Source of the DNA: Phormidesmis priestleyi ULC007
GTDB taxonomy: Bacteria; Cyanobacteriota; Cyanobacteriia; Leptolyngbyales; Leptolyngbyaceae
NCBI RefSeq assembly: GCF_001895925.1
Contig: NZ_MPPI01000010.1
Coordinates: 141,390-188,523, forward strand
DNA: 47,134 nucleotides
Reading direction: 5' to 3'
Shown: piece after piece, positions 1 through 47,134 of the stretch
Layout of the letters: every line of letters starts with the position of its first letter
Position numbering within the stretch: position 1 is the stretch's first letter
The notes under the pieces: model-generated
Databases searched by the model: none
Seen by the model: only the letters and a program-made list of their open reading frames with translations
What the model was told of the DNA's origin: nothing
Made by a program: the position numbers and the translations under genes

Positions 1-1953
1 AGGCATTGCCGCTAAATAGAACTGAATTGGAAACAGAAGTCTCTGAGGGTTATTGCCTTCTCTGACTGCCAAGACGACAAGATGCGCGGCTCTCGCTTCG
101 GGATAGTCTTCTTTGACATTCGCAATCTTCAACATATAGTCACTGACTAATGCCGCAATTCCTTTTTCGCGCTTGGCAAACAGTTGGATGGAAAGCGCGA
201 TCGCTTCCGCTACTGGAATCTGATCTTTAGTAGACAATCCTTGCAGCAATGCTTCCCACTGCTCGGTTGCTTTTGCCTGATCGAGAGAAATTTTTCCACT
301 CGACGTGAGATTCCCTTGCGTCGATTCGACAAAGATCTGACAGGCACGCACCGCCGGATCATTGGCGCTAGCACTTTGAACTAGACGACTGTAAAACGGA
401 TAGCTGCGAGTTGAAAGGGCATCGATCCAAGGAGCAAGCTCGATATCTGTTTCGGCATTCAGATCCCCAAAAAACTTTCCATAGCGGCGACGAGCTTCAT
501 TTACTGCGCCCGTGTTTCCTAGCTCTCGCCAGCAGTTTAGCAATGCTTCATACACTTCTTCATAGCGACAGCCGCCCTCGATCGCTTGAGTTAAAAGATC
601 GATCGCGTCTTGAGTCTTTCTCTCATCCGCTGCTAACAGTCCCTTCCGCCCCAATACTTCCGGCGAAGTGGGATAAATGCGTTCCGCTTGCTGAACCTCT
701 CCGATCGCAGTTCGGGTTCGCCCCATTGAAACCCAAGCATCGGCAAGGCGACAGTGCGCGTGTGCTAATGTCAGCTTTAAACGCTCCTCTGCCCAGTTCT
801 CAGGGTGTTTCTTGGCATCTTGTTCGATCCATTTTACTAAGCGAGTCAATAACCGTTGTCGTTCCTGTCCCGCGTCGTTAATTTCTAGCGCTTCTAGAGC
901 ATTCACTACGAGTTGAGGATTCAATGACTCATTTAGCAAAGGTTGCCAGAGTTGAACAGCACATTCGGTTTCGCCTTGAGTGAAGGCTTGTTGCCCTGCC
1001 AAAGTTAGGAGCGGCGATCGCAGGTTTACCAATTCAGGAAATTGTTTAGACTGCCTCACTTTTAGCAACGCATGTCCTGCATCGTGATAGTTGCCCTGAT
1101 CAATCAATTGCACCACCGCCAAAGCACTCAGCAGTTCTTGAGCCGCTTGATCGGTTTGTTTGACCAGAATATTTTCGATGTCTCCCGTCTTTGCCTGCTG
1201 GAAGATAGCTAATCGCGTCAAAATCGGATGATCGAGAAACTTGGGTTTGCCATAAAACGCGCCCCACACTGAAGGTGCAGCGAGTCCTAATTTGGCGGCG
1301 GCAGCGTCCCAGTTTCCGATCGCTTGCTGTGCATAAACGACCCAAGCATCTGGCAAATCTTTTGGCGTGGCCGGACGCTTGACCTTCTGAAACGAGGTCA
1401 AAGCCGTCTCTGGTTCGCCGTTTTTAAGCGCTAACACTCCGCGAACCCAATGAAGCTGCGGGGCGCTAAACCGCTTGGCTTGTTTTGTGATCAACTGCTC
1501 AACCGTTTGGGTATCGCCTTTGAGTAACAAAAGTTTTAAGTAGCAGATGGCAAACTCTTTGGGGAGCGTTCCTTGTTCAAAGGCAGGGCGGATCAGATCT
1601 AAGGCAGCATCCAATCGATTGAGAGAAACCAGACATTTTGCTAACCAGTAATGCGCTTCCCCAACCAATCCTAAGTTCAGCGCTTGCCGGAATGAGCTTT
1701 CCGCTTGCTTAAAATCGGCTTTCTGGAATTCTTGTTGACCTCGCAGTGACCAAATCTCAGCTTCTGTTGGCTTAAACGCAAGATCAGGCTGAGTGCGTCG
1801 AACTTTTTTAATTTCTTCGATCGCTTGACGATATTTCTTTTGGGTCAACAGCGATCGTAGTTGCCCTTGAAAGGCATCTTCCACATTGCCAACCGCAGCA
1901 CTCGGCTGAGTTTTTGAGTTAAACCGATGTTTTGCCACAGGGGTTTTCTCCAT
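1..1953 (-). CDS. Large tetratricopeptide-repeat protein, C-terminal part outside window
   Basis: The reading frame stays open on the minus strand from an ATG (MEKTPVAKHRFN...) to the left edge, so at least 651 residues are present and the C-terminus is missing. The protein is soluble, with no signal peptide or membrane segment. It is rich in helical pairs of TPR type, for example FQKADFKQAESSFRQAL near residues 75-95 and AHYWLAKCLVSLNRLDAALDL after it. TPR proteins are protein-interaction scaffolds; nothing visible gives an enzymatic role. A TATA-rich, CGATCG-poor stretch separates it from trpB upstream on the same strand. The product is a confident TPR protein of unknown function. Confidence 0.8.
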   Translation of the reverse strand, partial: MEKTPVAKHRFNSKTQPSAAVGNVEDAFQGQLRSLLTQKKYRQAIEEIKKVRRTQPDLAFKPTEAEIWSLRGQQEFQKADFKQAESSFRQALNLGLVGEAHYWLAKCLVSLNRLDAALDLIRPAFEQGTLPKEFAICYLKLLLLKGDTQTVEQLITKQAKRFSAPQLHWVRGVLALKNGEPETALTSFQKVKRPATPKDLPDAWVVYAQQAIGNWDAAAAKLGLAAPSVWGAFYGKPKFLDHPILTRLAIFQQAKTGDIENILVKQTDQAAQELLSALAVVQLIDQGNYHDAGHALLKVRQSKQFPELVNLRSPLLTLAGQQAFTQGETECAVQLWQPLLNESLNPQLVVNALEALEINDAGQERQRLLTRLVKWIEQDAKKHPENWAEERLKLTLAHAHCRLADAWVSMGRTRTAIGEVQQAERIYPTSPEVLGRKGLLAADERKTQDAIDLLTQAIEGGCRYEEVYEALLNCWRELGNTGAVNEARRRYGKFFGDLNAETDIELAPWIDALSTRSYPFYSRLVQSASANDPAVRACQIFVESTQGNLTSSGKISLDQAKATEQWEALLQGLSTKDQIPVAEAIALSIQLFAKREKGIAALVSDYMLKIANVKEDYPEARAAHLVVLAVREGNNPQRLLFPIQFYLAAMP

Positions 1954-2122
1954 GATTGAATGCCAGAACTTAGTTTTACACCTAATTTAGGAGTCCTTGG
2001 AATCAGTCACTCTCAGCCTATCTTAATCTTGTCGCTACGGCTAAATTTCTCAATCTTTTACAACTTACTCGCTGATCGCGCAAAATAATCTACAGATCGG
2101 ATTACGCGATCGACAAACACAT

Positions 2123-3370
2123 TTATGGATTGAGAGTTTTAGAAACCGTCAGCACGTCTTTATCACCGCGACCAGAGCAGTTGATCACAATACGAGGGCT
2201 GCCAGTCAGTTGAGGACAGAGCGTGTCAAGATAAGCGATCGCGTGTGCCGTCTCTAGTGCAGGAATAATTCCTTCTAGCTGCGATAACTGCTGAAATGCA
2301 TCTAACGCTTGCCGATCGGTCACGGCGTAATATTCGGCGCGTCCGAGTTCCATTAAGAAGCTGTGTTCGGGTCCGACTCCTGGATAATCTAAGCCTGCAC
2401 TGACTGAATGCGGCTCAATCACCTGACCGTCTTCATCTTGCAGCAGATAGCTCATTGCTCCGTGCAAAACGCCGACTCGCCCTTTTGTCAGCGTCGCTGC
2501 GTGTTTTTCGGTTTCGACTCCGTGACCTGCCGCTTCGACCCCAATCAGACGAACAGTCGGCTCGTCGATAAACTCGTGGAACAGCCCGATCGCATTCGAC
2601 CCACCCCCCACGCACGCCAGCAAAATATCCGGCAAGCCGCCCCACTTTTCTTGTGCCTGAACGCGCGTCTCTTGACCAATCACCGCATGAAAATCGCGCA
2701 CCATCATAGGATATGGGTGCGGCCCCGCGACCGAACCAAGAATGTAGTGTGTTGTCTCTACATTTGTCACCCAGTCTCGAATTGCTTCAGAACACGCATC
2801 CTTCAAGGTTCCTGTGCCTGATGCGACGGGGCAAACTTCAGCACCCATCAATCGCATCCGAAAGACGTTGAGCGATTGCCGCTCCATATCCTGAACACCC
2901 ATGTAGATGATGCACTTCAGCCCAAATCGGGCACAGACGGTTGCGGTTGCTACCCCGTGCTGTCCGGCTCCGGTTTCAGCAATGACACGCTGTTTGCCCA
3001 TACGTTTTGCGAGTAGGGCTTGAGCTAAAGCGTTATTAATTTTGTGTGCCCCGGTGTGGTTGAGATCTTCTCGCTTGAGATAAATCTGGGCACCTGTGCC
3101 GTCGGGTCGTGCGTAATGCTCTGTGAGTCGCTCTGCAAAATATAGGGGACTGGGGCGACCCACATAATCGCGCAAAAGCCCTTGCAGCTCTTGCTGAAAA
3201 TCGAGATCGTTGCGATATTGCTGATAGGCTGCCTCTAGCTCAAATAGGGCAGGCATCAGGGTTTCAGGGACATACTTCCCGCCAAACTTGCCAAATCTTC
3301 CGAGAGAGTCGGGGCGGTTTTGGGGCGAAGAATCTGTTTGGAGACTGCGAGGAAGCGGTGTAGTCGTCAC
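2123..3370 (-). CDS. trpB: Tryptophan synthase beta chain
   Basis: Catalyses PLP-dependent condensation of indole with serine to tryptophan, acting with TrpA in the cytoplasm. The protein contains the [14 protein letters not shown] start of the family, the PLP-lysine segment [16 protein letters not shown], the [13 protein letters not shown] loop and the [13 protein letters not shown] phosphate-binding glycine loop. I chose a GTG start giving [11 protein letters not shown] (415 residues, the usual family length). A longer ATG-initiated frame reaching base 3454 would overlap the divergent SUI1 gene and adds residues not expected in TrpB. trpA and the other trp genes are not adjacent, which is common in cyanobacteria. 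Confidence 0.95.
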
Positions 3371-3434
3371 GATCGCTAGATGAGTGTAGAGGACAGCCTC
3401 TATTATAGAGGTCGGCAGTTTTCCTGTTCTCACT

Positions 3435-3800
3435 ATGGCAGTTTCAAAACGCAAATCTTCTCAGTCTGGTGATTCGCCTAAAGATAAAATCGTCTATTCT
3501 GAGTTTGGCAATAGCAACTCAGAGGCTTTGCAGCGTGGGGTTCCTGACTTGCCGCCCAATCAGCAAAATTTGAGAGTGCAGGTGTCTCGCAAAGGTCGCG
3601 GAGGAAAGACCGTCACCGTGATTACTGGATTTCAAGGAAAAGCCGAAACGCTTAGTGCGTTGCTGAAGACGTTAAAAAATCAGTGCGGAACAGGTGGCAC
3701 CGCTAGAGAAGAGACGTTGGAGATCCAGGGCGACCATGCTCAAAAGTTGGTGCAGATCTTGGTGCAGTTAGGCTACAAGGCGAAGATTAGCGGCGGTTAG
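3435..3800 (+). CDS. SUI1/eIF1-like translation initiation factor (YciH family)
   Basis: A 121-residue protein with a disordered N-terminal third and a C-terminal SUI1 domain (about residues 45-121). The domain shows the family hallmarks [17 protein letters not shown], then [21 protein letters not shown] and a terminal [10 protein letters not shown]. YciH-type proteins bind the small ribosomal subunit and influence start-codon selection fidelity in vitro; the physiological role in cyanobacteria is not settled. It is divergent from trpB with about 64 bases between the chosen starts, so the two genes must share a compact promoter region or begin transcription inside each other. Confidence 0.9.
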
Positions 3801-3973
3801 ATAGCACTCTTTCGCAATTTAATCTTTGATTCCTGACTAATCTCTTCTTAAAGAGAGAGCTTTGCGCTTCACACTTCTACCGAGAGCGTGAGGATTTTTA
3901 AGGCACGTCTGACGATAATTTGAGACGTTCATGAAATACGGCTGTCGTTTTAGCTAACTTTTGGAGAATTGTC

Positions 3974-4342
3974 ATGGTAAAGAATTTGAACGATATGAAA
4001 GATCAAGATCCTGACAATCGCGATCGTCTTGCTAGCCAAAATGATGACGCTTCAGCTAATCAGTTTGGAACGGGTTATGACGGCGTAGATCCTGACAGCC
4101 AAAAGTCTGACGATCGTACCAATCAATTTGGTACGGGCTATGCTGGAACGCCTCCAAGCACTAGTGATGATGCCAATCAATTTGGTACGGGCTATGCTGG
4201 AACGCCTCCGAGTACCGATAATCGTGCCAATCAATTTGGCCTAGGCTACGGCGGAGTCGATGATTCTGTGATTGAAGATCCTTACGGAGATCGGGCAGAC
4301 GAGCAAGACTTAGACGACCTCTATGTTGATGTGGAGCGGTAG
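3974..4342 (+). CDS. Acidic, disordered protein with four NQFGTGY repeats
   Basis: I do not recognise a named family. The 122-residue protein is hydrophilic, Asp/Asn-rich and has no membrane segment or cysteine. It contains four copies of NQF-G-(T/L)-GY at residues 29-35, 50-56, 68-74 and 86-92 (spacing 21, 18, 18), two of them followed by AGTPPST. The copies are also clearly repetitive at DNA level, so the array grew by duplication. The C-terminus is strongly acidic (residues 96-122). A GGAGAA ribosome binding site lies just ahead of the ATG. The gene stands alone between SUI1 and the SLH protein; an intrinsically disordered binding or stress role is only a guess. Confidence 0.65.
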   Translation: MVKNLNDMKDQDPDNRDRLASQNDDASANQFGTGYDGVDPDSQKSDDRTNQFGTGYAGTPPSTSDDANQFGTGYAGTPPSTDNRANQFGLGYGGVDDSVIEDPYGDRADEQDLDDLYVDVER

Positions 4343-4518
4343 GACGATCGAGATTTACAGAACGTTTTTAAATGATGGGTAGAGGCATCGAATAGTGCTT
4401 TTGCCCATTATTTATTTGTATTGCTGTGAACCTCTTGTTGCTACAGTCGTCTTAAAGTATTGGAATCCTACTTGAGACTTTTGTAGCTTCCTCAACAGAG
4501 TCGCTTTGCAATATTGAA

Positions 4519-6315
4519 ATGTTAAATCTCCGTCATTGGCAGTTTCGTTTGATCTGCCTTTTCGTTTTTCTGCTGACTGTAACGGGGGTGCTTTGCTCAA
4601 GCGTTTCACCCGCCTTTGCTCAAACTCGATTCTCTGATATTCAAGGTCATTGGGCGCAACCTTGCATCGAAGCGCTGACCGATCGTAAGATTATTAATGG
4701 TTATCCCGATCGGACTTTTCGCCCCAACAGCCCGGTGACTCGCGCAGAATATGCAGCTTTGCTGGTCACGGCTTTTCCGGGCGTGGTGAATGCCACAATT
4801 CCGAGTAGGGATATTCAATTTCGGGATATTCCGGGTAGATTTTGGGCGGCGGGTGCGATTTCGGCAGCCGTGAACGCAAATTTCTTTTCTGGCTACCCCG
4901 ACAAGACCTTTCGACCCAATCAAAATATTCCTCGTGTGCAGGCGCTGGCAGCCTTAGCGAGTGGCGTGGGTTATGCCCCGAAGCAGCCTGTTGCTGAGAC
5001 ATTGGCTGTTTTTAGCGATGCTCAGAGCATTCCAGACTATGCAAAGAATACGATCGCAGGTGCCACCGAACAGCGCATCGTGGTCAACTATCCCAGCGTC
5101 AAACAATTGAACCCGAATCAGCCTGCGACGCGGGGAGACATTGCTGCTTTTCTGTGTCGCGCTCTACCGGGTACGACTGCTTTGGTGCCCGAGCGATACG
5201 TGGCTGGAAAGCCAGCAGCCCAACTGAGTGAGATTCGCGGGGTTTGGCTGACGAATATTGATAGTGATGTGATGTTTAGTCGCGATCGGCTCACCAAAAC
5301 TGTCCAAGAATTGGCAGACGCAAATCTCAACACCCTCTATCCAGCCGTGTGGAATTGGGGCTACACGCTCTATCCTAGCGAGACGGCAAAACAAACGATC
5401 GGAGTTGCCTATGATCCGCGACCCGAAGCGGTGGGGCTGAACGATCGCGATATGCTCAAAGAATTTGTTGAACAGGGACACCAACGCAAATTGAGTGTGA
5501 TTCCGTGGTTTGAGTTTGGGTTTATGGCACCTGCTGACTCGGAGCTAGCGCGGCTGCACCCTGATTGGTTGACTCAGCGATCGGACAAAACGCAAATCTG
5601 GCAAGAAGGCAAATATCCGCGTGTGTGGCTCAACCCGTTTAAGCCAGAGGTGCAAAAGTTCATTTCTAGTTTGATTCTAGAACTGGTTAACAATTACGAT
5701 ATCGATGGCATTCAGTTTGATGATCATTTTGGACTGCCGTTTGAATTTGGCTACGATAACTTTACGGTTGCGCTTTACCAAAAAGAAAACGCAGGAAAAT
5801 CTCCGCCAGCGAATGCCCAAGACCCAGCTTGGACAAAATGGAGAGCCGATAAAATTACAGCATTCATGACGCAAGTTTTCGAGTCTGTTAAAGCTCGAAA
5901 GAATCACGTTTTGATCTCTCTGTCGCCCAATAATTACGATTTTTCTTACACGCATTCGTTGCAAGATTGGCGCACTTGGGAACAGACGGGATTGTTAGAA
6001 GAGTTGGTTTTGCAAGTCTACCGAGACAGTCTTCAGGGATTTGCAGATGAATTAATGCGTCCCGAAGTGCAGGCAGCGCGATCGCACATTCCAACCGGAG
6101 TCGGCATTTTAACGGGACTGAAAGATCGTCCTGTTGCCTTTAAACAGATTCAAGATCAAGTTCAAGTTGTTCGCGATCGTAAGTTTGCCGGAGTCTCGTT
6201 CTTCTTCTATGAGACGATGTGGAATTTATCAGGGGAGACCGTTAGCGATCGGCGTTCTGCCTTCGCGAAACTATTTTCTACGACGCTCTATCGACCTAAA
6301 TTTCCGCCTGATTAA
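4519..6315 (+). CDS. Exported SLH-domain protein with family-10-like glycosyl hydrolase (GHL10/DUF187) domain
   Basis: 598 residues. The signal peptide ends at PAFA-Q (about residue 34). Three S-layer-homology units follow: FSDIQGHWAQPCIEAL...GYPDRTFRPNSPVTRAEYAALL, a second with GYPDKTFRPNQNIPRVQALAAL, and a third with NQPATRGDIAAFLCRAL. The second half is the GHL10/YddW-like barrel, beginning EIRGVWLTNIDSDVMFS and containing NLNTLYPAVWNWGYTLYPS and YDIDGIQFDDHFGLP near residue 393. SLH units anchor proteins to peptidoglycan-linked polymers or the outer membrane; the barrel is predicted to act on cell-wall or surface glycan, but its substrate is not known. This architecture is widespread in cyanobacteria. 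Confidence 0.9.
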   Translation: MLNLRHWQFRLICLFVFLLTVTGVLCSSVSPAFAQTRFSDIQGHWAQPCIEALTDRKIINGYPDRTFRPNSPVTRAEYAALLVTAFPGVVNATIPSRDIQFRDIPGRFWAAGAISAAVNANFFSGYPDKTFRPNQNIPRVQALAALASGVGYAPKQPVAETLAVFSDAQSIPDYAKNTIAGATEQRIVVNYPSVKQLNPNQPATRGDIAAFLCRALPGTTALVPERYVAGKPAAQLSEIRGVWLTNIDSDVMFSRDRLTKTVQELADANLNTLYPAVWNWGYTLYPSETAKQTIGVAYDPRPEAVGLNDRDMLKEFVEQGHQRKLSVIPWFEFGFMAPADSELARLHPDWLTQRSDKTQIWQEGKYPRVWLNPFKPEVQKFISSLILELVNNYDIDGIQFDDHFGLPFEFGYDNFTVALYQKENAGKSPPANAQDPAWTKWRADKITAFMTQVFESVKARKNHVLISLSPNNYDFSYTHSLQDWRTWEQTGLLEELVLQVYRDSLQGFADELMRPEVQAARSHIPTGVGILTGLKDRPVAFKQIQDQVQVVRDRKFAGVSFFFYETMWNLSGETVSDRRSAFAKLFSTTLYRPKFPPD

Positions 6316-6392
6316 AGAGTTTTGCGAAATTCATCCTCCCATCGCTGGATTTATCTCTAGAATCGATTCAGTATTCGGGAGTTACCTTCGTC

Positions 6393-7979
6393 ATGACTAC
6401 AGCCACACCTTCTACCACCCGCACCTATGACATTATTTGCTTTGGAGATGAAGTCCCCGGACTGTTAGCGATCGTCAGCGCGGCTAGAGAGTTTCGCCGT
6501 CGAAGTAAAACTGGCAAAAATCCTAAAACGCTAGTGATGTTTAAAGGCAACTCGCCCGATGGTGTGGGTGGGCACTTGGTCAGAGGCGGGTTGGCATATC
6601 TCGATCGGACGCACGTCCCAGACGACATTCGCAAAAAACTGGGCTTGTCTATGTTTGGTGACCCTGCATTCCTTTATAAAGAATTTTTGCAGCGATCGGG
6701 CGTGACCGAAATCGCGCTCGACCCTGGCAAAGCCGATGCTGCACTGCGAAAGATGTTGAGCGAAGCGGGCACCGACATTATTAGCCGCATTGAGATTCGA
6801 TCGGTGCTTATAAATGACTCAAAAATTGCGGGAATTCTGCTAGATAACGGCACCACGTTTTTAGCCAAACAGTTCATCGATTGCACGGTCAACGCAGAAT
6901 TGGCGCAAGCTGCGGGGGCAAACAAGCTAAAGGGCTTTGGCACTTTTGGGTTGCCCGGATCAGAACTGCCCGTAACGCTCACCTTTGAGACTCAAGGGCT
7001 GACGATGACGCGGCTTAAACAAGTCGAGTTAGACTACCTAAAGCGCTTGACCGACCCCAAAGATGTCCAAGCTCAAAAATTTATTCAGATTGCGGCTGGC
7101 GCTGATTCCAAGCTGGCGGATTGGTTTAAAAAAGATTTGCTCGATGACAAGGGTCAGTTGAAAACGATGCACGTCGGCTCTGACCACATCGATGTTCGCT
7201 GCAAAGCACTGTCGATCGTCTATCACGCTTTTCGAGGCAAACAGTTTGTGCTCTCTAAGAGTGGTGCCATTTTTGACGCAGCCAATATTGCGATTCTTCC
7301 GGGCGGCAGACTGTCTTGGAACGCTCTGCTGTGCAGTGTCACTGGCTCTCAAGCCGAAGTGATCGCTCGATCAGCCGCAAAGCCGACTCCTGAGATCGTG
7401 GCAGAAATGACGTTTGTTGATCGCTTCATGAAGAGTTTAGGAGCCACAAGTGTCCGACCTGCCAAAGAGCTTTATATCCGTCATGCCGGAAATGTGACTG
7501 GGGTGGTTGAGCCTCTGAGCGGCGCTCGAATGCTCGAAGGCGGCACCTTTAAAGATGACGCGATCGGCACATTTGGCTATGCCTTAGACGTGCGGGGAGG
7601 CATTGACGGATTAGGTCTAAAAGCCCATGCCCAAGGCTTTCCCAGCATCAGCTTTCACAAATCGCCGCTCTTTAACATTGGCATTCGTCATGCCTTGCTA
7701 AAATCGGTTCCCAATCTGGCTGTGGTTAGTCCTGCATCAGGCTTTGACGGCTATGGTTGTGCGGCTGGCAGAATTGTAGAATTTAATGTGGCGGTCGGTC
7801 AGGGTGTCGGAATCGCCGCAGCGCTAGCGATCACCACCAATCGGGATTTGGCGACGATTTCTAATCTTGAGGTTAGGCAAGTTCTTAAAGCGATCGGAAA
7901 AGAGCCGATCATCTACGGCAGAAGCTATACCCTCGAAGCGACCAACTTGCGAGATTTTGAGACGAGCATGATGGCATAA
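6393..7979 (+). CDS. FAD-dependent oxidoreductase (FAD_oxidored-like)
   Basis: 528 residues, soluble. The N-terminal beta-alpha-beta segment is TYDIICFGDEVPGLLAIVSAAREF, in which the usual GxGxxG glycines are replaced by GDEVPG. A second conserved stretch GGHLVRGGLAYLDR follows, as in FAD-dependent proteins of the PF12831 type. The C-terminus has SPASGFDGYGCAAGRIVEFNVAVGQGVGIAAALA, matching the FAD-binding end of that family. Substrate unknown. The gene follows the SLH protein by 77 bases and is probably co-transcribed with it or lightly separated. The altered dinucleotide loop is unusual, but the remaining fold signature is clear. Confidence 0.75.
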   Translation: MTTATPSTTRTYDIICFGDEVPGLLAIVSAAREFRRRSKTGKNPKTLVMFKGNSPDGVGGHLVRGGLAYLDRTHVPDDIRKKLGLSMFGDPAFLYKEFLQRSGVTEIALDPGKADAALRKMLSEAGTDIISRIEIRSVLINDSKIAGILLDNGTTFLAKQFIDCTVNAELAQAAGANKLKGFGTFGLPGSELPVTLTFETQGLTMTRLKQVELDYLKRLTDPKDVQAQKFIQIAAGADSKLADWFKKDLLDDKGQLKTMHVGSDHIDVRCKALSIVYHAFRGKQFVLSKSGAIFDAANIAILPGGRLSWNALLCSVTGSQAEVIARSAAKPTPEIVAEMTFVDRFMKSLGATSVRPAKELYIRHAGNVTGVVEPLSGARMLEGGTFKDDAIGTFGYALDVRGGIDGLGLKAHAQGFPSISFHKSPLFNIGIRHALLKSVPNLAVVSPASGFDGYGCAAGRIVEFNVAVGQGVGIAAALAITTNRDLATISNLEVRQVLKAIGKEPIIYGRSYTLEATNLRDFETSMMA

Positions 7980-8148
7980 GCAAGGAGTCTCACGACTAGA
8001 GGGGCGAGGGTTTTCTCCGCAAGTTTACGCAACGTCTCCGTCTTTTCACGGTGATCGTTCGTAAAAGTTTTAAATTATTTTTGCGATCGCTCGATAACTT
8101 CCGCTAAAGATCGGGATAAATAAGTAAGTGGACAAAACTAAACTTAAG

Positions 8149-8187
8149 ACCCTCACCCCCAGCCCGTCTCCCACAGGCGAGGGGAGC
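8149..8187 (+). repeat. Cyanobacterial GC-rich repeat (LTPSPSPTGEG-type)
   Basis: A run reading CCCTCACCCCCAGCC then GTCTCCCACAGGCGAGGGGAG. From memory, close relatives of this sequence occur in many copies in cyanobacterial genomes, and they translate as LTPSPSPTGEG when they fall in a frame. A short inverted pair (CTCCC / GGGAG) is present. It lies just upstream of the exporter's ATG and would be translated if an upstream GTG were used. Confidence 0.65.
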
Positions 8188-8214
8188 AAGATTCAAAGTC
8201 TTTCAAAATCTCGC

Positions 8215-10038
8215 ATGTCTCCTAACAAACTACTCCTAAAATTTGCCCTTCAGCACCCGATTTGGGTGGCTCTCACGATCGTTCTTGGATTTTCAGGAGC
8301 GCTGTTTAATGGAGTCAGCACCGTTCTGATCGTGCCAGTGATTTTGGGATTTTTAGGGCAAGACATTAGTCTTAAAGGAGTACCGCCCGTTTTACATCCC
8401 ATTTTCTCGGCTTTGAGCGGGGGAAACAACTCGAATTTGCTGTTGATGATGGGCGTAATCTTAATTGCGATCGCCCTCAAAAATGTCACCACTTATGCCA
8501 GCACTTTGGCATCGAGTCATTTATCGCGATCGCTGGTCAACGAGATTCGTCAAGAAGCGCTAAAACTGCTTTTAGAAGTCGATTTAGATTTCTACGCTAA
8601 AACTAAAGTCGGCGATTTAATTAATCGTCTCGGTGGTGAAGTTGGGTTAGCTGCGAATGCAATCCGAATTGCAATTCAACTTTTGACCACTGCTATTACT
8701 ATTTTGGTATTTGTGGCGTTATTACTGGCGATCTCGTGGCAATTAACGGTAGTGTCTACGGTGCTGTTGCTGTTTGTGTCGATTGCCAATCACTATTTTG
8801 TGGTTAGAGCCAAAAAATTTGGACAACAGCTATCTGATTCCTCACGCGAATATTCCATCAGACTGTTAGAGATTCTCAACGGGATGCGATTGGTCAAAGC
8901 TACGGGCAACGAATTGCGAGAATATCAGCGAATAGAAGACCTGATTCACGATCGTGAAAAAGCAGAATTTAACGCTCAAGCTAACACTGCCTTAATCGCA
9001 CCTGTTAACGAAATGGCAGGAATTTTAACAGTGCTAGCGATCGTCATTCTCGGTCGAATGTTCTTTGCAACTCAGCTTGCATCGCTATCGACGGTGCTGC
9101 TGACTTATTTACTGATTTTGTTTCGTCTTTTGCCATTTGTCTCGCAGTTGAACGGAATTCGGGGCGGATTTGCGGGGGCGGCTCCTAGCGTTGCAGTGGT
9201 GCATGATTTTCTGCGCCGTGACAATAAGCCGTTTATGAGTCTGGGCACTCAGCCCTATCAGCGTCTGCAAGAGGGCATCCGATTTGAGGGACTTTCGTTT
9301 GCTTACCCTGGTTATGAAGGGTTGGTATTAGACCAAATCGATCTGTGGTTGCCCAAAGGAACAACGTTGGCGTTAGTCGGTTCATCCGGGGCAGGAAAGT
9401 CTACGATCGCAGACTTACTGCCCAGATTTTATGACCCCATTCGCGGACGGATCATGATCGACGATCGCGACCTCCGAGATTTAGACGTGCGATCGCTTCG
9501 TCAGTCAATGGGCATCGTCAGTCAAGATACGTTTCTGTTTAACGACTCGGTGCGTAACAACATCGCTTATGCCTGTGAGCAAGTCACCGATCAGCAGATT
9601 GTCGAAGCCGCAAAACGCGCTAACGCTTACGAATTTATTGTCAACTTGCCTCAAGGGTTTGATACTGCGATCGGCGATCGCGGCGTAATGTTGTCGGGCG
9701 GTCAGCGTCAACGTCTGGCGATCGCGCGGGCGCTACTGCGTGACCCTGATATTTTGATTCTCGACGAAGCAACGAGTGCGCTTGACACCGTTTCTGAGCG
9801 ACTCGTGCAGCAAGCTCTGGATGAATTGAGCCGCGATCGCACCACGCTGGTGATTGCTCACCGTCTCTCAACCGTTCAGAAAGCAGATCAGATTGCGGTG
9901 CTTGATAAAGGTCAGGTTGTCGAAGTGGGCAATCACGAGAGTTTGTTGCAGAGACAGGGGCTATATGCCCGTCTTTACACGATGCAGTTTTCAGAAAATG
10001 AGCAGCCGATTTGCACTCAGCAAGTCACCGCAGAATAG
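8215..10038 (+). CDS. MsbA-like ABC exporter (fused membrane and ATPase domains)
   Basis: A half-transporter of about 607 residues. Six membrane helices span roughly residues 1-310, then a nucleotide-binding domain has Walker A VGSSGAGKST, signature LSGGQRQRLAIARALL, Walker B ILILDEATSALD and the switch AHRLSTV. All catalytic residues are intact, so it can work as a homodimer exporting lipid-linked or amphipathic substrates across the inner membrane. I chose ATG (MSPNKLLLKFALQHP) because an upstream GTG would translate the dispersed GC-rich repeat. The next gene, a glycosyltransferase, starts 11 bases after the stop, and three more follow closely, so the exporter probably flips a glycolipid made or decorated by them. 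Confidence 0.9.
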   Translation: MSPNKLLLKFALQHPIWVALTIVLGFSGALFNGVSTVLIVPVILGFLGQDISLKGVPPVLHPIFSALSGGNNSNLLLMMGVILIAIALKNVTTYASTLASSHLSRSLVNEIRQEALKLLLEVDLDFYAKTKVGDLINRLGGEVGLAANAIRIAIQLLTTAITILVFVALLLAISWQLTVVSTVLLLFVSIANHYFVVRAKKFGQQLSDSSREYSIRLLEILNGMRLVKATGNELREYQRIEDLIHDREKAEFNAQANTALIAPVNEMAGILTVLAIVILGRMFFATQLASLSTVLLTYLLILFRLLPFVSQLNGIRGGFAGAAPSVAVVHDFLRRDNKPFMSLGTQPYQRLQEGIRFEGLSFAYPGYEGLVLDQIDLWLPKGTTLALVGSSGAGKSTIADLLPRFYDPIRGRIMIDDRDLRDLDVRSLRQSMGIVSQDTFLFNDSVRNNIAYACEQVTDQQIVEAAKRANAYEFIVNLPQGFDTAIGDRGVMLSGGQRQRLAIARALLRDPDILILDEATSALDTVSERLVQQALDELSRDRTTLVIAHRLSTVQKADQIAVLDKGQVVEVGNHESLLQRQGLYARLYTMQFSENEQPICTQQVTAE

Positions 10039-10049
10039 AGGAGATTATT

Positions 10050-11261
10050 TTGAAAAAGCATTATCTTTTCTTCTCAAATCATTTGTCGCTTAAGCCAGAT
10101 ACGGCTCATGAAATTCACGATGTTTTGTGTGCAAATGCGGCTGCAAATCTTGGTTATTCGGCAGTGTTGACTTACCCTGATCAAACATTAGGTAGATATA
10201 ATCCGATCGCGTGGATGGCTCCGTTCAAACTACAGAAACCCGATCGAGCTTTTGCAGAGTTTTATGACACTCAAGAGCATTTAAACATTGCTCCACTTCC
10301 GATGCCCTGGTTATCCGATCACACCTCTGACAAACTCACAAACTCCAGCACGATCGTTTGTAAATATTATTTGCCAATTCATATTCTGCCAACAATAAAG
10401 TTAGTTCATACTCGCAATTGGAACTTTGCCAAAGCTGCTATTAAAAATAAGATTCCGGTGATTTATGAGGCTCACTATTACCAAGAAACTCCGTTTGAAA
10501 AAGAGATTGTTTCGAGTCCTTTGTTTCAAGTTGCGATTACCCAATCTAAACTGACGCAAGAAAACCTAGTGCGGTGCGGAATGCCACCAGAAAAAGCCGT
10601 TGCGCTCCATAATGGATTTGAGCGATCGTTCTTAATTAGACAACCTCAAGAGGCTGAAAGTTGGCGGCGAGAATTATTAAAAGATGGAAGAAACCAGTTA
10701 GTTGTTTACTCTGGAGCGCTCTATCGATTTAAAGGTGTTGACCTTTTAATTGAGGTTGCTAAAGAGTTGCCTGAAATTCAGTTTGTAGTGACTGGCGGCA
10801 CAGATTTTCAAGTTGACGCTTATCGAGAACTTTCTCAGCAAAAAGGCGTTGAGAACATCACATTCTTAGGCTGGATTTTGCCTCGTCAACGATTAGTGAG
10901 TTTGTTTCAAGCGGCTGATGTTTTGGCGCATCCTCACTGCTCTGGGAAGGAAGCCGATTTTACGAATCCCGTTAAGTTTTTTCAATATATTGCGTCTGGA
11001 ACGCCGATCGTAGCGACCACGATCGTGCCTTTGCTGGAATTCAAATTGCCTCACTTAGCGATGGATTGGTGTGAGCCAGATGATCCGATCCAGTTCTCAG
11101 ATTGTCTTCAATCTGCTCTCAAAAGATATCCTCGAAAGATTGAAGGATATGCAGAAAATATTGAATTTGGACAACAGTTTTCTTGGGAAAATCGCATTGA
11201 AAAGATTTTGAGCTATGTAGATGAAAAGATGCGACCTACGACCATAAATTTAAACTCATAA
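10050..11261 (+). CDS. GT4-type glycosyltransferase
   Basis: About 403 residues. The C-terminal Rossmann half shows the GT-B/GT4 pattern: VYSGALYRFKGVDLLIEVAKEL, VVTGG, then ENITFLGWILPRQRLVSLFQAADVLAHPH and NPVKFFQYIASGTPIVATT, which contacts the nucleotide-sugar. I chose a TTG start (LKKHYLFFSNHL) six bases after a GAGGAG ribosome binding site, because the earlier ATG at 10011 lies inside the exporter gene. It adds a sugar from an activated donor to an unknown acceptor in the cytoplasm, and sits in an apparent operon with the upstream exporter and the three downstream transferases. Confidence 0.85.
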   Translation: MKKHYLFFSNHLSLKPDTAHEIHDVLCANAAANLGYSAVLTYPDQTLGRYNPIAWMAPFKLQKPDRAFAEFYDTQEHLNIAPLPMPWLSDHTSDKLTNSSTIVCKYYLPIHILPTIKLVHTRNWNFAKAAIKNKIPVIYEAHYYQETPFEKEIVSSPLFQVAITQSKLTQENLVRCGMPPEKAVALHNGFERSFLIRQPQEAESWRRELLKDGRNQLVVYSGALYRFKGVDLLIEVAKELPEIQFVVTGGTDFQVDAYRELSQQKGVENITFLGWILPRQRLVSLFQAADVLAHPHCSGKEADFTNPVKFFQYIASGTPIVATTIVPLLEFKLPHLAMDWCEPDDPIQFSDCLQSALKRYPRKIEGYAENIEFGQQFSWENRIEKILSYVDEKMRPTTINLNS

Positions 11262-11275
11262 ATAAGACTGGATAT

Positions 11276-12247
11276 ATGACTAAAAAGATTGTTGGAATGA
11301 TTAGTAGCTATAGCGGACTAAACCCTAGCCCAGTTGATTGGCTTTGGCAACAAACTCCTCACCCGTTTGGAGTTTGGGGCAATGTTCAAATGTTGGCAAA
11401 AGCTGAAAAACCAGATTTTTTGCTGCTTTATAACTTTAATTCTTTTCCAGAAGTGCCCCAAAATACAAATTGGTTAAACGCGCAGCGTCAACAGAAACGC
11501 TATGAAAAAGAGACGCGATCGCTGCAAGCCAAACTGCGTGGAGTTCCTCAAGAGCGTACTATTTTTCTAATGCGAGAACCTCCTTTAGAGGAAGTTGTCC
11601 AAAAAAATATCGACTTTTATGAGAAAGCAAAACCTTATTGTGGACACATTTCGGGGCCTGATGACTTTGCGCCCGTCCCCGACTTTATGCCTGCAATTTG
11701 GTATGTGACCAATCCCTTTCACGACTTAGCAGAACGGCATATTCCAGAGAAAAAAAAGCCTTGTAGCTGGATTACATCAGGCATTAACCGCACTGCCAAT
11801 CATCGCAAACGATTAGACTTTTTGAAACTGCTGCGATCGAGTCAGCTAGACATCGATTTTTATGGACGAGATTTGCCAGATTGGGCAGACTCAAAAGGCG
11901 CGATCGGCAATAAATGGTATGGCATGGCTCCCTACTATTACAACTTGTCGATCGAGAACTATGCTGACAATGATTGGTATGTTAGTGAAAAGCTATGGGA
12001 TTCCTTACTGTCGTGGTGTTTGCCAATTTACTATGGAGGTTCCGCAGCCGATAAACTATTACCTCCAGGGAGTTATCTTCGGCTTCCTAGTTTAGATGAA
12101 AAAGGATTGCAATATATTCAAGAAGTGACTGCTACGCCAGACGCTTGGCATGAAGCAAAAGACGCGATCGCAGAGGCAAGACAAATCATTTTGCACAAGT
12201 TAAATCTCATGGAATGGGTATCGAATTTTTCTAAAAACTTTGCGTAA
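11276..12247 (+). CDS. GT10 (alpha-1,3-fucosyltransferase)-like glycosyltransferase
   Basis: 323 residues. The diagnostic region is YYYNLSIENYADNDWYVSE and then KLWDSLLSWCLPIYYGG (about residues 220-255). It matches the donor-binding block of family GT10, whose usual form is FxLAFENS..DYVTEKLxxAL..G.VPVYxG. A fungal/animal-like short N-terminal half carries PHPFGVWGNVQ. GT10 enzymes transfer fucose or related deoxysugars from GDP donors; the actual sugar here is not shown by sequence. No GDP-fucose synthesis genes are in the window. It is 14 bases downstream of the GT4 gene and 8 bases upstream of the next one. Confidence 0.75.
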   Translation: MTKKIVGMISSYSGLNPSPVDWLWQQTPHPFGVWGNVQMLAKAEKPDFLLLYNFNSFPEVPQNTNWLNAQRQQKRYEKETRSLQAKLRGVPQERTIFLMREPPLEEVVQKNIDFYEKAKPYCGHISGPDDFAPVPDFMPAIWYVTNPFHDLAERHIPEKKKPCSWITSGINRTANHRKRLDFLKLLRSSQLDIDFYGRDLPDWADSKGAIGNKWYGMAPYYYNLSIENYADNDWYVSEKLWDSLLSWCLPIYYGGSAADKLLPPGSYLRLPSLDEKGLQYIQEVTATPDAWHEAKDAIAEARQIILHKLNLMEWVSNFSKNFA

Positions 12248-12255
12248 CTTCGATA

Positions 12256-13242
12256 ATGAAAAACGGTATTTATATTCTCGCTAATGATGTGGTTTATGAT
12301 CAGCTTGTGGCGCTGCTAAACAGCATCGAAGTCAATGCAGGAGATTTATTTCCAGTCTGCATTCTCCCTTATGACGATCGGTTAGATAAAATTCGTCAAG
12401 AGATTCAAACACGAGAAAACGTTTTTCTATTTGAAGATCAAGCGTGCATCGATCGATGGGAAACCTTTGTGAGAGAAGTTTGGGAAACTCATCCAATCAT
12501 CAAAGACACCTGGCGAAAAAATGGTGTGCTAGAGGTTTATCGCATGGGAATGCATCGCCGTTTTTGTGCTTTTGAAGGCATGTTTGAAAACTTTATTTAT
12601 TTAGATGCAGATATTCTAGTTTTAAACTCACTGGAACCGATTTTTAACCAACTCAGTCAATCCGATTGTGTTGTGTATGATTTTCAGTACAAAGATCCAA
12701 CCCATGTCTATAACGTAGGGTCTGAGAAGCTGTTAGAAACCTTCACGCGCGATCGTATTAGTTCCGAAATTTTTTGCGCTGGTCTATATGGGTCAAAACG
12801 GGGAATATTTAGCCAAGAAGATCTCGATCGACTGCTCAAAAACCTATCTCATGGAGAAGTTGAGCTTCTCTATTCAAAAGCTCCAGACCAAACGATCGTG
12901 AACTATATGATGATGCGCTCAAACCGCTCAATTTATAACTTTGCTTTAGAGTTACCTGCTGATCAAAGCACGGGTTGTTGTGTCACATCGCTGCACTTTA
13001 AAGAACGCGATCATTTGCTCTACGATCAAGGCAATCGGCTAACTTATCTGCATTACATTGGATTGGCATCTAGTTTATTTAGCCAACTTTGTGCAGGAAA
13101 AACGATCGACTTTCCCTATCAAGACATCTTTTTGCATTACCGCTATCTGCATGAACCTGAGAATCGACCTGCCTTAACCAATCGTTTCATCAATCGAATT
13201 CTTCAAAAACTTCAGTTAGCAAGACAAGGAATTTCATTATGA
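12256..13242 (+). CDS. GT8-like protein, Npun_R2821/R2823 family
   Basis: 328 residues. The N-terminus KNGIYILANDVVYDQLVALLNSI and the metal-binding DxD in FIYLDADILVLNSL (D117 and D119) fit a GT-A, GT8-like transferase. It resembles the cyanobacterial family named after Npun_R2821/Npun_R2823. Other conserved features are the Gly-rich FCAGLYGSKRG and the C-terminal YLHYIG and HYRYLHEP. The gene is a divergent paralogue of the next one: both start with GIYI(L/T)AND and end with HYRYLHEP. The stop overlaps the next start as ATGA, so the two are translationally coupled. Donor and acceptor are unknown. Confidence 0.75.
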   Translation: MKNGIYILANDVVYDQLVALLNSIEVNAGDLFPVCILPYDDRLDKIRQEIQTRENVFLFEDQACIDRWETFVREVWETHPIIKDTWRKNGVLEVYRMGMHRRFCAFEGMFENFIYLDADILVLNSLEPIFNQLSQSDCVVYDFQYKDPTHVYNVGSEKLLETFTRDRISSEIFCAGLYGSKRGIFSQEDLDRLLKNLSHGEVELLYSKAPDQTIVNYMMMRSNRSIYNFALELPADQSTGCCVTSLHFKERDHLLYDQGNRLTYLHYIGLASSLFSQLCAGKTIDFPYQDIFLHYRYLHEPENRPALTNRFINRILQKLQLARQGISL

Positions 13243-14144
13243 GCCGCGGCATTTATATTACTGCAAATGACAAAGTAACCGACCACGCGATCGCGTTGGT
13301 TAACAGCATTCGGGTTCATGATTTAGAAATCCCGATCGTGCTCATTCCCTATGATGACAATTATCACCAGGTTGCAGCGATTCTCAAAGAACGACATGGA
13401 GTGCGCGTATATGAGGATTTGGAGTTTATCGATCGCTTATCGAATCGATTACACGAGATCTTTGGCGGTGATTTTTTTGCGCGACCCAATCAATTTCGTA
13501 AGCAAGCTTGTTGGTTCGGTGAGTTTGACGAGTTCCTGTATATCGACACCGATATAGTTGTTTTTGAAAAACTGATTGACAACTTAAATTACTTCTCTGA
13601 ATACGATTTTCTCTCTTGTGATTATCAGCATTTAGGTGGCATCAAAAACGTATTTACTCCTAAAGTTGTTGAAGATAATCTCTTCACCGAAAACGAACTT
13701 AAAGATATTTTTAATGGTGGCTTTTGGGCATCTAAGAAAGGCTTGATTTCTGAACAAGATCTCTACGATACATTTGCAGAATGCGCGGCTCACCCTGAAT
13801 ATTTTGACTTTTCTCAAAAAACCTCAGATCAGCCTATCATCAACTACATGATTCTCAAGCGCATTGCTCGTCGGTTTAATATCATTCGCAGACCCAATGG
13901 CGCACCGGGTAACTGGGCAGGCAGTTCACATTTTGTAGTAGATGGCGATTGCCTGATCGACCCCAGCGTTGACCAACCCCTGCAATATTTACACTGGGCG
14001 GGAATTCGCATTCAGCCCGGTTGCCCCTACTGGCAGATTTGGGAACACTACCGTTATCTTCACGAACCGAAGCCTCCTGAAACGCCACAAGTGATTAAGA
14101 AATCGAGCGTTTGGCAGCAGTTTGTGAGCAAAATAAGCCGTTAG
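13239..14144 (+). CDS. GT8-like protein, paralogue of preceding gene
   Basis: 301 residues with the same plan as its neighbour: SRGIYITANDKVTDHAIALVNSI, DxD in FLYIDTDIVVF (D103, D105), an FNGGFWASKKG loop and WEHYRYLHEP near the end. It begins with a four-base ATGA overlap and is therefore coupled to the previous gene. Two adjacent homologues suggest that two successive sugars, or two acceptor positions, are handled by related enzymes. It is the last gene of the exporter/glycosyltransferase block. Confidence 0.75.
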   Translation: MSRGIYITANDKVTDHAIALVNSIRVHDLEIPIVLIPYDDNYHQVAAILKERHGVRVYEDLEFIDRLSNRLHEIFGGDFFARPNQFRKQACWFGEFDEFLYIDTDIVVFEKLIDNLNYFSEYDFLSCDYQHLGGIKNVFTPKVVEDNLFTENELKDIFNGGFWASKKGLISEQDLYDTFAECAAHPEYFDFSQKTSDQPIINYMILKRIARRFNIIRRPNGAPGNWAGSSHFVVDGDCLIDPSVDQPLQYLHWAGIRIQPGCPYWQIWEHYRYLHEPKPPETPQVIKKSSVWQQFVSKISR

Positions 14145-14280
14145 GCAACTTCACCCATTTCAGCAGCCATTTCAATAGACCATAACCCATGTTAGATAAA
14201 TTGCAAAACTGATCGCGATCGAGAAGCCAGGTTCCAGGTTATAAGGATTGGGAATTAGATAAAGCCGGAATTTGTGTAAG

Positions 14281-14340
14281 GGCATGGCACTGCCGCCCGT
14301 TACCATTGCAAATAACCGATATGATTTAATCCACGATCCT
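14281..14340 (-). repeat. Dispersed hairpin repeat, copy A
   Basis: On the minus strand this reads AGGATCGTGGATTAAATCAT, then ATCGGTTATTTGCAA, and ends GGCAGTGCCATGCC. The same order occurs on the plus strand at 37164-37222. The first 28 bases are identical in the two copies, TTGCAA is shared, and the final hairpin-forming GGCAGTGCCATGCC is identical; the middle differs. The element ends 14 bases before the start of the following ABC exporter. Confidence 0.8.
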
Positions 14341-14354
14341 AAAACTGCCCCGCT

Positions 14355-16151
14355 ATGAATAATTCACCCAGACCCGAAGATGCGCCTATGGTCTCACTGC
14401 GTCGCGTCTTAAAGAGCTTAAAAGACTATCGATTTGCAGCGATCGGCGCTTTCGTGAGTCTGCTGCTGCTGACGGTTGCCAACGCCATCACTCCGCAACT
14501 CTTTCGCTGGGGCATTGACCAGGGCATCACTCCAAAAAACCTGTCGATCGCACTGCAAAGTGCAGGCTGGATGGTCGTCGCGGCGATCGCGCGGGGCTTG
14601 TTTAACTTTGGGCAGAGTTTTTGGGCAGAAGCCGCGTCGCAAGGCGTTGCCTACCAGTTACGCAATCAGATTTTTAGCAAAATTCAAAATCTCAGCTTTA
14701 GCTATCACGACCAGGCGCAAACCTCGCAATTGCTCACCCGCGTCACCAGTGATATCGAACAAATTCGCACCTTTGTGGGCACCAGTTTTATTCAAGTTCT
14801 GGGCGCGATCGTGACTTTAGTGACGATCTCTACAATTTTGCTCGTGATGAATTGGCGATTAGCGCTGATTACGCTGACAGTAGTGCCGATCGCGGGCTGG
14901 CTGCTGGCACAATTTTTTAGCAAAAACAGCACCTTGTTTGGGCAAGTGCAAGAACAGTTAGGTGACTTAAATGCAGTGCTGCAAGAAAATTTGCAAGGGG
15001 TGCGAGTCGTCAAAGCGTTTGTGCGCGAATCGACAGAGCTATCGCGCTACACAATGCTAAACAATGAGCTGGTGACTGCGAACATGAAAACGATTCGCGC
15101 CATTCGCGGCACATTTCCAATCATCTTTTTATTGAGTAATTTAATCACGCTGGCAGTCGTCGGATATGGTGGAGCAGAAGTGATTAATCAACGCTTTTCG
15201 ATCGGAGAGCTAGTCGCGTTTAACTCCTATCTTTTGTTTATTCTTCAGCCAATTTTGCTAATTGGATTTGCGGCACCCGCGATCGCGCAAGCCGCTGCTT
15301 CTGCCAAACGAGTCTATGAAGTCGTAGACACTGAAATTGATATTCGCGATCGTCGCGGTGCAATCCCGTTTGAGCAATGTGGCGGCAGAATCACCTTCGA
15401 GAATGTCTCATTTCGATATCCGGGTGCGACGATCGAAGCGCTCAAAGAAGTTTCGTTTGAAACCAAGCCCAACGAACTGATTGCCATTCTCGGCATGACA
15501 GGTTCTGGCAAAAGCACCATTATGAATCTGATTCCGCGCTTTTATGATGTCAGGTCAGGCTCAGTGCGGATTGATGGGCGAGACGTGCGAGATTTTACGT
15601 TAGCCAGTTTACGATCGCGGATTGGCATTGTCTTTCAATCCACGACGTTGTTTAGTGGCACCATTCGCGAAAACATTGCCTATGCGGATTCTGATGCGTC
15701 GCTCGATCGGGTGATTGAGGTGGCAAAAACGGCACAAATTCACGACTTTATCAGTGAGTTGCCCGATGGCTATGACACCCTAGTTGGAGAGCGAGGAGTC
15801 GGTTTGTCAGGCGGACAAAAGCAGCGGATCGCGATCGCACGAACCTTGTTAACCGATTATCGAATCCTAATTTTAGATGACAGCACTTCGGCGGTCGATG
15901 CTCAAACGGCATCTCAGATTCAAGCCGCGCTAGATGATTTGATGCGTCGCAAAACTTGCACTGCTTTTGTGATCGCTCAACGCATTAGCACGGTTCAAAA
16001 CGCCGATCGCATTTTGTTGATGGATAAAGGGCGATTGGTTGCCCAAGGCACCCACGATGAATTGATGGCAACGAGTCCGCTTTATGGTGCGATTTTAGAA
16101 TCACAGATGAAGCGATCGTCAGTGCAACTACCAGCTAATCAAAGGAGTTGA
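14355..16151 (+). CDS. ABC exporter with non-canonical Walker B (heterodimer-type half)
   Basis: 598 residues: six membrane helices (about 30-320) and a nucleotide-binding domain with Walker A GMTGSGKST, signature LSGGQKQRIAIARTLL and the switch AQRIST (His replaced by Gln). The Walker B reads ILILDDSTSAVD, with Asp in place of the catalytic Glu. In TM287/288-, BmrC/D- and YheI/H-like exporters, the subunit with the degenerate ATP site has this DD-S/C-TSAVD form and needs a partner with a canonical site. The exporter at 27845-29638 is canonical and is a candidate partner 11.7 kb away. Substrate unknown; family members export drugs or lipids. A weak start; a second Met is at residue 12. Confidence 0.9.
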   Translation: MNNSPRPEDAPMVSLRRVLKSLKDYRFAAIGAFVSLLLLTVANAITPQLFRWGIDQGITPKNLSIALQSAGWMVVAAIARGLFNFGQSFWAEAASQGVAYQLRNQIFSKIQNLSFSYHDQAQTSQLLTRVTSDIEQIRTFVGTSFIQVLGAIVTLVTISTILLVMNWRLALITLTVVPIAGWLLAQFFSKNSTLFGQVQEQLGDLNAVLQENLQGVRVVKAFVRESTELSRYTMLNNELVTANMKTIRAIRGTFPIIFLLSNLITLAVVGYGGAEVINQRFSIGELVAFNSYLLFILQPILLIGFAAPAIAQAAASAKRVYEVVDTEIDIRDRRGAIPFEQCGGRITFENVSFRYPGATIEALKEVSFETKPNELIAILGMTGSGKSTIMNLIPRFYDVRSGSVRIDGRDVRDFTLASLRSRIGIVFQSTTLFSGTIRENIAYADSDASLDRVIEVAKTAQIHDFISELPDGYDTLVGERGVGLSGGQKQRIAIARTLLTDYRILILDDSTSAVDAQTASQIQAALDDLMRRKTCTAFVIAQRISTVQNADRILLMDKGRLVAQGTHDELMATSPLYGAILESQMKRSSVQLPANQRS

Positions 16152-16183
16152 AGCAGTAAAGCACACGAGAAAAATAAGGACTC

Positions 16184-16402
16184 ATGAATAAGTACAGTAT
16201 GGTTGTTCAGTGGTCAAACGAAGATCAGCTTTTCTTGGTTACGATTCCAGAGTTTGCCGATCGTGTCGTGATGCCTTGCACTCATGGCATGACTCGTGAG
16301 CAAGCAATTCGTAATGGTGAAGAAGTCATTGAAATATACTTGGAAGCTTGGCAAACGGAAGGTGAACCTATCCCTGAGCCTAGTACACTTCAAACTGCCT
16401 AA
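16184..16402 (+). CDS. HicB-family antitoxin, without a visible HicA
   Basis: 72 residues, MNKYSMVVQWSNEDQLFLV through VIEIYLEAWQTEGEPIPEPS. The partial RNase-H-like HicB fold is suggested by the N-terminal strand followed by the P-x-(F)-G-like and helical tail ending EGEPIPEP, typical of this family. HicB normally neutralises the small mRNA-cleaving toxin HicA encoded beside it. No HicA-like frame is present within 30 bases upstream or in the 240 bases downstream. It follows the ABC exporter by 32 bases with an AAGGA ribosome site. Probably an orphan antitoxin or a regulator. Confidence 0.75.
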   Translation: MNKYSMVVQWSNEDQLFLVTIPEFADRVVMPCTHGMTREQAIRNGEEVIEIYLEAWQTEGEPIPEPSTLQTA

Positions 16403-16453
16403 TTGCTGCGGGCGTAGAGCTTAGTTTAATCGCTAGTTTCGCCTATAAACACA

Positions 16454-16567
16454 ATGGACGCGCAGTTAAAAACGTTATTACAAAAAAGCTGAAAACCGCT
16501 ACTGGTGGTGGCTGTCTTATTGGTTGTGTTTCGGTTTGTTCAAAATGACGCTCGATATACACGCTGA
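16454..16567 (+). pseudogene. Remnant resembling the 5' end of the exported protein gene at 18755
   Basis: Reads MDAQLKTLLQKS, stop, KPLLVVAVLLVVFRFVQ..., against MNAQKTLLQKTWKLLLRATSLL at the start of the gene 2.3 kb downstream. The first 12 codons match closely at DNA level, and the in-frame TGA (16490-16492) corresponds to the Trp codon TGG in the intact copy. The hydrophobic stretch that follows is of signal-peptide type but is more diverged. Only the N-terminal segment is left. The match is short, so chance or a shared leader is possible. Confidence 0.45.
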
Positions 16568-16642
16568 AAAATCTAAAAATGTGACGACTGATTCAGCTTG
16601 GGCTTATAGTAGAGACAAAACTAGAACCATCTTGATCTCAAA

Positions 16643-16895
16643 ATGCTGCTTGTCCCTACCGTTGAGACGATTCCACTTGTAGCTGATGCAAAGGGGGTTG
16701 TTCGCATTGCTAGAGCGCATCACTTTGGATACAGTTGTTGCAGCTTTTCTTGAAGGGGCAGCAGCAGAAATTGGGGAACATTATCCCTTACTTCAGATTT
16801 CCGATATTTATTCGGTAGTTGCCTACTATTTAAGACATCAGACTGAGGTAGCGAAAATGACAGCTTTTGCCTACCAGCGAGTAAAAGCAAACTAG
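16643..16895 (+). pseudogene. DUF433-family antitoxin, frameshifted
   Basis: The start MLLVPTVETIPLVADAKGVV is in one frame, and the remainder (RITLDTVVAAFLEGAAAE, then HYPLLQISDIYSVVAYYLRHQTEVAK) is in another. In intact DUF433 proteins these parts join as VVRIGGTRVTLDTVVAAFLEG, so two bases appear to be missing around 16710-16720. DUF433 proteins are antitoxin-like and are usually followed by a DUF5615 (PIN-like) toxin starting MKFLLDE; none is seen downstream. A dead remnant of a toxin-antitoxin pair is the simplest reading. A sequencing indel would give the same picture. Confidence 0.75.
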
Positions 16896-16953
16896 CGATC
16901 GCCTCCACACTGCTGCCGAAAAGCGCTGAAAAAAAAGACCGAGTGTCATCAAA

Positions 16954-17280
16954 CTACATCCGTGATAAGGCAGCAACTTTGGACAGCTTGCCTTTATCCA
17001 ACCCTTCCAATTCGTTCAGATGCAGCCAGCCTTCCTTGACCAACCCAGCAAAGACAAAGAGCAAACCAGCGTATTGGTAGTCGTACTTGCCCTCGATTCC
17101 ATAGCGTTTAGCACTCAAGAAATCGTGTAACTGCCAGAGATTACTCAGGTCTACGATCGTGCTTGCTTGCTCTCGAACCTGTTTCAGCAAAGCCTCAATC
17201 TCTCGCTCATAAGCTTTATCAAAGGCAGTTCGAGCTACCTTCTTCTCAACATCAGTCCACTCAGCTTCACTCACTTGCAT
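16954..17280 (-). CDS. frp: Fluorescence recovery protein
   Basis: 108 residues. FRP binds the red, active OCP, speeds its return to the orange state, and so ends phycobilisome quenching. The identification rests on AFDKAYEREIEALLKQVREQAS and LWQLHDFLSAKRYGIEGKYD plus the C-terminal LLFVFAGLVKEGWLHLNEL. Residues known as functionally important in Synechocystis FRP (Trp50, His53, Asp54, Arg60) correspond to W49, H52, D53, R59 and are all present. It lies 125 bases downstream of ocp on the same strand. The spacer has a repeated palindrome, so separate or attenuated transcription is possible. Confidence 0.95.
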   Translation of the reverse strand: MQVSEAEWTDVEKKVARTAFDKAYEREIEALLKQVREQASTIVDLSNLWQLHDFLSAKRYGIEGKYDYQYAGLLFVFAGLVKEGWLHLNELEGLDKGKLSKVAALSRM

Positions 17281-17338
17281 GATTCAATCTAAAATTTCGC
17301 GGTAGTTAGTTGATTAAGATTGTTCCGTTTGCTCAGAA

Positions 17339-17369
17339 TAAGAGAGCGCTCCTGATTAAGAGAGCGCTC
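17339..17369 (-). promoter_or_regulatory. Twin palindromic repeats between ocp and frp
   Basis: The 13-base unit TAAGAGAGCGCTC occurs twice in direct order (17339-17351 and 17357-17369). Each contains the palindrome GAGCGCTC, so the two copies can also pair with each other to form a hairpin in the ocp-frp transcript, followed by TTATT. This could be a partial terminator, a processing site, or a binding site. Only the repeat is certain. Confidence 0.5.
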
Positions 17370-17405
17370 ACCGAGATCATCAGCGATCGCTTCGTCCCAC
17401 GCTTC

Positions 17406-18365
17406 CTAACGAACTAGATTCAAAAGCTCTTTAGGAGACGCTAACAAGTCAATGGCTACGAAGAAGATTTTGCCTTCGGGGTTGATCAAAAACCGCCAAG
17501 CCATATTCATGCCAACGGCTGCGCCAAACCAGGGAGTCTGAACCTTGCCCGTGACTTTCACCTGAGTGTAGCCATCGTCTGCGGGTTCAGCGACACCTCG
17601 CTCTGGCAGCAAACTGAGGTTCTGGCATTCTTCTTTGAAGAACCGCATGATCGCATCTTTGCCCACGATCGGTCTCTGGAAGGGAGGCTGCAACGCACCA
17701 TCTGCCAAAAACAGTTTGATCAGTTCGTCAAAGTCATTGGCATTCAAGTTGTTCATGTAGCTCAACACGGTCGGGTTGTCGAGACCTTGAATGGTGACTT
17801 GAGTGCGCTGAGACAGCTCTCTAGGCGCGACAACAGGCTCAGAAACTCTGGTGTAGCCGCCGAGTTTACCAGCATCAAACCCCATGTCTACAACAGAGTT
17901 CCGCAGAACCGTGATCTGTTGTCCTTGATCTAGGGTTTTGAGAGTTTCTAAAACAGCATTGGCGTTGGCTGAAAGTTTGTAGCCAACCGGAATCGGCGCG
18001 ACAACGCCCTGCTCCATCCATTTTCCAAGCTGATCCCAAAATCCTAGCTTGATGTTGGGCGACCAGGTAGCATAAGTACGGCAGAGCGGCGTGTCAGCGT
18101 GGTTTGCCAGATCACACATGACTTGAGTCTGCTCATCAAAGGTCATCTTCTTGACTTGGTTCAAAACTCCTTCAGCAAACTGCATACTGGCTGCACCTGG
18201 AGCCGCAACCGTGATTGTTTTGCCCATTTCCAAGAAAGCAAACCATGTCCACGCCAGTTGATCTTCGGCGCTGAGTTGGTTAAATCGTGCGGTCAGTGCT
18301 GGCACAGCATCAGCCGACAGGGTGCCAGGGAAAATACCACGAGCGGAATCAATAGTAATGGCCAT
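17406..18365 (-). CDS. ocp: Orange carotenoid protein
   Basis: 319 residues, full length. OCP senses blue-green light through a bound keto-carotenoid and quenches the phycobilisome. The N-terminal domain (about 1-165) has LSAEDQLAWTWFAFLEMGK, and the C-terminal NTF2-like domain (about 190-319) has SYMNNLNANDFDELIKLFLAD and MAWRFLINPEGKIFFVAIDLL. The carotenoid carbonyl ligands Tyr203 and Trp290 and the salt-bridge pair Arg155/Glu246 are present. W110 and W279 are also present. Position 44, Tyr in Synechocystis, is Phe here. R155 and the rest indicate the photoactive OCP1 type. frp follows downstream. I see a promoter-like sequence about 85 bases upstream of the start. Confidence 0.97.
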   Translation of the reverse strand: MAITIDSARGIFPGTLSADAVPALTARFNQLSAEDQLAWTWFAFLEMGKTITVAAPGAASMQFAEGVLNQVKKMTFDEQTQVMCDLANHADTPLCRTYATWSPNIKLGFWDQLGKWMEQGVVAPIPVGYKLSANANAVLETLKTLDQGQQITVLRNSVVDMGFDAGKLGGYTRVSEPVVAPRELSQRTQVTIQGLDNPTVLSYMNNLNANDFDELIKLFLADGALQPPFQRPIVGKDAIMRFFKEECQNLSLLPERGVAEPADDGYTQVKVTGKVQTPWFGAAVGMNMAWRFLINPEGKIFFVAIDLLASPKELLNLVR

Positions 18366-18451
18366 ACGAAGGGCTACCTCATTAAGTTTTCAACTGACCA
18401 AAGGTGAAGCAAGACATCCTCGGACTACGGTTCTACCTCCAGTCTCAAACT

Positions 18452-18479
18452 ATCATAAAGTGTTACAAAAATTAAACAA
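18452..18479 (-). promoter_or_regulatory. Predicted sigma70-type promoter for ocp
   Basis: On the minus strand: -35 TTGTTT (18479-18474), a 16-base spacer, and -10 TATGAT (18457-18452). Initiation would give a leader of roughly 80 bases before the ocp ATG. Read by eye from a 389-base intergenic region that also must carry the promoter for the divergent gene at 18755. Confidence 0.4.
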
Positions 18480-18754
18480 TCTTTATACTCACCTCAGAAA
18501 CCTAGTTCTGTCGGGAGAAGTGATGTCTGAGAAAGCTGCTTACAGTAGTTGATTATCTTTCGAGCTAGATACTCGTCTTTAATGTCAGATACATTTCTTG
18601 ACAAACAGAGGAAAAGGAGTGCTTCAAACGCCTGAGTTATACTGTCCCAACCTAGCCCTAAACTTGATTCAATCCGGTTGAACTACGCGATCGTCTACTA
18701 ACAAGCCGCAGCCAACTGAGTGCTGGAAATTAAACGCGAAGATTTGATACCAAC

Positions 18755-20119
18755 ATGAACGCGCAAAAAACGTTACTACAAAAAACCTGGAAACTCTTGC
18801 TGCGGGCAACTAGCCTACTGATCGTTGGAGGAGTTTTTCTCGCGCTTCCTGCCCGATCGCAAACAACCATTCCTCAAGCTACTGCCGCAGCCAGAGCTAA
18901 ACAGCGCGAACAGCAGGTGAACCAAACGCGCCCCGATCGCTACGATCTCAGCCGCTACCCGGTCAACGACGCTAACGAACGCTATTGGCGCAATTTGCTC
19001 TGGTCAACTGCGATCACAGAACCTCAGCTTGCGTCAGTTGATGCGGCGATCGCTCAAATTCTCTCGTTGACTACTCACCGTAACCTCTCCAGCGCTCAAG
19101 GACGAACCCTTGAAATGGCAATGCAGGTCGGAACGCAGCTTTATCTCAGCAATCCTGCTCAATATGAGGGTGTCAAGCAGCAGTTTTTACAAACCCTTGA
19201 GCGCAGTTCTGATGCAGAGTGGGTTGCCATGGCAGTTTCGGCATTGGTGCAAGGCGGTGCTGATTCCGAGACGCGATCGCAGTGGCGCGATCTCATTCAG
19301 CAACGCTTTCCTCAATGGCGCAATCACCCGGCTCTATTCACGACGCTGCAAACGATCGAGAGTCTTGATCGTCCCCGTGTCACACCGCCTTTAAAGGATC
19401 TGTTGACCTGGACAATTGCCCCTGGTCAGCTTCAGATGTATGTGATTTGCCGACCCGATCGCGGCGTTCTCTGTCAAACGATTTTAAAAGATCGCCAGGG
19501 TGAGTTTGTTCGTCAAAACGGTCAGTTGTGGTCAGTGCCCTTGCTGACGCGATCGCTGCATGGCTTATCCAGCGTCTTCACTCGTGGGCAAACCCCGCAG
19601 GGGATCTATCGCTTAGAGGGCAGTGTTCCTCAACCCGATACCGAGTTTTTTAGAGCCTATGGCACCTTTTCGTTAGTCAAGCTGTTCACTCCGTTTGAGC
19701 CTGGAGTGAAAGCATTTTTGCCCAATCGTCCGGGTCAAATCAGTGGGTTGTCTGCCTATCAGTCACTGCTGCCTCCTGCTTGGCGTAACGATTTTTCGAT
19801 GCAGCAGAGCTATTGGGCAGGGAAAGCGGGTCGAGGGCTATTCCGAGTGCATGGAAGTGGGGAAGCGCCAACCTTTTTCACAAATAACAGCCGCTACCCA
19901 GACAGTGCGGGTTGGAATCCGACGATCGGCTGTCTTTCTGCTCTAGAACTCTATGATCAAACGGGACGACTTCAGCAAGCCGATATGCCCAAGATCTTGA
20001 GTGCCCTAACCGCCGCTGGTGGACAGAATTTTTCGGGCTATTTGATTGTGGTTGAGCTTCCCGATCAGTCCAACACATCAATATCAATACAGGAGATTGA
20101 GTCCATGATCAGGAAATAA
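18755..20119 (+). CDS. Exported L,D-transpeptidase-like protein
   Basis: 454 residues. A signal peptide (hydrophobic LLIVGGVFLALPARS to about residue 35) is followed by a helical Arg/Gln-rich region. The second half resembles a YkuD/L,D-transpeptidase core: VHGSG with H366 and, 27 residues later, NPTIGCLSALELYD with C393. This fits the H...(S/T)xGC(I/V)(R/S) active-site pattern, although the usual SHGC is TIGC here. Predicted role: cross-linking or attaching to peptidoglycan in the periplasm. The next gene is an envelope polysaccharide-modifying enzyme. The catalytic assignment is moderate, export is sure. Confidence 0.65.
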   Translation: MNAQKTLLQKTWKLLLRATSLLIVGGVFLALPARSQTTIPQATAAARAKQREQQVNQTRPDRYDLSRYPVNDANERYWRNLLWSTAITEPQLASVDAAIAQILSLTTHRNLSSAQGRTLEMAMQVGTQLYLSNPAQYEGVKQQFLQTLERSSDAEWVAMAVSALVQGGADSETRSQWRDLIQQRFPQWRNHPALFTTLQTIESLDRPRVTPPLKDLLTWTIAPGQLQMYVICRPDRGVLCQTILKDRQGEFVRQNGQLWSVPLLTRSLHGLSSVFTRGQTPQGIYRLEGSVPQPDTEFFRAYGTFSLVKLFTPFEPGVKAFLPNRPGQISGLSAYQSLLPPAWRNDFSMQQSYWAGKAGRGLFRVHGSGEAPTFFTNNSRYPDSAGWNPTIGCLSALELYDQTGRLQQADMPKILSALTAAGGQNFSGYLIVVELPDQSNTSISIQEIESMIRK

Positions 20120-20126
20120 AGCTCTT

Positions 20127-20149
20127 TCTCTCAGTCGCTGATTGAGAGA
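20127..20149 (+). terminator. Weak hairpin after the L,D-transpeptidase-like gene
   Basis: TCTCTCA (20127-20133) and TGAGAGA (20143-20149) form a seven-base-pair stem with a nine-base loop, 8 bases past the stop codon. There is no strong T-run after it, so it may slow rather than end transcription before the next gene. Confidence 0.3.
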
Positions 20150-20232
20150 TTTAGGGGATGTGATCCATAACACCTTGAGATTGCCGCAAAATCGGTTAGA
20201 TCTAGCAACAGAGTTGCTGCTAACGTTGATTT

Positions 20233-22098
20233 ATGAAGCTATCCCACTGGACTAAATTTCTCAGTCTGCTGAAACGCGGGTATCTAAAGTCCAGGCTTAA
20301 CCGCTTCATGCTGATCAGCCTGCCTTTATTTGTTTTGACGCTTTCACTCGTCGTTTCTACCTCAAATGGGATGCTGCCCAAACTATCACTGATTAACCCC
20401 GCAGGAGTAGGTCTGCTGGCTGCGAAGAGATTTTCGCCGATTCTCTCCAATTTTGATATTTCTTTGACTCCTTTGTGTCGCCAAGGCAACTCGATCGGAT
20501 ATCAAGCTTCGACCTCTATGGGCAACCCTGCGGCGCTTGGTGGAGCAAATCACTCGGTTCGAGATGCAAACGTGAGCGGTCAATTAGAAGCGATCGCCCC
20601 AGCTTGGAAAGATACGACCGCTGCCCCACCGTTCCCTCAAATTCATGGGCGGGCACGATTGGCAAAAGTTCCCGTGGTCATGTATCACGACATCATTGCC
20701 GAGAAAAAAGTTTTCTTTGATGTCACGCCCGAAGAGTTTGAGGCAGCGCTGCAATTAATTCAAAAAAATGGCCTCACGCCGATTAGTTTAGATCAGTTAG
20801 TCGAACATCTCAAGACCGGAATTCCGTTGCCCAAAAAGCCGATCGTGCTGACCTTTGACGATGGCTATCAAGGACATTATCGATTTGTGTATCCCCTATT
20901 AAAGAAGTATGGATATCCCGGTGCGTTTGCCATTTACCCATCTAAAATGGGCACGACAAAAGGGCGATCGAGCATTAGCTGGGCACAACTTCGAGAAATG
21001 GCAGCCGATCCATTAGTGACGATCGCGTCTCATAGTCTCACTCATCCTCTCGATTTGAGAGAGTCTACAGACGCGCAGCTTCAGCAGGAATTTGTCGAGT
21101 CGAAGCGCATTTTAGAAACAGAACTCAGTCAATCGATTAAGTATTTTGTTTATCCTTCTGGCAAGAATGACGATCGCGTTCAGCAAGGAATTCAGCAAGC
21201 TGGATATGAAGCCGCCTGGACGATGAATGATGAAGAAACTCGATTTGCTGAAGATTCAGAGAATTTGTTGACGATCGATCGCATCGGTCAGTCTCAATTA
21301 GCAGAGGTAATCGAAAAAGCTGATGGCGGGCCGGCTCTCAGCTTTTTGGGCGATTCATCAAACTTTTATGCGCCCGTTCAACTGACTCGCACGACAGTCA
21401 GTAAGGTGCCGTTAATTTTTGCGTCTGGCGGCAAACCGATCACCATTCACGCAGACAAGCGCTATCAAGTTCCTGAAATTATCGCTAAAACGAGGGCGAT
21501 CGCAGCGGTTGACGGGACTTTTTTCTCGCTCAAATCTCTCGATTCTAATCAAATGATTGGCCCAATTTTCAGTCAAACCACAGGCAAATTCATTCCCGGA
21601 AATCCTAAAGAACTGCCTCTGATTCAAGGACGACCCTTGGTGCTGATCAACGCCAGCACGGTGCGGTTTGTTCCCTTTGATCCCAGTCGGCACAACACCC
21701 AGGCTGGCATGGAGAGTGACTTACCTGGGCTAACTGATGCTTTTGTTGCGGCGGCTTGGCTGGTCAAAGACGGTCTGCCTCAAGACGCTCAAAGCTTTGG
21801 CAAACTGTATGGATTTGATGCGGAGCGCGATCGGGCCTTTTGGGGCATCGACTGGGCAAACCGTCCGGTAGTCGGCGTATCGGGTGATTATGTCAACTCG
21901 GTAAAGTTTGGAGAAGTGCTTAGTCGAGCTGGATTGCGAGATGCGATCATGCTCGATTCGGGAGCCAGCGCCTCTCTTGCCTATCAAGGTGAGTCGATGA
22001 TGAGTTACATACCTCGTCCGGTTCCTCATGTCGTCGCGCTGTTGCCGCCTGAGTCAGGTGCAGACGCTGCTTGCAAAGTGGCATCTAGCCAGAACTAA
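20233..22098 (+). CDS. Polysaccharide deacetylase fused to phosphodiester glycosidase (NAGPA) domain
   Basis: 621 residues with an N-terminal signal anchor (about 25-45). The NodB-type deacetylase domain begins VPVVMYHDII and has motif 1 LTFDDGYQGHY (about 206-215), motif 2 ASHSLTHP with the H-x3-H metal ligands (about 265-272) and motif 3 YFVYPSG. The C-terminal part has AAVDGTFFSLKS (about 425) and MLDSGASASLAYQGE (about 574), matching the NAGPA/phosphodiester glycosidase family (PF09992). Deacetylation of an N-acetylated sugar and removal of a phosphodiester-linked GlcNAc are the family reactions; the natural glycan is unknown. Its stop overlaps the stop of the convergent acetyltransferase gene. 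Confidence 0.88.
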   Translation: MKLSHWTKFLSLLKRGYLKSRLNRFMLISLPLFVLTLSLVVSTSNGMLPKLSLINPAGVGLLAAKRFSPILSNFDISLTPLCRQGNSIGYQASTSMGNPAALGGANHSVRDANVSGQLEAIAPAWKDTTAAPPFPQIHGRARLAKVPVVMYHDIIAEKKVFFDVTPEEFEAALQLIQKNGLTPISLDQLVEHLKTGIPLPKKPIVLTFDDGYQGHYRFVYPLLKKYGYPGAFAIYPSKMGTTKGRSSISWAQLREMAADPLVTIASHSLTHPLDLRESTDAQLQQEFVESKRILETELSQSIKYFVYPSGKNDDRVQQGIQQAGYEAAWTMNDEETRFAEDSENLLTIDRIGQSQLAEVIEKADGGPALSFLGDSSNFYAPVQLTRTTVSKVPLIFASGGKPITIHADKRYQVPEIIAKTRAIAAVDGTFFSLKSLDSNQMIGPIFSQTTGKFIPGNPKELPLIQGRPLVLINASTVRFVPFDPSRHNTQAGMESDLPGLTDAFVAAAWLVKDGLPQDAQSFGKLYGFDAERDRAFWGIDWANRPVVGVSGDYVNSVKFGEVLSRAGLRDAIMLDSGASASLAYQGESMMSYIPRPVPHVVALLPPESGADAACKVASSQN

Positions 22099-23276
22099 AA
22101 ATGATCAGGCATCCAGGGAGGCGATCCTGCAAATAGTTGGGTGGCGATCGTCAAAGCAGAATCGGTTGCTGTTAAGCGATCGCACCCCTGTAACTGACGA
22201 GGAGAAAACAACCCAGTGTAAAGCGGTGATAAGCTGCTGACCTCAATCTGCAAGTCTCCTCGCCCTCCATCGGTCACAGTTCCAACGCCATTGGCAACGG
22301 TCAGAATTAATTTTCCCCCATTGGCAGGCAGTAACGGGTCTTGAATCTCAAAATGCAATTCTGCTGCGATGCCTGCTGGATATTTGCGGGCTTCAAGAGC
22401 TTGCCGAACATTGACAATTCGCAGCATCCAGCGAGTCAGCGATCGAATTTTGACATTGTTTTGCTCTGGCAGAAACAGGGTTAACGTGTCGATCGCAGCG
22501 CTTCGCCACTGAATTGTCTCAATTTGAGAACGATGAGCCGCCATAAAAGACCAAAATCGTCTGACCGCAGCAGGCGTTAGCAACACCCAATCTTTCACCA
22601 CCAGCCGCCAGCGATCGCCTTCACACTGCTGCTGAAAAATGATGTAGCCTTCTGGCTGGGCGGCTGTCCCCAGTCGATAAGCATAAGGAGGAATGTCTTT
22701 TCGAGATTCTAACAGCCCTTGCCAAATCGCAGAATTGCGATCGAGAAAGCCGTTAATTTGTTGGGCTTGCTGTTGATAAAGGGCGGCAAATTCAGTCGGG
22801 TCAAGCGAGATTGGCTCGATCGGCATTGAATCGTCTCGAAGCTCAATGCTGCTGGTGGCAATCTTCCAGGTGCAAAGGGTTCCGGCTTGTTCATACCCGG
22901 CTTTGCGGTAGAGAGGTTGAGCCGCCGAATACAAAACTGAAAGCGGCCTTCCTTGAGCGTGAAGTTCTTGCAGCATGTTTTGCATCAGGGCGATTGCTGC
23001 CCCTTTGCCTCGATAGTCGGGCGCAATTCCCACTGCTGCAATGCCAACCATTGGCACACACGCCGCACCGTACCACTGCCCCATTTGCAGCAGCCCCAAC
23101 CCGCCAATCACTCGCCCGCGATCGTAGAGAATCCGAACGTTCTCGCTCCCGATTCGGTTGAGGTAAACCGATTCATCATTGGGCGGACTGTTAAAGCATT
23201 GTGCCAAAACCTGTCCGAACTGCTGCACTTCGGTATAATCTGCTGGAATGCGATACTCAAATTGACCCGAAGACAT
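22095..23276 (-). CDS. GNAT acetyltransferase of the Eis type with SCP2-like C-terminal domain
   Basis: 393 residues. The N-terminal GNAT domain contains the acetyl-CoA loop VGIAPDYRGKGAAIALMQ (about 83-99) and LYSAAQPLYRKAGYEQ. The second GNAT-like module and a sterol-carrier-like C-terminus (LHFEIQDPLLPANGGKLILTV) complete the Eis architecture. In mycobacterial Eis, a Tyr and the free C-terminal Phe carboxylate are catalytic. Here Y123 is in the corresponding GRFGYG-like loop and the protein ends PDHF, so both are preserved. Role: acetylation of amine substrates, native target unknown. The stop (TAG) overlaps the TAA of the convergent gene by two bases. Confidence 0.85.
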   Translation of the reverse strand: MSSGQFEYRIPADYTEVQQFGQVLAQCFNSPPNDESVYLNRIGSENVRILYDRGRVIGGLGLLQMGQWYGAACVPMVGIAAVGIAPDYRGKGAAIALMQNMLQELHAQGRPLSVLYSAAQPLYRKAGYEQAGTLCTWKIATSSIELRDDSMPIEPISLDPTEFAALYQQQAQQINGFLDRNSAIWQGLLESRKDIPPYAYRLGTAAQPEGYIIFQQQCEGDRWRLVVKDWVLLTPAAVRRFWSFMAAHRSQIETIQWRSAAIDTLTLFLPEQNNVKIRSLTRWMLRIVNVRQALEARKYPAGIAAELHFEIQDPLLPANGGKLILTVANGVGTVTDGGRGDLQIEVSSLSPLYTGLFSPRQLQGCDRLTATDSALTIATQLFAGSPPWMPDHF

Positions 23277-23284
23277 TAAGACTC

Positions 23285-23366
23285 CTCATTCTGATTGCTG
23301 GACGATCGTAAGTCAGAATCTCTCAAATGTAAGCTGCCCAGGCTGAGAAAAACGCTGTCTAGCTAC
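23285..23366 (+). repeat. Imperfect direct repeat, left copy
   Basis: Begins CTCATTCTGATTGCTGGACG and ends CTGTCTAGCTAC. A diverged copy is at 24602-24690 in the same orientation. Shared blocks are CTCATTCTGA, GACGATCGTA, AGGCTGA, AAAAC and CTGTCTAGCTAC, in the same order. The two copies bracket the toxin-antitoxin genes. The left copy sits directly upstream of the acetyltransferase gene and may carry its promoter. Confidence 0.65.
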
Positions 23367-23442
23367 ATAAAAACGAAATAACGAGCAGTTAATTCAAAAT
23401 GCTATTCTAATGAAAAGAAATTGCTAAAACACACTAAAATAT

Positions 23443-23664
23443 ATGACTAATTTATTGACAGAAGCTTTCAGAAAAGCACGGGATTTACCGGATTATTTGC
23501 AAGATGAACTTGCTGAACAATTAATCGAAGATGTTGAAAATGAAATAAAATGGCAGCAACTATTATCCCGACCGCAGAGTATGAAGTTAGACGAGCTTGC
23601 AGAAAAAGCTCTCAGTGATTCCATGAATGGTAAGACTAGGGAAATAGGTTTTGATGAACTATGA
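23443..23664 (+). CDS. Antitoxin-like small protein
   Basis: 73 residues, MTNLLTEAFRKARDLPDYLQ through AEQLIEDVENEIKWQQLL to KTREIGFDEL. This pattern is familiar from the antitoxin half of cyanobacterial RelE/ParE-type toxin-antitoxin modules, where the toxin starts at a four-base overlap with the antitoxin stop. Here such an overlap (ATG at 23661) opens only a 19-codon frame, MKSAIHCTSNVLL..., so the toxin has been lost. It lies in an accessory stretch bounded by the imperfect direct repeat. Confidence 0.6.
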   Translation: MTNLLTEAFRKARDLPDYLQDELAEQLIEDVENEIKWQQLLSRPQSMKLDELAEKALSDSMNGKTREIGFDEL

Positions 23665-23693
23665 AGTCAGCAATCCACTGTACCAGTAACGTT

Positions 23694-24176
23694 CTACTGC
23701 GTCAGAATTTGAGTCAATAATTCTGGTGCAATCCGAAATCCAGCTTTGTTTATCAAGTCGTCAATAACAAGCTGTAATGATTCGATCTCACCTAGCTGTT
23801 TAGCCCGAAGCAAAATTCCTAAAACTCCCGTTACTTTCAATCCCAGAGACTTGGCAACTTTTCTGCCTTCACGCTCATCCAGAAGCGTCCAATCTGCCTT
23901 AAGCTCAATGGCAAGGGCGATCGCTTCAGCTTCTCCTCGATCCAGTGTCTGCTTCAAAAGTTGAGCAAGGGGTTCGTTACTTACCTCTTGACCCTGAATC
24001 TAACCCGATGAAATTGCGTCACGAATTGCTTGAGAACCCGATCGCTCTTCACTAACTTTCAACTCATCTAACACAGCATTTGGAACCAGAATTTCACCAA
24101 ACTGCTGATGCAAGAGGATAAGCTGATTCACGATCGCCAGATTGAGAATTGGCGAAGTGTTACTCACTACGGGCAT
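23694..24176 (-). pseudogene. DUF3368 (PIN-like) toxin with in-frame amber stop
   Basis: From ATG (MPVVSNTSPILNLAIVNQL) the frame reads through VLDELKVSEERSGSQAIRDAISSG and hits TAG at 24002-24000. It then continues in the same frame through EVSNEPLAQLLKQTLDRGEA and ADWTLLDEREGRKVAKSLGL to the stop. The family usually has Trp at the stop position, so one TGG-to-TAG change explains it. Read-through length is 160 residues, the family norm. DUF3368 proteins are PIN-domain-like RNase toxins; the acidic residues (SNTSPI, EAEAIALA, LLDE) are intact on either side. The gene is inactive unless the stop is suppressed. It overlaps the UPF0175 antitoxin gene. Confidence 0.85.
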
Positions 24177-24414
24177 AGCTTAAATCATCATCTAATTCTG
24201 TAAAACCGTAATGCCGTACTACTCCACGAAGAGCCAGCAGTTGCCCAAACTCGTATTTATCCATCTCAGCTAATTCTCGTGCTTTACCAAAGGAGAGAAT
24301 GTCTTGTGTATAGAGCGCAATGGCTAATTCTCGACGTAATTCCTGCTCAATACGCGGTTCTGGTAAGCGAAGAGCTTGCACAATAGAGTCAGAAATTGAG
24401 ATCTGTAGTCCCAT
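24160..24414 (-). CDS. UPF0175-family antitoxin
   Basis: 84 residues from MGLQISISDSIVQALRLPEP to LDDDLSYARSE. UPF0175 proteins are the usual antitoxin partners of DUF3368 toxins, and here the two genes overlap by 17 bases, as in intact pairs. I chose the internal ATG because it has an AAGGAAA ribosome site, whereas an upstream ATG would add 15 atypical residues. The middle contains a ribbon-helix-helix-like helical pair, KARELAEMDKYEFGQLL. It appears intact although its toxin is broken. Confidence 0.85.
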   Translation of the reverse strand: MGLQISISDSIVQALRLPEPRIEQELRRELAIALYTQDILSFGKARELAEMDKYEFGQLLALRGVVRHYGFTELDDDLSYARSE

Positions 24415-24488
24415 TTTCCTTAAGGTCAAAACGATTTGTCTGATATTATCATGGTACACCTGACGACTTCAGTTGTTAGCTTGGCACA

Positions 24489-24575
24489 GTCTAGCAACTC
24501 AAATGCAGCAGACGGTTGAAAGCCTCTGGTGCTGAGTTTAAGGTTATCTACCACCGCTGATTTGAGCCGTTAGGT
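24489..24575 (+). other. attC-like imperfect hairpin (site 1)
   Basis: Left arm GTCTAGC-AA-CTCAAATGCAG, right arm CTGATTTGAG-CC-GTTAGGT. The L-like arms pair with one extrahelical G. The AA/CC spacer is unpaired, as the central spacer is in integron attC sites. The right R box GTTAGGT fits GTTRRRY; the left box GTCTAGC is degenerate. Length 87 bases, the same as the site downstream of vapC. Orientation plus. Confidence 0.5.
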
Positions 24576-25032
24576 GTTGCTAAGTGGATTCCGAAAAACT
24601 TCTCATTCTGAATTTTGCTTGACGATCGTAGGTTAAAAGACTAGCTTAGATGCAAACTGCTCAGGCTGAAGGAAAACACTGTCTAGCTACTGCAATGCTC
24701 AGGGCGATCGCATCGAAAATTGAGTGTAGCAATCAAAGCACGGGCAATGCTAGGGTAAATAACTCTGGTGCAGGGAACCTGTGGGCTGCCAAGTCGAACT
24801 CAATCTGAGGATATGCGGACAGTTTTCTTGCCGATCCACCTGATCCAGGATGATGGGCAAAATCTTTCTCTCTGAAAAGAAGTTGTGCCGCTTAAGCTGT
24901 TGGTTGGGGCAATGACCTGGAGGCTATCGGTAAGACGGGTCTCTAAAGGTATTGGCGGGGCTGTTGTCGTTAGATTAGATCACGTCTCAGTAAAAAGTTA
25001 TTGAAACTTCTGGTAGAGAGGTAGCTCAGTAA
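24576..25032. other. Non-coding stretch without a recognisable gene
   Basis: No convincing reading frame, tRNA or rRNA. It holds the second copy of the imperfect direct repeat (24602-24690) and then about 340 bases of AT-average sequence in which I see only short, broken frames on either strand. It may be decayed gene material. Confidence 0.5.
24602..24690 (+). repeat. Imperfect direct repeat, right copy
   Basis: Diverged second copy of the element at 23285-23366, in the same orientation. It starts CTCATTCTGAATTTTGCTTG and ends CTGTCTAGCTAC, with several small indels relative to the left copy. It lies just beyond the attC-like site. Confidence 0.65.
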
Positions 25033-25068
25033 TTTATCCTAGAGCTATAGTGGTAGCCCTAGGATAAA
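25033..25068 (+). promoter_or_regulatory. 15-bp inverted repeat ahead of the TIGR04255-like gene
   Basis: TTTATCCTAGAGCTA (25033-25047) and TAGCCCTAGGATAAA (25054-25068) pair at 14 of 15 positions around a six-base loop. It ends 12 bases before the ATG and covers the only purine-rich candidate for a ribosome site. This placement suits an operator for autoregulation or an RNA hairpin limiting translation. Confidence 0.6.
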
Positions 25069-25080
25069 AAGTAGATTTTG

Positions 25081-25872
25081 ATGAATTTGCCAGAGTTTGA
25101 GCGTGTAATTTACAAGCGCAACCCTCTTATAGAGGTTGTCTGTCAATTTCGCTTTCCGCCCATACTCAAGATCTCTCATCAAGAGCCAGTTGAGTTTCAG
25201 GATGAGATTAGGTTTCACTACCCACTTTTTGAGACGACCAGAGCGCAAGTTCCATCAGAAATCTCAAAGATTGTTCAACAATTCGGCTTGCCGCTGCAAA
25301 ATGACGTTGCCTATAGCTTTAAGTCAGAAGATCAAAGATGGAATCTATCTATTACTAAAGATTTTATTGCTCTAACTACTTCTTCATATGAGCGATACGA
25401 GCAATTTAAGCAACGTCTTGAAGAAGCTTTAACGATTTTTGAACGTATATATAAGCCGTCTTTTTATACAAGGGTGGGTCTACGGTATCAGGACTTAATT
25501 GTTCGTTCAAAACTTGGAATCGAGGATAAGAGCTGGTCAGAGTTAATTGCTAAACATATTGCTTCAGAGCTGTATGATCCAGAACTTTCTTCTTCAATTC
25601 AGACAGTAGTAAAAAACCTAATTTTAAAGACAGAAAATGGACAAATTAATTTAACTCATGGACTTGTTGCTGTGAAAGAGTTACAGGAAACCAGTGATGA
25701 GATTGCCTACTTATTTGATGCTGATTTTTACACAGAACAAAAAATAGAGGGAAATGGAGATGTCTGGAACGTACTCAATCAGTTCAACCAATCTGCCGGA
25801 AGGCTCTTTAGGTGGAGCATTACAGATGCTCTCCATAACGCCATGCAACCCCAATCAGTTGACTCAGTATAA
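25081..25872 (+). CDS. TIGR04255-like protein
   Basis: 263 residues. The start MNLPEFERVIYKRNPLIEVV followed by CQFRFPPILKI has the pattern of the sporadically distributed TIGR04255 family (Y-kNPl-eVi-q-rFp-iL), whose function is not established. The centre reads FYTRVGLRYQDLIV and the end is hydrophilic. No signal peptide, no membrane segment, no obvious catalytic residues. It heads three co-directional genes with no CGATCG and AT-rich composition, in contrast to their surroundings, so recent acquisition is likely. The next gene overlaps its end by over 100 bases in another frame. Confidence 0.65.
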   Translation: MNLPEFERVIYKRNPLIEVVCQFRFPPILKISHQEPVEFQDEIRFHYPLFETTRAQVPSEISKIVQQFGLPLQNDVAYSFKSEDQRWNLSITKDFIALTTSSYERYEQFKQRLEEALTIFERIYKPSFYTRVGLRYQDLIVRSKLGIEDKSWSELIAKHIASELYDPELSSSIQTVVKNLILKTENGQINLTHGLVAVKELQETSDEIAYLFDADFYTEQKIEGNGDVWNVLNQFNQSAGRLFRWSITDALHNAMQPQSVDSV

Positions 25873-26233
25873 GCATAGCCAGACTTCATCCGGCGTTGCC
25901 CTCAACAACACAGTTTTTGATAGAGAAAGTGGAAAACCTATCACAATTCAATATCCTTCTTTTGATTTAATAATGTCTGATGCGTCTTTATCCTTTAGAA
26001 CTGATGCGTATCGTTTGTCGTCGGGCAGGTTGGTATTGTTGCTGAAATGCTTGCTTATTATTCAAGACCTCCCAGAAGCTGCCTTAGAAGAAGCTTGTGA
26101 GGAGTTAGGGGGAATTTCTCGCTTCCATAAGAATCGTCTGCCTCAAGCCAGTATACCTACGATTCCTGCAAGTAGTATCCGAGGTAAGTTGAGAGCCACA
26201 CAAGTTAGACCACCCATTGTTTTGGAACCTTAG
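25754..26233 (+). CDS. Hypothetical protein, second gene of the TIGR04255-like cassette
   Basis: Not recognised. Up to 159 residues; the part outside the overlap reads TVFDRESGKPITIQYPSFDL, SLSFRTDAYRLSSGRLVLLL, then EAALEEACEELGGISRFHKNR. The N-terminus overlaps the upstream gene by 119 bases, unusually long, so the true start may be later, for example the Met at base 25826. It is followed after 20 bases by the third gene. The short length and position between two larger proteins suggest a partner or regulator, but that is inference. Confidence 0.5.
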   Translation: MEMSGTYSISSTNLPEGSLGGALQMLSITPCNPNQLTQYKHSQTSSGVALNNTVFDRESGKPITIQYPSFDLIMSDASLSFRTDAYRLSSGRLVLLLKCLLIIQDLPEAALEEACEELGGISRFHKNRLPQASIPTIPASSIRGKLRATQVRPPIVLEP

Positions 26234-26253
26234 ATTGTTTTGTAAGTTATTGC

Positions 26254-26847
26254 ATGGAAGAACGGGCTATCTACCAACTATCACATAAAAGTTCCTCGCT
26301 AAGGCAAGGGGAAATCTTGACAGGTGTAATTCAATACAAGCCTGTTGTTAGTGAGCTATTACAGAAAGAGCAAGAGTTATCTTTTGATGCTGTTCTTCAC
26401 CCTTACGCAATTGTAGTCACTCAAGATTGTGATCTTGATTGGGACTACAGAGCTAGGCAAACTGCAAGTAGTCAGCCATCGAAACTCTTAAACTCAGTCA
26501 TTTTGTGTGAAATTGCAACTGCAAGAGAAATCAGAGATACAGCAGATGATATGAATAGTGCAGCGTGGAAGCTAGTAGTCTCTCATCGTCATGAAAGGTT
26601 CTACTTCTTTGAGAAAATTCTTGCTGAATGTGAGATAGAGCAGGAAGGTTTGCCTGAACTCACTGCTGATTTCAAAAAAGTTTTCGGTATAGATGCGGCG
26701 ACTCTATACCGTCAAATTGAACTCGGTGTAGTTACACGAAGAACAGTTTTAGCTAGTCCTTACCTGGAACATTTTTCCAGGCGATACCATAGCTTTCATA
26801 GCAGAGTTGCCCTGCCCTTCCAGTATGAAAGTGAGCGCGAAGGGTAA
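26254..26847 (+). CDS. Hypothetical protein with TQDCDLDWD motif, third gene of the cassette
   Basis: 197 residues, no signal peptide or membrane segment. Features: RQGEILTGVIQYKPVV near the N-terminus, the striking ATVVTQDCDLDWDY-type stretch (around residue 60) with one Cys among acidic residues, and FSRRYHSFHSRVALPF near the end. From memory, a (S/T)QxCDL core recurs in uncharacterised proteins of accessory islands, but I cannot assign a family. It is probably co-transcribed with the two upstream genes. Possibly a metal- or nucleotide-binding protein; no function is claimed. Confidence 0.55.
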   Translation: MEERAIYQLSHKSSSLRQGEILTGVIQYKPVVSELLQKEQELSFDAVLHPYAIVVTQDCDLDWDYRARQTASSQPSKLLNSVILCEIATAREIRDTADDMNSAAWKLVVSHRHERFYFFEKILAECEIEQEGLPELTADFKKVFGIDAATLYRQIELGVVTRRTVLASPYLEHFSRRYHSFHSRVALPFQYESEREG

Positions 26848-27012
26848 AAGTACCTCTGTGCTACGCGGTAAAACGACTTGTTGGAGCCGACCCTTGAGAG
26901 GTTATCTGTTGAGATATTCTAAGTTATTTACGACGGGTGAGTTTGGTCGTTGGCTCGTCAACCCTGAAGGTTTAAACTAAGTTTAAACTAAGTTTTAGAT
27001 ACGATCGCCCCA

Positions 27013-27699
27013 CTACAACGCTTCAAGAACTTGCCCAGACACTTTAATTTGACTCGAACTGAATCCCGCTTCGTCCAGATTATCTAAAAAAGCCCGATCG
27101 TGATATCTACCATCCTGCGCGATCGCCTGCTGATAAGCCTGTTTAGCCAGCGATTGTTCTTTGTTGTTCCAGTATGCGATCGCCAGTGCCACCCAAGGAT
27201 GAGGATTATTCGGCTCTAGTTTCGCTGCCCATTTTGCAGACGCGATCGCCGAATCGTAGGCAGCTAATCGCCAAAACGCCAAACTGAGATTGTAGTGAGC
27301 GATCTCATTCTCTGGCGCAAGTAGGGTTGCCCAAGTGTGTACCATTACTGCGTCTGTCAAGCGATCGCTCACCAGATAGACGATTCCCAAGGCGTTAGAA
27401 GTCTCGACTTCAAAGGGGTTGAGTGAAATCGCCTGTTCTAGAGTTTCTGCCGCCAATCGGTCTTGCTTTGCTAAATGCAGCGTCCATCCTAAACTCACGC
27501 GACCTTTGGTATTGTTTGGCTCAAGCTCAACCGCTTTTTGAAATGCGGCGATCGCTTCCTCAAATCGCCCTTGATCTCGATATTGAATGCCGCGCTCACG
27601 ATATTGAACCGAGGTGAACGCCAGCAGAGGTTTGGCGTTTAGAAAACTGCTAGCCAACAGGATCACGATTAAGAAGTCTCGAATTTGAGGGACGCGCAT
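27013..27699 (-). CDS. Exported tetratricopeptide-repeat protein
   Basis: 228 residues. An N-terminal hydrophobic segment FLIVILLASSFLNAKPLLAF acts as a signal peptide or anchor. Four to five TPR units follow: QYRDQGRFEEAIAAFQKAVE, LEPNNTKGRVSLGWTLHLAK, then NPFEVETSNALGIVYLVSD, NEIAHYNLSLAFWRL and NPHPWVALAIAYWNNKEQSL. Probably a periplasmic interaction scaffold. It is divergent from the ABC exporter to its right with about 145 bases between. Confidence 0.85.
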   Translation of the reverse strand: MRVPQIRDFLIVILLASSFLNAKPLLAFTSVQYRERGIQYRDQGRFEEAIAAFQKAVELEPNNTKGRVSLGWTLHLAKQDRLAAETLEQAISLNPFEVETSNALGIVYLVSDRLTDAVMVHTWATLLAPENEIAHYNLSLAFWRLAAYDSAIASAKWAAKLEPNNPHPWVALAIAYWNNKEQSLAKQAYQQAIAQDGRYHDRAFLDNLDEAGFSSSQIKVSGQVLEAL

Positions 27700-27844
27700 G
27701 GACTTTGCTTGAGCAACGACATCAAGATTTTACAACCTGGGTCGTTAACCAGCGTTGAGCATCTGATCGCTGCACTAGAAAGCATCTTTTCTGGCATGAT
27801 CACAATTATCCTTAGAGAAACAAACGCCCGATCGAGGAGAATAT

Positions 27845-29638
27845 ATGCGAGGTTCTATTGCCGCACCTACCGAAAAAGCACATCGACCGCGCTCAACGCT
27901 GAAACGCTTTTTGCAATATTTGGAACCCTATCGCAAAGAGATTCCGATCGCTCTGGGGCTAGTCTCGATCGGGGCAGCCACCCAAGCGATCGGGCCCTTT
28001 TTAATCGGTTGGTCGATCGACCATTTAATCATTCAAGGCAACCTGAGCGGACTTCTGCAAATGCTGGGCGTTTTGGCACTGATCTACCTGCTGGGCGTAC
28101 AGGCAATTCGAGGTCAGATTTTGCGCGTTGGTTGGATTATGCAGCGATTGCTGGCTCAACTGCGGCAAGATATCTTTGTCAAAATTCAAAGTTTGCCATT
28201 GAGCTTCTTCGATCAGAGTGAAGCCGGAGATTTGATGAGCCGTTTGCTCAATGATGTCAGTACCGTTAATCAAGCATTTGGGCAAACGATCGCTCAGATG
28301 TTAGGTAACTTGTTTAGCATAGTTGGTATTGTCATTGCAATGTTGTTTATTAATCTGCAATTGGGACTGTTAAGCAATTTAGTTGTTCCGTTGATGATTT
28401 TTACAACTGGACTATTTGCACGATGGGCGAGAAAGCGATTTCGAGTGACGCGACAAACGATCGGAGATTTGTCTACTAAGCTAGAAGAAGATATTGGCAG
28501 TGTCCGAGAGGCTCAGGCATTTAATCGCGTTTCTCTCAACATTGAAGAATTTGAACATCTCAACGCTGCCAATCGCGATGCAAATATTCAAGCAGTTGCA
28601 ATCACCGCAGCATTTCTACCTTCGATCGATTTTCTAAACACGCTAGCAACTGCGGGTGTGTTAGCTTATGGAGGCTATCTTGCCGTTACCGGAGCCGCTA
28701 CAGTCGGGGTTGTGACAGCATTTTTGCTCTACGTCCAGCAGTTTTTTCGACCCATTCAGATTCTGAGCCAGTTCTATACCCAAGCACAGTCTGCGTTTGC
28801 CGGGTTAGAGCGGATTTTCTTACTCCTCGATGAGCCATCGCAACTTCAAGACGCGATCGACGCGATCGAGATGCCACCGATGCGGGGAGAAGTCACCTTT
28901 GAGTCTGTAACCTTTGGATACACAGCTAATCAGCGCGTCTTAAATAGCGTTTCTCTTCACGCAAAGCCAGGGCAGATGATCGCTCTCGTCGGGCCCACCG
29001 GAGCCGGAAAAAGCACGATCATTAACCTGATTTTGCGCTTTTATGATGTGACTGGCGGAGCCGTTAAAATTGATGGGATAGACATCCGCAAGGTGACTCA
29101 AGCCAGTTTGCGCCGTCAGATTGGCATCGTTTTGCAAGACACCGTTTTATTTAGTGGCAGTGTTGCCGAAAACATTGCGTTTGGCAATCCTCAAGCCACT
29201 CATGTTGAAATTGAAGCAGCGGCTCAGGTGGCAAACGTCCACGAGTTTATTACCACCCTTCCTCAAGGTTATGCAACGCTTTTGGGTGAACGAGGCGCGA
29301 CTCTCAGCCAGGGTCAGCGGCAACTGATTAGCATCGCGCGCGCCGTGTTGATTAATCCCCGGATTCTGATTCTTGACGAAGCGACCAGCAGCATTGACAC
29401 GCGCACAGAAGCCTTAGTGCAATCTGCGATCGCTCGACTCCTAAAAGGGCGCACCAGTTTTGTGATTGCTCACCGTCTCAGCACGGTGACTCAAGCCGAT
29501 CAGGTGTTGGTGATTCAGCAAGGCGCGATCGTAGAACATGGCACTCACGCTGAACTCATTGCCCAACAAGGAGTCTACGCGAATCTCTATGCGCTTCAGT
29601 TGGGGCAGCGATCGGATGCCGCCGCAATTACTTCTTAA
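27845..29638 (+). CDS. ABC exporter with canonical ATP site
   Basis: 597 residues: six membrane helices (about 25-320) and a nucleotide-binding domain with Walker A GPTGAGKST, signature LSQGQRQLISIARAVL, Walker B ILILDEATSSID with the catalytic Glu, and the switch His in AHRLSTV. A GAGGAG ribosome site precedes the ATG. The LSQGQRQL signature and DEATSSID are typical of the consensus subunits of heterodimeric exporters (TM288, BmrD, YheH types). The exporter at 14355-16151 has the complementary degenerate site, so they may work as a pair. An ester cyclase and a broken reductase follow on the same strand. Confidence 0.9.
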   Translation: MRGSIAAPTEKAHRPRSTLKRFLQYLEPYRKEIPIALGLVSIGAATQAIGPFLIGWSIDHLIIQGNLSGLLQMLGVLALIYLLGVQAIRGQILRVGWIMQRLLAQLRQDIFVKIQSLPLSFFDQSEAGDLMSRLLNDVSTVNQAFGQTIAQMLGNLFSIVGIVIAMLFINLQLGLLSNLVVPLMIFTTGLFARWARKRFRVTRQTIGDLSTKLEEDIGSVREAQAFNRVSLNIEEFEHLNAANRDANIQAVAITAAFLPSIDFLNTLATAGVLAYGGYLAVTGAATVGVVTAFLLYVQQFFRPIQILSQFYTQAQSAFAGLERIFLLLDEPSQLQDAIDAIEMPPMRGEVTFESVTFGYTANQRVLNSVSLHAKPGQMIALVGPTGAGKSTIINLILRFYDVTGGAVKIDGIDIRKVTQASLRRQIGIVLQDTVLFSGSVAENIAFGNPQATHVEIEAAAQVANVHEFITTLPQGYATLLGERGATLSQGQRQLISIARAVLINPRILILDEATSSIDTRTEALVQSAIARLLKGRTSFVIAHRLSTVTQADQVLVIQQGAIVEHGTHAELIAQQGVYANLYALQLGQRSDAAAITS

Positions 29639-29703
29639 GAAGGATGAACATCGATGCCAATCTCAATAGCATTCGCTTTGGCAAGCATTCCAGGAAATTA
29701 ACC

Positions 29704-30120
29704 ATGTCAACCGAAGCAGAAAATAAAGCCGTCGTGCGCCGATTTTATGAAGAAGTGTTTAATCAAAAACGTGAAGAAGTCATTGACGAAATAGTGTCTC
29801 CTGATTATGTAGATTATGGTCACAATCCGCCAGGGCGAGGACGCGAAGGGGCAAAGCAAGACTTTCGGGGGGCGGGTGCCGTGTTTAGCGATACTCACTT
29901 TACGATCGACGATCTGATTGCCACTGGCGATCAAGTGATTGCCCGATGGACAGGAACCCTGACCCACACGGGCGAGTTTGCGGGCGTTCCGGCAACAAAC
30001 AAGTCACTCAAGCTAGAGGGCATCAGCATTTATCGCGTTGCCAATGGGCAGATTTTAGAAACTCGCAATGGGGTGAACTGGATGCCATTGCTGCAAGGAT
30101 TAGGAGCGATCGCAGGCTAG
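29704..30120 (+). CDS. SnoaL-like ester cyclase
   Basis: 138 residues from MSTEAENKAVVRRFYEEVFN. An AGGAAA ribosome site favours this ATG over one 60 bases upstream. The NTF2/SnoaL fold is seen in FYEEVFNQ...VSPDYVDYGHNPPGRG, then FTIDDLIATGDQVIARWTGTLTHTGEFAGVPATNKSLKLEGISIYRV. SnoaL-like ester cyclases include polyketide cyclases and many proteins of unknown substrate. It follows the exporter by 66 bases. Confidence 0.85.
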   Translation: MSTEAENKAVVRRFYEEVFNQKREEVIDEIVSPDYVDYGHNPPGRGREGAKQDFRGAGAVFSDTHFTIDDLIATGDQVIARWTGTLTHTGEFAGVPATNKSLKLEGISIYRVANGQILETRNGVNWMPLLQGLGAIAG

Positions 30121-30190
30121 AAGATTGGGGGCGATCGTTAGGCAACCGTTTTTGAATCCACTCCATTCTTCTCAGGAGGTCACGCGCCGC

Positions 30191-30681
30191 ATGGAGACCG
30201 CAGATTTAATGGTGATCGGCAGTGGTCAGGGCGGCACTCCGCTTGCCAGCGATTATGCAACCGCAGAGCGTAAGGTCGTGATCTTTGAGCGTGATGTTTT
30301 GGGCGGAAGCTGCATCAACTATGGCTGCACGCCCTCTAAGGCATTTTTGGCGGCGGCTCATGCAGCAGGCCGAGCGCGACAGGCAGAGAAGCTAGGAATT
30401 CAGGCTGAAATTAGTGTGGATTTTTTGACCGTGATGCAGCGAGTTCGCGGCATTCGAGACAGCTTTCATCAAGGCGTTAAAACTCGTTTAGAGTCGGCGG
30501 GTGTGACGATCGTCGGTGCCGAGGCATCGTTTACCGCTCTACGAACGCTCAGGGGTGGTGATCGAGAGGTGCAAGCCCGATCGTGGTCATCAACACAGGC
30601 ACGTCTGCGCTCATTCCTGATATTCCCAAGATTTACTTAATCCGTAATTTCCCTTACACTAATGGTCAGGGTTCCTGTTGA
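30191..30681 (+). pseudogene. Pyridine nucleotide-disulfide oxidoreductase, N-terminal remnant
   Basis: The start METADLMVIGSGQGGTPLAS and the redox-active motif GGSCINYGCTPSKAFLAAAH identify the FAD-binding N-terminus of a mercuric-reductase/dihydrolipoamide-dehydrogenase-type flavoprotein. After REVQA the frame is lost: deleting one C from a run (restoring GCC CCG) gives VQAPIVVINTGTSALIPDIP, as expected for the family. The intact family then continues for about 300 further residues, but here only about 14 unrelated codons follow. So a one-base deletion and loss of the NAD and interface domains make it non-functional. A ribosome site AGGAGG precedes the ATG. Confidence 0.85.
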
Positions 30682-30755
30682 GTTGCTTTTTAGACACATT
30701 TTGATATCAGTAGTCTCTGGGTGCAAACCCTTCTTCCTACAGAATCATTCACGCC

Positions 30756-32345
30756 ATGCGGATTCTCTTAGTCGAAGACGATCAGCTTATTGCAATTCCC
30801 CTTGCCAAAGCTTTAAGCAGCCAACACTATGTGGTAGATCTCGCCAGTGATGGTTTGAGGGGTTGGGAACTCGCAGAATCGTTTAGCTATGACTTGATTT
30901 TGCTCGATGTGCTGCTTCCACAATTAGACGGCATTAGTTTTTGTCAGCGCTTACGATCGCAGGGCAACCAAACGCTAATTTTGTTATTGACCGCTCAAGA
31001 CAGCAGCACCCACAAGATCAAAGGGTTAGACGCGGGGGCAGATGACTATGTGGCTAAACCGTTTGATTTGCCGGAGCTATTAGCCCGCATTCGAGCGCTG
31101 TTGCGCCGAGGCGGATCTGTGTTGCCACCTTTGTTAACCTGGGGAAATCTTCATCTCAACCCCAGCACTTGCGAAGTCACCTGTGAAACTCAACCGCTTC
31201 GCTTAACGCCAAAAGAATACAGCCTGCTCGAATTGCTGCTCCGAAACCCTCAACGCATCTATAGTTTGAGTGCCTTAATCGATCATCTCTGGTCGCTAGA
31301 AACGCCTCCTGTTGAAGAAACGATTCGCTCTCATGTCAAGGGGTTGCGGCATAAAATTAAACTAGCTGGGGTGAAAGGCGACCCGATCGAGACCGTTTAT
31401 GGCATCGGTTATCGTCTCCGAAAAGCCGAAGAACTAATTCTGCCAGACCTTAAATCGTTCGATTCACAGACTTTTGCGGCTCAAATTGAGGCAAGTGTCG
31501 ATGAGATTTGGCGAGACATTCGAGACCAACTCAGCCAGCGGGCCACTGTGATCGAGCAAGCTAGCCTTGCCCTGCAAACCAACCAACTAAGCCAAGCGTT
31601 ACGATCGCTCGCCGAGCAAAATGCTCATAAGCTCTCTGGTTCACTCGGTATGTTTGGCTCAGGTGAAGGCTCTCGGTTGGCGCAAAAAATTGAAGGTCTG
31701 CTTGAGTTAGGGGTGCAGTCTGATCAGATTCAACCGTTTTGCCAACTGGTGGAGGCGCTCAGACAAGAACTGCACGTTCTGGACACAAAGCAGCCCCCTG
31801 CACTATTAGCCGATGACGCTGAGGATGACTCTCAGGAGCATTCGTTTTCTTCAGAAGATTCAGACCATACCGCTACTCTCAAAGCTGATAAACAGACAGC
31901 GCTCCGTGCTCAGTCACTTCAAGATCTGGAGCGCGCTCTAGAGTTTGCCAAACGAGAGGCGCGATCGTTTTGCCTGGCCATTCTGAAGCTAGATCACCCT
32001 CAGCAGAAGGTTCAGGTCAGGAGCCAAATTATTAATCAGTGTGAAGCACTTCTACGCGCTCATTTTCGGGCAGACGATGTGATTAGCTATTGGGGCGATC
32101 AAACCTTTGCGATCGGCATGGGAAACACTCCGCGCTGTGTCGCGACCAAACGACTGAGCGATGTGTTAAAAGTTCTCCTTGAGCAAGTCGTATCTGAGGG
32201 TGCTTACTCGATTGATGTATCGTTTAGTGTAGGTTTTGCTGAATACCCCCCAGAGGGTGCTGACCTGCAAGCCTTGTATCGATCGGCAACCAATAATTTT
32301 AAGCAGACAGAGGCGGCAAGTGGCGATCGAGTCTTGCTCACTTGA
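30756..32345 (+). CDS. Response regulator: REC, OmpR-type winged helix, HPt and degenerate GGDEF
   Basis: 529 residues, four parts. REC (1-118) has the phospho-acceptor D51 in LILLDVLLPQLDG, acidic E7/D8/D9, and K101. An OmpR-type DNA-binding domain (about 125-225) has LRLTPKEYSLLELLL, RSHVKGLRHKIK and ETVYGIGYRL. An HPt-like helical bundle (about 240-345) carries NAHKLSGSLGMFG with H291. A GGDEF-like fold (about 395-529) has DDVISYWGDQTFAIG, where the catalytic GGDEF loop is WGDQT, so no cyclase activity is expected. The stop codon lies at the edge of a MITE-like element. Likely a transcription factor in a phosphorelay; no partner kinase is in the window. Confidence 0.9.
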   Translation: MRILLVEDDQLIAIPLAKALSSQHYVVDLASDGLRGWELAESFSYDLILLDVLLPQLDGISFCQRLRSQGNQTLILLLTAQDSSTHKIKGLDAGADDYVAKPFDLPELLARIRALLRRGGSVLPPLLTWGNLHLNPSTCEVTCETQPLRLTPKEYSLLELLLRNPQRIYSLSALIDHLWSLETPPVEETIRSHVKGLRHKIKLAGVKGDPIETVYGIGYRLRKAEELILPDLKSFDSQTFAAQIEASVDEIWRDIRDQLSQRATVIEQASLALQTNQLSQALRSLAEQNAHKLSGSLGMFGSGEGSRLAQKIEGLLELGVQSDQIQPFCQLVEALRQELHVLDTKQPPALLADDAEDDSQEHSFSSEDSDHTATLKADKQTALRAQSLQDLERALEFAKREARSFCLAILKLDHPQQKVQVRSQIINQCEALLRAHFRADDVISYWGDQTFAIGMGNTPRCVATKRLSDVLKVLLEQVVSEGAYSIDVSFSVGFAEYPPEGADLQALYRSATNNFKQTEAASGDRVLLT

Positions 32346-32520
32346 CGTGAGTTCGACGAGTTTTTTCACTTCGTTCTCAGCGGCTTCTGCCCCCTAAATT
32401 CCCCAAATTGGGGGACTTCAAGCCAAGATTTCCGGTTTAAAATCCCCCAAAATTGGGGGATTTAGGTAGCTCTCCCGAATTCATAATCGGAGTGAATCAC
32501 TTCTATCGAACTCACGTTAA
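32342..32520 (+). mobile_element. MITE-like element with terminal inverted repeats
   Basis: The ends TTGACGTGAGTTCGA (32342-32356) and TCGAACTCACGTTAA (32506-32520) are inverted repeats identical at 14 of 15 positions. Inside are two palindromes, CCCCAAATTGGGG (around 32401-32413) and AAATCCCCC...GGGGGATTT (32440-32463), typical of cyanobacterial small repeats. There is no coding capacity. ACTTGAC occurs at both ends (32340-32346, 32520-32526) and may be a target duplication or part of the ends. The TGA stop of the response regulator overlaps the left end. The remaining 260 bases up to the next gene show no recognisable feature. Confidence 0.65.
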
Positions 32521-32805
32521 CTTGACAGGCAAGAATCTATATCTTGGGATAGGTACAGTTTTTGCCTAGACTACATCCGTAATTTGCGTCACTCCACAAG
32601 TTCTGCATATTTTTCTACTAAGTTGAGACGTGAGTTATATTCGCTACTTGATTGGTGATGTCTTTAGTGCCTGAGTTGATCGATTCTGATCAGTCATGCT
32701 CGATCGCCATTTTCAAGTCAAAACAACTAGATTAAACGCTCCTTTTGGGTTCCTGTTGATTAACGCTCCCTCCGTGCAAGCAAGTTAGTGGATAAGCCCC
32801 CGATT

Positions 32806-33654
32806 ATGGTTAACTCTCAATCTGCAACAATCCGATATTGTGTTGAGCATTTGCAAGCCGTCTGTCATCAAATTTATGAGGGCTGTCAGTCAGACTATCT
32901 CGATTTAATTGGTCAGACTGCGACCCTAGCGCTCAACGCGATCGCACTCAGTGATATGCCCTATCACAATCTTGAACACACGATTTTGGTGACTACCACT
33001 GGGCAAGAGATGTTGCGCGGAAAGTATCTGCTTGAAGGAAACATTTCGTGCCAAGACTGGGTGCAGGTGATTTTGGCGTTGGTGTGCCATGACTTGGGCT
33101 ATGTCAGAGGGGTTTGTCAACACGATCGCATTAGTGATCAGGGCTGTTGCTATGCGACTGGCATTGGCAGCCAGACGGCTTATCTACCACTCAACGCAAC
33201 TGATGCGGGTCTTGCACCCTATCACGTCGATCGTGGCAAGCAATTTATCGAAGAACATTTGAGTGGTCATCCGCTCATTGACGTTGAGGCTATCAAGCTG
33301 AATATTGAGTTAACCCGGTTTCCGTTTCCTGACGAGCCGCTTTATCAAGACACCTCAAATTTTCCGGGTTTAGTGCGAGCGGCTGATTTGATTGGGCAGT
33401 TGAGTGATCCGTGTTATCTAGAGAAATTGCCTGACCTGTTTTGTGAGTTTGAAGAAATCGGCACCAATCAGATGTTGGGTTATCGGCATCCTAGAGATTT
33501 GCGATCGAGCTATCCTAGTTTTTATCGCAATGTGGTCTATCCTTATATTCGAGAAGGTATTTACTATCTCAAACTGACCCGACAGGGACGGAAAACGCTG
33601 GCTCATCTCTACGAAAATGTGGCAGTTGTGGAGAACGAATTGGTAGCGGTGTAG
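32806..33654 (+). CDS. HD-domain metal-dependent phosphohydrolase-like protein
   Basis: About 282 residues. The HD signature residues are the His in MPYHNLEHT (metal ligand and helix cap) and the HD dyad in LVCHDLGYVRGVCQ. Other conserved features are TAYLPLNATDAGLAPYHVD and FPGLVRAADLIGQLSDP with the late Asp. HD proteins of this size hydrolyse nucleotides or cyclic nucleotides or act in signalling; no substrate can be read. An alternative GTG start six codons upstream is possible. No ribosome site is convincing. It is followed by the AlkA-like gene after 16 bases. Confidence 0.7.
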   Translation: MVNSQSATIRYCVEHLQAVCHQIYEGCQSDYLDLIGQTATLALNAIALSDMPYHNLEHTILVTTTGQEMLRGKYLLEGNISCQDWVQVILALVCHDLGYVRGVCQHDRISDQGCCYATGIGSQTAYLPLNATDAGLAPYHVDRGKQFIEEHLSGHPLIDVEAIKLNIELTRFPFPDEPLYQDTSNFPGLVRAADLIGQLSDPCYLEKLPDLFCEFEEIGTNQMLGYRHPRDLRSSYPSFYRNVVYPYIREGIYYLKLTRQGRKTLAHLYENVAVVENELVAV

Positions 33655-33670
33655 CCTCTCAGTTTTGCTC

Positions 33671-34324
33671 ATGAAGTTAGACTATTCGATCGCGGTTTCT
33701 AAGCTCAAAGACGCTGATCCAATTCTGGCGGCCGTGATCGATCGCGTGGGTGATTGCACGTTAGATCAAACGCAGCAACCCGGAGATTTGTTGTATTCGT
33801 TGTCGCGATCGATCATTTCTCAGCAGCTTTCAACCAAGGCAGCAAGCGCCATTCATCGCCGCTTTCTAGCGCTTTATTCAGGGTTGCCTACGGCTCAGGC
33901 GATTTTAGACACACCGGATCAAGACCTGCGCGGAGTCGGGCTTTCACGCTCTAAAGTCCTTTATATGCGCGATCTATCAGAGAACGTTCTCAACGGATTG
34001 CCTACTTTAGCGCAATTAGAGACGATCGACGATGAAGCCATCATTCAAACCTTGACTCAGGTCAAAGGCATTGGACGCTGGACGGTGCAAATGATGCTGA
34101 TCTTTCGGCTACGTCGCTGGGATGTTTTGCCCGTTGATGATTTAGGCATTCGTTCGAGCATTCGTCGCGCTTATCAGTTGGCAGATCTGCCTGATAAAAA
34201 AGCGATCGAGCGATTGGGAACAGTTTGGCAACCCTATCGCACGATCGCATCGTGGTATCTCTGGCGCAGCTTAGATTGCCAAAACCTCGGAGGTTTAAGC
34301 CACTCTGTCGGTCACGATGCTTGA
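33671..34324 (+). CDS. DNA-3-methyladenine glycosylase II-like (HhH-GPD) protein
   Basis: 217 residues. The helix-hairpin-helix is LTQVKGIGRWTVQMMLIF (about 130-147), and the catalytic Asp lies in LPVDDLGIRSSIRRAY (around residue 155). SLSRSIISQQLSTKAASAI is the family's N-terminal block. The enzyme removes alkylated purines from DNA in base excision repair. I chose ATG (MKLDYSIAV) over a TTG two codons upstream. The last residues, NLGGLSHSVGHDA, are encoded by a dispersed palindrome, so the C-terminus was altered by a repeat. Confidence 0.88.
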   Translation: MKLDYSIAVSKLKDADPILAAVIDRVGDCTLDQTQQPGDLLYSLSRSIISQQLSTKAASAIHRRFLALYSGLPTAQAILDTPDQDLRGVGLSRSKVLYMRDLSENVLNGLPTLAQLETIDDEAIIQTLTQVKGIGRWTVQMMLIFRLRRWDVLPVDDLGIRSSIRRAYQLADLPDKKAIERLGTVWQPYRTIASWYLWRSLDCQNLGGLSHSVGHDA

Positions 34325-34349
34325 TTCTTGGTTAAAACCTCCGAGGTTT
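34282..34349. repeat. Paired palindromes AAACCTCGGAGGTTT, likely bidirectional terminator
   Basis: AAACCTCGGAGGTTT (34282-34296) lies within the glycosylase gene, and its reverse complement AAACCTCCGAGGTTT (34335-34349) lies past the stop. Each can fold alone, or the two can pair into a longer stem across 38 bases. They sit between convergent genes (glycosylase and cydB), so they may end transcription from both sides. Confidence 0.6.
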
Positions 34350-34358
34350 GCGTAAGTC

Positions 34359-35369
34359 CTATTCATAAGAACCGCTAGCCACTTTGCCACGAAACACAAC
34401 ATAGGAATAGAGATTATAAAACAACATGACTGGAATCAGAGTTCCCACAAAGATGATCATGATCACTAACGAACTGGGATCAGCCGATGCCTCATAGATT
34501 GTAATCTGAGTGGGAATGATGTAAGGAAACACCACCAACGCTAACCCTAAAAAAGTGAGAACGAATAGGAGAACCGTCCAGATAAAGGGAGCGCGCTCTT
34601 GCTGACGATCGAGGCTTTTCAACAACTGCCAAATCAAGAAAATCCCCAAAAAGGGAATCACGGCGAAAATATACAGCAGCGGTGGCTCAAACAATTTGGT
34701 GCGGGCACTTTCGTAAAAGATCGGGGTGCTGATCGTGATGAAAATTGCCCCGACTAGCGTTGTCCAGGCTGAAATCTTGGCAGTTTGATAGTGAGTGGTT
34801 TGCAGTTCTCCTTCAGTTTTCCAAATTAGATAAGTTGAGCCAATCAACACATAAGCCTGAATCAGCGTCAGCGCCACCAGCACCGACTGCCAGGTGAGCC
34901 AATCCCAGGTGCCGCCGATGAAGTAGCCTTTTTGATCGACTTTGATGCCAAATAAGACGGCACCGAGCGCAAACCCTTGACCGAGAGCCGCCGCAAAGCT
35001 GCCCGCGCCAAAGGCAAAGTTCCAGAAGAATTTGCGGTTTGCCTGTTCGCGAAATTCAAACGCCACCCCGCGAAAGACAAACCCAAACACCATCACAAAA
35101 ATCGGAATGTAAAGAGCGCTCAAAATCGTGCCATAAGCGCGCGGAAATGCGCCAAACAGTCCGCCGCCCATCAGCACTAACCAAGTTTCGTTTGCGTCCC
35201 AAATGTTGCTTAAGCTGGTCATCAAAAGTCCGCGTCGCTCTTCATCGTCGGAAGTTAAGGATAAGATGCCGACTCCTAAATCAAAGCCGTCGAGCATGAC
35301 ATAAAGAAAGAGAAACAGACCCAAAACCCCAAACCAGACCTGCGGCAAAAAATACTTCAGCGTTTCCAT
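34359..35369 (-). CDS. cydB: Cytochrome bd-type quinol oxidase subunit II
   Basis: 336 residues, eight to nine membrane helices. Family markers are QVWFGVLGLFLFLYVMLDGFDLGVGIL, then SLSNIWDANETWLVLMGGGLF and PRAYGTILSALYIPIFVMVFGFVFRGVAFEFR. It forms the heterodimer with CydA that reduces O2 to water using quinol, without proton pumping, in thylakoid or plasma membrane. It follows cydA with 8 bases between them, same operon. The 336-residue length is typical for the CIO/CydB subgroup. Confidence 0.95.
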   Translation of the reverse strand: METLKYFLPQVWFGVLGLFLFLYVMLDGFDLGVGILSLTSDDEERRGLLMTSLSNIWDANETWLVLMGGGLFGAFPRAYGTILSALYIPIFVMVFGFVFRGVAFEFREQANRKFFWNFAFGAGSFAAALGQGFALGAVLFGIKVDQKGYFIGGTWDWLTWQSVLVALTLIQAYVLIGSTYLIWKTEGELQTTHYQTAKISAWTTLVGAIFITISTPIFYESARTKLFEPPLLYIFAVIPFLGIFLIWQLLKSLDRQQERAPFIWTVLLFVLTFLGLALVVFPYIIPTQITIYEASADPSSLVIMIIFVGTLIPVMLFYNLYSYVVFRGKVASGSYE

Positions 35370-35377
35370 TGATTTTC

Positions 35378-36823
35378 CTACTGTTGGGCTTCGATCGGAC
35401 GCTCATCGGGGACAAATTGGCCAGGGGTGGTGTTGATCGCAGGCTGATTGGCCTCGACTCCTGGAATCGGCAACTCAAAGTTGGGGCCCTTGCGAATAAT
35501 CCGGCTGCCAAAGTAGAGATAAGACATAAACAGCAAGGCGTAGACGATCGCAAAACAAATCAGTGACGTTAAAACGTTAGTCGCAGGTAGATGAGACGCA
35601 GAATCTACGGTGCGAATTTTGTTATAGAGCGTCCACGGCTGACGACCCGCGCAGCGCACGATCCAGCCAGTTTCGACGGCGACATATCCGAGCGGAGCCG
35701 AAAACATCCAGGCGCGCATTAGCCAGCGTTGTTTGGCGATATTTTCATCCGATAGTTTGCCGCGTAGCCACTGCAAGGCGGTGATCAGCGTCATGCCTGC
35801 CAGAAAAAACCCAATTCCGATCATGATCCGAAAGCAGTAGTAGATTAATCCCAAGGCTTGAGGACGGTTTTCTGGCGGCCATTCTTTTAAGCCGAGCACA
35901 GGTTCTGACAGATTTTTTTTGAATTCTAGAATGTAGCCCAACGCGCCAGGAACGCGAATTTCCCAATCATTCTTTTCAGTCTTTTTGTTGGGAAGTGCTA
36001 ATAAAGTCCAGTCAGCGGGTTTTCCGGCGGGTGAGGATTCCCACTGAGCTTCCATTGCGGCGAGTTTTGCGGGCTGATAGCGATAGACCAATTCGGCGCT
36101 GATGTGCCCGACGTAGATTTGCAAAGGAGCCACGATCAGGGTGATGGCGAGCACTAGCTTGAGAGTTTTGGCAAAAAAGGCGGCGTGACGATCGTTCAAA
36201 ATATACCAAGCGCTAATGCCGCCAATCACAAACAGCGAAGTTTCAAAGGTGGCAAAAAACATATGCGCCACACTAGTTGACGCAGACGGGTTGAGCAACG
36301 CCTGAAAATAGTCGGTCACCATAAATTTGCCGTCTACCAGATCGCCGCCTGCCGGGGTCACCATCCAAGAGTTTGCCGTCAAAATAAAGACGACTGACAG
36401 GTTTGCGCCGATCGCAACCAGAATTGTAGCTATGTAGTGAATGGCAGGATTGACGCGCTCCCAGCCAAACAGCATGATGCCTAGAAACGCGGCTTCGAGC
36501 ATAAACGCCCAAGATGCCTCGAACCCCAAAACGCTGCCAAAAAAGTTGCCAACGGCATCAGAGAAGGGTGCCCAATTCGTCCCGAACTGAAACTCTAGAG
36601 GAATTCCGGTGGCAACACCGACCCCAAAATTGAGCACATAAAACTTTGCCCAAAAGCGAGCATGGAGATAATAGTCTGGATTGCGGGTTTTGAGCCACAG
36701 CCCTTCGATCACGACTAAATAAATTCCCATGCCAGTAGTGAGAATGGGAAAAATAATATGAAAGATGGCAGTCAACGCAAACTGCATTCGTGAAAGCGTA
36801 ACGGTATCAGACAAAAAATCCAT
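35378..36823 (-). CDS. cydA: Cytochrome bd-type quinol oxidase subunit I
   Basis: 481 residues. The heme-axial His is H22 in FHIIFPIL, and H187 (SVAHMFFATFE) matches the b558 ligand of E. coli CydA. The proton-path Glu pair is E102 and E110 in GFEASWAFMLEAAFLG. The conserved VETGWIVRCAGRQPWTLY is near the C-terminus. The protein is shorter than E. coli CydA (522) and lacks the long Q-loop insertion, so it belongs to the short-loop CIO-like group. It is transcribed with cydB from the roughly 400-base region to its right. It provides oxygen removal or respiratory flexibility under low O2 or stress. Confidence 0.95.
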   Translation of the reverse strand: MDFLSDTVTLSRMQFALTAIFHIIFPILTTGMGIYLVVIEGLWLKTRNPDYYLHARFWAKFYVLNFGVGVATGIPLEFQFGTNWAPFSDAVGNFFGSVLGFEASWAFMLEAAFLGIMLFGWERVNPAIHYIATILVAIGANLSVVFILTANSWMVTPAGGDLVDGKFMVTDYFQALLNPSASTSVAHMFFATFETSLFVIGGISAWYILNDRHAAFFAKTLKLVLAITLIVAPLQIYVGHISAELVYRYQPAKLAAMEAQWESSPAGKPADWTLLALPNKKTEKNDWEIRVPGALGYILEFKKNLSEPVLGLKEWPPENRPQALGLIYYCFRIMIGIGFFLAGMTLITALQWLRGKLSDENIAKQRWLMRAWMFSAPLGYVAVETGWIVRCAGRQPWTLYNKIRTVDSASHLPATNVLTSLICFAIVYALLFMSYLYFGSRIIRKGPNFELPIPGVEANQPAINTTPGQFVPDERPIEAQQ

Positions 36824-37229
36824 GCTGGTATCTCCAATCCATGAAGGATTTTATGGAATTGCTGTTACCCAATTCGTAGCGAAGATACCAGAATTGCCTG
36901 AGTTTCCTAATGATGTTTTAACTTATTGATGTAGTTTGAAATACCAAAATAATCGGGTGCGAAAAATTTGAAGATGAGTTTTACAATGTGTCTTTTGACA
37001 AAGCGATCGGGATCACTATGCCATTCAATTGATTCATCAAAACTGATTGTAAAAGTGTTGTTGATGCAGATTCAAAGTTTTATAGAAATTTTTCTGTTAG
37101 TCTTGTGAACCTGTAAATTGCTGGCGATCGCGCTCAAGCGACTCTCGGTTTGCAAGCTGTTTAGGATCGTGGATTAAATCATATCGGTTACTTGCAACGC
37201 CAATGGGCACGGCAGTGCCATGCCCCTAC
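36824..37229. other. cydA upstream region with dispersed repeat at its right end
   Basis: No gene. The part next to cydA is AT-rich and must carry its promoter. The right end (37164-37222) is the second copy, in opposite orientation, of the dispersed hairpin repeat found at 14281-14340, abutting the stop of the FAD-dependent gene. Confidence 0.6.
37164..37222 (+). repeat. Dispersed hairpin repeat, copy B
   Basis: AGGATCGTGGATTAAATCAT then ATCGGTTACTTGCAACGCCAAT and GGGCACGGCAGTGCCATGCC. The first 28 bases and the terminal GGCAGTGCCATGCC are identical to copy A read on the minus strand at 14281-14340. GGGCACGGCAGTGCCATGCCC is an imperfect palindrome. It lies 8 bases from the stop of the gene to its right. 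Confidence 0.8.
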
Positions 37230-38828
37230 TTAATTCACGATGCTTAAGGCGACTGCCTCTGCCGCTTTGATGCCGTCAATGCCAGCCGAGAGAATTCCAC
37301 CCGCATAGCCCGCCCCTTCACCCGCAGGGTAAAGACCCTGTATATTTAGACTTTGACCATCTGCTTTGCGTTTAATCCGAATCGGAGAAGATGTGCGAGT
37401 TTCAACGCCTGTCAATACGGCATCGTTCATTGCAAAACCCTTGATCTGTTTGTCGAAAGCAGGCAGAGCTTCGCGGATTGCTGCGATCGCATAATCGGGC
37501 AGACTCGAACTCAAATCACCCAAATGCACCCCTGGTGTATAAGAGGGTCGAACGGTGCCTAGAGATTGAGAGGGTCGATCGGCGATAAAGTCCCCAACTA
37601 GCTGCCCTGGTGCCTCATAAGTGCTACCGCCTAACTCGAAGGCTCGTTCTTCCAAACGACGTTGAAACTCAATGCCCGCTAGGGGATGACCCGGATAATC
37701 GTCAGGTGTAATGCCGACCACGATCGCGCTGTTGGCGTTGCGCTCGTTGCGAGAATATTGGCTCATGCCATTGGTGACGACTCGCCCTGGTTCTGAGGTT
37801 GCCGCCACGACCAATCCACCCGGACACATACAAAAGCTATAGACTGAGCGCCCGTTTGAGCAGTGATGAACCAGTTTATAGTCTGCTGCGCCTAACAGCC
37901 GATGACCTGCCTGTGCGCCAAACCGACAGCGATCGATCAGGGCTTGCGGATGCTCAACTCGAAAGCCGATCGAAAAGGGTTTAGCTTCTATGTAAACGCC
38001 GCGTTCAAACAGCATCTCAAAAGTATCTCTGGCACTGTGACCTACGGCGAGAACGACATGATTGCTGCGGATATATTCGCCGTTGGCAAGGGTGACTCCT
38101 CGCACCTGTCCTTTTTCGATATGGATATCTTCTACGCGACTTTGAAAGTGAATTTCGCCGCCCAAAGATTCGATATTGGCACGCATTTTTTCGACAATTC
38201 CCACCAGTTTAAAAGTGCCGATGTGAGGTTTGTTGACATAGAGAATTTCCGGGGAAGCGCCAGCGTTGACCAGTTCGGTTAGCACTTTTCGCCCGTGGTG
38301 CTGAGAATCTCTGACCTGGCTGTAGAGTTTGCCATCAGAAAATGTGCCTGCGCCGCCTTCCCCAAACTGAGCGTTAGACTCTGGGTTAAGTCCTTTGTTT
38401 CGCCAAAATCCGAAGGTATCTGCGGTACGTTCTTTGACTATCTTTCCGCGCTCTAGGACGATCGGACGAAACCCCATTTGCGCTAACATCAAAGCTGCAA
38501 ACAAACCACAGGGCCCCGTGCCGATAACAATGGGTCGAGTCGTCAAATGCTCAGGGGCTTGGGCGATCGGACTGTAGCTCATGCTAGGAGTGACCATCAC
38601 ATGAGGGTCTTTTTTAAAGCGCTGAAGCAGGAACTTCTCTTGAGTGGTTTCTACATCCAGAATGTAAACGAGAACGATTCCATCTTTTTTGCGGGCATCG
38701 TAACTGCGCTTAAAGATTGAATAGTTGATCAGCGCTTCTAAAGGAATTTGCAGCTTTTTGAGAATTGCAGTCTTGATCTCACTTTCAGGATGATCAAGCG
38801 GCAGCTTTACTTCTGTTAGTCGTAACAT
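37230..38828 (-). CDS. NAD(P)/FAD-dependent oxidoreductase, COG2509-like
   Basis: About 532 residues from MLRLTEVKLPLDHPE; an ATG 22 codons upstream would overlap the divergent frame and adds an atypical extension. The N-terminus resembles a small substrate-binding domain, then the FAD-binding fold starts at RPIVIGTGPCGLFAALMLAQ (about 100). Conserved segments: FGEGGAGTFSDGKLYSQVRD and GFRVEHPQALIDRCRFG, then the C-terminal LYPAGEGAGYAGGILSAGIDGI. The family has no established substrate. It is divergent from the XPB-like helicase, with about 140 bases between starts. Confidence 0.85.
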   Translation of the reverse strand: MLRLTEVKLPLDHPESEIKTAILKKLQIPLEALINYSIFKRSYDARKKDGIVLVYILDVETTQEKFLLQRFKKDPHVMVTPSMSYSPIAQAPEHLTTRPIVIGTGPCGLFAALMLAQMGFRPIVLERGKIVKERTADTFGFWRNKGLNPESNAQFGEGGAGTFSDGKLYSQVRDSQHHGRKVLTELVNAGASPEILYVNKPHIGTFKLVGIVEKMRANIESLGGEIHFQSRVEDIHIEKGQVRGVTLANGEYIRSNHVVLAVGHSARDTFEMLFERGVYIEAKPFSIGFRVEHPQALIDRCRFGAQAGHRLLGAADYKLVHHCSNGRSVYSFCMCPGGLVVAATSEPGRVVTNGMSQYSRNERNANSAIVVGITPDDYPGHPLAGIEFQRRLEERAFELGGSTYEAPGQLVGDFIADRPSQSLGTVRPSYTPGVHLGDLSSSLPDYAIAAIREALPAFDKQIKGFAMNDAVLTGVETRTSSPIRIKRKADGQSLNIQGLYPAGEGAGYAGGILSAGIDGIKAAEAVALSIVN

Positions 38829-38970
38829 ACTCGAATCTTGAATAACCTGGGCTGTGGCGCGATCGACAAGGTTGCCTATCAATGGGTCTTTCATTTTAGC
38901 CTGTGAGTCTAATCTTTCTAAAACAGAAGCCCTGATCTATCATCGATCGTTAAACGCCGCTAAATATCTA

Positions 38971-40650
38971 ATGTCCTACTTTCCTGAGAATGCCTTAATT
39001 ATTCAAAGCGATCGCTCCGTTCTCTTGGAAGTTCACTCGCCCAAAGCGACTGCGGCACGAGAAGCGATCGCTCCTTTCACTGAACTCGTCAAAAGCCCCG
39101 AACACATTCACACCTACAAAATTACGCCTCTGAGCGTGTGGAATGCCCGAGCGGCTGGAATGCCCGTAGATGAGATGTTAGCGGCGTTGCAGGCTCACGC
39201 TAAATATCCGATGCCCGATGCGGTCGCGCAGGAAATTGATGCGCTGGGCAAGCGATATGGCTTGACTGTGATTGAGCGATCGGATGATGAGATCCATCTC
39301 TTACTTAGAACTGCCGATTTGCCCCTCGCAGAACTTTTGTCTCGCAACGATGATGTGGCTCCGCTGCTGACTGAACGCCTCAATGATTGTCTATTTCAAG
39401 TCGATCCTGCCTTTCGAGGGCTGCTCAAACAAGCGCTGTTAGCGGCAGGCTATCCGGCTGAAGATTTGGCGGGTTATGTGACGGGAGATGCGTTAACGAT
39501 CGAGCTTCGGCGCATCAGTCGCGCTGGTGAGCCGTTTGATTTACGGGACTATCAAGAAGCCGCCGCAGACGCATTTTATCAAGCGGGACGGGTGCAAGGA
39601 GGAAGTGGTGTGATCGTGCTGCCCTGCGGCGCTGGCAAAACGCTGGTTGGGATGGCGGCGATGATTGCAGTGCAAGAAAACACGCTGGTGTTAACGAGTA
39701 GCCTGACTTCAGTGCGGCAATGGCGACGGGAACTGCTCGACAAAACGACTCTTTCAGAAGACTCGATCGCCGAATATAGTGGCGAAAGCAAAAACACAGC
39801 GCCCGTTACCCTAGCGACTTATCAAATTTTGACTTATCGTTCTCAAAAAGATCAGCAGCAGCCTCATTTTGAGTTGTTTAACGCCCGATCGTGGGGCTTG
39901 ATTATCTACGACGAAGTTCACCTTTTGCCCGCTCCCGTGTTTCGCGTCACCGCAGAGCTTCAAGCCCGTCGCCGCTTGGGATTGACCGCCACCCTGATCC
40001 GTGAAGATGGGCGAGAAGGCGACGTGTTTGCCCTGATCGGTCCCAAACGCTACGATGTGCCCTGGCGAGAATTAGAAGGGCAGGGTTTCATCGCCGCCGC
40101 AGAATGCACGGAGATTCGAGTCCCACAGGATGCAGACGAACAGATGACTTACGCGATCGCGCCCAAACGTCAACAGTTTCGCATCGCTGCCGAAAATCCC
40201 CGCAAATTGACGATGATCAAAGAGTTGCTAGAAAAAGAAGCCGGACACCGAATTCTAATCATTGGTGAATATATTGAGCAATTAGAGCAAATCGCTCACT
40301 TAACCGGATTGCCATTGATCACAGGAAAAACTCCACAACGGGAGCGCGATCGTCGCTATGAACAGTTTCGCCATCAGCAAATTGATGGATTGATCTTGTC
40401 ACGAGTCGGCAATTTTGCACTAGATTTGCCTGATGCTGATGTGCTGATTCAGGTGTCGGGTAAATATGGCTCTCGGCAAGAAGAAGCCCAGCGGTTAGGA
40501 CGGGTATTGCGCCCTAAATCGGATGGTCGCGTGGCTCAGTTTTATACGCTCGTGTCACTGCGAACCTGTGAAGAAGAATTTGCCCGTCACCGTCAGCTTT
40601 TTTTAGCCGAGCAAGGCTACAGTTATCAGATTCAAGTTCTAGACGAATAA
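38971..40650 (+). CDS. XPB/ERCC3-like DNA helicase
   Basis: 559 residues. Start at MSYFPENALIIQSDRSVLLE, the usual bacterial XPB beginning; an earlier ATG would overlap the divergent gene. An N-terminal helical/DRD-like part is followed by the ATP-binding core: Walker A LPCGAGKTL (about 218-224), motif II IIYDEVHLLP (about 313), and motif III LGLTATLIREDG. The C-terminal RecA domain has ILIIGEYIEQL and QRLGRVLRPKSDG (motif VI). XPB-type helicases open DNA in repair; in bacteria they are sporadic and their role is not well defined. It stands alone, so no repair partner is shown. Confidence 0.9.
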   Translation: MSYFPENALIIQSDRSVLLEVHSPKATAAREAIAPFTELVKSPEHIHTYKITPLSVWNARAAGMPVDEMLAALQAHAKYPMPDAVAQEIDALGKRYGLTVIERSDDEIHLLLRTADLPLAELLSRNDDVAPLLTERLNDCLFQVDPAFRGLLKQALLAAGYPAEDLAGYVTGDALTIELRRISRAGEPFDLRDYQEAAADAFYQAGRVQGGSGVIVLPCGAGKTLVGMAAMIAVQENTLVLTSSLTSVRQWRRELLDKTTLSEDSIAEYSGESKNTAPVTLATYQILTYRSQKDQQQPHFELFNARSWGLIIYDEVHLLPAPVFRVTAELQARRRLGLTATLIREDGREGDVFALIGPKRYDVPWRELEGQGFIAAAECTEIRVPQDADEQMTYAIAPKRQQFRIAAENPRKLTMIKELLEKEAGHRILIIGEYIEQLEQIAHLTGLPLITGKTPQRERDRRYEQFRHQQIDGLILSRVGNFALDLPDADVLIQVSGKYGSRQEEAQRLGRVLRPKSDGRVAQFYTLVSLRTCEEEFARHRQLFLAEQGYSYQIQVLDE

Positions 40651-40655
40651 CCGCT

Positions 40656-42299
40656 TCAAAACGGCGTGTCCACAGTTAGCTGAAGCGTTTGTTTAGACTG
40701 CGGATGTTCAAAACTCAGTTCTCTTGCATGGAGATGTAAGCGATCGCCACTCGCTCCATAAAGCCGATCGCCCAAAATTGCCACGCCTAACCCTCTACGA
40801 TCGGCGGCATGAACTCTAATCTGATGCGTTCGCCCTGTGACTGGAGAGAATTCCATTCGAGTTAAATTTCCCGTTCGCGCCATGTGCTTGAAGTGAGTCA
40901 CGCTAGGTTTGCCGCGCGGTCGATCGACGGTTTGAATCGGTCGATTTTGTGGATCTCCCCACAGTGGCAGGTCAATCACTCCCTGTTCTTCAATCACCGA
41001 TCCATTCAGCATCGCCTCATAAACTTTGTAAACCTGACGCTGCTGAAATTGCTGACTAAGTTGACGATAAGTTTGACGATCGCGCGCCAATACCAAAATT
41101 CCAGAAGTGTCTCGATCGAGCCGATGCACTGCCATCACAGATTCGCCATCTGGTAGTAAATGACGAAGCCGACTCAAAACGCTGTCTTGCACATCCCGAT
41201 ATCGACCCGGAACCGAGAGCAATCCAGGTGGTTTATTGACCACAATTAGCCATTCATCTTCGTAGAGAATCGGTAGCGTTTGGGTGAGTGCGATCGCGTC
41301 TCCCTGCGGCAATCCTGATAGCAAAAACCCCATTAATGGCTGACAGCGTTCTGCACAAGCGCCATAAAACGCTCCCTGAACTTTCTCCTGATTCGTCGAG
41401 GGCAAACCCCACCAAAACTCAGCCATTGCCAACGGTTTGAGATGATGAGTCGCGGCATAGTGCAATAGTTTTGGCGCACAACAATCGCCCGTTCCAGTTG
41501 GCATTGAGCTTCCTGAGATCAACTGTTGAAGTGAGAGTGACTTGCCAGCAAAATTGGTTAGCCAGTAATGAGCGTGCATCTGAGTTTGAAGCTGTCGAGA
41601 CAAGCCTTTACGCTGTTGTTTTAGTTCACGAATTCGATTGTCTGCTTGTTCGATCGAGGATTTAAGCGGCTGTAATTCAGCGTTTTGCTGACGTTTAAGC
41701 TGTTTGCGATCGATGCCATCTTGACGGCTTTGCTCATTGAGTTGCTCTGCTATTTCTAGCGATTCTGCTGCAACTTCGGTCAATCGCTGGCGTTGCTGTT
41801 GACGTTCATTTTTGCGTTGATTGTGAAGCAGCGCGAGTTCATTTAACTGCGTTTGAAATTCTTGAAGCAAAATCTCGTACTGCGATCGCTCTGGCAAATC
41901 CTGTAAAGCAATTAATTCTTGCTTAATCAATTCTAAAGTTGCCAGCGTATGAGCCTCTTCAAAGGCAACCCGATCGCGTCCTGGAATCGGCGGCACCCAG
42001 CCTTCGACAATCCTGTTGCCATTCAGAAGCCCAGAAAATGCTTTAAGAACTCGCTGTTCACCAGAAGAAGTCTCGACAAGTAGAACTCCGTACATTTTGC
42101 CTTCTTGAGATTCGCCCAACGATCGCATTAGCCCTTGGGCGATCGCTTCCACAAACAACGTGCGAGGCAGTCGCAACTGCTCACCACTTTGAGGACAATA
42201 ACCCTCATACCAATAAGTGGGTAAATCACTGATTGCACAACCCAACTCAACAAAATCTGAAGGTGAATCAAGACCCATTTTGTCAAATCCAGGGGTCAT
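40656..42299 (-). CDS. RluA-family pseudouridine synthase with long coiled-coil N-terminal part
   Basis: 547 residues, more than 200 longer than a typical RluA. The C-terminal catalytic domain (about 330-545) has the active-site Asp in VHRLDRDTSGILVLARD (around 390), and the substrate segments SVTHFKHMA and GRTHQIRVHA. The N-terminal 330 residues include a highly charged, Gln-rich coiled coil (about 140-250: LHNQRKNERQQQRQRLTEVA, SLEIAEQLNEQSRQDGIDRK). RluA enzymes convert uridine to pseudouridine in rRNA or tRNA. Two in-frame ATGs are close (42299 or 42278); the former overlaps the PRC-barrel gene by 17 bases. Confidence 0.88.
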   Translation of the reverse strand: MTPGFDKMGLDSPSDFVELGCAISDLPTYWYEGYCPQSGEQLRLPRTLFVEAIAQGLMRSLGESQEGKMYGVLLVETSSGEQRVLKAFSGLLNGNRIVEGWVPPIPGRDRVAFEEAHTLATLELIKQELIALQDLPERSQYEILLQEFQTQLNELALLHNQRKNERQQQRQRLTEVAAESLEIAEQLNEQSRQDGIDRKQLKRQQNAELQPLKSSIEQADNRIRELKQQRKGLSRQLQTQMHAHYWLTNFAGKSLSLQQLISGSSMPTGTGDCCAPKLLHYAATHHLKPLAMAEFWWGLPSTNQEKVQGAFYGACAERCQPLMGFLLSGLPQGDAIALTQTLPILYEDEWLIVVNKPPGLLSVPGRYRDVQDSVLSRLRHLLPDGESVMAVHRLDRDTSGILVLARDRQTYRQLSQQFQQRQVYKVYEAMLNGSVIEEQGVIDLPLWGDPQNRPIQTVDRPRGKPSVTHFKHMARTGNLTRMEFSPVTGRTHQIRVHAADRRGLGVAILGDRLYGASGDRLHLHARELSFEHPQSKQTLQLTVDTPF

Positions 42300-43254
42300 C
42301 GTCTTCTAACTCTTCATCCTTCAAAATTTCGGGAGGTTTAGCAGGAGGGGCAATCAATTCTTCATCGTCCCAACTGTCTAGATCGGCTTCATTAATAATG
42401 GGTTGATAACGCTCTTTATTTTCAACGGGTTGAGCTTGAACGTTAACCGTTGGCTGAACAAAGTCTTCATCGTCCCAATCTTCTAAAGGATCAGGTTCAG
42501 AAACGTCGGGAGGCTCGATCGTCACCTCCGATTCATCCCATTGCTCAACCACATCGTAGGTTTTTTCTCTCACTTGTTCTGCTAAAGTTTGAGCCTTTTC
42601 TCTCGCTTGTTCTGCCAAAATTTGTGCCCGTCCTCTTGCAGTTTCGGTCGCGGTTTTGGCTTGAGTGAATAGCGATCGTAACTCTTGTGTCACTTGACTT
42701 TTTTCTTCTTGAAGAAAGCCCGTCATTTTTGTAAGCTTTTCTTGAATGCCTTCTCGATAGAGGGTGAACGATCGTACTGCTTCTTCAGACACTAACACTC
42801 GTCTATTTCCAATCTTCAAAACATAGTTAGATGGCAATAAATAAGCGCTTCCAGTGATTCCACTCCAATCATTGGCTACAAATAAATAATGCTCAATTTC
42901 ACCTGTTCTCAAATTGAACAGATAGTCGATAATTTTCCCTACTTTGTTTCCTGCATCTGTCCAAACTTCCCAATTCACTAAAGTTTCGAGTTGCCGAACT
43001 TTTTCAACATCTGTGTCAACAGGTCTGGAGTTAACGAGAATGCCATTGCCGCCGATCGTGTCTAACTGATCTAAATTAAATGCCGTTTTTTTCTGCCCCA
43101 GCCAGCCCGACTTGCAGATAAATCCTAAAACCCGATGCACTTTGGGATACATCCACAGCACTTCGACTTGTCCTAACTCTGCCATTGTGGAGCGATCGAG
43201 GACAAATTGATTCAATAATTCACTCTGTTTAACAACCTCTGGCTGCTGTGCCAT
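42283..43254 (-). CDS. PRC-barrel domain protein with charged coiled-coil tail
   Basis: 323 residues. Two PRC-barrel-like parts (about 10-90 and 95-160), for example MYPKVHRVLGFICKSGWLGQ and LETLVNWEVWTDAGNKVGKI, then a helical KSQVTQELRSLFTQAKTATE and RAQILAEQAREKAQTLAEQVREK region, and an acidic C-terminus with repeated DWDDE / SWDDEE. PRC barrels bind other proteins or RNA; cyanobacterial versions occur in thylakoid or photosystem-related proteins, but I have no evidence for that here. Its C-terminus overlaps the start of the pseudouridine synthase, so the two are coupled. Confidence 0.8.
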   Translation of the reverse strand: MAQQPEVVKQSELLNQFVLDRSTMAELGQVEVLWMYPKVHRVLGFICKSGWLGQKKTAFNLDQLDTIGGNGILVNSRPVDTDVEKVRQLETLVNWEVWTDAGNKVGKIIDYLFNLRTGEIEHYLFVANDWSGITGSAYLLPSNYVLKIGNRRVLVSEEAVRSFTLYREGIQEKLTKMTGFLQEEKSQVTQELRSLFTQAKTATETARGRAQILAEQAREKAQTLAEQVREKTYDVVEQWDESEVTIEPPDVSEPDPLEDWDDEDFVQPTVNVQAQPVENKERYQPIINEADLDSWDDEELIAPPAKPPEILKDEELEDDDPWI

Positions 43255-43335
43255 ATCAACTCAGACACCATAAAGTCTTACTCTCTTTAGTGTATCTTGC
43301 CATCCATCAAATTAAGACGCTGAATTTTGTAGCGG

Positions 43336-43365
43336 TTGACATAGCTTCCTCTGATTTGGCATACT
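43336..43365 (+). promoter_or_regulatory. Predicted promoter for rplU-rpmA
   Basis: -35 TTGACA (43336-43341), an 18-base spacer, -10 CATACT (43360-43365). It matches the sigma70 consensus well at -35 and partly at -10. The leader before rplU also carries a small hairpin AGCGG-TTTT-CCGCT (43414-43427), possibly a ribosomal protein control element. Confidence 0.5.
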
Positions 43366-43458
43366 GGTTAACTGGCTGTCTATCCCTGCTCGGATCAGGT
43401 CGGACACTCGAAAAGCGGTTTTCCGCTACCTGTACGGCAACTTTTTAAGGACAATTTC

Positions 43459-43869
43459 ATGACTGCATATGCAATTATCGAAGCGAGTGGCACCCAAATG
43501 CGCGTAGAGCCAGGTCGGTTCTATGATGTCAACCGCCTCGCCAATGAAGTCGATTCGCAACTGACGATCGATAAAGTTCTCTTCGTCAAAAATGAAGGCG
43601 ATATCACCGTAGGTCAACCCCTCGTAGCGGGTGCAACGGTTGAGGTAACGGTACTGAGACATCTGCGAGGTCGCAAGATTATCGTCTATAAGATGCAGCC
43701 CAAGAAAAAGACCCGCAAAAAGCAAGGTCATCGTCAAGAACTGACGCGCATTATGGTTAACTCCATCAGCCTCAATGGTGAGGTGGTCGATTCTAAAGAG
43801 GAACCTAGAGTTGACTCCATCAGCCTCAGTGATGAGGTGGTCGATTCTAAAGAAGAACTTAGAAGCTAA
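43459..43869 (+). CDS. rplU: Ribosomal protein bL21 with duplicated C-terminal tail
   Basis: 136 residues. The L21 core is [22 protein letters not shown] through [39 protein letters not shown] and [20 protein letters not shown]. The standard protein ends near residue 100. Here an 18-residue unit, [17 protein letters not shown] and its variant [17 protein letters not shown] with their leading Val, is repeated (residues 100-117 and 118-135). The two 54-base copies are identical at 49 positions, and all five differences are transitions. Binds 23S rRNA in the large subunit. rpmA follows after 56 bases, the usual order. Confidence 0.95.
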
Positions 43870-43925
43870 ACCCGTTTGCGGTGAATGGCTTTTAACTAAA
43901 ATCTACACGAACTGTTGAGGAAATT

Positions 43926-44204
43926 ATGGCTCACAAGAAAGGTACAGGCAGTACTCGCAACGGACGCGACTCTAACGCTCAACGTCTAGGTGTCAAGCGC
44001 TACGGTGGACAGGTTGTTCTCGCAGGCAATATTTTGGTACGTCAACGTGGCACCAAGATTCACCCTGGCAATAACGTGGGTCGCGGGAGTGATGACACGT
44101 TGTTTGCGCTTATCCCTGGCGTTGTCACCTTTGAACCGATGGCAAAAGGTCGCAAGAAAGTCAGTGTTTACGCGAAAGTCGAAGCTGTAGCTGAGGCGAC
44201 TTAA
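43926..44204 (+). CDS. rpmA: Ribosomal protein bL27
   Basis: 92 residues, [20 protein letters not shown] followed by [21 protein letters not shown] and [17 protein letters not shown]. The N-terminal tail of bL27 reaches the peptidyl-transferase centre. It carries AHKKGTGST as expected for a mature protein without a processed leader. It is in an operon with rplU. The attC-like site begins 3 bases after its stop, so accessory DNA is inserted immediately behind this core gene. Confidence 0.97.
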
Positions 44205-44207
44205 ACG

Positions 44208-44294
44208 GCTTAACGTTCCGATTGAGCGGCTGTCAGCAACCTCTGCATCCACACTGGGGATTTTCGGCAGTCCGCTCCGGCCGAGTTATTATGC
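44208..44294 (-). other. attC-like imperfect hairpin (site 3), downstream of vapC
   Basis: On the minus strand the arms are GCATAAT-AA-CTCGGCCGGAGCGG and CCGCTCAATCGGAAC-GTTAAGC. The right box GTTAAGC fits GTTRRRY exactly, and the left box GCATAAT is near RYYYAAC. The GAGCGG/CCGCTC stem has a one-base extrahelical A. 87 bases, starting 11 bases after the vapC stop on the coding strand. Confidence 0.6.
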
Positions 44295-44305
44295 GGCGGC
44301 TTTAC

Positions 44306-44698
44306 TCACCACGCTGCTGTTTTCAGACTCTCCACTTCTTGAAAATGAGCATCGCGTGTTACTAAAATTACAGCGTGTTGCAGCGCAAGGGCTGCAATCC
44401 AGACATCATTCTCAGGTAACGGACGGCCCTTGAGCCTTAACTTATTTTTGACCTCACCGTATTGCCGTGCGGTTTCAGCGTCACATACCAATATTGTGCT
44501 GCCAGCAACTAATTCATCAACTCTTGCTAAGTTTGCTTCAAATCGTCCTGACTTTCTGGCTCCATAACACAGTTCACCAATGACAATGCTTGGAATGAAA
44601 ACTTCACTGGCTTGAGCAAGACTGTCTTTGACGATCGCCTCATCTGAAAAAAGCGCAATAACGATGTTGGTATCAAGCAAAAACCTACCACTCATCAA
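44306..44698 (-). CDS. vapC: VapC-type PIN-domain toxin
   Basis: 130 residues; Met-2 may also start. The PIN catalytic residues are present: D9 in FLLDTNIVIALFSDE, the E in VIGELCYGARKSGRFEAN, the D in PLPENDVWIAALAL and the late D in LVTRDAHFQ. VapC toxins are RNases cutting tRNA or rRNA and are neutralised by VapB. The start overlaps the vapB stop by 14 bases, so the pair is translationally coupled. Apparently intact, unlike the toxin genes elsewhere in this window. Confidence 0.9.
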   Translation of the reverse strand: MMSGRFLLDTNIVIALFSDEAIVKDSLAQASEVFIPSIVIGELCYGARKSGRFEANLARVDELVAGSTILVCDAETARQYGEVKNKLRLKGRPLPENDVWIAALALQHAVILVTRDAHFQEVESLKTAAW

Positions 44699-44912
44699 TA
44701 TCTACCTGCTCACAATCTTGCTCGATCGTCTCACGCATTAACTGAAGGTCGTCTGAGGGAATTGAACCAGCGAAACGTAACAATTGCTGCCCTGGTATAC
44801 CTCGAACTTCCGCTTTTACTAGCGATCGAACGAATTCAAGCACCTGCCTTTGCAAGGGCTGAGGCATAACTTTCAACTGTTCAACAACCTCGTCGATGAT
44901 AGGAATATTCAT
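44685..44912 (-). CDS. vapB: VapB-like antitoxin
   Basis: 75 residues, NIPIIDEVVEQLKVMPQPLQ and RQVLEFVRSLVKAEVRGIPG to QDCEQVDIDEW. This N-terminal helix pattern is typical of antitoxins coupled to VapC in cyanobacteria. The C-terminus is acidic and should bind the toxin. The stop overlaps the vapC start. There is no separate DNA-binding family I can name; autoregulation is expected but not shown. An attC-like hairpin lies about 110 bases upstream. Confidence 0.8.
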   Translation of the reverse strand: MNIPIIDEVVEQLKVMPQPLQRQVLEFVRSLVKAEVRGIPGQQLLRFAGSIPSDDLQLMRETIEQDCEQVDIDEW

Positions 44913-45022
44913 GTTGCTCTCCTTGTTATCATTCTACAGCGCTTACCGGGAGAGGCGGTAGGAGAACAGGCTCTAAAGCTGATCGAGGGTTACAGGGATT
45001 ATCTTTACCAGGAACTTCAGCC

Positions 45023-45107
45023 GCATAACGGCTCAATCAGAGGCGACGAGAAAGCCAGAAACGAAGCGCGAGGACTTTGCTCGTCCGCTGCATTGGAGTT
45101 GTTATGC
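45023..45107 (-). other. attC-like imperfect hairpin (site 2), downstream of the Rpn-like gene
   Basis: On the minus strand: R'' GCATAAC, AA, CTCCAATGCAG...GACGAG; then CTCGTC...CTGATTGAG, CC, R' GTTATGC. Both R boxes are exact reverse complements. CTC-AAT-CAG in one arm pairs with CTC-C-AAT-G-CAG in the other, leaving a C and a G unpaired, like the extrahelical bases of attC, and AA/CC forms the unpaired spacer. It begins 38 bases after the stop of the Rpn-like gene. Confidence 0.65.
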
Positions 45108-45145
45108 CGTGTCACCACGAGTAGCTTCCCGCAGGATCTACCAAC

Positions 45146-45916
45146 TTAATTTTGTGCAGGATTGTCAATTTGCTGCTGAAGTTGCTGTAACTCCTCAAGC
45201 GATAGCCCTGTTATACGAGCGACAGTTGCGATCGGTAAGCCTTCACGTAAAGAGTTAGTAGCAATCTCTCGTTGTTTCTTGACCTCACCTTCTGCCAGAA
45301 TCGAACGATAAACAGTAGACTCTTGCATAACGTCCCTCCGCAATACCCGATAAATGATCTCGTCTTCCAATTTTAACCCAGCTAAAATCCCTGATGCTGC
45401 CATCAAGTTTGCCTGGGTTCGAGGATCTGCAATCTGATCAACTCTCTGGGCAGCTTGGCGCAACGTTTCCTCCGCATCTGCACTTTGAGCCAGAACTGCA
45501 AAGGGAATCAGCCCCGGATATTGCAGAAAGAGTGAAGCAGGTTGCTCCCATAAGCGAATCACATCAAACTCATGGCGAGTGCGTTCCATCGTAAAGCTGG
45601 TCTGATAAACCAAAGGGGATGCAGTCTGCTTGAGGTAAATGACTACTTGGTGCATTGGCTTCGCCGGATCTCTTCGGTAGCCTCGCAACCGATAATCCGT
45701 CACGCGAAACGGAATATTGTCTTTCGGAAGCGTTTGAAACTCGATATGCAAAATGGCTTCGTCTGATTCCAGGAAGATCAGGGCATCAGCGCGAATCGGA
45801 TCAAGGGACAGTTCCGAGGGTTGGAGTTCTGTTAGCGTAACAGCTTTCCCCAGTAGCCAACTAGCGAAGTCAGCGGAGAAGTGTTCAGCTAGAAATCGAC
45901 AGGTATCATCGTACAT
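45146..45916 (-). CDS. Rpn-family PD-(D/E)XK nuclease/transposase-like protein
   Basis: 256 residues. The nuclease core carries RADALIFLESDEAILHIEFQT (D48, then E58-x-Q60), the D...E-x-(Q/K) pattern of Rpn-type recombination-promoting nucleases, and TDYRLRGYRRDPAKPMHQVVIYL. The C-terminus has repeated helical segments and the VARITGLSLEELQQLQQQ motif common in this group. Proteins of this kind promote RecA-independent recombination in E. coli; the cyanobacterial role is unknown. It overlaps a gene remnant on the same strand upstream by 11 bases. An attC-like site follows its stop. Confidence 0.8.
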   Translation of the reverse strand: MYDDTCRFLAEHFSADFASWLLGKAVTLTELQPSELSLDPIRADALIFLESDEAILHIEFQTLPKDNIPFRVTDYRLRGYRRDPAKPMHQVVIYLKQTASPLVYQTSFTMERTRHEFDVIRLWEQPASLFLQYPGLIPFAVLAQSADAEETLRQAAQRVDQIADPRTQANLMAASGILAGLKLEDEIIYRVLRRDVMQESTVYRSILAEGEVKKQREIATNSLREGLPIATVARITGLSLEELQQLQQQIDNPAQN

Positions 45917-46109
45917 AGAAATAGTAAAATTGTACGCTCTGTACGACGAATCTAGTTTTGAGCAAATCTAAAATTTGATGATGGTTGTTGCGAAGCGATC
46001 GCACCTGAGACTCACAGAGTGCATCGCAGCGTTGGGCAAATTCTTCCTTGCCATAGCGGGGTTGTCGAACTGCCGTGGGTTTAACCTCGCTGCGACTTGA
46101 CCCCTTCAT
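45906..46109 (-). pseudogene. Remnant of a small PRYGKEEFA-type protein
   Basis: 67 codons. The N-terminus reads MKGSSRSEVKPTAVRQPRYG KEEFAQRCDALCESQVR, which resembles a family of small cyanobacterial proteins (PRYGKEEFARRG...YESQVR) that usually continue into a KIVAIDIETG module. Here that part is missing: the sequence turns into NNHHQILDLLKTRFVVQSVQ. It overlaps the start of the Rpn-like gene. Taken as the 5' part of a broken gene. Confidence 0.5.
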
Positions 46110-46145
46110 TTTAGCTTGAGGAGTTGATCACTAGTTTCAGGATTT

Positions 46146-46178
46146 GTGTTGGGTTTCGTAATACTCCACCCAACCTAC
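46146..46178. repeat. Short hairpin repeat GTTGGGT...ACCCAAC
   Basis: GTTGGGT (46148-46154) and ACCCAAC (46168-46174) form a seven-base-pair stem with a 13-base loop. The sequence TGTTGGGTTTCG...CACCCAACCTAC is, from memory, a frequent cyanobacterial repeat. It lies in a gene-free stretch between the remnant and the lipoprotein gene. Confidence 0.55.
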
Positions 46179-46268
46179 AAGATCAGCTTTGAATGGGGCA
46201 AAAATCTTGCTAGTCAAGCATCTTACACGAATAAGTGATTGACCTCGATAACGGGCTTCTGAATTGCA

Positions 46269-46646
46269 TTACTTTTTTTGACCATCTTCAAATCCTCCCA
46301 TGCACAGCTTTACAACCCCATACAGTAGAATACATCCCCAGAAAAGCCACGACAAATTAAAGCCAGAAGAGCGAGGTTGATCAGCAGTATTGATGGGGAC
46401 AAGGCTTTGAACGTAGCAAACAGGCTCTCTACCTCCCGTTCGTTCATAAGCAGATCTGCCACCACAAGAATAACCTCTTGCGTCTATGTCATAAGGACAG
46501 GCGCAGTATCCAACTCCAGGCTCTCTCACTGGACTGATAACCGAAGAAAAACTGACTTTGGATTTCTGCTGGCAGCCAACTAGCCCCAAAATGACTACCG
46601 TGGAGACAAACACAACAATTATCAATCTCTTGAACTTTACAACCAT
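46269..46646 (-). CDS. Small membrane lipoprotein with CPYD...CGGRSAY motif
   Basis: 125 residues from MVVKFKRLIIVVFVSTVVIL. The lipobox is LVGC. Six cysteines lie in CACPYDIDARGYSCGGRSAY and ERTGGREPVCYVQ. Comparable short secreted proteins with CPYD.D..G..CGGRSAY.R.GG..P.CY occur in many bacteria, without known function, and the paired cysteines suggest disulfides. The C-terminus adds a second hydrophobic segment (LSWLFWGCILLYGVVKLCM). Upstream codons to 46850 would read through a tandem repeat and are not used. Probably anchored in the cytoplasmic or outer membrane facing the periplasm. Confidence 0.75.
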   Translation of the reverse strand: MVVKFKRLIIVVFVSTVVILGLVGCQQKSKVSFSSVISPVREPGVGYCACPYDIDARGYSCGGRSAYERTGGREPVCYVQSLVPINTADQPRSSGFNLSWLFWGCILLYGVVKLCMGGFEDGQKK

Positions 46647-46708
46647 TTCTACGGCAATCCAGCAACTATTTCCTAGATTGCCCAACTCTTCACAACGGTC
46701 TAACTTCT

Positions 46709-46868
46709 TTTTAGAGAGAAACTTTCCGCATATCCATCTCAAAACGGGTGGATCGGCAGAACCCTTCCGCCTACCACTCTCAATCCGATGGATCGACAGA
46801 AACTTTCTGCATATTACACCGCCCCAGATGGATCGGCAGAATCTTTCCACCTATTCCCAGGGGCTTGC
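46709..46868. repeat. Four-copy 40-bp tandem repeat, degenerate
   Basis: Copies begin at 46709, 46749, 46789 and 46829. Copies 2-4 start TGGATCG(G/A)CAGAA, and all share the block AGAA-CTTTCCGCAT-like (with variants CCCTTCCGCCTA, ACTTTCTGCATA, TCTTTCCACCTA). The spacing is exactly 40 bases each time. Copy 1 lacks the TGGATCG start. The array lies upstream of the lipoprotein gene. Confidence 0.75.
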
Positions 46869-47134
46869 GGGGACTTCTTAAGCATTAACAAGCACAGGGC
46901 TGTTGTTGAATGCGAGATCGCACTTCTCCTTCTCAAAAAATTAGCATTCCAAAAAGCAATAAACTCTTGTAGAATACATCGCAGTGATGGAGCAATGCCC
47001 CGAAATCTGATCGTCCAAACAGGGCAAACGCATCTTAAAAATTACTGAGAATGAGTTCTAGGGTTTCGGGTGTTGATGCGGGAAGATCAACGCAACGTCA
47101 CCCCCCCCTCAAGCAATGAAACTAAAATCGAAAG
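46869..47134. other. Right end, no recognised gene
   Basis: No convincing reading frame in this 266-base end. The short frame beginning MPRNLIVQTGQTHLKNY (46994-47048) ends in a stop after 17 codons, and I do not support it as a gene. There is a C-rich run CACCCCCCCCTC just before the edge. Confidence 0.4.

Follow-up and report, generated by a model that had tools for sequence, protein, structure and literature searches.

What is the hairpin at 24489–24575 of the window (the whole 47,134-nt stretch of Phormidesmis priestleyi ULC007 DNA analysed here), and how did the toxin-antitoxin genes beside it get there? A preliminary description had called it the third of three attC-like hairpins and had suggested that two accessory islands were delivered by the same kind of mobile cassette, or else that the hairpin is a dispersed repeat family. 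attC sites are recombined by the integrase IntI as a folded bottom strand; the box next to the cassette follows the consensus RYYYAAC and the far one GTTRRRY. The available part of PMC7923331 gives the cassette-side box as RYYYACC. The three hairpins are as follows (top strand given; the models R1 and R2 are described below).

24489–24575, plus strand: predicted attC of the UPF0175/DUF3368 cassette; R1, R2 (E 9.5e-19) and covariation
44208–44294, minus strand: predicted attC of the vapBC cassette; R2 E 1.1e-13
45023–45107, minus strand: predicted attC of the preceding cassette; R2 E 2.4e-10

The preliminary description had located the hairpin to the base: its paired arms and a GTTAGGT box (plus strand, 24569–24575, fitting GTTRRRY) are found there, and the R2 match covers them. 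On the minus strand the site reads ACCTAAC-GG-CTCAAATCAGCGG ... CCG-T-CTGCTG-C-ATTTGAG-TTGCTAGAC. Its arms hold two unpaired extra bases, T and C on this strand (A and G on the plus strand), and the extrahelical G reported earlier is the plus-strand one. The 5' (cassette-side) box, GTCTAGC at 24489–24495, is one base off RYYYAAC, in agreement with the degenerate left R box that had been noted, and the other two hairpins do lie on the opposite strand as had been said.

All three hairpins fit R1, a covariance model built partly from them. To avoid this circularity we used R2, a covariance model made from 32 attC sites of the same genome, none of them inside the window; R2 recovers the three with the E values given above and adds a fourth, weak match at 26868–26955 (E 0.048). 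Among the 32 R2 sites, 89.1% of arm cells are paired versus at most 41.2% when one arm is slid by 1–3 columns, 16 of the 22 pairs show changes on both sides, and cells changed on both sides number 132 versus a shuffled mean of 43.7. The two unpaired bases hold fixed places across the attC alignments, and the core pattern TAACGGCTCAAN{0,4}CAGNGG occurs four times in the 5.68-Mb genome versus zero for the reversed pattern. The folding energy of 24489–24575 is unimpressive (z -1.19 and -1.57 on its two strands), the pattern TTGAGYYRTTANGY with one mismatch allowed does no better than its control (132 versus 156), and Rfam at gathering thresholds yields zero matches within the window. A home-made hairpin scan with relaxed boxes gave no excess in real over reversed sequence, which is why covariance models were used instead; only the structure-plus-sequence model provides decisive evidence for the attC call. 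Judged from its sequence, the hairpin at 24489–24575 is a genuine integron attC with its top strand on the plus strand; recombination by IntI was not assayed.

The two minus-strand sites belong to a second island, with the following genes.

44306–44912, minus strand: vapBC-type cassette genes, PIN toxin 44306–44698 and small partner 44685–44912; Pfam PIN
45146–45916, minus strand: Rpn-family nuclease cassette gene; NCBIfam TIGR01784

Here attC 44208–44294 starts 3 bp past the end of the L27 gene rpmA (43926–44204; Pfam Ribosomal_L27). The two vapBC proteins are 82% and 71% identical to those of a pair in an integrase-adjacent array on contig C38, which has an attC at the same place (L010:4579–4665).

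The host genome (5.68 Mb, 118 contigs) encodes two full-length TIGR02249 integrases above the curated cut-off, on C58 and C38, plus two fragments, and the array adjoining the C38 integrase carries attC sites of the same design as the window hairpins. R1 at E ≤ 1e-3 finds at least 53 places genome-wide; since only part of the first-look candidates was scored (150 of 1022 here), counts from the genome searches are lower bounds. The contig pairs C41/C113, C62/C69 and C101/C118 have identical attC/attI match scores at mirrored or equal positions; they are probably assembly duplicates at contig ends and were counted once, so that without the sites on C113, C69 and C118 at least 47 distinct attC sites remain, 24 clustered and 23 single. 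The far box starts with GTT in 39 of the 47, and the near box ends with AAC in 39 as well. A same-direction ORF ends within 75 bp before the attC at 33 of 47 sites versus 4 of 45 on the other side; attC 24489–24575 itself is preceded by an antisense gene pair and not by such an ORF. For 40 of the 47 sites, the longest ORF within 350 bp on the cassette side was searched against Pfam. Matches included PIN toxins, GNAT, isochorismatase, methyltransferases, a BsuBI/PstI-type restriction enzyme, a DRT-type reverse transcriptase, pentapeptide proteins and others, and some ORFs had none. Only six of the 40 are of toxin-antitoxin or HEPN type (one of them, BrnA, under the Pfam cut-off), so the toxin-antitoxin link is not exclusive. 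It follows that copies of the hairpin are not always beside toxin-antitoxin genes, a possibility that the preliminary description had raised, while its expectation that they lie by accessory genes and not at random places holds, given the ORF orientation and the accessory nature of the genes that could be named. The label of dispersed repeat family applies only in the sense that the 47 distinct attC sites are dispersed. The proposal that the same kind of mobile cassette reached both islands is supported by the vapBC relative with its attC in the C38 array and by a relative of the UPF0175/DUF3368 pair with its attC in an array of another genome, G008.

Large defence genes occur as integron cargo in two cassette positions, a DRT4/6-like reverse transcriptase on C48 (L114:2559–4136) and a fused BsuBI/PstI-type restriction-modification gene on C54 (C54:20450; L113:1409–3928). 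On C53 a group II intron lies within an attC, on the bottom strand at ATTGT/GTACGCCC (L015:2002–3907; the same as L001), recognised by Rfam group-II-D1D4-3 and D1D4-1 and by reverse-transcriptase/maturase ORFs; the insertion is at TTGT/T, the position described for group IIC-attC introns in the portion of PMC7923331 at hand. A ~140-bp sequence starting CGACAGCGCCATTTAGTTCACTTGT, 93–100% identical, directly follows the R box at five attC sites (C38:2459, C41:52839, C58:1135, C62:211816 and C105:151278), on C38 with two DDE transposase ORFs after it; it is possibly an insertion sequence landing beside attC, or a common cassette start. On C29 (C29:75684–77140; L013:11684–13140) three similar upstream regions with TTRAGCTGTTATGT stand ~0.5–1 kb apart; they are not among the R1 attC matches and by eye resemble repeated genes.

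At C58 an attI of imperfect repeats lies directly beside intI, upstream of the cassette, and ends in CTCTCTAAAAAGAAG/TTAGCT. Cassette loci that lack intI carry this sequence as well, and two of its copies are in the window:

24796–24886, plus strand: predicted orphan attI, core CTCTCTGAAAAGAAG/TT; R3 E 8.7e-14, orthologous attI in P. priestleyi BC1401
46699–46793, minus strand: predicted orphan attI of the second island, core CTCTCTAAAAAGAAG/TTAGAC; R3 E 9.5e-21

R3 is a sequence-only model of 11 attI sites from the host genome and BC1401 (G001), with no window sequence. The expected crossover in the first attI falls between 24882 and 24883; beside the second lies an additional repeat unit at 46795–46860 (R3 E 2.3e-9), and no intI was found in the ~340 bp between that attI and the contig end. 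The window contig has no TIGR02249 match at E ≤ 0.001, and the definition of a complete integron, satisfied at C58, is not met at either window island, where no intI adjacent to attI or cassettes was detected. In the host genome R3, with E ≤ 1e-3 as the limit, finds at least 15 attI-like loci (150 of 1317 first-look candidates scored), 13 with E under 1e-6: one beside the intact intI of C58, two beside intI remnants (C54:172993 and C62:209514) and 12 without detected intI. A tblastn search covering 14 of the 15 found no intI trace at E ≤ 1 at 11; for the remaining one, C80, only the genome-wide family search applies, and it found no intI there. A same-direction attC follows 11 of the 15 at 551–2535 bp, a count that includes the weak attC 26868–26955 at the window pad, added by hand; at C112 only the right-end motif described below follows, with no attC. 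No opposite-direction attC lies within 6 kb downstream of the 14 attI-like loci examined, and the C80 contig has no R1 match. With the limit relaxed to E ≤ 0.1, R3 gives 18 distinct places in the host genome, 16 of which were analysed for a following attC. C80 (E 6.9e-4, repeat part only) and C116 (0.09), both on contigs without an attC match, were left out; the weak C74 (0.02, then attC) and C106 (0.05, then the motif) were kept; and the direction at C62 was taken from the core-holding match (E 1.0e-4), a partial opposite match scoring slightly better. A same-direction attI was detected in the 6 kb upstream of only 13 of the 47 host attC sites.

The identity of this family was judged at intI loci, 12 of 14 of which come from other genomes. 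Just upstream of intI, R3 has a match at E ≤ 1e-3 in 10 of the 14, or 9 of 13 independently of C58, which was in the training set; it misses L280, L286 and the C38 integrase (L006), and is weak (E 0.028) at L278. The printed intI-locus sequences consist of repeats and then a G/TT core. Place beside intI, G/TT core and polarity towards attC together identify the R3 family as predicted attI, the window copies being without intI and recombination not having been assayed.

BC1401 is the only genus-mate in our set of 58 genomes. Loci A (window), B (C54), C (C102) and E (C48) keep their flanks, attI and right end in BC1401, and their interiors have no match there better than E 0.5; on the left, similarity ends 5–6 bp past the AAG core at B and C and about 20 bp past it at E. 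At E the left flank (2.46 kb at 87%) and the right flank (3.3 kb at 86%) enclose interiors of 1743 bp versus 1053 bp in the two species, with no match better than E 0.79. At B a left flank of 2.6 kb ends 5 bp past the core, and similarity begins again with the right arm of the last attC; C behaves likewise, its flanks being 266 bp (left) and 766 bp (right). At A both species have the GNAT flank and the attI, with a less well conserved core; similarity returns inside the last attC and continues through the right end and the TPR gene, and the genes between differ. Several loci of both genomes share a ~45-bp sequence (GTTAGCTCGTCAGACCC..AAAGCCAAAGTTAAGTTTTAGATGCGATCGCC) that comes after the last attC. 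As it stands after the last attC and is conserved with the right flank in two species, it is better read as the putative right half of the pad; the same two points disfavour reading it as an extension of the attC or as an independent repeat. Copies of this right-end motif with a GTTARNT-like box before them, for which no complete attC was found, lie at C106:33011, C112:8648, C39:4005, C29:53284 and C106:39070 (L217–L220, L224), and are probably remnants of emptied or decayed pads. An empty pad, in which the right end would directly follow the attI core, was seen neither in 29 attI ends inspected nor, by a pattern with up to 3 mismatches, in the 58 genomes. C39 was rejected as an empty-site comparison because both genomes carry different genes there, and for several other host sites one flank or none was found within the BC1401 stretches examined.

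We consider it probable that the hairpin belongs to the UPF0175/DUF3368 cassette as its attC and that the genome carries a distributed integron (a term coined here), in which about a dozen orphan attI pads are served by IntI in trans, the trans action being inferred. The two intact integrases occupy separate places, and roughly a dozen attI pads would be scattered without an integrase gene of their own; IntI in trans would join the folded bottom strand of an attC to the AAG/TT core of a pad's attI, and the resulting order would be leader, attI, cassette(s), attC and conserved right end. That one or two integrases serve about a dozen conserved pads in trans, each exchanging its own small cassette set, is a reading to which we give only slightly better than even credence. 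Attribution of the sites to attC, attribution of the repeats to attI from their place beside intI, their polarity towards attC and the different content of four orthologous pads come from sequence comparison, and present-day work of IntI on orphan pads is an inference. Evidence for recombination at orphan attI is indirect only, namely that at orthologous loci the content becomes unrelated close to the core. Weighing against the main reading are the position of attC 24489–24575 upstream of its neighbouring attI and its degenerate cassette-side box, the weaker core at locus A, the lack of any empty pad in the searches above, the attI-like places elsewhere with no same-direction attC downstream or with such attC upstream, the intI loci that R3 misses, the small share of host attC sites with a detected attI, the lack of intI at E ≤ 1e-20 in BC1401 and the two intI remnants.

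The locus of the hairpin, between the GNAT and TPR genes, departs from the simple order of a pad. Besides attC 24489–24575 and attI 24796–24886 it comprises:

22095–23276, minus strand: GNAT-type acetyltransferase gene, conserved left flank; Pfam, 85% DNA identity to BC1401 up to 23364
23270–23364, plus strand: left copy of the ~100-bp leader that precedes the attI pad; diverged copy of 24595–24700, by eye
23443–23664, plus strand: 73-aa ORF, antitoxin-like by appearance only; module common to G018
23694–24176, minus strand: DUF3368 gene; Pfam PF11848 on the 3' part, two ORFs in one frame
24160–24459, minus strand: UPF0175 gene, antisense to the cassette direction; Pfam PF03683, E 1.9e-23
24595–24700, plus strand: right leader copy, intact and continuous into attI; sequence comparison with the left copy and BC1401
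25078–25872, plus strand: TIGR04255-family gene, second cassette; NCBIfam
26254–26847, plus strand: 197-aa ORF, family unknown, ending 20 bp before the degenerate attC; open reading frame
26868–26955, plus strand: putative degenerate attC, the array's last; R2 E 0.048
26949–27010, plus strand: pad right-end motif, conserved (GTTGGCTCGTCA...TTTTAGATACGATCGCCC); alignment with BC1401 and other motif copies
27013–27699, minus strand: TPR protein gene, conserved right flank; Pfam

The order is leader, 73-aa ORF, DUF3368/UPF0175, attC 24489–24575, leader, attI, TIGR04255 cassette, degenerate attC and right end, so that attC 24489–24575 lies upstream, not downstream, of the attI, with a gap of 220 bp. 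In BC1401 the same interval has one leader (single-copy at the orthologous locus), one attI and two attC matches, and a clear attC (L088:1342–1430, E 1.4e-9) holds the position of 26868–26955. Neither the 73-aa nor the 197-aa ORF has a Pfam or NCBIfam match, and the DUF3368 gene is split by an in-frame stop at 24000–24002. Both genes of the pair are antisense relative to the cassette direction. In G008, the pair and its attC are 76% identical to ours over 645 aligned columns, the pair is again antisense before its attC, and R1 finds four attC sites in a single direction in the array that holds it. A related pair in G041 has the sense direction, ~40 bp before an attC (L094); in G004 the pair (82% identity) runs into the first attC arm, the remainder of the attC being lost; at L091, L092 and L095, in other genomes, no attC was found beside the pair in the stretches examined. 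The left border of this module is ~23667, where the similarity to G004 starts. The second module, with the 73-aa ORF, spans ~23365–23666 and is common to G018, where the right arm of an attC and the 45-bp motif precede it.

We infer that the UPF0175/DUF3368 cassette is the leftover of a duplicated pad: the pad would have been duplicated and its first attI lost, with the toxin-antitoxin cassette stranded between the leader copies. A tandem attI-attC arrangement in G053 resembles the proposed duplicate. Because the cassette lies outside its pad, its route of arrival is uncertain. It might instead have been placed at ~23667–24575 by an off-target attC x attG insertion, its attC being unrelated to the adjoining pad. 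Such an insertion is one proposed route to CALINs (PMC8618304, in the part available), and it would suit both the position outside the attI-to-right-end interval and the breaks in homology at 23364 and near 23667 rather than at attI. A single attG event would not, however, explain why the cassette sits 220 bp from an old pad and between two leader copies; we regard this route as unlikely, though it remains possible.

Similar sites are widespread. With the host genome included, attC matches (R1, E ≤ 1e-3) occur in at least 54 of 58 genomes and attI-like R3 matches (E ≤ 1e-4) in at least 41, and intI matches at E ≤ 1e-20 in 36, 31 of them above the cut-off. In stretches of eight other genomes, 37 of 53 attI-like places have a same-direction attC within 3.5 kb; around the 53, attC sites downstream are 58 in the same and 0 in the opposite direction, and upstream 24 and 3. 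Without five loci chosen for attC or homology the figures are 32 of 48 and, downstream, 51 to 0. No same-direction attC was found within 3.5 kb downstream of 16 of the 53, several of which are near contig ends. BC1401 and G053 have no intI at E ≤ 1e-20 despite many attI-like and attC matches, and the pads of BC1401 are accordingly seemingly not fed from its own genome now; in the G053 stretches L290, L292 and L295, attI and attC alternate in one direction.

Clusters lacking intI have been proposed to be degraded integrons. Both window islands resemble CALINs in carrying attC-bounded accessory cassettes away from intI, and satisfy the usual form with at least two attC within 4 kb and no intI nearby (24489–24575 with 26868–26955, the latter weak at E 0.048, and 44208–44294 with 45023–45107). 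They differ from CALINs in that several clusters of this genome have a recognisable attI of their own, some with a conserved right end, and in that four loci hold different cassettes between both ends in a related species. It is possible that these are ordinary CALINs nonetheless, attI and cassettes being decayed complete integrons, the content differences old and nothing acting in trans now; the intI remnants at C54:172993 and C62:209514, and the pads of BC1401, a genome without intI at E ≤ 1e-20, could be taken that way. Yet 11 of 14 loci retain no intI trace by tblastn, and loci B and E are similar to BC1401 without a break from over 2 kb of flank to the attI core, so any intI loss there would need to be older than the split of the two species. 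Decay of this kind we find doubtful as the explanation. A further reading, that the R3 element is some other repeat near cassettes, such as a cassette promoter or a regulator of the integrase gene, draws on the imperfection of the repeats and on matches that cover the repeats only and not the AAG/TT core, but we consider it very improbable: the element stands immediately upstream of intI, towards the cassettes, at 10 of 14 loci (9 of 13 independent of training), its repeats end at the G/TT core in the printed sequences, and at loci B, C and E similarity stops within about 20 bp of that core. A dispersed terminator or REP-like hairpin unrelated to integrons would fit the wide spread across the genome but is ruled out by the array context, and conflicts with the design shared with integrase-adjacent attC, the fixed polarity to the preceding gene and the compensatory changes.

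How does the distributed integron compare with known systems? For the papers cited here only part of each text was available, and the comparisons are limited to that part. Like a sedentary chromosomal integron, the genome has an intact IntI beside attI and attC-bearing cassettes (C58, C38), but its attC sites are spread over many small loci and not gathered in one long array. Integrons typically have one attI close to the integrase (PMC9024848, PMC9668308). The Shewanella prophage M16-3 holds a complete integron and one CALIN with its own attI (PMC9892861), that is, an intI-less cluster starting with the same attI as the complete integron of the replicon; that is one extra copy in one prophage, whereas here a single genome has at least 12 attI-like loci without detected intI, and many genomes have similar sites, of which orthologous ones differ in content. 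In the Delta-attI-type gene cassettes of mobile integrons (PMC12901181), attI sequence has likewise left its usual position and remains a substrate of IntI there, but as fragments inside unusual cassettes, whereas here attI with repeats and core heads cassette groups. Insertion at attG (Loot et al. 2024, as cited in PMC11023631) likewise scatters cassettes genome-wide by IntI in trans, at sequences that are neither attC nor attI (PMC12444791), unlike the conserved attI-like pads with repeats of this host. In-trans mobility of cassettes from intI-less clusters is already accepted (PMC9668308, PMC12444791), and a cyanobacterial attC model exists (PMC8352920). Thus attC, CALINs, cyanobacterial integrons and toxin-antitoxin cassettes are known; the new point is that a single genome has many intI-less clusters that retain an attI of their own. 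We found no report of a genome-wide set of orphan attI sites in a literature search that did not extend to preprints and most subscription journals; the closest case that it turned up is PMC9892861, and the absence of reports is not proof of novelty.

Use of the pads in trans would give a genome many parallel insertion points, with different neighbours. Clusters would gain a searchable start and end, and orthologous pads would form a natural record of cassette replacement. Since the cassette genes include toxin-antitoxin, restriction-modification and DRT-type reverse-transcriptase genes, this bears on defence-gene exchange in cyanobacteria. The arrangement may explain many clusters currently filed as degraded integrons and, with attI-like sites in at least 41 of 58 genomes, may be a common cyanobacterial way to hold and swap accessory genes.
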